From: a virus | Virus record (IMG/VR): IMGVR_UViG_3300037147_000039 | Span: 1 to 35,738 of that record | Length of the DNA: 35,738 nt | Direction: 5' to 3' (one strand) | Shown here: one piece after another, positions 1 through 35,738 of the stretch | Position numbering within the stretch: the first letter of the stretch is position 1 | How the letters are laid out: each line of letters begins with the position of its first letter | The notes under the pieces: generated by a model | Database searches by the model: none | What the model saw: only the letters and a program-made list of their open reading frames with translations | Told to the model about the DNA's origin: nothing | Program-made: the position numbers and the translations under genes

Positions 1-64
1 AACAAACCTAACAGGGAAAGGCTGCAACTACTATATTTGGGTTCGACTCCCGAACGCCCCACCA
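1..64 (+). tRNA. tRNA-like 3' end (T arm, acceptor strand, CCA), 5' part outside window
   Basis: A canonical T arm is visible: stem TTGGG (37-41), loop TTCGACT (42-48), stem CCCGA (49-53). It is followed by a seven-base acceptor strand ACGCCCC (54-60), discriminator A and an encoded CCA (62-64). It lies on the plus strand, opposite to nearly all genes here. The bases before the T arm do not fold into a normal anticodon arm: no 5-bp stem with a 7-nt loop and T33 can be placed before a 4-5 nt variable loop. The element may therefore be the 3' end of a tmRNA, an intron-interrupted tRNA or another tRNA-like RNA. The matching 5' acceptor strand (GGGGCGT) would lie outside the window. Confidence 0.6.
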
Positions 65-65
65 A

Positions 66-593
66 TTAGTTCAGCTTGTTCTTTAGCCCTTGAAGCTCTA
101 TCTCAGTCATCCCGTTCCCGATTTTTGTAGCTCCATTGTTATCTACATCGAATGCAACCCAACGGCCTGATGCAAAGCTGACAACGACCCACCATTCACC
201 GTCGTGTGGGCGATGATTTGATTTGACGAATACGTACTTGTCAGCCGGGATGTCACGCTTGACAGTCTTTCGGTAGCCCCAGTTCAGAAGAGTTTGTTGC
301 GCCTTCTTAAACTCTCGCATTCCGACCTTCAGCTTTTTCTCGATTGCCGGGTTACGTGCAAATGGATCGCCACCTTGCCAGATGTCGCCCGTCATCCCAC
401 CACCGCTCTGATCCGTTTTAGAAGCCGTGCCCTTCAACTGGTCGATGTTCAATCCGTGTTTATTCGCCAGCTTTACAGCCTTGTCCATTGCATTTTCGCC
501 TTCGGCGTCTGAGCCGGGCCGCTGTGCAAGTCGCAATAGACCGATGATCGTCTGTTCTGGGGATTCAGCTATGAATTGACTAAACGTCAGCAT
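66..593 (-). CDS. Putative capsid-targeted internal protein, unknown function
   Basis: The 175-aa product is not recognised over its body. Its N-terminus MLTFSQFIAE closely resembles the capsid-targeting sequence of T4 internal proteins (MKTYQEFIAE), which ends in a Glu where the gp21 prohead protease cuts. The 134-aa protein ending at 11332 starts almost identically (MLTFVQFIVE). Residues 14-50 look helical, and the C-terminal half (about 95-175) is mixed alpha/beta with a W-W-V-V-V-S-F strand. The ATG sits 3 nt after the TAG of the upstream gene with no Shine-Dalgarno sequence, so translation is probably coupled. Inference: a small protein packaged in the capsid. Confidence 0.7.
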   Translation of the reverse strand: MLTFSQFIAESPEQTIIGLLRLAQRPGSDAEGENAMDKAVKLANKHGLNIDQLKGTASKTDQSGGGMTGDIWQGGDPFARNPAIEKKLKVGMREFKKAQQTLLNWGYRKTVKRDIPADKYVFVKSNHRPHDGEWWVVVSFASGRWVAFDVDNNGATKIGNGMTEIELQGLKNKLN

Positions 594-596
594 ATA

Positions 597-2150
597 CTAT
601 TCTAGATCGGATCGGTATTCTAGATCGTGAAGGCGCTTGTGATTTCCATCAGCATCAATCATAATCCTACCGTGGTTCCTGTGTTCGTAGTAGTCATGAG
701 TTGGATGCGCTTTTGACAACCCATGCAAATGTGACCATCCACCACGAGTCAAATCGTTGTGCATGGACTGAGGAATATGAACCGGCCCTGGTGACTTGGG
801 CAGCACATCTTCGATTTTGACTTTTTTCACTTCATCCAAGGGTTCAGTTTGTTTGAACGCCAGTTCGACGAGCATGCATTTGAAGTCCATGTCCTTGTCG
901 GAAGTAAACTCAAATTCAACGGATTCCATTTTGCAACGAACCCGTTCCGCACTGACGATCTCATTCATCTGGGCGGCTCTCTTTGCAGGAATCAAATTGT
1001 GCATCACAATTTTGTTTCCTTCGATGGCGTACTGTTCGTTTTTCATTTGGTTATTCTGATTGTCTTGGCTGTCTGCCTCTCCCGCTTCCTTTGCCTGTGC
1101 AATCGGGCCGGAGGATGTTTCCTTATCGATGATCTTCATGCGATTTGAGCCATAGCCCTTTTTGTTGATCCATCGCAAAATGTCCAACGGGTTCTTGCCA
1201 CGGAAACGATCAACAACATTGTTTTGGCGATCCTTCACTGTGACGGAATAGTCTTTGCCAATTTCCAAGGTCATACCCTTCTTAGAAACGGTTTCCTTTG
1301 GCACTACCGGCTCATTGGTTGCGACCGGAGCATCTTGTGATTGTGGAGAACTGGGCGTTGTCGCATCAGGATTTGATTCTGCCGCAATGCCGTCGCCTTC
1401 CGGGGCTTCTTTTTTGTCGGCATCGGCAGTAGCATCTTGACCAGGAGCAGGCTGGCCATCTTGACCAGCAGGAGCGGGCTGGCCGGTGATAGGAGTAGGC
1501 GGTGCCGAAGCTTGCGTCTGTCCTTCGTTCTCTTTACCATTGACGGCTTGGTCGAATGCAGATGGAGTGCCGCCCTTCTTGATTTGATAAAAGCTGCGGT
1601 ATTCGTGTTTCTTCGTTAATTCGAGTGTGTAATCCGGGTCGGTGGCAACTACGTCCATTGTGACGGAGCGCAACACCATTTTCAATTTACCATTTCCAAG
1701 GTCGTCTAGGATCAAATTTTTTGGAGCAGCTTTGCGAAGAAAATCTACTAGACCGTGTGTGATGGTGATCCATACGATAAGTGAATCTTCGTGTGAAAGC
1801 GATGTGTCCCATTTCATGTAGAACGTGGGGTTTCGATTTGAAAAGAACGTGACATAGAAAACGCCATCGCCCGTTTGATCCGGGGCCGGTTGACCCTGCG
1901 GAATCACATCTTGCGCTCCGGCGCTACTAGTATCTTGACCCGAACTCGATTGCGGCGGTGCAGACTGATCCGGTGTCGGAGAAGAAACCTGATGAAAGGT
2001 CACTCGAATTTCAGCGCCATCGGGTGCGATGAATCCAAACTTCCAAATGGACGCAGATTTCCCGTCCGTCTCCTGGCGTTGTGTGATCCAAGCCCACTGG
2101 GAGGGTTGCGGTGGCATACCCGTGCCGTCGTCTTCAAGTAGATTGTCCAT
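597..2150 (-). CDS. Hypothetical protein with Pro/Gln/Ala-rich linkers and a C-terminal His-rich module
   Basis: The 517-aa product is not assigned to a family. A structured N-terminal part (about 15-200, with W-A-W-I and Y-V-T-F-F strands) is interrupted near 60-95 by a P/Q/S/A-rich linker. Residues about 205-285 form a second low-complexity linker with G-Q-P-A-P-x-G-Q-D repeats. A conserved region around 290-450 follows. The last 60 residues (G-G-W-S-H-L...H-D-Y-Y-E-H...G-R-I-M-I) resemble the His-rich modules of the proteins at 22101-25174. The ATG lies 6 nt after a CTAAATA late-type motif that overlaps the stop of the JAMM gene. This suggests a late, virion-associated or internal protein. 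Confidence 0.75.
   Translation of the reverse strand: MDNLLEDDGTGMPPQPSQWAWITQRQETDGKSASIWKFGFIAPDGAEIRVTFHQVSSPTPDQSAPPQSSSGQDTSSAGAQDVIPQGQPAPDQTGDGVFYVTFFSNRNPTFYMKWDTSLSHEDSLIVWITITHGLVDFLRKAAPKNLILDDLGNGKLKMVLRSVTMDVVATDPDYTLELTKKHEYRSFYQIKKGGTPSAFDQAVNGKENEGQTQASAPPTPITGQPAPAGQDGQPAPGQDATADADKKEAPEGDGIAAESNPDATTPSSPQSQDAPVATNEPVVPKETVSKKGMTLEIGKDYSVTVKDRQNNVVDRFRGKNPLDILRWINKKGYGSNRMKIIDKETSSGPIAQAKEAGEADSQDNQNNQMKNEQYAIEGNKIVMHNLIPAKRAAQMNEIVSAERVRCKMESVEFEFTSDKDMDFKCMLVELAFKQTEPLDEVKKVKIEDVLPKSPGPVHIPQSMHNDLTRGGWSHLHGLSKAHPTHDYYEHRNHGRIMIDADGNHKRLHDLEYRSDLE
1434..1484. repeat. In-frame tandem repeat coding the GQPAP-GQD linker
   Basis: Two neighbouring copies of 24 nt (1434-1457) and 27 nt (1458-1484) share ATCTTGACCAG and GGCTGGCC. 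The second copy has three extra bases, so the reading frame is kept. They encode G-Q-P-A-P-(A)-G-Q-D repeats, consistent with slippage-driven growth of a flexible linker. Confidence 0.8.
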
Positions 2151-2155
2151 GTAAG

Positions 2156-2653
2156 CTATTTAGTTTCTTTGACTTTAACTTCGGGGATTGGTCCCCAGAA
2201 TTTTGTACGAGCACGAAGGTTTCCATTTTGGCATTCGGTGACAAGACAAATTGCCATGACATAATCGGCTTTTGAACGATTCCAGTCACCTTCACTGGGA
2301 CTTGTGTCGGCATTGTAGATTTTGACTTCTTTTTTGTTGTATGGGTGGCTGTGGATGTCACCAAGAATCATCATAGAGTTTTTCTTGGCATATCGTTTTG
2401 CTTCGGCGACCCAAGCAACTTGAACCTTGACAATACTACGGCCACAAAACTTATCGACATTGGTCGGAAAGAACAGATCATCTATAACAATCCTACCTGT
2501 TTCTTTGTGTCCTAACAGGTAGGCGAAGGTTTCATTTGGAAACGATTCCTTAGCCCCCTTTTTGAAAAGAGCAGCGACTTTAGATGATACTTGAATAACA
2601 ACAGGCCGGTACGACTCACCCGGTCTTGAAGATAAAACGGTTTTTTGCCCCAT
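2156..2653 (-). CDS. JAMM/MPN (JAB) family metalloprotease
   Basis: The 165-aa product carries the zinc-binding JAMM signature: upstream Glu41 (N-E-T-F-A-Y-L-L-G), H101-S-H103-P, and S120-x-x-D123. The gap between the His pair and S-x-x-D is about 15 residues, longer than usual. JAMM proteins are Zn isopeptidases or peptidases; prokaryotic members include Cap3 of type II CBASS, partners of bacterial ubiquitin-like systems, and the peptidase domain of lambda tail protein K. No NlpC/P60 domain is fused, so this is a stand-alone JAB. A CTAAATA motif and a GGGGAGA Shine-Dalgarno precede the ATG, which suggests late, strong expression. The substrate is unknown: tail-protein processing and removal of host ubiquitin-like tags are both possible. 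Confidence 0.85.
   Translation of the reverse strand: MGQKTVLSSRPGESYRPVVIQVSSKVAALFKKGAKESFPNETFAYLLGHKETGRIVIDDLFFPTNVDKFCGRSIVKVQVAWVAEAKRYAKKNSMMILGDIHSHPYNKKEVKIYNADTSPSEGDWNRSKADYVMAICLVTECQNGNLRARTKFWGPIPEVKVKETK
2157..2163 (-). promoter_or_regulatory. CTAAATA late-type motif before the 597-2150 gene
   Basis: CTAAATA on the minus strand overlaps the TAG stop of the JAMM gene and ends 6 nt before the next ATG. It resembles the T4 late promoter core TATAAATA. A transcript starting about 6 nt downstream would be almost leaderless. Confidence 0.45.
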
Positions 2654-2673
2654 GCCCAGAGTCTCCCCACTGG

Positions 2674-2680
2674 TATTTAG
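2674..2680 (-). promoter_or_regulatory. CTAAATA late-type promoter of the JAMM gene
   Basis: CTAAATA lies in the 112-nt gap, 20 nt before the ATG at 2653, with GGGGAGA in between as ribosome-binding site. The spacing fits a T4-type late promoter (core TATAAATA). The rest of the gap shows no gene. Confidence 0.6.
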
Positions 2681-2765
2681 GGGTAATTTTGGTTTATCGG
2701 TTTAAGTTTTTCAACAACTTACAGGCTATATCCATCTAAGGGTAAGAATCTGTTTGGAAAATAAA

Positions 2766-3479
2766 TCAATAATTGCCGTTGCTGGGGCCGCTTTCGTCTC
2801 GATTACAGCCGAAATCGTCACCCGCATATCTCTGACGGGCGGCAAAGTCTTCGTCTAAAGCGGGCGCTGCTGGCTCTGGGAGCCTCCAGGAGCGCTCCAT
2901 GTCGGCTTTCATGGCCCAGAACATAAAACCCTGCCCACGGGCGTCATCTAGGGCGTTATGGGTGTGTTTTAGCTTAGGATTGAACCAGTTGCTTGGAAAA
3001 CGCTTCTTGGCGGCATTGTGGTAGGTGTTTTGGATGAGGGCCATGCCAAGAGTCTTCAAATCGAGGCAGGAGAACCCCACACAGGACTTGCCGAAGAACC
3101 GGCACAGGTAGTAATAGAGAAATGTGAAGTCGAAGCCAGCCGGATAAGCGATGCAGACCGGAGACGCATTGAGTTCATTTGTCATAGCAGCGACGGTGCT
3201 TTGAAAACGCTCCATCGCAAACAGCGGACCAACCCGATGTTCCATCAGTCTCTCCCAGATGCCGGGAAACTTGATTTCTTGTTCCTTCCACCAACGCATA
3301 GTGTCTGGGTCCTGGACTGCTCCGGGAAGTGGATTTAGATTATAGAGAACAGTTCGGACTTCTTTGCCTTCGTGATTGTAGAAGACGGCTCCGAATTGCA
3401 ACATTGAATTGACACCGGGGCACGGGCCGTCTGCTTCAATGTCAATTGAAATGTAATATTCTTTGATTTTTTTACCCAA
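2766..3479 (-). CDS. DEDDh 3'-5' exonuclease, DexA-like (paralogue 1)
   Basis: The 237-aa product has the DnaQ-fold exonuclease motifs: D-I-E-A-D-G (ExoI) near residue 13, G-F-D-F-T-F-L (ExoII) in the middle, and H-T-H-N-A-L-D-D-A (ExoIII) near 178. D-T-M-R-W-W-K-E-Q matches the S-T-I-E-W-W-K-N-Q segment I recall from T4 DexA, so the closest relative is probably phage exonuclease A. A second copy lies at 17632-18210. No ATG precedes the ExoI motif; the likely start is TTG at 3479, overlapping the previous gene by 8 nt. About 30 disordered residues follow the domain. Likely role: degrading DNA ends during replication, repair or host DNA turnover. Confidence 0.85.
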   Translation of the reverse strand: MGKKIKEYYISIDIEADGPCPGVNSMLQFGAVFYNHEGKEVRTVLYNLNPLPGAVQDPDTMRWWKEQEIKFPGIWERLMEHRVGPLFAMERFQSTVAAMTNELNASPVCIAYPAGFDFTFLYYYLCRFFGKSCVGFSCLDLKTLGMALIQNTYHNAAKKRFPSNWFNPKLKHTHNALDDARGQGFMFWAMKADMERSWRLPEPAAPALDEDFAARQRYAGDDFGCNRDESGPSNGNY

Positions 3480-3903
3480 GTTGTTTCATCTTTGCAATTT
3501 TGATGAGATCAGGAAACGCCATATTGATAGTTTCCACGGTCAAGTTGTATTCGCCCATGTCTTTTTTTATGACTCTGATGAGGAATTGTGCGTCTTTTGG
3601 ATCGATGGATTCAAGTATTTGTGCTAGAATTTCCTTGCGGCGGGGAAGCCCAACCTTTGAACCCTTCAAGAAGATGTAGAGGCGACGGGATTCGATCATC
3701 AACGAGTTTGATGAGAAGCCGTCAACTTCCTCGTTCTCCCGAAAGATCGGAATTTCAACTTCAAATTCTACGGACGGATCGTAAGCGGCAATGAGAAATT
3801 GGCGCAGCAGAAGACTGTTGTTAGTACCCAGTATCGTTGCTTGATCTTCGGGATCGTGTGGAATCAATTCTTCAAAAATTTCTGAAATAAGTTTGTGTTG
3901 CAT
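3472..3903 (-). CDS. Conserved T4-like phage protein (resembles DUF6433)
   Basis: The 143-aa product begins M-Q-H-K-L-I-S-E-I-F-E-E-L and ends with a helical segment (D-P-K-D-A-Q-F-L-I-R-V-I-K-K-D, then F-P-D-L-I). From memory this layout matches a family common in T4-like marine myoviruses, annotated DUF6433, of unknown function. The C-terminal part also recalls the helical N-terminal region of phage DNA ligases, but no ligase catalytic domain is present. It sits between an exonuclease and RNase H, so a DNA-metabolism role is possible but unproven. Confidence 0.75.
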   Translation of the reverse strand: MQHKLISEIFEELIPHDPEDQATILGTNNSLLLRQFLIAAYDPSVEFEVEIPIFRENEEVDGFSSNSLMIESRRLYIFLKGSKVGLPRRKEILAQILESIDPKDAQFLIRVIKKDMGEYNLTVETINMAFPDLIKIAKMKQLG

Positions 3904-3924
3904 ACACCTATATATGCCTCTTTA

Positions 3925-4827
3925 TTAGAAGTCCCGAATCAATTCAAGAAGATTTTTCATTCGATATTTGACGAAGTATCCGTAGATTTTACTCTTGTCG
4001 CCTTCAATCGGCATGGCCCAATCTTCTAAGATTGCGGCTTGAATTTCTGGTGGAATTTGATTCAGGTCGATCATCTTTTCGTTGCGTCGATAATTCTTAA
4101 TGGTCGTTTCGTCACAAAACTCTTCCGGTCTTTGATTCAACCAGACTTCCAATTTCGTTTTGCGAATTGGGCTTTGACGCAGCCCTTTTGTTACCAGAAC
4201 GTCGTCGGCGCTCAAAAAATTTGGAACACCATCTCGTTTGTCGCCACAGATGATGTGTTCTCGCAGAAACCGTGGTGGATCAGGATCGGTTAGAAATTCA
4301 TCTTGAATAGGAGCGTATTGCATGACGTTCGGGTAGGCTTGTAGTTGGATGAAGTCTTGGTCACCCGACACGATAAGAACCGGCTCATCATGAAAATTCT
4401 TGGCCAATACCCCGATTATGTCGTCGGCTTCAGCCAACGGCACATTCATGACTTTGTAGGGGAAATACTTTTTCAGTTCATCCCGGAGGGCATCCACGAC
4501 TTCAAATACCTGTCCCCAGTTGATTCCCGAATCTTCTCGATCCTTCTTGCGGTGGGCCTTGTATTGCGAATAGTACGTCTTCCTCCAATAGGTGTGATTG
4601 TCGGTGCAGATTACCATCTGGCCGTACTTCGATCCGAACTTTCGATTGTTCTTTCGGATCGAGTTCAGAATCATGTGGCGCAAGAGGTTGGGTTCAACGT
4701 TTGACTGAATTTGCCGACCAGTGTCATCGGTAACTTCATCATTTTTCTTGAGTTGTTGATAGAGATTGCCGATGCACGTCTGTGAGTAGTCCAATAAAAT
4801 CATGAGATGCTTACTTGCATCTATCAT
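3925..4827 (-). CDS. rnh: T4 RNase H-type 5'-3' exonuclease / flap nuclease
   Basis: The 300-aa product belongs to the FEN-1/5'-nuclease superfamily and matches T4 RNase H (305 aa) in length and order. It has D13 in L-L-D-Y-S-Q, C-T-D-N near 75, the E-A-D-D cluster at 133-136, S-G-D-Q-D at 154-158 and G-D-K-R-D-G at 195-200. The C-terminal I-Y-G-Y-F-V-K-Y segment also matches the T4 protein. The enzyme removes lagging-strand RNA primers and 5' flaps. The ATG at 4827 overlaps a possible -10 box, so the in-frame ATG at 4803 (M9), just before the catalytic core, is an alternative start. Confidence 0.9.
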   Translation of the reverse strand: MIDASKHLMILLDYSQTCIGNLYQQLKKNDEVTDDTGRQIQSNVEPNLLRHMILNSIRKNNRKFGSKYGQMVICTDNHTYWRKTYYSQYKAHRKKDREDSGINWGQVFEVVDALRDELKKYFPYKVMNVPLAEADDIIGVLAKNFHDEPVLIVSGDQDFIQLQAYPNVMQYAPIQDEFLTDPDPPRFLREHIICGDKRDGVPNFLSADDVLVTKGLRQSPIRKTKLEVWLNQRPEEFCDETTIKNYRRNEKMIDLNQIPPEIQAAILEDWAMPIEGDKSKIYGYFVKYRMKNLLELIRDF

Positions 4828-4850
4828 CTCACGGTTTTGAAATTTGTCTA
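4822..4850 (-). promoter_or_regulatory. Candidate early promoter (TAGACA-N17-ATGATA) before rnh
   Basis: -35 TAGACA at 4845-4850, a 17-nt spacer, -10 ATGATA at 4822-4827, followed by GATG. The spacing matches the other TTGACA-type sites here. The -10 overlaps the first ATG of rnh, so use of this promoter would imply the M9 start. Confidence 0.35.
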
Positions 4851-5201
4851 CTCTGGGTCTGATAGGTCCGGTTCGGCCCGGAAGGTATAGCGATCACCTG
4901 TGCCGCCACAAAGCGCTTTGCGTAGCCCTTCGGCGGTCCACCCTACGATGACGACTGATTCGGTGGCATACCCGTTCACGCCACCAAAACTAGGCAATGG
5001 CATCATTTGCAAATTCCAATTGCCGGTATGGAAGGTCTTTCGATCAATTGGCTTTAGACGTAGATGAAGGCGTTGGGGTTCTTCGCAGAATGGAGTCTTG
5101 TAAGTGAAGACGGCCCAATTACCATTGATAGTCGCTTCGGTTTTTGACCAGTAGGATTTCAGCGCCACGGCCTGCATTTCTTCAAACGTTGTTTCGATCA
5201 T
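4848..5201 (-). CDS. Hypothetical protein, 117 aa
   Basis: Not recognised. The product is a compact beta-rich globular protein with two conserved-looking segments, N-G-N-W-A-V-F-T-Y-K-T-P-F and V-V-I-V-G-W-T-A-E-G-L-R-K-A-L. It starts at an ATG overlapping the TGA of the upstream 79-aa gene (ATGA), so the two are co-transcribed and translationally coupled. It lies in the early-type operon that leads into RNase H. Confidence 0.7.
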   Translation of the reverse strand: MIETTFEEMQAVALKSYWSKTEATINGNWAVFTYKTPFCEEPQRLHLRLKPIDRKTFHTGNWNLQMMPLPSFGGVNGYATESVVIVGWTAEGLRKALCGGTGDRYTFRAEPDLSDPE

Positions 5202-5437
5202 TTTTCTTTTCTAATTTCCTTTACCGAAGATGCAGGAATCCACACCCCGGCGTGGACGATACCGTTTTGTTGAACCGACCGGCCAAACTCTTCGAGACTG
5301 GCAGAGGATTGACGCATGAAACTTGCCAATTCTGGTGATTGAATTTTACCACAAAACTGGGTGCTGTTTGTCACCACCCGTTCATAGGTGATGACGTAAG
5401 TTTTCAGCTTTGCCTCTGCTGCTTTGGTGTGCCACAT
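5198..5437 (-). CDS. Hypothetical protein, 79 aa
   Basis: Not recognised. A short strand-rich N-terminus (T-Y-V-I-T-Y-E-R-V-V) is followed by a helix with S-F-M-R-Q-S-S-A-S-L-E-E-F, then V-W-I-P-A-S-S-V-K-E-I. The ATG lies 1 nt after the TGA of the 152-aa gene, and its own stop overlaps the next ATG. It is therefore the middle member of a tightly coupled three-gene run. Confidence 0.65.
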   Translation of the reverse strand: MWHTKAAEAKLKTYVITYERVVTNSTQFCGKIQSPELASFMRQSSASLEEFGRSVQQNGIVHAGVWIPASSVKEIRKEK

Positions 5438-5438
5438 G

Positions 5439-5897
5439 TCAACATGCCTGTTGTGTCGGCACCAGAGGTATTGGAACCGGCTCGCTGTTCACATAGACGT
5501 TTGGGTCGAAGTGCATTGGAAATATCGGCAGAATGTCCTTGTTCGTCGGGAATGCCCACGGCACAGCGTACTTGCGCTCACACCAACCACATTGTGAGTA
5601 GGTGTCACCTTTTTGGTAGGTCGGCACACGATGAAACTTCCGACAAAACCAGACACCAACAATATCAAGAATTCGACCAAACCCCCGTTCTTCCGGTACG
5701 AACACTGGTTTTGGTTCCACATCCGCATTATCCATATGATGGTGAACCAATTCATCTCGACGATGTTTGATTGCCGCCCAGCGATCACGAACCTTGCAAG
5801 CCGGGGTTTCACGTAACAAATTGCGCAGATCAGTGTTCTCTGTATAATACTCAAGATGCTGTTCTTTGCAAGGAGGAAAACCAATTATGATTGCCAC
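5439..5897 (-). CDS. Hypothetical Cys/His-containing protein, 152 aa (GTG start)
   Basis: Not recognised. The chosen frame starts at GTG 5897. The N-terminal half is helical and basic; the second half has W-F-C-R-K-F-H-R and S-Q-C-G-W-C-E-R-K-Y-A, which may bind zinc. An overlapping minus-strand frame (5489-5884) is open, but its composition looks random and lacks the Cys cluster. No good Shine-Dalgarno precedes the GTG, and a candidate promoter lies only 10-38 nt upstream, so the start is uncertain. The gene heads the 5897-4848 run. Confidence 0.6.
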   Translation of the reverse strand: MAIIIGFPPCKEQHLEYYTENTDLRNLLRETPACKVRDRWAAIKHRRDELVHHHMDNADVEPKPVFVPEERGFGRILDIVGVWFCRKFHRVPTYQKGDTYSQCGWCERKYAVPWAFPTNKDILPIFPMHFDPNVYVNSEPVPIPLVPTQQAC

Positions 5898-5906
5898 GAA
5901 ACTTCA

Positions 5907-5935
5907 TCTTAACACAGGCGTATCTAAACTGTCAA
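5907..5935 (-). promoter_or_regulatory. Candidate early promoter (TTGACA-N17-TTAAGA)
   Basis: -35 TTGACA at 5930-5935 and -10 TTAAGA at 5907-5912, with exactly 17 nt between. It directly follows the stop of the 256-aa gene and faces the 5897-4848 run. The predicted start (about 5900) leaves almost no leader before the GTG. Confidence 0.5.
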
Positions 5936-6706
5936 CTAGTTTACAACTATTCGTAAGATGATGGTATCCCGGTTCAGACGAGGTGAGATGGCTTGAGGCA
6001 CCGCCTTGATACGGTCCCAGGATTTCTTTCCGACCATGAAATCGTGAATTTGTTGGGCAGGTTTGCGAATCGTTTTTGTGGCAGACCGTTTAGTGTCGTA
6101 ATCCAAAATGGTTGTGCCCTTCGCCGTCAGGCCGCTCTCACCAGTGGCGTAGTAGCAACCCAGCTTCCGAGTCTTTGTGTTGTAAACCCACATCTCAGAG
6201 GCACCTACAAGTTCTTTGGGATGGATACTGGTTTGCTTCGTCTCGGCATCGGCTTCCAGGTAAAGCACTTTCTTGACAATCAGTTCTGGTGCCTTGACTT
6301 TCTTTTTGCGTTGGCCTGCCGCCCGAATCCTGCCGTTTGCATTGGCATCGGGTTTCATCGCTTTGATCGCTTTCAAATACTCAACGGCAAGTTGCATTTT
6401 AGGCTTGTCGTAGAAGGAAAAGCATTCCTTGCAGTAGGTGTCATTGGAGAGCGCTCCTTTGATCCCTTCCAGGGTGAGATTGAGTTTGTTGTTTACTTCA
6501 GCAAGGTCTTTGGTAGTCAGTTTCTTGAGTTGGTTGATGCTGGCTTCGTCAAATTTCTTTTGCTTGTTGAGTCGGATGCGATCTAGCAATGCATCTATGT
6601 GGGCCAAGGCAAGGCCGACAGGATTGTCACTCTGTTTGAAGAGCCACGAAGGATTCTTTTGAGATCGGGTGTGTGTAAATGAATTTTTCTTTCGCTTCTG
6701 TCTCAT
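5936..6706 (-). CDS. Conserved phage hypothetical protein, 256 aa
   Basis: No function recognised. A basic N-terminus (M-R-Q-K-R-K-K-N) is followed by helical segments (about 25-120) containing Y-C-K-E-C. A Lys/Arg-rich linker (near 125-140) leads to a beta-rich C-terminal domain with S-E-M-W-V-Y-N-T-K-T-R-K-L-G-C-Y-Y-A and K-G-T-T-I-L-D-Y-D. From memory, T4-like cyanophages encode proteins with a similar W-V-Y-N-T-K...K-G-T segment of unknown function. The basic character suggests nucleic-acid contact. A candidate TTGACT promoter lies just upstream, directly after the lysin terminator. Confidence 0.75.
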   Translation of the reverse strand: MRQKRKKNSFTHTRSQKNPSWLFKQSDNPVGLALAHIDALLDRIRLNKQKKFDEASINQLKKLTTKDLAEVNNKLNLTLEGIKGALSNDTYCKECFSFYDKPKMQLAVEYLKAIKAMKPDANANGRIRAAGQRKKKVKAPELIVKKVLYLEADAETKQTSIHPKELVGASEMWVYNTKTRKLGCYYATGESGLTAKGTTILDYDTKRSATKTIRKPAQQIHDFMVGKKSWDRIKAVPQAISPRLNRDTIILRIVVN

Positions 6707-6730
6707 CTATCGATCCGGTACCTGAAGTCC

Positions 6731-6759
6731 CATCATATCTTGTTTTCAAGATTAGTCAA
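6731..6759 (-). promoter_or_regulatory. Candidate early promoter (TTGACT-N17-ATGATG)
   Basis: -35 TTGACT at 6754-6759, a 17-nt spacer, -10 ATGATG at 6731-6736. It starts right at the end of the U-tract of the upstream terminator and would restart transcription for the 5936-6706 gene with a leader of about 18 nt. Confidence 0.5.
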
Positions 6760-6788
6760 CTAAAAAGAAAGGGCGGGACTCCCGCCCT
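6760..6788 (-). terminator. Rho-independent terminator after the lysin gene
   Basis: On the minus strand AGGGCGG and CCGCCCT (6782-6788 and 6770-6776) form a 7-bp GC-rich stem with a 5-nt loop, followed by TTTCTTTTTA. It begins 6 nt beyond the lysin stop codon. Confidence 0.85.
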
Positions 6789-6793
6789 GCTAT

Positions 6794-7291
6794 TTATGGT
6801 TGTCGGTAAAAGATGTGACCACCGATCCGTATGGTCGCTATCCATGCCACCGGAAAGTGACAATCGATTGGCCTGCGGAACGCAGTTGCTCCGTGTGTGG
6901 GGTCTTCAAAAAACTCTGGATAATACAACATGGCTGCGGCAAGATCCTGACACTCGGTCCACTGTATTTGGTTCTTTGCTCGGCGTCGCAATTTTTCATT
7001 GGACACCCAACAGAATTGCCTTGGTTTTTGTACCACTTCGCAAGTGGTTAAGTGGTTCTTCCACGCACGGTTGAGCACAACAAATGCTACCGCAATTTTA
7101 CCTTCTGTTGGTTGGTTACCAGCTTCATAATAGATTGTTTCAGCAAGACACCGCAGGGAAGCGGCCTCCAACCGCTGTTCACAATTCCCATTGCAATCTC
7201 CATAATCATTACGTGGCATGGCGACCGCTATGCCGCTCAATCCTAAAAACAACAATAGGAATAGAGCGACGGTTTGAATCGTCTGTCTCAT
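6794..7291 (-). CDS. SleB/Hydrolase_2-type cell-wall hydrolase (lysin) with signal peptide
   Basis: The 165-aa product starts with a signal peptide: a hydrophobic stretch at about 8-22, then A-V-A before residue 25. The mature part matches the SleB/CwlJ (Hydrolase_2) fold: L-A-E-T-I-Y-Y-E-A-G-N-Q (Glu56 probably catalytic), G-K-I-A-V-A-F-V-V-L-N-R, C-E-V-V-Q-K-P-R-Q-F-C-W, D-P-T-H-G-A-T-A-F and a C-terminal G-G-H-I-F-Y. Four or more cysteines suggest periplasmic disulfides. The enzyme cleaves peptidoglycan and probably acts as a secreted endolysin. The gene is flanked by a late-type ATAAATA motif and a strong terminator, so it forms its own transcription unit. Confidence 0.88.
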   Translation of the reverse strand: MRQTIQTVALFLLLFLGLSGIAVAMPRNDYGDCNGNCEQRLEAASLRCLAETIYYEAGNQPTEGKIAVAFVVLNRAWKNHLTTCEVVQKPRQFCWVSNEKLRRRAKNQIQWTECQDLAAAMLYYPEFFEDPTHGATAFRRPIDCHFPVAWIATIRIGGHIFYRQP

Positions 7292-7296
7292 TTTAT

Positions 7297-7303
7297 TATT
7301 TAT
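7297..7303 (-). promoter_or_regulatory. ATAAATA late-type motif before the lysin
   Basis: ATAAATA on the minus strand ends 5 nt before the lysin ATG (7291). It matches the T4 late promoter core in seven of eight positions. Lysis genes are expected to be late. Confidence 0.5.
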
Positions 7304-7325
7304 GATGCTTTGTTTGCTGATTTGA

Positions 7326-7343
7326 CTGCGCCAGCGGGCGCAG
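7326..7343. other. Short GC-rich hairpin after the 80-aa gene
   Basis: CTGCGCC (7326-7332) and GGCGCAG (7337-7343) pair with a 4-nt loop, one base beyond the stop of the 80-aa gene. No T-run follows on either strand, so it is not a typical terminator. It may protect a transcript 3' end. Confidence 0.45.
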
Positions 7344-7344
7344 A

Positions 7345-7587
7345 TTAGATGACTTCAAAAACGCTTTCTGGATGGAACGAACGCCAATCTGCAACGTCCA
7401 AATCCCAAACAGTAATCAAATCTGAATGTCCTTTCTTGGTGTGTTTTGTATCCGGGATAATGTCTTCCCGAAGAGTCCCACGTAACACACGGACATCTCC
7501 GTCTTGCTTGTGGAACTTCACTGTCACTTCTCTGCTGCGAAACATCTCTAGCAAAGTCTCTCTATTATATCCAACTTGGGTGGTCAT
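7345..7587 (-). CDS. Small phage protein resembling DUF2693 (WYL_2, SH3-like)
   Basis: The 80-aa product has a helix (N-R-E-T-L-L-E-M-F), then beta strands V-T-V-K-F-H-K-Q-D-G and V-L-R-G-T-L, then I-T-V-W-D-L-D-V-A-D-W-R-S-F-H-P-E-S-V. This layout matches the small phage DUF2693/WYL_2 family, a Sm/SH3-like barrel. I place the start at ATG 7587, with AGGA 5 nt upstream, rather than at an in-frame TTG 18 nt earlier. A TTGACA-N17-TTAATA promoter lies 39 nt upstream. Function unknown. Confidence 0.8.
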   Translation of the reverse strand: MTTQVGYNRETLLEMFRSREVTVKFHKQDGDVRVLRGTLREDIIPDTKHTKKGHSDLITVWDLDVADWRSFHPESVFEVI

Positions 7588-7625
7588 GTCAATCCTAGAC
7601 GGCAATAATACCTACCATCTCTATC

Positions 7626-7654
7626 TATTAAACCATGACATCTAAATTTGTCAA
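7626..7654 (-). promoter_or_regulatory. Early promoter (TTGACA-N17-TTAATA)
   Basis: -35 TTGACA at 7649-7654, 17-nt spacer, -10 TTAATA at 7626-7631, then GATAGAG. The promoter at 9195-9223 has the same arrangement (TTGACA-N17-ATCATA then GATAGGG). Leader of about 32 nt to the 80-aa gene. Confidence 0.65.
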
Positions 7655-7657
7655 ATT

Positions 7658-8416
7658 TTAGGTACGGGTGAACATGCCGGTAATGTCGGCGGACGGGTTG
7701 GGAACAGAGGCTCCAGGTCCCTTGTTTTCTACAATATTAATGGACCGGAAGATGGTTTGTTTTTCACCTTGTTCGTTGGTTTTGTGGATCATGGGAGTGG
7801 CGATCATGGAGAAGCAATCACCCAGCATAATGACGTGTTTTAGGTTTTCTGGTTTCTCATAGAAAAAGCCGACATTGTTATTGCGATCTAGAATTTCAAA
7901 ACGGTGCCCGCCAAATTTGATGTCCTTGACGCCGACCGCAACCAACTTCACGAAGAAGCGATTGGGAACATCTTTTTTGCCCATGAAATTTCCAGGTTCG
8001 GTGAGCATTGCATCATCGATTTTGATTTCACTAACAATCCTCTTTGGACGAAGCTTTCCAAAAAGTGTTGGCATCATGACGACGTACATGATGTTTATCG
8101 GCATCACTTCAGTTTGTTCAGCAACACTAATACAATTCTGAAACATAGCAGAATCTGGCTGTAACATGATCGTTTTGTAATTTACCGATTTCGGTAATTC
8201 TTTGAAAAACTCTATGATTTCGTCGGCCAGTCGATAGTAGTTATCGTCCACATGCGGAAAACCACCCGCACTGAAGGCTGAAAGAACTTTCGTATAGGTG
8301 CTTGTTGCCGACCCATTCTTTGGTGGTGGGATGTAGCACCCATCAGTTTCAATGATATTGAGTGTGACCGCTATGAGCGTGCGAAGGGGTTGAGGTGGTG
8401 GAATGGTAGCAACCAT
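7658..8416 (-). CDS. Hypothetical protein, 252 aa, with possible C-terminal OB-like domain
   Basis: No firm family assignment. The N-terminal half is helical (D-E-I-I-E-F-F-K-E-L-P). The second half is strand-rich: F-F-V-K-L-V-A-V-G-V-K-D-I-K-F-G-G, then R-F-E-I-L-D-R-N-N-N-V-G-F-F-Y, then F-S-M-I-A-T-P-M-I-H-K-T. This order would suit a small OB-like or other beta-barrel domain, possibly nucleic-acid binding. The ATG at 8416 shares one base with the TGA of the phosphatase gene (TGATG), so the two are coupled. An in-frame TTG lies one codon earlier. Confidence 0.75.
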   Translation of the reverse strand: MVATIPPPQPLRTLIAVTLNIIETDGCYIPPPKNGSATSTYTKVLSAFSAGGFPHVDDNYYRLADEIIEFFKELPKSVNYKTIMLQPDSAMFQNCISVAEQTEVMPINIMYVVMMPTLFGKLRPKRIVSEIKIDDAMLTEPGNFMGKKDVPNRFFVKLVAVGVKDIKFGGHRFEILDRNNNVGFFYEKPENLKHVIMLGDCFSMIATPMIHKTNEQGEKQTIFRSINIVENKGPGASVPNPSADITGMFTRT

Positions 8417-9174
8417 CAAACTACCTCTACAATGTCAATCATACCGTTGTCTACCAACAAAACGTGATTCAAATTCGTGTCCAAGCAAATGTTGAAACTC
8501 CCTGGCGTCTCTTTTACTCTTGGGATTTTGCCGAACGAATGACCAACAATTTGATTGAGACCGTCAATGGGAACAAATTCCGTTTCCCAATCCAGCCAGT
8601 TGATTCCACCAATATGTTGTGACCCACCCCTACCCCAACCAGCTTGGAACCAAGGGCCGACTTGCCCGAATTGAAGATCACTCAACACCATCTGCTCCAT
8701 CTCAGCGAGAGCGTCTTTTTTGAAGCCTTCCAGGGGGTGTAGCAAGAGTGGATGAAGGCCAGCATGTGAAACAAGCCATTCCCGTGGGCGCACAAGGTTT
8801 CCCTCCGGCTCCGGTGATGGTCCACCCACCCAAAAGAAGCACCGAAAATGCTTCCAGTGTTCCTGGTTCAAATAACCTTGCACCAGTTTGTATTTGGTGG
8901 GCGTGAAACCGCTACAACGCAGTTCGCCCCATTGGAACGCATACTGAATGTCGTGGTTCGCCCATACGAAATAGTATTTTGGATTGGCTGCGTTTGCGGC
9001 CAGCCAAACGCACGTTTCGTGTGTTGCTTCCGTGAGACCGTCATAGTTGTCCATGAAATCCGACAGGAACACTACCCAGCCCACATCGTTCTCATACGTC
9101 GTTAGGATGCGTTTGAGTTTGGCGATTTTCTCGTGTACGTCTGGGACGATGAGTCCCTTGCCCTGAAGGATCAT
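8416..9174 (-). CDS. Calcineurin-like metallophosphoesterase (PPP-type protein phosphatase)
   Basis: The 252-aa product carries the metallophosphoesterase signature in order: P-D-V-H (residues 11-14), L-S-D-F-M-D-N (variant of GDxxD), A-N-H-D (variant of GNHD), V-S-H-A-G and V-G-H-S. These residues bind two metals. The order and spacing are those of PPP-family phosphatases such as lambda phosphatase or ApaH-like enzymes. Several glycines are replaced (S-D and A-N-H-D). It may dephosphorylate host proteins or cleave dinucleotide polyphosphates. An early TTGACA promoter precedes it, divergent from the plus-strand gene at 9259. Confidence 0.87.
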   Translation of the reverse strand: MILQGKGLIVPDVHEKIAKLKRILTTYENDVGWVVFLSDFMDNYDGLTEATHETCVWLAANAANPKYYFVWANHDIQYAFQWGELRCSGFTPTKYKLVQGYLNQEHWKHFRCFFWVGGPSPEPEGNLVRPREWLVSHAGLHPLLLHPLEGFKKDALAEMEQMVLSDLQFGQVGPWFQAGWGRGGSQHIGGINWLDWETEFVPIDGLNQIVGHSFGKIPRVKETPGSFNICLDTNLNHVLLVDNGMIDIVEVV

Positions 9175-9194
9175 GAAAGATAAGATACCCTATC

Positions 9195-9223
9195 TATGAT
9201 AACAGACGATAGGTGAATGTCAA
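9195..9223 (-). promoter_or_regulatory. Early promoter of the phosphatase gene (TTGACA-N17-ATCATA)
   Basis: -35 TTGACA at 9218-9223 and -10 ATCATA at 9195-9200, 17 nt apart, then GATAGGG. Its -35 box lies back to back with a plus-strand -35 box one base away. Confidence 0.6.
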
Positions 9224-9224
9224 C

Positions 9225-9253
9225 TTGACAAGTCATTTTAAATTTGGTATGCT
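9225..9253 (+). promoter_or_regulatory. Divergent plus-strand promoter (TTGACA-N17-TATGCT)
   Basis: A perfect -35 TTGACA (9225-9230), 17-nt spacer and TATGCT -10 (9248-9253). Together with the minus-strand box it forms the palindrome TGTCAA-C-TTGACA. The predicted start near 9260 faces the plus-strand gene. Confidence 0.55.
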
Positions 9254-9258
9254 GGAAT

Positions 9259-9561
9259 GTGCCGGAACACAACTTGGAAGAAGCTCAGCGTGATTGGCTT
9301 CCTGCCTATCAGCGCAATACACTTCGACGGTCATATCCACGCTTCGCAGACTTTCTGAACAAGGAATTCAAATCGGTCCTAAGCGCCACCGGCAATGACT
9401 ATGGAGTTTGTGTGGTGGTTTTGTTCGGAGGAGATACACATCGTCTTGCGGCCATGATCGAAGAGAAAATCAAAACGGATCGATTTCGAGAAGCAATGGG
9501 ATCGTTTTTGCCACGGGAAATTCACGCAGACCCAGAGTATCAGATGGTCCACATCAAGTGA
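9259..9561 (+). CDS. Hypothetical plus-strand protein, about 100 aa
   Basis: This is the only open frame in the 388-nt gap between two minus-strand genes, and the only probable plus-strand gene of the window. The frame is open from TTG 9244; I give the GTG at 9259 because the TTG overlaps the -10 box. With a predicted transcription start near 9260 even this start would be essentially leaderless, and no clear Shine-Dalgarno is visible. The product looks like a real globular protein: helical Y-P-R-F-A-D-F-L-N-K-E-F, a hydrophobic strand Y-G-V-C-V-V-V-L-F-G, then an amphipathic helix. It ends one base before the stop of the convergent 9563 gene. Function unknown. Confidence 0.55.
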   Translation: MPEHNLEEAQRDWLPAYQRNTLRRSYPRFADFLNKEFKSVLSATGNDYGVCVVVLFGGDTHRLAAMIEEKIKTDRFREAMGSFLPREIHADPEYQMVHIK

Positions 9562-9562
9562 T

Positions 9563-10498
9563 CTAAGTACTAGCCGTGCCTTTCGGCATTAATCCTTTTT
9601 TGTGCAATTGGTCTGCACAGGTTGAGCAGAATTGGGATGTGTTTGTCGGGCCGCTCGTGTTCATTTTATGACAAGTGCAACCTTTCGGTGGAGTCTTGAA
9701 TGGCGACTCGGCTTTGTCCGGTTTGCTCTGGCTTCGATGTTCTGGATATTGTGTAGGATACTTGGATACGTTCTTAGCTTCAGTTTCATCAAAGCCGTGA
9801 AATCCAGGTGGTAACGCCTTAGTCGTATCGCCTGCCAACCTCTTGTTGTTGAGACGCTCCCGTTCCTTTTTCTCGGCCTGCTTTTGTTGAAATTTCTGTT
9901 GGACTAAACGCTCGTCCGGGTGGAAATTCGGACGCACAACTTCAGAAAGCTTCTTCTCAGGCATCAACTTTTGCACACGTGGCTTGAAGATTTTCTGATC
10001 GCCTTTGGTCGTCTGTGCAATTGGCTGGCCATTCTCATCGGTGTCGAATCCGGTGATCTCTGCTTTTCGATTTTTGAATTTGCCCACCAACAGGATGTCG
10101 CCTTTCTCTAGGGAAGGCAAATCGAGTTCTTTCAATCTCTGTTGCATCACTTCCAGAAGCTTCTTTGTCTTTTTTGGATCGGACAAAACCTTTGTTAGGT
10201 TCGCTTCCAGAGCGGTACGTTTTTCTTCGGTGATTTGAGTGATTTGGGTATAGTGTTCGGTCGCCAGCGTAAGCAACGTGTTCACCGATTCCATTTTTTC
10301 GGGATCGCTGATCGTCTCTTCGTCAATTTGAAAATTCACTGCTTTGATGGTGACTGCGCCGTGGGTCGCTTCCTGTTCTTTTACAACTCGGCTGATTTCT
10401 TGGAGAACGGGTGTCACCGTGCGCCCGCTAATGGATTTGGTCACAATGCGGTTGCCGGAAGACTCTAATAGACTGAATACGAAGCCAACGCTTTTCAT
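9563..10498 (-). CDS. Hypothetical coiled-coil protein with C-terminal Cys cluster, 311 aa
   Basis: Not recognised. Residues about 80-130 form a long charged helix, followed by a small strand-rich domain (K-G-D-I-L-L-V-G-K-F-K-N-R-K-A-E-I-T-G-F). A very basic helix (Q-Q-K-F-Q-Q-K-Q-A-E-K-K-E-R-E-R) and a disordered linker come next. The C-terminus has C-T-C-H and F-C-S-T-C, a likely zinc knuckle. I place the start at ATG 10498 (M-K-S-V-G-F), 5 nt after a CTAAATA motif, rather than 30 nt upstream inside the ruvC gene. The late motif suggests a virion-associated protein. Confidence 0.75.
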   Translation of the reverse strand: MKSVGFVFSLLESSGNRIVTKSISGRTVTPVLQEISRVVKEQEATHGAVTIKAVNFQIDEETISDPEKMESVNTLLTLATEHYTQITQITEEKRTALEANLTKVLSDPKKTKKLLEVMQQRLKELDLPSLEKGDILLVGKFKNRKAEITGFDTDENGQPIAQTTKGDQKIFKPRVQKLMPEKKLSEVVRPNFHPDERLVQQKFQQKQAEKKERERLNNKRLAGDTTKALPPGFHGFDETEAKNVSKYPTQYPEHRSQSKPDKAESPFKTPPKGCTCHKMNTSGPTNTSQFCSTCADQLHKKGLMPKGTAST

Positions 10499-10503
10499 GC
10501 TTG

Positions 10504-10510
10504 TATTTAG
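10504..10510 (-). promoter_or_regulatory. CTAAATA late-type motif before the 9563-10498 gene
   Basis: CTAAATA includes the TAA stop of the RuvC gene (10507-10509) and ends 5 nt before the next ATG. No Shine-Dalgarno is present. Confidence 0.45.
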
Positions 10511-11067
10511 ACCCCTTCCCATCCGCATAAAGCTATGTAAAAGCTGTCTACTAAGTCACCTACGGGGCTTCCTACGCTTTTGGCCTTGGGTTGGTAATAC
10601 TGCATGAGGGGGATTTTGGTGCGCTGAAGGAAGGCTTCGTACATTTGGTTTTTGTCTGAATTGCCTTTTCCCGTTGCAAATTTCTTGACAACCGTGGGCG
10701 GGAACAACTTGATGTCATGACCCAATTTCCACAATTTATACTTCACGAGTCCGGTGTTCTCAGCAATCTCGAAAACACGACCTTTTCCTCCCATTGCATA
10801 ACCTTCCATGAAAAGCTCGACGGGATCTTGCTGGATAGTAGTTTGAATGGCGGCGACGGCCCAATTGGAAATAATGTCAAAACGTTCTTCGTTGGAATTG
10901 TAGTCAGGAAGACGAACGCTTTTGACGTTTGGAAGAACGTTCTTCTCAACCTTGTCTGCAATGTAATGCAACTGGCAACGATCAAATTCAAACGGGCCGT
11001 CACGATTGATAATCGTGATCGCAGGACATGTCATTGAATAGTCCAACCCAACAACCCATTGGCTCAT
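10507..11067 (-). CDS. RuvC-like Holliday junction resolvase
   Basis: The 186-aa product has the RNase H-fold resolvase pattern: G-L-D-Y-S (Asp9), L-F-M-E-G-Y (Glu88) followed by the Gly-rich A-M-G-G-K-G-R, P-P-T-V-V-K-K-F-A-T-G-K-G in the basic region, and G-D-L-V-D-S (Asp171, Asp174). These four acids are the RuvC catalytic set. It probably resolves recombination and replication intermediates before packaging, the role of gp49 endonuclease VII in T4. It starts at an ATG 9 nt after the stop of the zinc-ribbon gene, so the two are cotranscribed. Confidence 0.85.
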   Translation of the reverse strand: MSQWVVGLDYSMTCPAITIINRDGPFEFDRCQLHYIADKVEKNVLPNVKSVRLPDYNSNEERFDIISNWAVAAIQTTIQQDPVELFMEGYAMGGKGRVFEIAENTGLVKYKLWKLGHDIKLFPPTVVKKFATGKGNSDKNQMYEAFLQRTKIPLMQYYQPKAKSVGSPVGDLVDSFYIALCGWEGV

Positions 11068-11076
11068 GAAGACTAC

Positions 11077-11265
11077 TTAGGACAATTCGTTTTCGTCCTT
11101 TGGGTAGTCGTCTTCTTCAACGGTGTCCAACTCTTCGGTTAAATCTTCAACCGTCTCCCCACAGAAGCAACAATAATTCAATAAACCAGAATTTTCTGCA
11201 TCCCATTTAATCGTGAATGATGCACCACAATAAGCACACTGAACATTCTTTCTTATATCGCTCAT
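11077..11265 (-). CDS. Small zinc-ribbon protein with acidic tail
   Basis: The 62-aa product has two Cys pairs, C-A-Y-C (residues 10-13) and C-F-C near 33-35, separated by a strand-rich F-T-I-K-W-D segment: a zinc ribbon. The last 22 residues are strongly acidic (E-E-L-D-T-V-E-E-D-D). Small Zn-ribbon proteins of this sort are frequent in T4-like phages, sometimes near transcription factors, but the function is not clear here. The ATG follows GGGGAAAAGGAAA, a good ribosome-binding site. The 65-nt gap upstream holds no gene. Confidence 0.75.
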   Translation of the reverse strand: MSDIRKNVQCAYCGASFTIKWDAENSGLLNYCCFCGETVEDLTEELDTVEEDDYPKDENELS

Positions 11266-11331
11266 TTTCCTTTTCCCCTCCGATTTTTACCGGGTCAATG
11301 TAATTTATTACATGAGAGATTTTGGGAAAAT

Positions 11332-11736
11332 TTAATGAGATACCATCTTGTGAGCTTCGGATGGAGATTTCACAGTATGCTCATCTTGTGGCTCTGCGAA
11401 CCCCGGAGATTTGCAAATTGTGATATTACTGTTATATGAAGGTTTCAAATGATTGAGGGCGTGCGCTGCCGCCCTTCTACCTTTTGGATTTGAATGATCG
11501 TAATGAATGTAATGCCCGTAATTTGGGTGATAACCAAATCGAGCATAGCCATGTAGCTGCGCTTCTTTTACACGATCATCATAGCGTTGTGATTTAACCT
11601 TTTTGGACAGTTCCGATGGAAGATTGTATCCATGTTCATCGTCGCTTGGTACATAATGTGCTTTTCCAGTAGGACTCATCCAACCTTTGGTTGAGGTTTC
11701 TGGTTCTTCGACAATGAATTGCACAAATGTCAACAT
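11332..11736 (-). CDS. Putative capsid-targeted internal protein, 134 aa
   Basis: The N-terminus MLTFVQFIVEE is nearly identical to that of the 175-aa protein at 66-593 and matches the T4 capsid-targeting consensus ending in a protease-site Glu. The rest is His- and Tyr-rich (H-G-Y-A-R-F-G-Y-H-P-N-Y-G-H-Y-I-H-Y) and basic, recalling the His-rich modules at 22101-25174. I place the start at ATG 11736, 7 nt after CTAAATA, not at the in-frame TTG two codons earlier. Inference: a late-made protein packaged inside the head. Confidence 0.75.
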   Translation of the reverse strand: MLTFVQFIVEEPETSTKGWMSPTGKAHYVPSDDEHGYNLPSELSKKVKSQRYDDRVKEAQLHGYARFGYHPNYGHYIHYDHSNPKGRRAAAHALNHLKPSYNSNITICKSPGFAEPQDEHTVKSPSEAHKMVSH

Positions 11737-11743
11737 TATCAAA

Positions 11744-11750
11744 TATTTAG
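11744..11750 (-). promoter_or_regulatory. CTAAATA late-type motif before the 134-aa cargo gene
   Basis: CTAAATA ends 7 nt before the ATG at 11736. The gap to the nrdJ stop is short, so this gives the cargo gene its own late signal. Confidence 0.5.
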
Positions 11751-11767
11751 CGAATTATGGGCCTCCG

Positions 11768-14062
11768 CTACTTGCTTGCTGAGTTGAAATCAACCGGACA
11801 AGCACCGCTGGAACAGTCTATATGTTCTCGGCCTACATCTTCTCTCACAGATGCCCCGGCAGTTTTGGTTGCAAATGCATCAATAACCTTGTTCAAAAGG
11901 TTCTCATATTCTGCTTTCGTGACCGATTGTTCCGGCTGATATTCATAGGAAGCTGTATCGGCCTGAGGCATCACCGAAGCACACCGAACTTGTGATTGAT
12001 ATTTGGAAATCATTCGTTTGAAATGCTCAAAATTTACAAGTTCCGGTTTGTATTTCAGAGTATAACTGATCTGGTTGCCAAACGAATCGGCAATCAAATT
12101 GCCCTCTTCATCAGTACCGTGAATCCAATACTTCTCACCCAGCATAAGCCATTTGAATTGCTCTTCCGGCGTCGCTTCGGCTGCGGTGACCAACTTGTCA
12201 CCCATTCCCAAAGTGGTAATAGTGGGTGCGGTGGGGAATCCCACGATGGTGGTGCCGCTGTATTGCTGCAATTCACGGGTCGGATAGCCATTCAACTTGT
12301 AAATCTTAATCAACGGATCGTCCGAACGGAACTGGACCCAACGCAAAAATTCACGCATTGAAGGAAGATGCCAGCCTTCTGTCAACAAGAACAACTTACT
12401 AGTCGTCCCGGCTGGTTTGATGGTGGTCATCGTATGAGGCACTTTGACGCCCATTTCTTGTGCAAAGGCGATAGCTTCTTCCCGTACTGCTCTGTTGAAG
12501 CGAGCCATCGTCATCCAAAAATCTTTGGATTTCTCTTCGTCGATTAAATCCCGAAAACCATATCCAAAGAATTTGAAAGCGAATTCATGAACGCCAGTCA
12601 AACCGACGCCGATACGATTGGTTCGAGAGACTTCCTTACTATAGATCGAATCCATCAAATTGACACGCATTAAGGCACGAGTGACCACCCGGAAGCACTC
12701 TTCGGCTTCGTCCAGGGTCTCACAGTGGTAAGGAACCACGTCTGCGATCACACAGAAGCCGCCCAGCACGTTCAAAGCGATCTCCCCACATGGATTGGTG
12801 ATCGTGTGGTAGGGCTTCTTCTTGGCCCTCTTTGACAGCTTAGACATCAAAATTTGGGTGTCATCGTTGATCTGATATTTCTTCGATCCGACGTAATCGC
12901 CCCGGTTGAGATCCGTCCACCCGTCGTCTTTCTGGACAAGTTTGTGGGAATTGATGAATCCAGGTTCACCTGTACCATCCGCATAGGCTGCTTCACAGAC
13001 CATATGAAACACTCGTTTTGCATGTTTAGCTAAAGGACTCTTTTCCTTCCGGCCTTGCAATTTCCAAAACTCATCATCAACTGTGACAGAATTGTTGGAA
13101 CTCCACAAAAAGCCAAATGGAGGAAACGGATTCTCAGCCCGATATTTCAGAATTTCCCTTGCGGTCATGTTGCGGAACTCAATCGGGCGCTTGATGGTAA
13201 TGAAGTCAAAAATCGTCTTGTCAGACCAATGCTTGGTGCTCATACGGGCCGCACGTCGTGCTCCACCCACCAGAACACACTCAGCAAAATAGTGATCGAC
13301 ATACATGGCCTGCCGCCATTGCTCCAAACCGCTGCCTTTGAGTGAAGCTGCCTTGTTGAAAGCGTTCATCAAAGCCACGGGGCCGGAAGCGGGTCTGTTT
13401 TGCATGCCGCCGATGGGAGATCCCTTGGCCCGAACTTTCGAGAAGTCCAGGATGAACATCTTGTCTTTGTGAATCTTCTCAAACGCTGCATTCTCCCAGA
13501 TTTCCAGTGCCTTGGCCCAGCCTTCTCTGGAATCGGGTACCTCAAACCACAAAGCGTCTTTGCCTTTGCCATATTTGTGTTTGGCATCTCTCAGCGATTC
13601 ATGAGCGGAATAATCAAAGTCCGGGTGAGATGCATCGATAACGCAACGTAAATTTGGAGCGAAGTCCCAATCCAGAAGTATCATGTCATCGTCGTAACAA
13701 CGACCCACGCCGGAGCCGTTCAAAAGTAAGTAAAAGAGCAAGAAACTGGCTGAAGATGTTGCGCAATTGGTGAACACTTCCATGTTGCGTGTGCTTTGTT
13801 GCGCATCGCCGTGTTGCAAGTGCCGCCCGGACATCAATGTATTGCCATTAGCGATGTGTTTTCTGAGTAGCAAATACTCCGATTCTGTTGTGTGAATTGG
13901 CCCGTTAAAAAGACTTGCATTGCCCTTGGCAACTCGGTCTGCTACGTTCCCCCACGTTTCATACTCTCCGTTTTCTTTTTTTCTAAGGATTGTTCTTTCT
14001 GCTACCGCTTGGCCCATCCCGGATGCGAGTGAGCGAAATGAAAAGGAATCTGACTGAATCAT
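11768..14062 (-). CDS. nrdJ: Class II (B12-dependent) ribonucleotide reductase
   Basis: The 764-aa product has the ten-stranded reductase barrel signatures: Cys100 (T-N-C-A-T-S-S-A), the loop N423-P-C425-G-E427 with the radical Cys and its partners, V-G-G-A-R-R-A-A, and T-I-K-P-A-G-T-T-S. The C-terminal redox pair is C750-S-S-G-A-C755. Size, the G-G-A-R-R-A-A segment and absence of a small subunit gene fit the monomeric adenosylcobalamin enzyme. It makes dNTP precursors. The frame is open upstream to 14320, but that part lies within thyX in another frame. ATG 14062 (M-I-Q-S-D-S), with GGAG 13 nt before it, is the sensible start. thyX upstream completes a dTMP/dNTP module. Confidence 0.88.
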   Translation of the reverse strand: MIQSDSFSFRSLASGMGQAVAERTILRKKENGEYETWGNVADRVAKGNASLFNGPIHTTESEYLLLRKHIANGNTLMSGRHLQHGDAQQSTRNMEVFTNCATSSASFLLFYLLLNGSGVGRCYDDDMILLDWDFAPNLRCVIDASHPDFDYSAHESLRDAKHKYGKGKDALWFEVPDSREGWAKALEIWENAAFEKIHKDKMFILDFSKVRAKGSPIGGMQNRPASGPVALMNAFNKAASLKGSGLEQWRQAMYVDHYFAECVLVGGARRAARMSTKHWSDKTIFDFITIKRPIEFRNMTAREILKYRAENPFPPFGFLWSSNNSVTVDDEFWKLQGRKEKSPLAKHAKRVFHMVCEAAYADGTGEPGFINSHKLVQKDDGWTDLNRGDYVGSKKYQINDDTQILMSKLSKRAKKKPYHTITNPCGEIALNVLGGFCVIADVVPYHCETLDEAEECFRVVTRALMRVNLMDSIYSKEVSRTNRIGVGLTGVHEFAFKFFGYGFRDLIDEEKSKDFWMTMARFNRAVREEAIAFAQEMGVKVPHTMTTIKPAGTTSKLFLLTEGWHLPSMREFLRWVQFRSDDPLIKIYKLNGYPTRELQQYSGTTIVGFPTAPTITTLGMGDKLVTAAEATPEEQFKWLMLGEKYWIHGTDEEGNLIADSFGNQISYTLKYKPELVNFEHFKRMISKYQSQVRCASVMPQADTASYEYQPEQSVTKAEYENLLNKVIDAFATKTAGASVREDVGREHIDCSSGACPVDFNSASK

Positions 14063-14087
14063 TATAAAATGTTTTCTCCGAAACAAT

Positions 14088-14127
14088 GTAAAAGGGAGTG
14101 CATGTGTGAGGAACACCGCACTCCCTT
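14088..14127 (-). terminator. Terminator-like hairpin between thyX and nrdJ
   Basis: AAGGGAGTGC and GCACTCCCTT form a perfect 10-bp stem (14118-14127 with 14092-14101) with a 16-nt loop. Only four T residues follow on the minus strand, so it may be a weak terminator or attenuator between the two genes. Confidence 0.6.
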
Positions 14128-14138
14128 GACGTTCGTAT

Positions 14139-15032
14139 TTAGTGGGACGAAGTGTTTTGCGGTTTCTGCCACAACTCAATGAATTCAACGAATTCACGTT
14201 GAGACATACCGTATGCCGATGCAGAATTTTGAAATTTATTTTCAAGCATATCCCGCAATGCCAGTATGTCCATTTTGGACAATGTGACACTCTTGAAAAT
14301 GTAATCTTCAAACGCTTCACATGCCAGTGGGAAATGCGGCTTCACCAATTCATACATCGCATTGGCAAAGTCTCTGATTTCTCTTTGGGCGTGTGAGTCC
14401 ATCCGAAGATTTAACATATGAAACAAATTGTGGATGTCCATTTTGAAGAAGCATTCGGTGTAATTGGACACCGAGAGGGGAAGCCGTGCAAGCTCTCGAC
14501 TCAAGCCGGGATACTCTTCGCCTTCTTCCAACTCTAAACGACCGGGTGTGTCCCCCAGCAATGTCTTGTATGTTGAATATGCGTGTTCATAGAGCAGTAG
14601 GAAGAGATTGGTGATCTTCTTCTTGATGGGTTCACTGATCTCACCGGCCCGTCCTTGCTTGTTCGTCTTGGACTGCGGCTGCATGTAATTTTCAGCCGGA
14701 AGGTAAAATTCATCGCTCATCTCACTGTACCGTCCGCTGTACTCGTTTAGCGAAGCGGTTCGATGTCTCACGAGTTGACGCATTACAAAAATGGGCAACT
14801 TTATGTGAAAAACCACTTCTCCCATTTCGAGTGGGGAAGTGTGCTTGTGTCGCACTAGATAGCGAATCAGGTTCCGATCATCGGATACATTCTTCGTTCC
14901 GGTTCCGTAGGACACACGGGCGGCTCTTGCAATGGAGTGATCGTCTCCAAGATGGTCGATCAAGCCCACGAATCCGTATTCATGGATTTTCTTGTAGTTC
15001 GGGTTGTTACTTACTTCTGATTGTAGTGTCAT
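14139..15032 (-). CDS. thyX: Flavin-dependent thymidylate synthase ThyX
   Basis: The 297-aa product contains the ThyX signature R-H-R-T-A-S-L-N-E-Y-S-G-R-Y at residues 89-102, plus H-T-S-P-L-E (around 64-69) and a C-terminal substrate-binding segment N-L-R-M-D-S-H-A-Q-R-E-I-R. It makes dTMP from dUMP with methylenetetrahydrofolate and FAD. The ATG overlaps the TGA of the restriction-endonuclease-like gene (ATGA). Its TAA stop lies inside CTAAATACGAACG, a junction motif that recurs with one change (CTAGATACGAACG) at 17111-17123. Neighbouring nrdJ completes a nucleotide-supply unit. Confidence 0.95.
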   Translation of the reverse strand: MTLQSEVSNNPNYKKIHEYGFVGLIDHLGDDHSIARAARVSYGTGTKNVSDDRNLIRYLVRHKHTSPLEMGEVVFHIKLPIFVMRQLVRHRTASLNEYSGRYSEMSDEFYLPAENYMQPQSKTNKQGRAGEISEPIKKKITNLFLLLYEHAYSTYKTLLGDTPGRLELEEGEEYPGLSRELARLPLSVSNYTECFFKMDIHNLFHMLNLRMDSHAQREIRDFANAMYELVKPHFPLACEAFEDYIFKSVTLSKMDILALRDMLENKFQNSASAYGMSQREFVEFIELWQKPQNTSSH

Positions 15033-15766
15033 TCTTCTAATAAATGGTCAAGACTTGCTTTTGGGTTCACCAACCGGCTATATTGAACACGCCATTGCAG
15101 TGCGTTCGATATAGTCAAACGGCCTAATAACAGTTTGTGTGTGGCTATGAGTTCTTCGGCTATAGATCGTAATTCAGTGTGTTGACATCGGTCACAAATG
15201 TGGTCTGGTAAATCCTTGCTACGCATAAATTCAATCAATGATTCAGTTGTAACGTTTTTATAATCCAACAATTCCTTTAGCCCACATGTAATGTTGTAAT
15301 CTCCCGTGCGTTCTTTAGGAACAAAAAGTCCACGCCGAATCTTTAAAGTGCAGCTTTGGTTTTCAACATGATCTTTTTTCTCATACACAAAAATTCCAAG
15401 ATGATAACCAACTCCAAATATTTTCTCTCTTGCGTTATGGAAGGGAGTGGATGACTGTGGCTGAGAAATAGATGTAGACTTTATATCTGCTGGAAGCTCC
15501 GGGAGATCCAATCCAAGAGCCGCATTCCCACGAACAAATTCATACCGTTGCGCCAATTCATCCAAAAACAAGCATTCTATGTATGTGCCAATAGCTTTCC
15601 CATCGGTGACTCCAAATAATTCTATGGTCACGATTTCGGGTCGCTGAGCAAATTTCTGAATTTCTAAGGCGAGTGTTTCAACGGTTAGATTGGGCTTCTC
15701 ACTCAAACTCGTTTCCACTCCCCTTCTAGCAGGACGTAGAAGCGAAATTGTTCCGTAATCTGGCAT
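15029..15766 (-). CDS. Putative type II restriction endonuclease-like nuclease (PD-(D/E)xK)
   Basis: The 245-aa product has G-L-D87-L-P-E-L-P-A-D94-I-K96-S-T-S, a D-x(6)-D-x-K active site, followed by Q-P-Q-S-S-T-P-F and K-I-F-G-V-G-Y-H-L-G-I-F-V-Y-E-K. Glu64 in an upstream helix could be a further metal ligand. From memory, this block (D-I-K-x-T-S...Q-P-Q-S-S...G-L-G-Y...F-V-Y) is typical of a family of bacterial type II restriction enzymes. A C-D-R-C-Q-H cluster lies near 192-197. No methyltransferase is visible in the window. It is coupled to thyX by an ATGA overlap and has AAAGGA before its ATG. It may degrade host DNA or be a captured restriction gene. Confidence 0.65.
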   Translation of the reverse strand: MPDYGTISLLRPARRGVETSLSEKPNLTVETLALEIQKFAQRPEIVTIELFGVTDGKAIGTYIECLFLDELAQRYEFVRGNAALGLDLPELPADIKSTSISQPQSSTPFHNAREKIFGVGYHLGIFVYEKKDHVENQSCTLKIRRGLFVPKERTGDYNITCGLKELLDYKNVTTESLIEFMRSKDLPDHICDRCQHTELRSIAEELIATHKLLLGRLTISNALQWRVQYSRLVNPKASLDHLLEE

Positions 15767-15847
15767 GTTCCTTTCTTCGGCATCTCACCGAAGGGTAATT
15801 TTGAATTTGAGGCCGTAAAAGCCCTATAATTAGTTTAGCTCAAAATA

Positions 15848-16039
15848 CTATTTCGTCAAGTGATGATGAAATTCATCATGTCGCATTTTGAAAAGCTCAA
15901 TGGCCATCTCTGTGGCTTTGAGTTCGGCCCGTTCACGATCACGATGAAATTTAGACGAACCGATTATCTCAATGCTCAATTTGTTGCTGAGCCAGTCGGC
16001 TCGTCGGGTGAGTACTTCGATTGCTCTTTTGTATGTCAT
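15848..16039 (-). CDS. Small helical phage protein, 63 aa
   Basis: Not recognised. The product is almost wholly helical: Y-K-R-A-I-E-V-L-T-R-R-A-D-W-L-S-N-K, then D-R-E-R-A-E-L-K-A-T-E-M-A-I-E-L-F. Small proteins of this pattern occur in T4-like phages. The ATG comes only 2 nt after the T-tract of a terminator hairpin (16041-16079) and no Shine-Dalgarno is visible, so expression may depend on read-through or on the structured RNA upstream. Confidence 0.6.
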   Translation of the reverse strand: MTYKRAIEVLTRRADWLSNKLSIEIIGSSKFHRDRERAELKATEMAIELFKMRHDEFHHHLTK

Positions 16040-16040
16040 A

Positions 16041-16079
16041 TAAAAGAAAATGGTCCTGATGGTTCTCCACCAGGACCAT
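16041..16079 (-). terminator. Rho-independent terminator downstream of the structured RNA
   Basis: ATGGTCCTG (16071-16079, minus) pairs with CAGGACCAT (16050-16058): a 9-bp stem with an inner TGG/CCA pairing, followed by TTTTCTTTTA. The plus strand also has a short T-run beyond the stem (TATTTTTG), so it may act in both directions. Confidence 0.8.
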
Positions 16080-16085
16080 ATTTTT

Positions 16086-16159
16086 GCTCCGAAATCTCTG
16101 TGGTTCGGAGCGACCGTAAGGAGGGCACGACAGACCGTACTTTGTCGTATCCAGAGATT
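16086..16159 (-). ncRNA. Candidate structured RNA (pseudoknot) 3' of the HNH gene
   Basis: GCTCCGAA and TTCGGAGC (16104-16111 and 16086-16093) form an 8-bp hairpin. Seven bases of its 10-nt loop (16094-16100) are complementary to CAGAGAT at 16152-16158, giving a pseudoknot. A 6-bp hairpin ACGACA/TGTCGT (16127-16132 with 16143-16148) fills the connecting loop. The element starts at the HNH stop codon and is followed by a terminator, so on the minus strand it could be a small RNA or a leader controlling the 63-aa gene. I recognise no known riboswitch or ribozyme. Confidence 0.45.
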
Positions 16160-16619
16160 AACGAACGGAAGTGTAAGCTTCCCCGTTGACGATGCGAGCT
16201 ACCTGATGGCGGCTGGTGCCAGTGCGCTGTGCGATGTTGACATTGGTTTCGCCACGTGTCGCCAAATTGCGGATTTGACGAACTTGCGACACATTCAAAC
16301 TACCACGGTGGCGACGGACCAGGAACAAATTGCTTCCTGTGTTGTTAAACTTATTGCCGTCACGATGACGAACTTGAACGTTGGGGTTAAGGGCTTCTTG
16401 ACCATACTTCACGTATCCCAGAACCCGGCTGGTGCGAACACCATATTTCTTGGGGCCTTCCGGTGTTTGAATCCGGACGGAAATGCGAGGCTCGAACGTG
16501 TTGGAACCCACCACGTACCCGGCATCATTGTAAACATAACCTTTGCGAAGATTCACTTCGTAATTCTGGAGAATCTTGCGCACGGCAATTGCATTTGTTG
16601 TTACTTGCGACTTCTTCAT
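16158..16619 (-). CDS. HNH homing endonuclease-like protein with C-terminal HTH
   Basis: The 153-aa product has a Y-V-Y-N-D-A-G-Y-V segment, a beta-rich core, then V-R-H-R-D-G-N-K-F-N-N-T-G-S-N-L, which fits the H-x-D/N-G-x-x-x-N-N...N-L part of phage HNH endonucleases. The C-terminal 40 residues (V-R-Q-I-R-N-L-A...I-A-Q-R-T-G-T-S-R-H-Q-V-A-R-I) are a helix-turn-helix that would bind DNA. Free-standing HNH genes spread by homing. Its ATG overlaps the TGA of the 65-aa gene. A structured RNA follows immediately. Confidence 0.8.
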   Translation of the reverse strand: MKKSQVTTNAIAVRKILQNYEVNLRKGYVYNDAGYVVGSNTFEPRISVRIQTPEGPKKYGVRTSRVLGYVKYGQEALNPNVQVRHRDGNKFNNTGSNLFLVRRHRGSLNVSQVRQIRNLATRGETNVNIAQRTGTSRHQVARIVNGEAYTSVR

Positions 16620-16813
16620 CTTATGAACTTTTTGTCCTCAATATCTGCGTATTTGGTTTTAGAAACATAAGAATCGACTCTTTGGAAGGCGATTTCCTCT
16701 GTTTCAGCTACAGCATAAAGAGTTTTGTATTCGCCGGTAGGCTGAGATGCTTCCTTGATACTTGATAGTTCAATCTCAGGTACTTTGGCAAGTTTGAACT
16801 CAAAAACTGTCAT
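16616..16813 (-). CDS. Small hypothetical protein, 65 aa (paralogue of the next upstream gene)
   Basis: Function unknown. The core Y-K-T-L-Y-A-V-A-E-T-E-E-I-A-F-Q-R-V aligns with T-K-S-L-Y-T-L-A-N-S-Y-E-E-A-G-Q-R-F in the 82-aa protein at 16861-17109, so the two are probably duplicates. A candidate promoter with two overlapping TTGACA boxes lies just upstream. Confidence 0.65.
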   Translation of the reverse strand: MTVFEFKLAKVPEIELSSIKEASQPTGEYKTLYAVAETEEIAFQRVDSYVSKTKYADIEDKKFIR

Positions 16814-16828
16814 GACTCATACTATCAT

Positions 16829-16857
16829 TCATTACGAATCTGTCAAGTTTCTGTCAA
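16829..16857 (-). promoter_or_regulatory. Candidate early promoter (TTGACA-N17-TAATGA)
   Basis: -35 TTGACA at 16852-16857, 17-nt spacer, -10 TAATGA at 16829-16834. A second TTGACA (16841-16846) with TAGTAT 16 nt away is an alternative. Faces the 65-aa gene at 16813. Confidence 0.45.
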
Positions 16858-16862
16858 GTTTC
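16841..16862. repeat. 11-bp tandem direct repeat carrying duplicated -35 boxes
   Basis: TGTCAAGTTTC occurs twice in tandem, 16841-16851 and 16852-16862. Each copy contains TTGACA on the minus strand. It could be a duplicated promoter element or an operator. Confidence 0.7.
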
Positions 16863-17109
16863 AGGAGATGATTGCTCCATCTTCTATCTTGTCGAAGACT
16901 CTAGCCATCAATGTTTCTGGGCCATCGAACGGGCCTGCCAATTGACAAATCAAATGCTGATGGAACCTCTGGCCTGCTTCCTCATACGAGTTGGCTAAGG
17001 TATAAAGCGACTTCGTTTTACCTTGATAATCAATCTCGGTGACGTACAAATATCTCCGGTTCACTTCATAAAGAGCTTCACAGATTTGATGGATGATTTG
17101 ACTTTTCAC
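16861..17109 (-). CDS. Small hypothetical protein, 82 aa (GTG start)
   Basis: Function unknown; paralogous to the 65-aa protein at 16616-16813 through the L-Y-x-x-A...E-A-x-Q-R core. It adds an N-terminal helix (I-I-H-Q-I-C-E-A-L-Y-E-V) and a C-terminal A-R-V-F-D-K-I-E-D-G-A-I-I. The likely start is GTG 17109, 8 nt after the TAG of the upstream gene inside CTAGATACGAACGTG. Confidence 0.65.
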   Translation of the reverse strand: MKSQIIHQICEALYEVNRRYLYVTEIDYQGKTKSLYTLANSYEEAGQRFHQHLICQLAGPFDGPETLMARVFDKIEDGAIIS

Positions 17110-17117
17110 GTTCGTAT

Positions 17118-17639
17118 CTAGTCAAAATCAAAGTCTTCAGCTTCTTCTTCTTCGTCTTCATCATCCCAATCCAGTTCCAACGGCTCTCCGGTGACAATCT
17201 GTTCACACCACTTTTTTGCGTCTTCCAATCCAAAAAATGCATAGTTGGTAGATTCATCCCACTTTGGATTGCGAACCAAAACTAATTCTACCGTCGCAAG
17301 AAAGGGACCTTCAGTATCGCTGGGACAAGGGCATTCGACGATAGCAAGGATGCGCCCGGTCGGATGAATCAACCAATGCTCCATCCAAAAACGGGTTTCA
17401 TCTTCGTCTTTGATTTTGCGACGGCGATCCACCCATGTAAACTGGGTTGACCAATCAACAGGCAATTTTTTCTCCATTTTTGTGGGCTTCTTTTTGGGGT
17501 GGTCTATCCCCTTAAGTTGATGGTCAATCTCATCTCTACGTTCACAAAGCATTTTCAAAGCAGCCTCTCTTTCTCGTGGGGTTAGAGATTCTAGTTTTAA
17601 TTTCCCTTTCAGGAAAGCGTCCAAATCTTTTTTATTCAT
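17118..17639 (-). CDS. Hypothetical protein with acidic C-terminus, 173 aa
   Basis: Not recognised. The N-terminal 40 residues are helical (L-T-P-R-E-R-E-A-A-L-K-M-L), followed by a Lys-rich linker. A globular part contains W-S-T-Q-F-T-W-V-D-R-R-R and F-L-A-T-V-E-L-V-L-V-R-N-P. The tail is highly acidic (W-D-D-E-D-E-E-E-E-A-E-D). ATG 17639 is preferred over the GTG one codon earlier; it overlaps the end of the exonuclease gene by 8 nt. Its place between exonuclease and small early genes suggests an early role. Confidence 0.7.
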   Translation of the reverse strand: MNKKDLDAFLKGKLKLESLTPREREAALKMLCERRDEIDHQLKGIDHPKKKPTKMEKKLPVDWSTQFTWVDRRRKIKDEDETRFWMEHWLIHPTGRILAIVECPCPSDTEGPFLATVELVLVRNPKWDESTNYAFFGLEDAKKWCEQIVTGEPLELDWDDEDEEEEAEDFDFD

Positions 17640-18210
17640 CACCGGAATTGGTCTTTATCAAATGATGCAACACGAGTCCTTGTTGACGGGCGTCGTCAAG
17701 GGCATTGTGAGTGATGTATTGCTTCTCGCTCCAATGGGCCGGAAGAATACTACGCTCCGCTTCTGAATACGGAACATCAAAAACAGCAGCAATGTAGGTG
17801 CGAATATCTAGCGCCCGATGCTGCTTGAAAAGGTTCGTGATGGCGTCTTCTCCGCAAAATTTGTGAAGGTACCACCACAACAGGGCGGCGTCAAAGCAAG
17901 CTGGATTTGCAGCCAAGGTGTGTGCCTTAGGCAACTCATTAACCCAGTCATAGAAGCGCATCATCGTAACGACGGGTTCTACCTGAAGTTTACGAATTGC
18001 CATCCATTCGTCTTTTTGGCCTCTCCACCAGTGCATTGTGCTGTCACTGCGTTCGGAGCCGTACCATTCTTTCATGCAGCCGTAAAAGCTGCTAATTTCT
18101 TTTCCACCACGCCAAGCTACTGCTCCCAAAGCGATCACCGAGTGAACTCCTGGGATGAAGCCTGTCGTTTCAACGTCAAAACTGATAATTGTGTCTTTGT
18201 TATAGTCCAT
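17632..18210 (-). CDS. DEDDh 3'-5' exonuclease, DexA-like (paralogue 2)
   Basis: The 192-aa product has I-S-F-D-V-E-T-T-G (ExoI, residues 9-17), C-F-D-A-A-L-L-W-W-Y (ExoII) and I-T-H-N-A-L-D-D-A-R-Q-Q-G (ExoIII). S-T-M-H-W-W-R-G-Q corresponds to the W-W-K segment recalled from T4 DexA. It is clearly paralogous to the 237-aa protein at 2766-3479 but shorter, without the disordered C-terminal tail. It overlaps the primase gene by 11 nt, so it belongs to the replication operon. It probably trims single-stranded 3' ends. Confidence 0.88.
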   Translation of the reverse strand: MDYNKDTIISFDVETTGFIPGVHSVIALGAVAWRGGKEISSFYGCMKEWYGSERSDSTMHWWRGQKDEWMAIRKLQVEPVVTMMRFYDWVNELPKAHTLAANPACFDAALLWWYLHKFCGEDAITNLFKQHRALDIRTYIAAVFDVPYSEAERSILPAHWSEKQYITHNALDDARQQGLVLHHLIKTNSGDE

Positions 18211-19276
18211 GTCCTTTCTGGGAAATCGGCTTTTTATGGGGCCGTTTCCAATCCTGAAGTTTGGCTTTCGCCTCTAAACCGGTATAAGAATACCGATCAA
18301 TCGTGCTGCGAATTGTGTCCGGGGGATACCCGGCCAATACCATCGCATTGATGTCTTTTTCCTGAATCGTGTCGGGCCAAATACAAACTCGATACCCGTT
18401 ATCTATGGCTTTCGCAAGTTTGGTTCGGGTCTCTGTCTTGGTCGGTTCGTTGTCATAAACGATCACGACCTTATCTCTTGGCAAGCCCGATGGAATGTCG
18501 CTGCCAGCCATCGCCAAGCAATTGGGCAGGAACAAGCTGTCAAACGGGCCTTCGACAATGTAAATGCGCTGCCATGTAGCTCCCAGCCGGTTGATCCCAT
18601 ACGTCTTGGGAGCGTCTTCATATGCCTTTACAGTGATATAGCGAACCGTAGCGTTCGGGTCAAGCGTTCGGCCTTGAATCGCCATTACGTTGTTGCTGCG
18701 ATCTAAACAGGGAAGAATGATCCGTCCGTCGCCCGATCTCAAAGCAAACTCGTTGTTCGGTGAAACTTTGTCCACGAGAGCTTTGAAATCATCACACCAG
18801 AAGATTTGGCGATAAAATTGCTCTGGGATTTTACGACCTTCGATGTAGATGCGGGCCGGGTGATCCGGTCCCAAAGTCGCAATCGAAGGACACCCGACCA
18901 GGACGGAAGGCTTTACAGGCGAAGCATCAATTTTCTTTTTTACAACCTTGGCAACTTTTTTCTTGGGAGCGCCGCCATTCTCTTCTTTGAAGATTTCGAC
19001 GACATACTCTTTATGGAGTTCCGTGTCCATGTGTTGGATCAATTTTGCAAGCGGCATCGCTAGTCCACATTTGTGACATTTGAAAAGCAGACCATCCGTC
19101 GATGTTCCATCTTTGCCTTTGCCCCGGATGATGTAGCCACGGGCCTTCAGTTTGCTCTTTTTGGAGTCCCCGCAGATTGGGCACGAGAAGTTCCATAGAT
19201 AGTCACCCTTCCGCTTGAAGTTTCTGAGAAGGTGTGAGATACTATCTACGAACTTGGTATCGACGAACAGAGACAT
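18200..19276 (-). CDS. 61: DNA primase (T4 gp61-type, DnaG-like)
   Basis: The 358-aa product has an N-terminal zinc ribbon (C32-P-I-C35 and C67-H-K-C70) for template recognition. A linker (about 100-125) leads to a primase core with G-D-G-R-I-I-L-P-C near 182-190 and a TOPRIM domain: I-V-E242-G-P-F-D-S-L and V-I-V-Y-D275-N-E. Length and order match T4 gp61 (342 aa). It makes RNA primers with the gp41-type helicase encoded at 31033-32658. ATG 19276 is the only suitable start. A weak TTGACA box lies at 19313-19318. Confidence 0.9.
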   Translation of the reverse strand: MSLFVDTKFVDSISHLLRNFKRKGDYLWNFSCPICGDSKKSKLKARGYIIRGKGKDGTSTDGLLFKCHKCGLAMPLAKLIQHMDTELHKEYVVEIFKEENGGAPKKKVAKVVKKKIDASPVKPSVLVGCPSIATLGPDHPARIYIEGRKIPEQFYRQIFWCDDFKALVDKVSPNNEFALRSGDGRIILPCLDRSNNVMAIQGRTLDPNATVRYITVKAYEDAPKTYGINRLGATWQRIYIVEGPFDSLFLPNCLAMAGSDIPSGLPRDKVVIVYDNEPTKTETRTKLAKAIDNGYRVCIWPDTIQEKDINAMVLAGYPPDTIRSTIDRYSYTGLEAKAKLQDWKRPHKKPISQKGHGL

Positions 19277-19341
19277 GAAAGGTAACTACCATTTCAACAT
19301 GGATCTCTATTTTGTCAAGTAAATTAGATACATCTAACTTT

Positions 19342-20544
19342 TCAGGAAGTAAATGCGTTCTGGTATCGGCTTTCGGTTGGGTAGACTACGATTGTTGATA
19401 ATCGTCCAGCGATTCCGCCTACACCAGCTTTCGGACTGTTGACGTTCAAACTTACCTTTCGAGGTAGCTTGCCGGGGTGTGGCAACATCAAACTTAGCAA
19501 GCGTGGGCCATGTTGTGCCCATATTTTATATGCAGCGTTTGATCTAGAAGTCGCCTTCTCTTTCCATTGTTCAAAAACATCATTCATCTTTCCTGGGGGA
19601 TGTAACTCTTTGGGAAAGTAAGTCTTTGAAATGTAAACGGTGAACTCTATAAGTGGCTTTGGTGGTTGTCTTGTGTTCGTCTTCCACTTACCGCTATCGT
19701 CTCTTGATTGATCCTCATCTTCGTGCATCTCTTCCGCTTTGTTGACAAGAGCTTTTCCGTTTTCTGACCGATGTTCGGAATACGTGAGATGTGGAAACTG
19801 TTTCTTGGCGTGTCTTATCAACTCTGCCGCATGTCCTTGACGGCGATGATCCGGGTGGGTGTAGGCCGTCGAAACATGACCTTTGCCTTTCTCCCGGCTG
19901 ACAACCTGAACGGCAGCAATGGGATTTCCATGCCCGTCGTGTTTGACGAACCGATGGTTGCCCCATTCTTTTTTGGAATGAACTGAAACGGTCGGTGTCA
20001 AATGCCTGACCTTCTCATCCGGGGAACCGTACTGTGCACCGTGCTTGTGAAGGATGCTGGCCAGTTCTTCGTTGCTGCCTTCGTCTTCATGCATCTCTTC
20101 CGCTTTGTTCGAGTGTTGGAAGATTTTATCGCCGAACATGCGTGGGTCCACGGGCGGGCCGTTCATCAGTTTGAACTTTTTGCGAATTGGAACTCCAGGT
20201 TCACCGAAGTGGGAGCCTGCGGGGATGTTGGCACCGGGAATTTGACCCGATCCCATATTGTTCGTCGGTGCGCCCACACTGCTCACGCCAGCGCCGCCTT
20301 CTTCCTCGATCTCATCTTCGTTGATGCGCCAGTCCTCACCCTTGTGACCGCAATCGACGCATGTGCGAGATTCGCCGTCACGTTCTGTGAGATTGGGTGA
20401 CCCGCAGTTTCCGCACAGGCCAATGGAACCATCTTTCACGCCTTCGTGATAAGCTTTCCGGCAGTCGGCGATGGTTAGAAACCGGCCTTCCATCAAAGAG
20501 GCTGATTCGTTGATTTTTTTTCTGAATTCATAGAAAGTTTTCAT
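19342..20544 (-). CDS. Putative capsid-targeted protein: zinc ribbon + GNAT acetyltransferase domain
   Basis: The 400-aa product begins MKTFYEF...INE, close to the T4 capsid-targeting sequence. A zinc ribbon follows (C44-G-N-C47, C62-V-D-C65), then a Gly/Pro-rich linker. Residues about 155-265 are a GNAT-like domain with the acetyl-CoA loop Y-T-H-P-D-H-R-R-Q-G-H-A (motif A, R/Q-x-x-G-x-A). The domain is bounded by two copies of N-K-A-E-E-M-H-E-D-E (from 146 and 268). An unassigned C-terminal domain contains R-L-L-S-L-M-L-P-H-P-G-K-L-P. Inference: a packaged enzyme that could acetylate host proteins early in infection. The start overlaps the GIY-YIG stop (ATGA). Confidence 0.75.
   Translation of the reverse strand: MKTFYEFRKKINESASLMEGRFLTIADCRKAYHEGVKDGSIGLCGNCGSPNLTERDGESRTCVDCGHKGEDWRINEDEIEEEGGAGVSSVGAPTNNMGSGQIPGANIPAGSHFGEPGVPIRKKFKLMNGPPVDPRMFGDKIFQHSNKAEEMHEDEGSNEELASILHKHGAQYGSPDEKVRHLTPTVSVHSKKEWGNHRFVKHDGHGNPIAAVQVVSREKGKGHVSTAYTHPDHRRQGHAAELIRHAKKQFPHLTYSEHRSENGKALVNKAEEMHEDEDQSRDDSGKWKTNTRQPPKPLIEFTVYISKTYFPKELHPPGKMNDVFEQWKEKATSRSNAAYKIWAQHGPRLLSLMLPHPGKLPRKVSLNVNSPKAGVGGIAGRLSTIVVYPTESRYQNAFTS
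19718..19743. repeat. Direct repeat copy 1 flanking the GNAT domain
   Basis: This 26-bp segment is identical to 20084-20109 except for one base. Both copies are in frame and code N-K-A-E-E-M-H-E-D-E, 122 codons apart. Confidence 0.85.
20084..20109. repeat. Direct repeat copy 2 flanking the GNAT domain
   Basis: Partner of 19718-19743 (25 of 26 bases identical). The pair brackets the acetyltransferase domain and would allow its loss or gain by homologous recombination. Confidence 0.85.
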
Positions 20545-21137
20545 ACGTATCTAACCTTGAACCCGTGGCAGTGTGCCCGTTTACCTTGAGCTACATGACA
20601 CATTCGACCCTGATCCAATTGATGTTCGTTACAAAAAGATTTCAAATTTGTACTGAACTCCGATGTTCCATCAGGGTATGTAATCTGATACGATCTCCGT
20701 TTCAGATTTGCCATTTTCAAACGCATTTGTGAACTGCGTTTTTTCCCTACGGTCATTTCAGATAGATGCTGTTTTGTTTCTGAAGTATGCCTCCCCCAAG
20801 ATTTTCCTTTACGAGCAAGTGAAATCTTTTTACGGGTTGTATCGGAAATTGTAAAGTCTCGTTCACCGCCTGTTGTTAAGTTATACTTCAATTCATGCTG
20901 GGCAATCCAAAAATTTTCTCTTTCATTGGCTTCGGTTCGAGACAAACAGGTATCCAACACGACCGGCCCAACAAATGAATTTATTCCATGCTTTTGAATA
21001 GCTGCATGGAAATATGAACCATCACCCCGACGAGCCTCACTCAGATGACTAAGATGCCGCTTCCGCAGATTATTGGTTTGCCCGATATACACTTTTCCTG
21101 ATATATGAGTGTACTTATAGATTAGGTATGATGTCAT
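20541..21137 (-). CDS. GIY-YIG homing endonuclease (Seg-like)
   Basis: The 198-aa product has the GIY-YIG nuclease domain: Y-L-I-Y-K-Y-T...G-K-V-Y-I-G-Q-T-N-N-L-R-K-R-H at residues 4-28, with catalytic Tyr and Arg, and a downstream E-A-N-E-R-E-N-F-W-I. Then come NUMOD3-type segments (T-R-K-K-I-S-L-A-R-K-G, R-H-T-S-E-T-K-Q-H-L-S) and a C-terminal helix-turn-helix. This is the layout of T4 Seg and I-TevI relatives. It sits between two phage genes with ATGA overlaps at both ends, so it inserted without disturbing the operon. Confidence 0.92.
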   Translation of the reverse strand: MTSYLIYKYTHISGKVYIGQTNNLRKRHLSHLSEARRGDGSYFHAAIQKHGINSFVGPVVLDTCLSRTEANERENFWIAQHELKYNLTTGGERDFTISDTTRKKISLARKGKSWGRHTSETKQHLSEMTVGKKRSSQMRLKMANLKRRSYQITYPDGTSEFSTNLKSFCNEHQLDQGRMCHVAQGKRAHCHGFKVRYV

Positions 21138-21706
21138 ATTTCAACAATATCGTCCCTACTGACAACAATAGTCCTACCAGTTGTGGCGACCTTTACTTGG
21201 TAAACGTCCACACCCAGTACTCGGCTGACAGGCTTCAAATCATGAGAAGCCACAACCAACGTGCCTTTCTGAAGGGAATTCCCCTTCGTATCCAGCATAT
21301 TGTTATTTAGTTTGTAGTTGCCCTGAGACAGGGTATCTTCTGGTAAATATTGTTCTTTCAAGTAAGTAGCCTCCACAGCATTGTTTTCTTTCAAGTAGGT
21401 TATGAACGACCGTTCCAAAACCAAAATTCCTTCTTCGTCGCCCATTTCTTCACGGATCAGAAAGAGCGCCGCCGCATAGGTTCCGATCTTGGTAATGCCA
21501 CCTGGGATCTTTTCAATGAGCCGCTTGATGTTGAATACCAGCCGATCAAAGAGTGTGTATGCCGCTTGATCTTCAGTATTCAAATTCGTCTTGATCTTTT
21601 GGCCGTGATTGTCAATGATACTCCGCTTAAATGCGGTAGTTTCATCCCAAGGCGTCACAAGGGTCTTTATGAATCTGTATACGATATAAGCATCCAATGG
21701 TCCCAT
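21134..21706 (-). CDS. Conserved T4-like phage protein, 190 aa
   Basis: Function unknown. From memory, proteins with a similar N-terminal half (Y-R-F-I-K-T-L-V-T-P-W...A-F-K...G-I/I-I-D) and A-A-Y-T-L-F-D-R-L-V-F-N-I-K-R-L are common in T4-like cyanophages. Then follow a helix with I-G-T-Y-A-A-A-L-F-L-I-R-E-E and a C-terminal beta-rich part with T-L-V-V-A-S-H-D and V-Y-Q-V-K-V. The ATG directly abuts the stop of the 129-aa gene (TAAATG). A TAAATA inside the gene near 21304 appears to be chance. Confidence 0.8.
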   Translation of the reverse strand: MGPLDAYIVYRFIKTLVTPWDETTAFKRSIIDNHGQKIKTNLNTEDQAAYTLFDRLVFNIKRLIEKIPGGITKIGTYAAALFLIREEMGDEEGILVLERSFITYLKENNAVEATYLKEQYLPEDTLSQGNYKLNNNMLDTKGNSLQKGTLVVASHDLKPVSRVLGVDVYQVKVATTGRTIVVSRDDIVEI

Positions 21707-22096
21707 TTAGATACTCCGCAGCCGATCCGCCAACTTCATATCAATCGGAATTTCTGTTGCACGAATGTCCCGCCCTTCCAAACCATGGACCATATCGGGT
21801 TGAAATTTCAGAAATATGAGAAACGTCTTGAGAACCGGCCACAGGTCTGGTTCTAGACGAAAAAATAGAATTCGGGTTGCAGCTTCCGGCCCAAATACGT
21901 TGTAAATGATGATGATGTGATTGATTATCAATCTTTCTTTCAAGACATTTTTTGTCTGGTAGCGCTTGAAAAGCCGCTTCACATACTTAATCCGATCAAC
22001 ATCTTCAGAGAATTCGTGTATTCCCATAGATGCCGGATTGTAATAATTTTTGGCAGCATACAAAAGGAAATTTTCACTTGTGAGATTTTCAAACAT
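21707..22096 (-). CDS. Conserved T4-like phage protein, 129 aa
   Basis: The product is mostly helical: F-L-L-Y-A-A-K-N-Y-Y-N-P, F-S-E-D-V-D-R-I-K-Y-V-K-R-L-F-K-R-Y, then L-I-I-N-H-I-I-I-I-Y-N-V-F-G-P-E-A-A-T-R. From memory, T4-like cyanophages have the same N-H-I-I-x-x-Y-N-V-F-G-P segment in a protein of unknown function, often beside a homologue of the 190-aa neighbour. It has AAGG before its ATG and follows the modular protein gene by 4 nt. Confidence 0.8.
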   Translation of the reverse strand: MFENLTSENFLLYAAKNYYNPASMGIHEFSEDVDRIKYVKRLFKRYQTKNVLKERLIINHIIIIYNVFGPEAATRILFFRLEPDLWPVLKTFLIFLKFQPDMVHGLEGRDIRATEIPIDMKLADRLRSI

Positions 22097-22100
22097 TACC

Positions 22101-23357
22101 TTATTTTTTCCGGCCTCTTGTTAAGGCTTCAGTGTACATGCGACCGTCTACAGCAATGTCAGAAGGTACAACTTCATCTTCGTCTTCACTGAATAAGTGA
22201 TCGGTCACACCCGCAAACGGAACTAACGCATGAGGCAGTAAATCTTGGTCGTCTTCGTCTTCCAAGACTTCAAAACTGGGCACAGCATCATGCTCCGTAT
22301 CTGTATCTAGCTGTGCTTCTAGGAAGGCTTTGAAAGCGAACATTTGGCCGGTAGGACCGTTCATTGGCTGGACACCAATAAACTCTCTTGACACATTTTC
22401 AGAATGAATACCAAATGGTTTACCCAACAAAATTTTCAAATGGGTTTCGCCGCCCAATTCACGTTCATAAAATCCTTTGTATCCAGGGTATTGCCCACCA
22501 GGATGTGGTCCAATCCATTTTACTGTTTTCCCTATGACCTTCTCCACGTCATGCTGATTGTCTACACATTGAATGTTGTGTCGTGTAATCAATATATGGG
22601 CGATTGCATCAGAAACTTCTCCATAATTTCCTGGAGTCCTTAATGAATTTACAACGGCATTGACATACTGTTGTTTGGCTTCGGGTGCGCCGGTTGATCC
22701 GCCACCAGTCCATTTAATACCAAACGGACTAGTTTTTCCAAATTTCACCGCATCCGGTTTTTTATCATAATTCGTATCTACTGCATACCAAATTGTATGA
22801 TTTGCAGGGAGATCGGAGGGTTTTTTGAAATCAACATGCCCACCAACATAGGCATATGATTTTGCTAATATATTGTAAAGTTGGTCATCAATATTTACAG
22901 GTGGTTCGTGCTCGGCGTGCTTCAACATACCAACCGGAATTTGGGTCCATTGATCTGGTTCTGGGTGTAAATCCGCAAAATCAGTTTCAGTGACCGCAGG
23001 AGAAGCGCTCGGCCCGTCCATCGCCATGGTGTCCACGAATGGTGATGTGCCTGCGTCCGGGAGTTCTCCGTCGCTTTCATTCATCTTCCGGTGGCCTAGA
23101 ATGTGTTTCTTGAGTGCCGTGCTGCCCTTTCCATTTTTCATGCCGTGGCCGTCAGCAAATGAATAACTGGCGTCTGTGCCATGACGCTTGCTGTCGCCAG
23201 GAGCGTTGATGGAATCAATATAGATGGACGATTTTTTATCCGGTGCGTGATAGGTATGGGTATTGTAGTGTTTGCCGTTATTGTGCAAATGGCTTTTGGT
23301 GTCAACCAAATTATAGTCATAACGACGAGCCATGCGATGCAGATTGTCCGCATCCAC
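22101..23357 (-). CDS. Second part of modular virion-type protein (possible -1 frameshift product)
   Basis: The frame codes 418 aa from GTG 23357 but stays open without a stop up to the A9 run at 23507, adding 50 residues of coding-like sequence. A His-rich module (G-K-H-Y-N-T-H-T-Y...L-K-K-H-I-L) lies at about 5-90. After A-V-T-E-T-D comes a larger domain with S-Y-A-Y-V-G-G-H-V-D-F, P-D-A-V-K-F-G-K, D-A-I-A-H-I-L-I-T-R-H and G-Y-K-G-F-Y-E-R. I have seen this in proteins of large phages, where it may be GNAT-like. No Shine-Dalgarno precedes the GTG. It may be made mainly as a fusion to the upstream protein. Confidence 0.7.
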   Translation of the reverse strand: MDADNLHRMARRYDYNLVDTKSHLHNNGKHYNTHTYHAPDKKSSIYIDSINAPGDSKRHGTDASYSFADGHGMKNGKGSTALKKHILGHRKMNESDGELPDAGTSPFVDTMAMDGPSASPAVTETDFADLHPEPDQWTQIPVGMLKHAEHEPPVNIDDQLYNILAKSYAYVGGHVDFKKPSDLPANHTIWYAVDTNYDKKPDAVKFGKTSPFGIKWTGGGSTGAPEAKQQYVNAVVNSLRTPGNYGEVSDAIAHILITRHNIQCVDNQHDVEKVIGKTVKWIGPHPGGQYPGYKGFYERELGGETHLKILLGKPFGIHSENVSREFIGVQPMNGPTGQMFAFKAFLEAQLDTDTEHDAVPSFEVLEDEDDQDLLPHALVPFAGVTDHLFSEDEDEVVPSDIAVDGRMYTEALTRGRKK

Positions 23358-23503
23358 ACCCGTATTCTCAGTAATTTCGCTTTCAGCTACTTTTTTGTTT
23401 TTACGATTGATTAGTTGGTCGTATCGTTTGTATACGGATTTGTGTGCGGCTACTCTCGCAGCCAGACTTTCTGGGCGTCCACTTTGTTTTCCTTCCGCCT
23501 CAG

Positions 23504-25174
23504 TTACTTTTTTTTTAGGTCGGTGCGAACACCATTATTGTAATGAGCAATCGCTTCGCCCATTCCAAAAGAACCGCCTTTGGTAGTCCAAATGTGAACA
23601 GGTTGTTCCTTTGAATATTTTTTGGCAGCTTGATGTGCGGCTGTTTCTGACGTATGCATACTCAAACGTTTGCCACCAGCAGCGGTCATCACTTTGTGAG
23701 TGAACAACGGCGAGTTGGCTTCAGTAACTACCGACTCACCTAAGTGCTTTTTGAGTGCTTCGGGTGTGTCTAATATGTGGCCAGTCGTCAAAGCAGAAGT
23801 GCCAATTGTCTTTCCGTACAGAACACCAACTTTGGGTTTGGACGGATGGGTGAACACATCATGGTTGGCGTGTTTTCCAGTGTGCTTATATCCAGCACCA
23901 TTCAGAACGTCATGAAACGCCTTTACGGAAGAGTTCTCTGCTTCGGTAAAAGCCTCAACGAAAGGGGCGGTTTCTACGCCTCTTTCCAATCGAAGATCGA
24001 CTGTGTAGACGCTGGCATTCTTCTGGAATGTCACGACTAAATTAAGACCACCCGGAATTCGAGTGCCATCGTCCTTCGATATGAAGGAAGAAGGATCACC
24101 CATAGCGCCATAGCGCCCGCCGTATTGGGTTACCGGAACCGTCACCCGACCTTCAACGCCCGTAAAGATGATCGAACGCATGTCGAAGTGCAAGCCGACC
24201 ACGCTGAGCTTCTTCCAAGCTGTGTTCAGGACGTAGTAAGGATTGATGTATTGCTTGTTGCAAATGCTGTGAAGGAAGAAATTGAGCTTGTCCAGAACGT
24301 CGGCGTCGTCGGCGTACATTGCGCCTGTGTCAACGTCGTCAACGGCCTGCACCGACATTCCTGTCTCTGTATCTGGAACATTCAGTCCTACCCACTCTTG
24401 TAATTGTTGAAATGTCTTTCCCATTTGCTTCCTCTCGGTTGATTCATTTTGAGATTTCAGATGATTATCTAATTCTTCAGGAGAATGTATAAAAACTGTT
24501 TTCTTTTTATTCGCTTGAACTGCTACACTAGTTGCATTCTTGCCATGAGTGATGTTGACACCAATATGATTTTTTCCGCCCTTGTCTCTCAAATATGTAT
24601 GATGTTCGTGTCTATATTCATTATAATCGGGGTGGTTACTACCATTATGATGAAATCCGTGCTTATGCAAAACCCTATGATAGGGCCAATTTTTTTCACT
24701 GGTGGGTAATGCTTCGGTCGAACTGGATACGGCTTCGTCCATAATCTCTCCCTTTGGTTCGTACTGTGCAACGGCCAGTTTAGGATCGGCTGTGAAGAAA
24801 TTGTGTTTCCGCATCACCGTCTTGGCTACAATCGTCACGTCTTGTCCGTTGTGTTTGAGCACGAACGGAACGTTTACATCGGTCTGTGAGTCAGTTAGAA
24901 CGGCTTCCCATTCATGTTGAGGAATGTGAGCCAATTTATCACCGAATTTTTTGAACGCCGCTACGAAGAGCGACGCCAATTCACAAATCGTTATCTGTCG
25001 TCCGTTCCGAGCTTCATTCACACGGTCCAAAAAATGCGTTGTAAACGCCACACCAATTTTCAATTTTGCCCATATCTTGTCCAGCAAAACCTTGAGGTTT
25101 CGTAAGTCGCCATCCGTCACCATGTGACTGGAATCACAATTGAAAGTTTCGATAAGCTGGAAATACGTATGCAT
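23504..25174 (-). CDS. Modular, putative capsid-targeted polyprotein-like protein, 556 aa
   Basis: The start is ATG 25174 (M-H-T-Y-F-Q-L-I-E), after a TATAAATA late promoter; the frame upstream runs into a terminator. Modules in order: F-T-T-H-F-L-D-R-V-N...T-V-M-R-K-H-N-F-F (about 35-140); a His-rich module G-F-H-H-N-G...E-L-D-N-H-L-K; an internal M-G-K-T-F-Q-Q-L-Q-E; a domain of about 150 aa; a second His-rich module G-Y-K-H-T-G...L-K-K-H-L-G; and a short module ending in K-K-K. Modules are joined by S-T-E, F-T-E-A and V-T-E-A linkers that resemble prohead protease sites. The gene ends A-AAA-AAG-TAA, a slippery stop. Inference: capsid-internal cargo cut into pieces. Confidence 0.75.
   Translation of the reverse strand: MHTYFQLIETFNCDSSHMVTDGDLRNLKVLLDKIWAKLKIGVAFTTHFLDRVNEARNGRQITICELASLFVAAFKKFGDKLAHIPQHEWEAVLTDSQTDVNVPFVLKHNGQDVTIVAKTVMRKHNFFTADPKLAVAQYEPKGEIMDEAVSSSTEALPTSEKNWPYHRVLHKHGFHHNGSNHPDYNEYRHEHHTYLRDKGGKNHIGVNITHGKNATSVAVQANKKKTVFIHSPEELDNHLKSQNESTERKQMGKTFQQLQEWVGLNVPDTETGMSVQAVDDVDTGAMYADDADVLDKLNFFLHSICNKQYINPYYVLNTAWKKLSVVGLHFDMRSIIFTGVEGRVTVPVTQYGGRYGAMGDPSSFISKDDGTRIPGGLNLVVTFQKNASVYTVDLRLERGVETAPFVEAFTEAENSSVKAFHDVLNGAGYKHTGKHANHDVFTHPSKPKVGVLYGKTIGTSALTTGHILDTPEALKKHLGESVVTEANSPLFTHKVMTAAGGKRLSMHTSETAAHQAAKKYSKEQPVHIWTTKGGSFGMGEAIAHYNNGVRTDLKKK
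23507..23516 (-). other. A AAA AAG slippery run at the stop codon (candidate -1 frameshift site)
   Basis: On the minus strand the 556-aa gene ends CTA AAA AAA AAG TAA. The zero-frame heptamer A-AAA-AAG is the dnaX-type bacterial slippery sequence, directly before the stop. A -1 slip enters GTA ACT GAG, a frame open through to the stop at 22101. A short hairpin CCAGA-AAG-TCTGG (23464-23476) lies downstream. A single-base error in the nine-A run would give the same picture. Confidence 0.5.
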
Positions 25175-25190
25175 GGACTGGTCCAGCAAG

Positions 25191-25198
25191 TATTTATA
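25191..25198 (-). promoter_or_regulatory. TATAAATA late promoter, exact T4 core
   Basis: TATAAATA on the minus strand is identical to the T4 late promoter core. It lies 16 nt before the ATG at 25174 and directly after the T-tract of a terminator. Confidence 0.7.
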
Positions 25199-25233
25199 GA
25201 AAAAGAAAGACGCCCGAAACATCCTGGGCGTCT
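25199..25233 (-). terminator. Rho-independent terminator after the surface-protein operon
   Basis: AGACGCCC and GGGCGTCT pair over 8 bp (25226-25233 with 25208-25215) with a 10-nt loop, followed on the minus strand by TTTCTTTTTC. It ends the 28657-25257 unit just before the next late promoter. Confidence 0.88.
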
Positions 25234-25256
25234 CCTAAGCGAATGCTTTGTTTGAT

Positions 25257-25403
25257 TTACTGGTTAAACGTGGCAATCAGAGTCATATTAGCGTGCTGAA
25301 CTGAATCCATCATTTCCCGAAAGGTTTGTTCAATATCATTGAGCATTTCCAATCGTTCTTGGTAGGAAACTTCTGTGATTGCGACTGTTGCAGCGTTTTC
25401 CAT
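25257..25403 (-). CDS. Small helical protein, 48 aa
   Basis: A short frame begins at ATG 25403, 5 nt after the stop of the 1082-aa gene, and ends 23 nt before the terminator. The product starts M-E-N-A-A-T-V-A-I-T and is mostly helical (Q-E-R-L-E-M-L-N-D-I-E-Q-T-F-R-E). It fills the only gap in this unit, and its position suggests translational coupling. It may be a chaperone or partner of the large surface protein. No family recognised. Confidence 0.6.
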   Translation of the reverse strand: MENAATVAITEVSYQERLEMLNDIEQTFREMMDSVQHANMTLIATFNQ

Positions 25404-25408
25404 GTCGA

Positions 25409-28400
25409 TTAAGCGGTGATGCTAATTGCTGACGAATTCGGTGCAGTGAAGGTTAGAGTGATAGGAATACCGAGTGCATCCTTCATTGTTCCGCCACCCA
25501 AAGTGATGATGGAACCGCCGCCTACTCCCACTGTACCAGCAATACCAATATCACCAGTGACTACTTGATATCCAAACGCAAGAGTCGTGGTACCAGTTCC
25601 ACTGGAATACACCGCATGGCGGGCACCGCCTGCTGTATTCACGACCAAGTATGGACTACCTGTGACAGTGACCGCTTTGCTTGCCGTGAAGGTCACGGTC
25701 AAAACATCGTTGGTACCCACCGAAAATGCCGGATATGTCAATGAGGTTGCGTTTGTATCAACCGGAGTTCCTAGAGTTGCAAGAACATCGTTTGTTGCCA
25801 CGCCTGCGAATGTACCGGCAGCGGAGAAGGTATTGGATGCCGCTACACCAAGGCTGTCGGTGATCGTTCCGCCATTAAGCGTGAGCGAGGTTGCCGCCGA
25901 AGAGACTGCACCGATGGTGTCAGTAGACTGCACCGTGTAGTTGAAGGTCAAGGTAGTTGTACCCGAACCCGAAGCGTAAGTTGCGACCTGTGAGCCGCCC
26001 GTGGTCGTAAAGGCCAAGGTCGGAACACCCGTCACAGTCACGGCCTTGCCGTAGGTCACTGTGACCGGAAGCGTTGCTGCCGTTACATAGTTGCCAGCCG
26101 CAATTGCAGGTGTCGAAATCGTTGCCGCTACATCGTTGACTACTACCAACGCAGTGTTCGGAGCCGTGTAGGACAAAACCGCATTGTTAGCGTTTGCGTT
26201 CTGGATCGTGCCGGAGTTCAGTGTGATTGCAGCGCCAACTGTGTAGTTAGTGGCTGTTGCCGCATCACCAGACACCAAAGTGTAGGTGAAGGACAGTGAT
26301 TTAGTACCCGTACCGGCTGCGTATGCAAAATGGCGAGGGTTGGAACCAATCTGGACCGCAATGTATGGTGCGCCAACTACGGTCACATTTTCATTGAAGG
26401 TTGCCGTCAAGGTTTCAACTTCACCAGTTACATGGTTGCCTGCTACCGGAGCACCGGAAACACTTAGCACCATTGGTGTGTTGACTGTTGCCGTGGCGAA
26501 GGAAGCTTGCGTGAAAGTGAGAATAGAAGCGCTACCAGCCACATCTTTAATCGTGCCGCCATTCAGCGTAAGCGCCGTACCTGTCGTCAACTGACTTTGT
26601 GCTGCCGCATCACCAGTCTGCACCGTGTAGGCGAATACTAGTGTGTTGCTGCCGCTGCCAGAAGAATAAGTTGCGTTCACTGGGCTGCTATTGATGTTGA
26701 TAGGTAGTTCAGGTGAACCACCGACTACTGCAATCTGATCGAAGAGGACAGAAAAGCTCATTACATCACCGGTCTGGAAATCCAGAGTTCCGGTCGTTAC
26801 GCTGTTTGCCAGCGAAATGCTCTCCACGCCGCCAACGTCATTGACACCTACAAACGGGAATGTTTCGGAATGGGTCAAAGTTGCTGGGTTGCCAGTAACG
26901 TCTTGAATAGTTGAACCACTCGGAGTCAGCAACGGAGAAGAAATCGTCACACCACTAAAGTTTGCTTTATCTGCGACTTGGACGGTGTAATTGTAAACCA
27001 ACGTCGTCGAAAGACCGTCTGCACCGGCAAAAAAGCCGGTTGAATCGACATCACAAACCGCCGTTCCAGTTGTTGAACTGGCGGCGAAATTGAGTGTCAT
27101 TGTCGGTACACCCTGAACAGCAATTGCCTTGCTGAAGGTGACCGTGATCGGAAGCGATTGATTGGTGACATAGCTACCAATCGGGATTGCGATACTTGAA
27201 ATCGTTGGAAGCACACCACTCATTTGAGTCAATGCCACAGAAGGATCTGAAGTAAAACTCAACGCAGTGGTGGGAGCGCTGACAACGGAAATTGTTGCAT
27301 AGCCTTGAACGGTTAGCGCCACGCTCGGTGAAACATAACCACTTCCCGCAGCTTCAACTACGATAGCTTCAACGAAACCAGTTGTGCTCAAAACAGCGTA
27401 GGCAGAAGCGCCCGAACCACTTCCGTCCGTGATCGTCACGACCGGAGGAATTGCGTAACCTGTTCCGCCCGCTGTTACTGGGATGGAAAGAATCGAACCA
27501 ACAAAAGCCGAAGTGTCACCAACCTTGCTTAGAACTGGTGTGCCTGCGGTTGCGCCGGAGCCAACCACTGTCACAACTTCTGTGGTAAACGGCGTTGGGG
27601 GTGAACCAACACCACCAACGTTAACAAGGTGTAGAAGAGAATTTGTGATGTCCCAGAACTTTACCGTACCTGTTGCAGCGCTGGTTTCGCCGACCACATT
27701 TGTGGTCATGCTGAGCGGAGGAGCCGTTAATGCCACACTGGGGTTAGATGTATAACCGGCAGCGCCACTAACGGATACAGCGGTAACCACACCGTTGGAA
27801 ACTGTTGCGGTTGCGCTGGAGTAAGTTCCACCACCACCCGCTAAAGTTACTGTAGGAGCGCCACTGAAATAGCCGGAGCCACCGTTGGCGACAGTCACTG
27901 TGACGGTACTGCCACTCCCAACTGCCGTTGCGGTTGCTTGTACACTTGCCGCTAGAAATGTGCCCGTGATGCCGGTAAGAGTCAACACCGTGTTGGTTGT
28001 GCCCTTGATAGTTCCACCGTTCAGATTGATTGGAGAACTGATGGTAAGCTGGCCAGGAGTTGCTGCGTCTGTGGTTTGAACCGTATAAGCAAAAAGCACA
28101 AAGGAAGATGCAGCCGGGGTAAATGATACGGTCGGATTTCCGGTATATCCTAATGCGCCTGTGACTGTGACGGCTGTTACAGCACCAGCGACAACTGTCG
28201 CAACTGCGCTGGTATAAGTTCCTGCGCCGCCCGAAAGAGTTACGACGGGAGGTACGAAGTAATTAGTACCACCACCCGTGACGGTGATGGTCATTACTTG
28301 ATATTCAATGCCAGCCACATAAGCAGCGGTTGCTGTTGCTCCACTAGGAGTTGCATAGCTTGCTGTTTCAGGAGAACCATTGACGTTGATTGTGACTTGC

Positions 28401-28657
28401 GGAGTGCCGGTTACAACCACGGGTTCGGAATAGTTTGCAATGACATATGCAATGGAACCACGCTTGTACGTTAATTGGTTGAAATAAACGTGAGCTAGAT
28501 TTGGTGCGCCGTTCGGTTCAAAAATGGTGTTAAGACCACCAATTGCTACCAAAAGTTCGCCTGTGTCAGGATCAGCCCAGCCAGCGGGAGTGGCGACGGC
28601 GAGTTTTCCGCCAGGATTGGTCCAAGACGGTGGTGTATTATATGTCCAAAGGCTCAT
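25409..28657 (-). CDS. Large Ig-like/beta-repeat virion surface protein (fibre or decoration)
   Basis: The 1082-aa product is rich in Ala, Gly, Thr and Val and poor in charges. After an N-terminal domain (W-T-Y-N-T-P-P-S-W, A-G-W-A-D-P-D-T-G-E, about 1-60) it consists of two repeat types. Type B (about 110 aa, V-T-V-T-G-x-P...Y-x-S-G-x-G-T...F-x-Y-T-V-Q-x-x-D...T-L-N-G-G-T-I-x-D) occurs about six times. Type A (about 50 aa, G-G-x-G-Y...P-P-V-V-T-L-x-G-G) occurs three times, once inside the first B unit. Such repeats form beta sandwiches in adhesins and phage fibres. Two CTAAATA motifs and AAGGAG 10 nt before the ATG indicate strong late expression. Confidence 0.8.
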   Translation of the reverse strand: MSLWTYNTPPSWTNPGGKLAVATPAGWADPDTGELLVAIGGLNTIFEPNGAPNLAHVYFNQLTYKRGSIAYVIANYSEPVVVTGTPQVTINVNGSPETASYATPSGATATAAYVAGIEYQVMTITVTGGGTNYFVPPVVTLSGGAGTYTSAVATVVAGAVTAVTVTGALGYTGNPTVSFTPAASSFVLFAYTVQTTDAATPGQLTISSPINLNGGTIKGTTNTVLTLTGITGTFLAASVQATATAVGSGSTVTVTVANGGSGYFSGAPTVTLAGGGGTYSSATATVSNGVVTAVSVSGAAGYTSNPSVALTAPPLSMTTNVVGETSAATGTVKFWDITNSLLHLVNVGGVGSPPTPFTTEVVTVVGSGATAGTPVLSKVGDTSAFVGSILSIPVTAGGTGYAIPPVVTITDGSGSGASAYAVLSTTGFVEAIVVEAAGSGYVSPSVALTVQGYATISVVSAPTTALSFTSDPSVALTQMSGVLPTISSIAIPIGSYVTNQSLPITVTFSKAIAVQGVPTMTLNFAASSTTGTAVCDVDSTGFFAGADGLSTTLVYNYTVQVADKANFSGVTISSPLLTPSGSTIQDVTGNPATLTHSETFPFVGVNDVGGVESISLANSVTTGTLDFQTGDVMSFSVLFDQIAVVGGSPELPININSSPVNATYSSGSGSNTLVFAYTVQTGDAAAQSQLTTGTALTLNGGTIKDVAGSASILTFTQASFATATVNTPMVLSVSGAPVAGNHVTGEVETLTATFNENVTVVGAPYIAVQIGSNPRHFAYAAGTGTKSLSFTYTLVSGDAATATNYTVGAAITLNSGTIQNANANNAVLSYTAPNTALVVVNDVAATISTPAIAAGNYVTAATLPVTVTYGKAVTVTGVPTLAFTTTGGSQVATYASGSGTTTLTFNYTVQSTDTIGAVSSAATSLTLNGGTITDSLGVAASNTFSAAGTFAGVATNDVLATLGTPVDTNATSLTYPAFSVGTNDVLTVTFTASKAVTVTGSPYLVVNTAGGARHAVYSSGTGTTTLAFGYQVVTGDIGIAGTVGVGGGSIITLGGGTMKDALGIPITLTFTAPNSSAISITA

Positions 28658-28679
28658 GAGTATTTTTCTCCTTCTAGGT

Positions 28680-28701
28680 TATTTAGATTTTTCCTATTTA
28701 G
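28680..28701 (-). promoter_or_regulatory. Two CTAAATA late-type motifs before the surface-protein gene
   Basis: CTAAATA at 28680-28686 and again at 28695-28701 on the minus strand, 22 and 37 nt before the ATG. AAGGAG lies at 28668-28673. Confidence 0.65.
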
Positions 28702-28756
28702 TGCTGCCCGTCACATTTTCTGTTTCGTTTCTTCACTTTTAAGCGTCAATTTTCCT

Positions 28757-28981
28757 TTAATATGGCATGCGTTGTCTGAAAGTTTTGTACTCAGGATTGA
28801 TGATGACTTCCTCTTTCTCGCCCGAAAGTTCTTCTTCCGGCTCTTCGTCGGTAGGAACGTCCATTGCAGACAAAGCATCTTCTTCGATCTCAGCTTCATG
28901 AACGGAATCCAAAACAGCCGATTCGAGTATCTTTTGAGACGCCTTTAACAGAGATAATGGTAGATTCTTGATCTCACTCAT
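28757..28981 (-). CDS. Small acidic protein, 74 aa
   Basis: Not recognised by sequence. An N-terminal helix (L-P-L-S-L-L-K-A-S-Q-K-I-L-E-S-A-V) is followed by an acidic stretch (D-E-E-P-E-E-E-L-S-G-E-K-E-E-V). The composition and size recall small acidic prohead core proteins such as T4 gp67, but this is only a resemblance. It has no Shine-Dalgarno; CTAAATA ends 7 nt before the ATG. Confidence 0.6.
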   Translation of the reverse strand: MSEIKNLPLSLLKASQKILESAVLDSVHEAEIEEDALSAMDVPTDEEPEEELSGEKEEVIINPEYKTFRQRMPY

Positions 28982-28988
28982 AGTAAAG

Positions 28989-28995
28989 TATTTAG
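28989..28995 (-). promoter_or_regulatory. CTAAATA late-type motif before the small acidic gene
   Basis: CTAAATA starts one base after the TAG of the 2H phosphoesterase gene and ends 7 nt before the next ATG. Confidence 0.45.
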
Positions 28996-29799
28996 CTATG
29001 CAGCAAGTTGCTTGTAGAATGCCTTTGGAAACCCATGTGCAATCGCCAGGAGTTCTCGGATGGGAAGATCAACTTGATAGGTCTCTAACATGAAGCGTGG
29101 ATCACGGCTTTGACAACGTAAATGCTCATCAAGAATGTAGTTGTCGTTCGAGGAAATTACAGGTTTGGTCAAAATATTGGTCGGAATAGTGACTTCTATA
29201 CCTTGCCGTTCGATCCACGTAACGAATTCCGATATATCTGTGTCCCGAATTTGTGGAATCTCAATTGGAGTGACATTGAGGACATCCGGCCCACCAAGTG
29301 TCATGTCTTCCTTTAGATGATTAATCGCTGCCCAGCCGTCAATCATGGGACGAATCAATTCTTCACCCAAAATGATCTGTACCGGTAAAGGCTTGATTTC
29401 TGAATAGTCGAAATCTTCAGGGATGCTGTACGAAAGACTCAAATGAGGTTGATAAGTAGGCCAGCGGCTTTGTGCGCCCATTGCCTTTGCCTGTTCCCAT
29501 TGCCGGGATAGAACCTCGCTTCGGAACCGCAAAACCAGAGCTTCTCCCAAAATGGATATAGAATAGGTTGCTGGATTGATCCAAATCGATTTGGGATCAG
29601 GTGTATAGGTAGGAACAGCCGTCTCTGAACAAACAACCGTCGCATGAAGTTCGGCAGGCGAAATCGGATTGGGAATCTGATTCTCTTGAATCCATTGGTT
29701 TAGGATTTCAAGACTATGAAGGCTAGGCTTTCTAAAGGAATAGAGTCCGTGATCGGTCGATATGTCTTCGTTTACAAACTGAAGATATGTTTTTGACAT
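28996..29799 (-). CDS. 2H phosphoesterase resembling anti-CBASS Acb1, with capsid-targeting-like N-terminus
   Basis: The 267-aa product has two H-x-T/S motifs: H52-A-T54 (E-L-H-A-T-V-V) and H119-L-S121 (Q-P-H-L-S-L-S-Y), the catalytic pair of 2H phosphoesterases. N-Q-I-P-N-P...E-L-H-A-T recalls T4 Acb1, whose catalytic His residues I remember as 44 and 113; the spacing here is 67 against 69. Acb1 cleaves cyclic nucleotide signals of CBASS defence. The start MSKTYLQFVNE resembles the T4 capsid-targeting sequence, so the enzyme may be injected with the DNA. A C-terminal domain of about 100 aa is unknown. Other 2H roles (RNA ligase-like, cyclic phosphate cleavage) remain possible. Confidence 0.75.
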   Translation of the reverse strand: MSKTYLQFVNEDISTDHGLYSFRKPSLHSLEILNQWIQENQIPNPISPAELHATVVCSETAVPTYTPDPKSIWINPATYSISILGEALVLRFRSEVLSRQWEQAKAMGAQSRWPTYQPHLSLSYSIPEDFDYSEIKPLPVQIILGEELIRPMIDGWAAINHLKEDMTLGGPDVLNVTPIEIPQIRDTDISEFVTWIERQGIEVTIPTNILTKPVISSNDNYILDEHLRCQSRDPRFMLETYQVDLPIRELLAIAHGFPKAFYKQLAA

Positions 29800-29811
29800 C
29801 GATGCCCTAAC

Positions 29812-30201
29812 TTATTTAGGGCAATCCTTTCCTATTAATGACTTTTCCAGAAAACCCTTCCACTCTGGCAAGCTTCGATATTCAATTTTGCAATTGCGTT
29901 CTTTGGCGTCCTCTATTCCCAAGAGCATTCCCGGCGTGACTCCCAAGTCATTGTAGACAGCCGTTAGGTCGCAAACCTCACGAAAGGTGAATCCGGCTCT
30001 AATGCCCAACTCCCTTTCTTCCTTGATCGTGTCGTCTAGGACATCCGGCAGCGTGTAGAGCGCATGGCTGGCAAACGGAGCTTCGTCCCGGAGCAAACAA
30101 TCACGAATTGCCGCCCGGAGATACTTCATATTGATTTCCAGGTTGCTGTAATCGATGCCTTTGTAAGGACTTTCAATGATGACGATGGGAACGTATCTCA
30201 C
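29812..30201 (-). CDS. Nucleoside 2-deoxyribosyltransferase-like protein (DUF7768-type)
   Basis: The 129-aa product has I-I-E-S-P-Y-K-G, then N-M-K-Y-L-R-A-A-I-R-D-C-L-L-R-D-E-A-P-F-A-S-H-A-L-Y-T, then V-L-D-D...E-R-E-L-G-I and Y-N-D-L-G-V-T-P-G-M. From memory this pattern is a DUF7768-type domain related to nucleoside deoxyribosyltransferases (Rossmann-like fold). A role in nucleotide or base salvage, or in nucleotide-signal metabolism, is plausible. The start is GTG 30201, overlapping the TGA of the 61-aa gene by 4 nt. Confidence 0.75.
   Translation of the reverse strand: MRYVPIVIIESPYKGIDYSNLEINMKYLRAAIRDCLLRDEAPFASHALYTLPDVLDDTIKEERELGIRAGFTFREVCDLTAVYNDLGVTPGMLLGIEDAKERNCKIEYRSLPEWKGFLEKSLIGKDCPK
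29813..29819 (-). promoter_or_regulatory. CTAAATA late-type motif before the 2H phosphoesterase gene
   Basis: CTAAATA contains the last codons and overlaps the TAA stop of the 129-aa gene; it ends 13 nt before the ATG at 29799. Confidence 0.5.
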
Positions 30202-30383
30202 TCAACACCCTCGTTATAGACATTCATAGCCATTGCGAAACGCTGAGCTAAGTTGATATCCTCAATGGCAATATTAAATGCCATGTGATACGGGCCGGTG
30301 CCGCTTCCACATTCCAGGTAAATGGAGTCGTCTATTCGTTGAATGGCTCTCCAATCGGTTGCTGTCAGTGGTATTTTAGACAT
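30198..30383 (-). CDS. Small hypothetical protein, 61 aa
   Basis: Not recognised. One strand pair (S-I-Y-L-E-C-G-S-G-T-G-P-Y-H-M-A-F) is followed by a helix (I-N-L-A-Q-R-F-A-M-A-M-N-V-Y). The ATG overlaps the oxygenase gene by 8 nt and the stop overlaps the next GTG by 4 nt, so it is embedded in one operon. Confidence 0.65.
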   Translation of the reverse strand: MSKIPLTATDWRAIQRIDDSIYLECGSGTGPYHMAFNIAIEDINLAQRFAMAMNVYNEGVE

Positions 30384-30945
30384 AATGCATGAAAGTGTTC
30401 AACGTGTAGCGATCACCAGACAGCGGCTCTTCTTCACTGAATGGATACATCCACAATGAAGGGAACACAACCAAACGAGACTTCTTGGGTTGAATCCGAA
30501 TGTTAAAGTGTGGAAAGAAAATTTCGCCGCCTTGCTCTACATCGTTCAAAAACCAAAACAACGACAGGAAACGACGGGCAGAGGCATAGTTAGTGACCGA
30601 TGCATGAAACATATGGCGGTCGGGTTTCTCTTGCTTGGCCCGATATTTGTTGATGCGGAACTGCTCAGCGCCCACTTGTTCGGGAAACATGTGGCCGGTG
30701 ATGTCTTTCCGGTACTTGCCCAGCGCCAGTTCAGCGATCCGCAACAGGGGTGGTTGAAGGTCTGCCATGCTTTCTTGCTTGGAAAGGTTCAATTCAACAC
30801 ACGACCGTTGAAGCTCTTCGTTGGCGTTCTGTTGAACCATGACTTCCATGGTCTGTTTTGAATCATCAAATCGTTTGATGATTTCGTCACAGAAATCGGG
30901 CGGCATGGCGCTCTCGTAAATTTTGATGTAATCTGTCAAAAACAT
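30376..30945 (-). CDS. 2OG-Fe(II) oxygenase-fold protein, possibly lacking iron ligands
   Basis: The 189-aa product matches the prolyl-4-hydroxylase-like fold of T4-like phage oxygenases: F-R-I-N-K-Y near 96, L-F-W-F-L-N-D-V-E-Q-G-G-E at 129-141, I-Q-P-K-K-S-R-L-V-V-F-P-S-L-W, then G-D-R-Y-T-L-N-T with the 2OG-binding Arg179. The expected H-x-D/E reads H114-A-S116, and the distal His position reads M-Y-P-F-S, without His. It may therefore be inactive or altered. The start is ATG 30945 (M-F-L-T-D-Y). An open extension to 31026 would read through a 16-bp stem-loop and is not coding-like. Confidence 0.75.
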   Translation of the reverse strand: MFLTDYIKIYESAMPPDFCDEIIKRFDDSKQTMEVMVQQNANEELQRSCVELNLSKQESMADLQPPLLRIAELALGKYRKDITGHMFPEQVGAEQFRINKYRAKQEKPDRHMFHASVTNYASARRFLSLFWFLNDVEQGGEIFFPHFNIRIQPKKSRLVVFPSLWMYPFSEEEPLSGDRYTLNTFMHYV

Positions 30946-30958
30946 GATAGGCTTTCTT

Positions 30959-31028
30959 TTTTGAAGAACGCAAGAAAGGGCGGGCTTGCCATTGCTGGCA
31001 AGAATATTCGGGCTTGCGTTCTTCAAAA
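30959..31028. repeat. 16-bp perfect inverted repeat between helicase and oxygenase genes
   Basis: TTTTGAAGAACGCAAG (30959-30974) is the perfect complement of 31013-31028. Inside the 38-nt loop, CTTGCC/GGCAAG (30985-30990 with 30997-31002) form a second hairpin. On the plus strand T5 follows close by; on the minus strand no T-run follows. It begins 4 nt after the helicase stop and may be a 3'-end or processing structure. Confidence 0.75.
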
Positions 31029-31032
31029 CTTT

Positions 31033-32658
31033 TTAGACGTTCAATCTCTTTCCAGCGGTTTTTACGACTTTAGTAATCATACTTCCACTTGGTTTGTACT
31101 CAGCAGTTTCTGCCTTGATTGCGCCACGCCGCCGCTCTGCGTCCTCTACGGCTTCACGAAACGGCGGTTCGATGTCAATATCGAACACCGGCTCGGCAGT
31201 TTTCATCTTCGGTTCCTCTGTACCCGAATCGTCATCGGGCGCTTCCCACGGTGCCCGTTCATTATTTTCTGTTTCATTCAGAAGCACAGGGATTCGGGGT
31301 GAGGCGGCTGCACCATCGTTGTTCAAATTTTCTTGAGCGGCTTCATCCAAGTTGTAAAGCTTCATCTTGGATTTATCCACACCAATCAAGAAACGGTTCA
31401 TGCTGCTACCCGTTTCTACATTGCGCATGTTGACATCGCCGTATCGATTCTTGAGGATCTTTACCAAGAGTTGATTCATGGACGCCAATTGCTCATCCGT
31501 GATGAGCGCAAACATGAAATCAGCCGTGGCAGGCAATCCAAATGACTCAGCGGTATTCGTGAGATCCGGGTCGTTGTTGTTGAACCCGGCCCTGTTCATC
31601 TGCGTTGCCGACCAAACTGGTACGTTAAACTCGACACCAAACCCACGTAGTTCTTCTGCAATGGCCTTGACATATTCATACATTCCACCATTGCCGATCT
31701 TGACTCGGCTAGAAGCGCAAATGTTCAGGTAATCAATGAAGACGACATCCGGCTTGAATTTCTTCTTCAGGAGAAGTTCATTCATCAAATGCCGGAAGTG
31801 TCCCACGTGCGCCTGCGCCGTTGCGTATTCCTTGATGATAAGCCGACCACCTTTAGCTCGGGAATTTATTCGAGTCATGCGTGCGTCAAAATTGACCTTC
31901 GGCATGTCCTTCAATTCATCTAACGGAAGGTCCATCAGATTGGCGTCAATACGCTCGGCGATGCGCTCTTCCGCCATTTCGAGTGTGATGTAAAGGACGT
32001 TTTTGTTTTGGTTCGCTAGATAATTGGCTGCTACATCGCACATAAAGAGTGACTTGCCAACCCCAGTCCCGGCCAAGATGATATTCAGGGTCTTATTAGG
32101 GACTCCGTTCTTAGTGATCTTGTTAAAGTAGTCCAGATGAAATGGGATGCGCTTCTCTACCAGCTTGTAAAAATCAAAGCGGGCTTCGGCGTCTTCCAGA
32201 TAATCATGACCTACTTTGTTGTCGAAACTGACTGCAATGGCGTCTTGAAGCAACTTCGGGATAATTCCCTTTGATTTCTTTCCACTCTTGTCATCCAAAA
32301 TGTTGATGGCTTCTAAGACGGCATTGTGGATCGCACGTTCTTGGCACCAAGATTCAGTTTGTGATAACAACCATTCGGGATTGGGTTTTTCTTCCTTCTC
32401 TTTCTCAAGCTCACCGACATAAGACACAATTTCTTCGTACTGATCTTGAGCGATGGTGGGTGTGTTGTTGATGTCCAGCAAGATCGCCTCTTTGCTGGGT
32501 AATGTTTGAAACTTCTCCAAGAACTGGCGCACGCCTAAAAAGATGTTGCGTTCGGTCTGATCCTGAAAATACTTCTCGTCGATAAAAGGCAACACTTGTC
32601 GTGTGTAGCCTTCTTCATACATGAGTCCCCTCAAGATAATTGCTTCTAATCTATCCAT
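31033..32658 (-). CDS. 41: Replicative DNA helicase (T4 gp41-type, DnaB family)
   Basis: The 541-aa product has a helical N-terminal domain (about 1-110) and a RecA-like motor: Walker A A-G-T-G-V-G-K-S at 196-203, Y-I-T-L-E-M-A-E-E-R near 225-232 (motif with catalytic Glu), Walker B V-V-F-I-D309-Y-L-N, and V-W-S-A-T-Q-M-N-R-A near 345. The order and the L-E-M-A-E-E-R and F-I-D-Y-L-N segments fit T4 gp41. About 90 C-terminal residues are an acidic, probably disordered tail. It unwinds the fork 5'-3' and works with the gp61-type primase. It overlaps the MazG-like gene by 8 nt. Confidence 0.93.
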   Translation of the reverse strand: MDRLEAIILRGLMYEEGYTRQVLPFIDEKYFQDQTERNIFLGVRQFLEKFQTLPSKEAILLDINNTPTIAQDQYEEIVSYVGELEKEKEEKPNPEWLLSQTESWCQERAIHNAVLEAINILDDKSGKKSKGIIPKLLQDAIAVSFDNKVGHDYLEDAEARFDFYKLVEKRIPFHLDYFNKITKNGVPNKTLNIILAGTGVGKSLFMCDVAANYLANQNKNVLYITLEMAEERIAERIDANLMDLPLDELKDMPKVNFDARMTRINSRAKGGRLIIKEYATAQAHVGHFRHLMNELLLKKKFKPDVVFIDYLNICASSRVKIGNGGMYEYVKAIAEELRGFGVEFNVPVWSATQMNRAGFNNNDPDLTNTAESFGLPATADFMFALITDEQLASMNQLLVKILKNRYGDVNMRNVETGSSMNRFLIGVDKSKMKLYNLDEAAQENLNNDGAAASPRIPVLLNETENNERAPWEAPDDDSGTEEPKMKTAEPVFDIDIEPPFREAVEDAERRRGAIKAETAEYKPSGSMITKVVKTAGKRLNV

Positions 32659-32977
32659 TTGCCTCTACTACTTCTTTGCGTTCTTGTAGCTTTCCAATCA
32701 CCATCTCAATGCATTCGTCAGGAGTTGTTTCCCAGAATTCACAGAGACCCAACAATACGAAGAACAAATCGCCCAATTCCCCTTTGATCTTTTCGACGTT
32801 GCCGGTTTCCAAATCAGGACGGTACTCACGTCCGAAATATGTATTGGCTGCACCGGCGATCTCCCCGCCTTCCTCCAGGAGCTTGGAAAGAATCCTGTCG
32901 TGGGTTGCCTTGGTGCGATCAGGGAGCGGGAACATGACCTTCCGCAGCACCATTGCTCGGTTGTAGGTTTCAATCAT
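32651..32977 (-). CDS. MazG-like nucleotide pyrophosphohydrolase
   Basis: The 108-aa product has the all-alpha NTP-pyrophosphatase signature: K-L-L-E-E-G-G-E (E-E-x-x-E) near 32-39 and E-L-G-D-L-F-F-V-L-L (E-x-x-D) near 67-76. These acids bind Mg. Phage MazG-like enzymes hydrolyse non-canonical or excess NTPs, or have been proposed to lower ppGpp. The ATG at 32977 overlaps the stop of the 237-aa gene; a TTG lies one codon earlier. Confidence 0.85.
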   Translation of the reverse strand: MIETYNRAMVLRKVMFPLPDRTKATHDRILSKLLEEGGEIAGAANTYFGREYRPDLETGNVEKIKGELGDLFFVLLGLCEFWETTPDECIEMVIGKLQERKEVVEANG

Positions 32978-33683
32978 CAATTTTTACAATCTTAAACAAT
33001 TTTGCTTGCTTGGCATTGAAACAAGAAGGTGGAACGTACACTAGTAGTTTTGGTCTGTTTTTTTGCCAATCAGTTTTTCTCTTTTCTTGAATGCATTTCA
33101 CTTCGATTTTTTTCCCGTTGTCACCAGGATGTTGTTGGCTCTTGAATGTAAATTGCTTCAATTCATCAAATAATTTAGTATTTGGTTGCCAATCAATCTT
33201 GCCATTTGAATTTCGTTGCAACGTGTTGATCCATGTGGCCAAGCGGGAATCAATTTCAGTTCTATTTTTTGAAGTGCGAAATTCAGCGAGTACATCGGCA
33301 ATAAGAGCTTTGTGGGCTGTACCACTTACCAAGTACATTGAGTCTGCAATTCGACAGGTAAACCATTTGTACTTACTGCGCCCATCTCTCCCGACTACTG
33401 TATCAGGGTGATCCAAACCACAATATGGCTCATATTCATCCGATCCCAAATCCTTAAAGATATGAGCTTTTTCCGGGTTAGGATCTCTTCCTTTTATTTG
33501 CAGCGGCTCACGTGTGCCATCTGCCATCTTCAGAAAACGATCAATTCCTTCGTATATGTCTTCTTGTTTGGTGGCACTTTCGACGGTGTAACCATTTTTA
33601 TGAAGAGTGTTTGCTTGTTCTTTTTCGTCTTGGGTTCCAATTTCCATGGATTCTACATTGGTTAAGGTTGCTTGTTCAATCAT
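32970..33683 (-). CDS. Hypothetical protein with possible PD-(D/E)xK-like nuclease core, 237 aa
   Basis: No clear family. An N-terminal helix (E-Q-A-N-T-L-H-K-N-G-Y) is followed by E-D-I-Y-E-G-I-D48 and, 13 residues later, L-Q62-I-K64. This recalls the D...(D/E/Q)-x-K active site of PD-(D/E)xK nucleases. The remainder contains G-L-D-H-P-D-T-V-V-G-R-D-G-R-S-K and a Lys-rich C-terminus. It lies among recombination genes and is coupled to neighbours by an ATGA overlap at its start and an 8-nt overlap at its end. The nuclease idea is tentative. Confidence 0.65.
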   Translation of the reverse strand: MIEQATLTNVESMEIGTQDEKEQANTLHKNGYTVESATKQEDIYEGIDRFLKMADGTREPLQIKGRDPNPEKAHIFKDLGSDEYEPYCGLDHPDTVVGRDGRSKYKWFTCRIADSMYLVSGTAHKALIADVLAEFRTSKNRTEIDSRLATWINTLQRNSNGKIDWQPNTKLFDELKQFTFKSQQHPGDNGKKIEVKCIQEKRKTDWQKNRPKLLVYVPPSCFNAKQAKLFKIVKIDD

Positions 33684-33898
33684 AATGTCGTTTTTTCGTT
33701 CGCTCCATTCCAGCTATGAATATCTTTCATTGCGAAGATGCGTTCTTCGTTCTTCGCTTCGTCATGCACCAACAGAAGCCACTGAGGTTCAATGTGGTAT
33801 TTTGTACTACCCCAATACAAGAGCTTTGGTGTTATCAGACGATCACTAGTCACACCCTTCCAATTGGTGTAATTAACTGTTATCGCTTTGGGGTCCAC
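33680..33898 (-). CDS. Small conserved phage protein, WYL-like, 72 aa
   Basis: The product reads as a small beta barrel: I-T-V-N-Y-T-N-W-K-G, R-L-I-T-P-K-L-L-Y-W-G-S-T-K-Y-H, P-Q-W-L-L-L-V-H-D, R-I-F-A-M-K-D-I. This order (basic Y-x-N, R-x-I-x-P, Q-W-L-L) is that of small WYL-like domains in phages and hosts, thought to bind ligands or nucleic acid. The start is GTG 33898, inside the end of the 94-aa gene (26-nt overlap). Confidence 0.7.
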   Translation of the reverse strand: MDPKAITVNYTNWKGVTSDRLITPKLLYWGSTKYHIEPQWLLLVHDEAKNEERIFAMKDIHSWNGANEKTTL

Positions 33899-34157
33899 GC
33901 TTCAAACCACGCTCAAATAGCGCCAGAAAAATGCCATTCACAAACTCTTTGAAGGCCGGATCTTCCGCATTGAAATCGGCAGGCTCCAGAACATCGTAAT
34001 CAAATTCGATTACTGCATCGCCCACCCGGAGCCGCTCGCCAATCTTCAAGCGAACTCCCTGGTATGGCGCTTCAACGATCCGAACTATACAATTCGATAG
34101 CTTAGATCGGTCGGCATCGGGATCAAATTGGAAGCGTGAAAGATATTGTTCGTACAT
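33873..34157 (-). CDS. Hypothetical protein, 94 aa, next to uvsX
   Basis: Not assigned. A beta-rich centre (C-I-V-R-I-V-E-A-P-Y-Q-G-V-R-L-K-I-G-E-R-L, V-I-E-F-D-Y-D-V-L) is followed by a helix (F-K-E-F-V-N-G-I-F-L-A-L-F). Its ATG shares one base with the uvsX stop (TAATG), so expression is tied to uvsX. Confidence 0.75.
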   Translation of the reverse strand: MYEQYLSRFQFDPDADRSKLSNCIVRIVEAPYQGVRLKIGERLRVGDAVIEFDYDVLEPADFNAEDPAFKEFVNGIFLALFERGLKRGPQSDNS

Positions 34158-35362
34158 TATTTTTCTTTTTCAAGAGTAGGTTCTGGTTCATCGGGCATTG
34201 GCTCATCAGAGAAAATTTCGTCCTCAGGAACTGTCTCATTCTTTCCAAAACGGAATTCCCGAATGCACAGTTCTTCAAAAGCTGCAATGTTATCCGGCGT
34301 CGTGAAATATGTTGCCGGTTTCGCTTCGATCTCTTTCTTGGTAGCAATCTGGCCGTCAGGGAATTTGTAGCAATAAGATTTGATGCCATTTCCCTTCTCA
34401 CCCGTTCCCAAAATCAACAGGCCGGAGTTCTTGCCGAGATCGAATAGTCCCCAATACTTGTCTAGGCCCATATCATGGGTAAGCAGCATGTCTGCCGTCT
34501 TGCCGTAGCGAGTGAAACGGCTCTTTTCAAGCGTTGCCGTCAAGACACTGCCCAACACATCTGTCTTGTCGGTTTCGTCACGAAGCTTCTTCTTCGACAG
34601 AAACACAATAGAAGATGCGGCATACTTTAAGCCACCACCACCTGACATCTTTTTCTTTTCACCATACGGGTCCATCGTTTCGTAGGTGTGATTGGTCATC
34701 AGCATCGGGCAATTGGCTTCGCCCAACTTGATGGTGAGCACACGGAACAGACCACGGATCAACCCAGGTCGGGTCATGTCACGTGTCTCTTCACCCTTCT
34801 TGTTGGTAGCGCCAGAAGCAATGTCTGCCATTTCCTTTGTGGTTGACAGGTTGCCCAGTGAATCCAACACGTACATCATCGGCGGGCGACTTTCTTCTGG
34901 TTTTGCCAAGTAAGCATCAATCAAATTGATTGCCAGTTGACGGAATTCCTGAATAGTCTTAACCCGGCGCTTGTGGACACGATGAGTATCAATGCCCCGC
35001 TCGCTCATCATCTCTTCGGTGATGGCGTCTTCTGAATCGAAATAGAAAACATGGCCCTTCGGATTGTCGTCCAGGAAGGTCTTAACAACTTGTAGAGCGA
35101 TGAAGCTCTTTCCGGTCGCTTCCTCACCGGCCAGACAGGTGATCTTGTTCCCAGCGAGTCCGCCATGCATCATGGACCCGGCCAAGAGAGCATTCAGTGT
35201 CAATGATCCAGTGCTGTAGAATTTCGTAACAGCAGCTTCATCAACTTCGGCGACAACTGGGATATCTACACCAGCATCGCTCAGGATTTCATCGAAAAAA
35301 TCACTATCTTTCTTCTTCGATTTCTTCTTGATTTCTACTTCTTCAACTTTCTTTTTGGCCAT
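34157..35362 (-). CDS. uvsX: UvsX/RecA-type recombinase
   Basis: The 401-aa product has a Lys-rich N-terminus, then a RecA core: Walker A G-E-E-A-T-G-K-S at 79-86, F-Y-F-D-S-E-D-A (about 106-113, with the catalytic Glu) and Walker B M-Y-V-L-D167-S-L-G. A DNA-binding loop region includes M-S-G-G-G-G-L-K-Y-A-A-S. Length and order match T4 UvsX (391 aa). The C-terminus is acidic (P-M-P-D-E-P-E-P-T-L-E), as in T4. It catalyses strand exchange for recombination-dependent replication. A TTGACA-N16-TCTAAT promoter precedes it. Confidence 0.95.
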   Translation of the reverse strand: MAKKKVEEVEIKKKSKKKDSDFFDEILSDAGVDIPVVAEVDEAAVTKFYSTGSLTLNALLAGSMMHGGLAGNKITCLAGEEATGKSFIALQVVKTFLDDNPKGHVFYFDSEDAITEEMMSERGIDTHRVHKRRVKTIQEFRQLAINLIDAYLAKPEESRPPMMYVLDSLGNLSTTKEMADIASGATNKKGEETRDMTRPGLIRGLFRVLTIKLGEANCPMLMTNHTYETMDPYGEKKKMSGGGGLKYAASSIVFLSKKKLRDETDKTDVLGSVLTATLEKSRFTRYGKTADMLLTHDMGLDKYWGLFDLGKNSGLLILGTGEKGNGIKSYCYKFPDGQIATKKEIEAKPATYFTTPDNIAAFEELCIREFRFGKNETVPEDEIFSDEPMPDEPEPTLEKEK

Positions 35363-35377
35363 ACGTCTCTATATTCC

Positions 35378-35405
35378 ATTAGATCATTGATCGCTATTTT
35401 GTCAA
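35378..35405 (-). promoter_or_regulatory. Candidate early promoter of uvsX (TTGACA-N16-TCTAAT)
   Basis: -35 TTGACA at 35400-35405 and -10 TCTAAT at 35378-35383, 16 nt apart. The -35 lies within the last codons of the upstream HNH gene. Leader of about 10 nt. Confidence 0.5.
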
Positions 35406-35738
35406 GGCTGCGACCGCTACTTGTCGTAAATTTGGATCGTATAGTACGACCGCAAGACACATTTGTTTGAACTTAGATTCGGGTTGAGCCTGTTTCATCA
35501 GATTTACGTCCTTGTGAACCCACTGGACATTACCTTCAACATACCCTTTCGTGCTGTTTATGCGATCCAATGAGGCTGTACGTTTCAATCTGTAGCCGCC
35601 CTTCCTGAAACGCACAGCTTTCATTACTAACGGACAGCCAGTTAAGGCACATTTACGATCCTGTTTCAAAAACAGGTCCCATGCATATGCAAGGGTAATA
35701 GTGAAAGGCAATTCTCTCGATTCTCTCGACCGTCTTTT
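35394..35738 (-). CDS. HNH homing endonuclease, 5' end beyond window
   Basis: The visible part (at least 114 aa) has Y-A-W-D-L-F-L-K-Q-D-R-K-C-A-L-T-G, then A-S-L-D-R-I-N-S-T-K-G-Y-V-E-G-N-V-Q-W-V-H-K-D-V-N (given in pieces: S-L-D-R-I, G-Y-V-E-G-N, Q-W-V-H). This is the pattern of free-standing phage HNH endonucleases. The frame stays open to the window edge with coding-like residues before the TTG at 35711, so the real start lies upstream. It is next to uvsX, a typical neighbourhood for phage homing genes. Confidence 0.85.
   Translation of the reverse strand, partial: KRRSRESRELPFTITLAYAWDLFLKQDRKCALTGCPLVMKAVRFRKGGYRLKRTASLDRINSTKGYVEGNVQWVHKDVNLMKQAQPESKFKQMCLAVVLYDPNLRQVAVAALTK

Follow-up and report, generated by a model that had tools for sequence, protein, structure and literature searches.

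The gene at 28996–29799 on the minus strand of this virus record raises the question of where an enzyme resembling Acb1 is used: in the infected cell that makes it or in the next host, into which it would be carried with the phage DNA. CBASS can respond before phage-made inhibitors exist; if the head brought in a nuclease, the signal would be removed as early as the first minute, and the late control of an anti-CBASS gene would be explained. The record, referred to here as the window, is a fragment of 35,738 bases that carries T4-like replication genes, nearly all of them on the minus strand, and its gp41-type helicase is ~53% identical to the counterparts in marine T4-like cyanophages. The gene is an open reading frame of 267 aa with its ATG at 29799 and its stop at 28996, and it and the other window features located below lie on the minus strand. 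Searches of IMG/VR with the Acb1-like protein and with the neighboring UvsX retrieved no near relative, and for the whole protein they turned up no close homologue. The reading that we favor, by a modest degree, is that the gene encodes an Acb1-type 2H phosphoesterase that is made late, packed into the head by means of its leader, injected, and able to cleave CBASS signals.

Residues 18–157 (29329–29748) constitute an Acb1, or 2H phosphoesterase, domain, as identified by a profile match and an AlphaFold2 model. The Pfam family Acb1 (PF23474) matches these residues with an E value of 4.1e-24 and a score of 85.4 bits (the curated cutoff is 27), the match in a genome-level search covers 29329–29748 with 86.9 bits, and phmmer aligns the protein to the Acb1 of FBB1 (PDB 7t26) with an E value of 2.4e-11. 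At a permissive threshold, tblastn finds a related stretch in 1554 phage records, mostly relatives of T4 57B. PADLOC gave no match for the protein, and its match in NCBIfam was at the level of chance. In the family tree, its branch is long, has no supported sister, and falls, weakly, outside the T4 57B clade. The AlphaFold2 model, which was built with 44 IMG/VR homologues, has pLDDT values above 90 across approximately residues 21–150 and displays the two-lobed 2H phosphoesterase fold of the FBB1 crystal structure 7t26, with a Z score of 19.1 and an rmsd of 1.5 Å over 132 residues (33% identity); the Z score with the enzyme of a Burkholderia phage is 16. A preliminary description of the gene, made from its letters, had called the product Acb1-like, and this comparison of the predicted structure with Acb1 bears it out. 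Because the sequence, the catalytic residues described below, and the predicted fold agree, the Acb1-like identity is well supported, and the protein is very probably an enzyme of the Acb1 family.

The protein starts with MSKTYLQFVNE (residues 1–11, 29767–29799), which the preliminary description had likened to a capsid-targeting sequence and regarded as a difference from T4 Acb1. Both points hold: the start matches the pattern of the leaders of the T4 internal proteins IPI, IPII, and IPIII, and T4 57B is without the full leader, T4 Acb1 starting with MEFKDF and IPI with MKTFKEF. Even foreign proteins enter the head when they carry the N-terminal capsid-targeting sequence of the T4 internal proteins (PMC9958956, PMC3012670), and IPI–III are anti-defense proteins that are injected with the DNA and block host enzymes (PMC12373910). 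The leader pattern, M-x(1–2)-T-[FY]-x-[EQ]-F, was searched for as DNA. The M-x-T spacing is found at three gene starts in the window (593, 11736, and 20544), where 0.03 are expected, and the spacing with one extra residue is found once, at the start of the Acb1-like gene, where again 0.03 are expected; the two spacings together give four gene starts in 35.7 kb against an expectation of ~0.06. In the T4 record, M-x-T-[FY]-x-[EQ]-F occurs four times, in IPI, IPII, IPIII, and one small unknown ORF, and a reversed control pattern is absent from all 15 phage records searched. This small ORF, located beside the primase in the T4 record (OZ209023.1, 18952–19116), starts with MKTFKEF like IPI and possibly, from this start, encodes a further packaged protein.

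The other three strict-leader genes of the window are without homology to Acb1. They start with MLTFSQFIAE (66–593, with a DUF2786 domain), MLTFVQFIVE (11332–11736, with CTAAATA at 11744–11750), and MKTFYEFRKKINE (19342–20544, with a GNAT acetyltransferase domain), and a weaker leader-like start, MHTYFQLIE, is present in the gene at 23504–25174 if translation begins at the ATG at 25174, with TATAAATA at 25191–25198. The 400-aa product of 19342–20544 has a zinc-ribbon-like segment (a weak Lar-like match) in addition to the GNAT domain, a domain that injected polyvalent proteins are known to contain as well (PMC5512222), and is a candidate injected effector. Directly upstream of this gene is a GIY-YIG-like ORF, MTSYLIYKYTHISGKVYIGQTN (20541–21137), which may represent the insertion of a homing endonuclease. 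In each of the four genes with the strict leader, [IV]-x-E follows soon after the pattern, and in T4 IPII and IPIII the leader is removed by a cut after IAE. By analogy, the leader of the Acb1-like protein is probably cleaved after VNE (residues 9–11) by the prohead protease; V is at P3, where T4 favors I or L, and [ILV]xE is found at a comparable place in 11 of the 46 window genes. The 35.7-kb fragment contains no head genes and no prohead protease of the gp21 type.

The motif CTAAATA, which in Aeromonas phage Aeh1 is the putative late promoter and starts at –12 (PMC1524935), is located at 29813–29819, 14 bp before the ATG, and predicts a +1 position at 29807. It occurs 10 times on the coding strand of the window and not once on the other, where 2.15 are expected on both, and none of 100 shuffled sequences reached ten. 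The sites are at 2157–2163, 2674–2680, 10504–10510, 11744–11750, 14136–14142, 21304–21310, 28680–28686, 28695–28701, 28989–28995, and 29813–29819. Eight of the 10 lie 9–45 bp before a start codon, with a binomial p of ~1e-9 that serves as a guide, the start codons in the count having been partly hand-picked; the motif was spotted after the sequence had been inspected and is the commonest heptamer before starts in the window. The genes that it precedes include that of a 1082-aa fibre-like protein as well as the Acb1-like gene, and at several of them the predicted RNA start is 0–2 bases from the ATG, giving nearly leaderless messages. The form ATAAATA is found upstream of the endolysin and of the gene at 23504–25174. 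Dense TAA stops were considered as a source of CTAAATA and rejected: the other strand has none, and GTAAATA and TTAAATA are rare. The distribution of the motif suggests that it is probably the late promoter of this phage.

A perfect 8-bp hairpin, TGCCCTAA-ATAAG-TTAGGGCA (29803–29823), is formed around the promoter motif of the Acb1-like gene and a Shine-Dalgarno-like AGGG. The AGGG is paired in the hairpin, and among 45 gene starts only one has a more stable local fold. A late transcript that started at 29807, 12 bases after the C of the motif, is predicted to lose the 5' arm, an arrangement that fits a ribosome site that would be buried in read-through RNA and freed in late RNA. The nearest precedent for a hairpin combined with a late promoter is reportedly mobE of Aeh1, studied by Gibb and Edgell. 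Inhibitory structures of a like kind are present in T4 genes e, soc, 49, and I-TevI, and those of gene e and I-TevI keep upstream read-through RNA silent (PMC3014915). The late promoter motif and the hairpin therefore fit a protein that is wanted late, at head assembly. Packaging of the Acb1-like protein in the head is supported because the leader, the late promoter motif, and the late-only translation hairpin point the same way, and from these features it appears quite likely.

The alternative that survives best is that the protein is an ordinary Acb1 that is used, unpackaged, in the infected cell, and that the apparent leader is a short N-terminal helix of a kind common before the first strand. 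A looser start, [FY]-x-[EDQ]-[FYL], is indeed commoner in standalone Acb1s than in the background, being found near the start of 12 of 62 non-redundant standalone Acb1s, including the T4-type MMEFKDFSTGLYV, compared with 19 of 465 background ORFs (4%); the Fisher p of 6e-5 is a lead only, the motif having been chosen after the sequences were viewed. The strict leader, moreover, was found in none of the 49 Acb1 homologues of a first set. However, it recurs in three (or four) further genes of the window, all of them lacking an Acb1 domain, the chain in the FBB1 crystal begins after the leader region, and a late promoter motif with a late-only hairpin is ill suited to a protein that is needed early. 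Unpackaged use thus appears somewhat unlikely. Two further sequences, LPCS28 (MKTFAQLVES) and contig G012 (MKLFSEFLVEE), resemble leader-bearing Acb1s but are not counted among them; in the parts of these genomes that were read, no other convincing gene start carries the pattern.

As proposed in the preliminary description, H52-A-T54 (29638–29646) and H119-L-S121 (29437–29445) form the 2H catalytic pair, and the 67-residue spacing of the histidines is close to the spacing of 69 in T4 Acb1. The N-Q-I-P-N-P sequence before the first motif, which had also been said to recall T4, comprises residues 40–45, and its PNP is common to T4 57B. The catalytic residues of T4 Acb1 are H44, T46, H113, and T115 (Hobbs et al. 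2022, PMC9117128), and all four positions are kept here as HxT and HxS. H52, T54, Y116, P118, and H119 are invariant across 45 aligned homologues, and position 121 is T in 40 of them and S in the other five. In T4 Acb1, the substrate is contacted by aromatic stacking of Y12, W74, F107, and W147, and E141 reads the adenine (PMC9117128). The counterparts of Y12, F107, and W147 are the aromatic residues Y20, W113, and W156, the lid tryptophan. The W74 position is occupied by L84 and, because it varies among the 45 homologues (W in 11, F in 19, and L in 10), it is not strictly defining for Acb1. The position of E141, which is E in 28 of the 45, is occupied by R150, and this arginine is unique among them; E141 is a specificity residue and not a family-defining one. 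With R150 at the adenine-contact position an altered base preference is predicted, and the enzyme possibly differs from T4 Acb1 in this respect. The protein thus resembles the Acb1 of T4 (57B) and of FBB1 (7t26/7t27) in its 2H fold, its HxT/Hx(T/S) tetrad, and a nearly equal spacing, and T4 Acb1 in the PNP before the first motif and in the aromatic stacking positions kept at three sites.

The change in the adenine-reading residue also bears on a second alternative, that the protein is a 2H phosphoesterase of the LigT/Usb1-like type that heals or cuts RNA ends, whether packaged or not. These enzymes are of the same superfamily, the PHROG family to which the protein is assigned is labeled RNA ligase, and Iyer et al. 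2017 (PMC5512222) weighed an RNase or oligoadenylate-degrading role for such 2H domains. The predicted structure, however, is far closer to Acb1 (Z 19, 33% identity) than to LigT-type RNA-end enzymes (Z ~11, 12% identity), W156, Y20, and the aromatic residue at 113 are kept, and T4 57B, which is Acb1, belongs to the same PHROG family. A role at RNA ends is consequently improbable.

The C-terminal extension, put at about 100 aa in the preliminary description, comprises ~107 residues (161–267) and, because T4 57B has 152 aa in the T4 record and ends at the lid, it is a true difference from the T4 protein. Its recognizable part, residues ~175–267 (28999–29277), is by alignment a shortened ParB-like domain. 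In Aeromonas phage 65/avDM6, a free-standing protein is 44% identical over 61 residues to the stretch at residues ~203–265, and the domain also aligns with domains that are repeated in L096 and with L062, a locus in which one long ORF holds both an Acb1 domain and a full ParB-like one. The ParB-like label derives from these alignments to phage 65, L096, and L062 and from the ParB-like (ParBc_2) profile matches of these relatives, which carry DGHH; the profile match is weak in avDM6 and exceeds the Pfam cutoff in L096. In the DGHHR-type site, D-x-H-x-R is kept as DEHLR and the G and second H are changed, and the 26–31 residues that carry the TQxE motif are missing. An AlphaFold2 model of the C-terminal piece alone is weak (pLDDT 69) and has no match in the PDB under an E value of 0.6. 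That the protein is packaged in the head for a structural or DNA-binding role through this domain, with the 2H domain weakly active or acting on another nucleotide, would accord with the R150 and L84 substitutions, the attached domain itself, and the long branch with no supported sister, but is very improbable with HxT and HxS fully kept and the ParB-like domain reduced to a shortened, altered part.

In the favored reading, that of a head-carried nuclease for CBASS signals, the gene would be switched on late in infection, the leader would gather the product into the prohead core, and the prohead protease would trim the leader after VNE. The trimmed enzyme would be kept in the head, enter the next host with the DNA, and cleave cyclic di- or trinucleotide CBASS signals before any phage gene is transcribed. 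That the enzyme is injected and acts against host nucleotide signals is, from the sequence, slightly favored. Like T4 IPI, IPII, and IPIII, the protein has the M-x-T-[FY]-x-[EQ]-F type of leader, late expression signals, and a proposed anti-defense role; unlike these small inhibitors of restriction enzymes, its cargo is an enzyme directed at a signal molecule. If the reading is correct, the T4-type internal proteins extend from restriction-enzyme inhibitors to enzymes that act on signal molecules. Unlike T4 57B, to which ipI is the adjoining gene in T4, the protein has a full capsid-targeting leader, a ParB-like C-terminal domain, R150 for E141, and L84 for W74, and its gene has its own late promoter motif with a hairpin, whereas TATAAATA is not directly before T4 57B.

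The suggestion in the preliminary description that delivery of such a hydrolase ahead of transcription had never been described was too strong. Degradation of nucleotide signals was put forward by Iyer et al. 2017 (PMC5512222) as a possible role of the 2H domains in polyvalent proteins packaged in the capsid. According to a 2026 review (PMC13282480), the CBASS/Thoeris sponge Tad1 is injected by phiKZ. In that account Tad1, too, enters with the phage and antagonizes CBASS signals, but it is a sponge and not a nuclease, and it belongs to a jumbo phage. DdrB-like ParB domains, such as those of phage P1, occur with 2H domains among the polyvalent proteins, for which capsid packing and injection are predicted (PMC5512222). 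The Acb1 and ParB-like domains are here present in one chain with a late promoter motif, the combination by which polyvalent proteins are recognized; unlike those proteins, this one is short, has two domains only, and carries a T4-type leader. In the literature searched, no Acb1 nuclease was described as carrying a head-packaging leader of the T4 type, and the prediction-based question of 2017 about injected signal degradation had no answer for Acb1. What appears to be new at this locus is the joining of an enzyme family and a delivery tag, both known, with a strategy that had been predicted.

In 27 of 80 sampled IMG/VR homologues of Acb1, the domain is located behind at least 400 residues of ORF (loci L025–L091). 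The one that was checked, L033, has Phage_portal_3 together with Acb1, and the Pam3 portal (PDB 8hds) has an Acb1 domain at its C terminus, by a weak match. Such portal-fused domains would be borne by the virion like the protein described here, but are fixed to the portal and have no leader; a virion-fixed, portal-borne Acb1 domain seems to have been little discussed. A broader proposal, that head packaging is general in Acb1s of the T4 lineage and that their F-x-[ED]-F starts are working or decayed capsid-targeting leaders, is doubtful. If leaders were general and the portal fusions were counted, hydrolysis of CBASS signals would often be delivered by the virion, before infection raises the alarm.

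Directly 3' of the Acb1-like gene is a gene for a 74-aa acidic protein (28757–28981) that has its own CTAAATA; the product has no family match and recalls prohead core proteins in its size and charge. Segments rich in histidine, HGFHHNGSNHPDYNEYRHEHH among them, are shared by the large proteins encoded at 597–2150, 22101–23357, and 23504–25174; the proteins that share them are otherwise unrelated, and their mutual similarity is weak.
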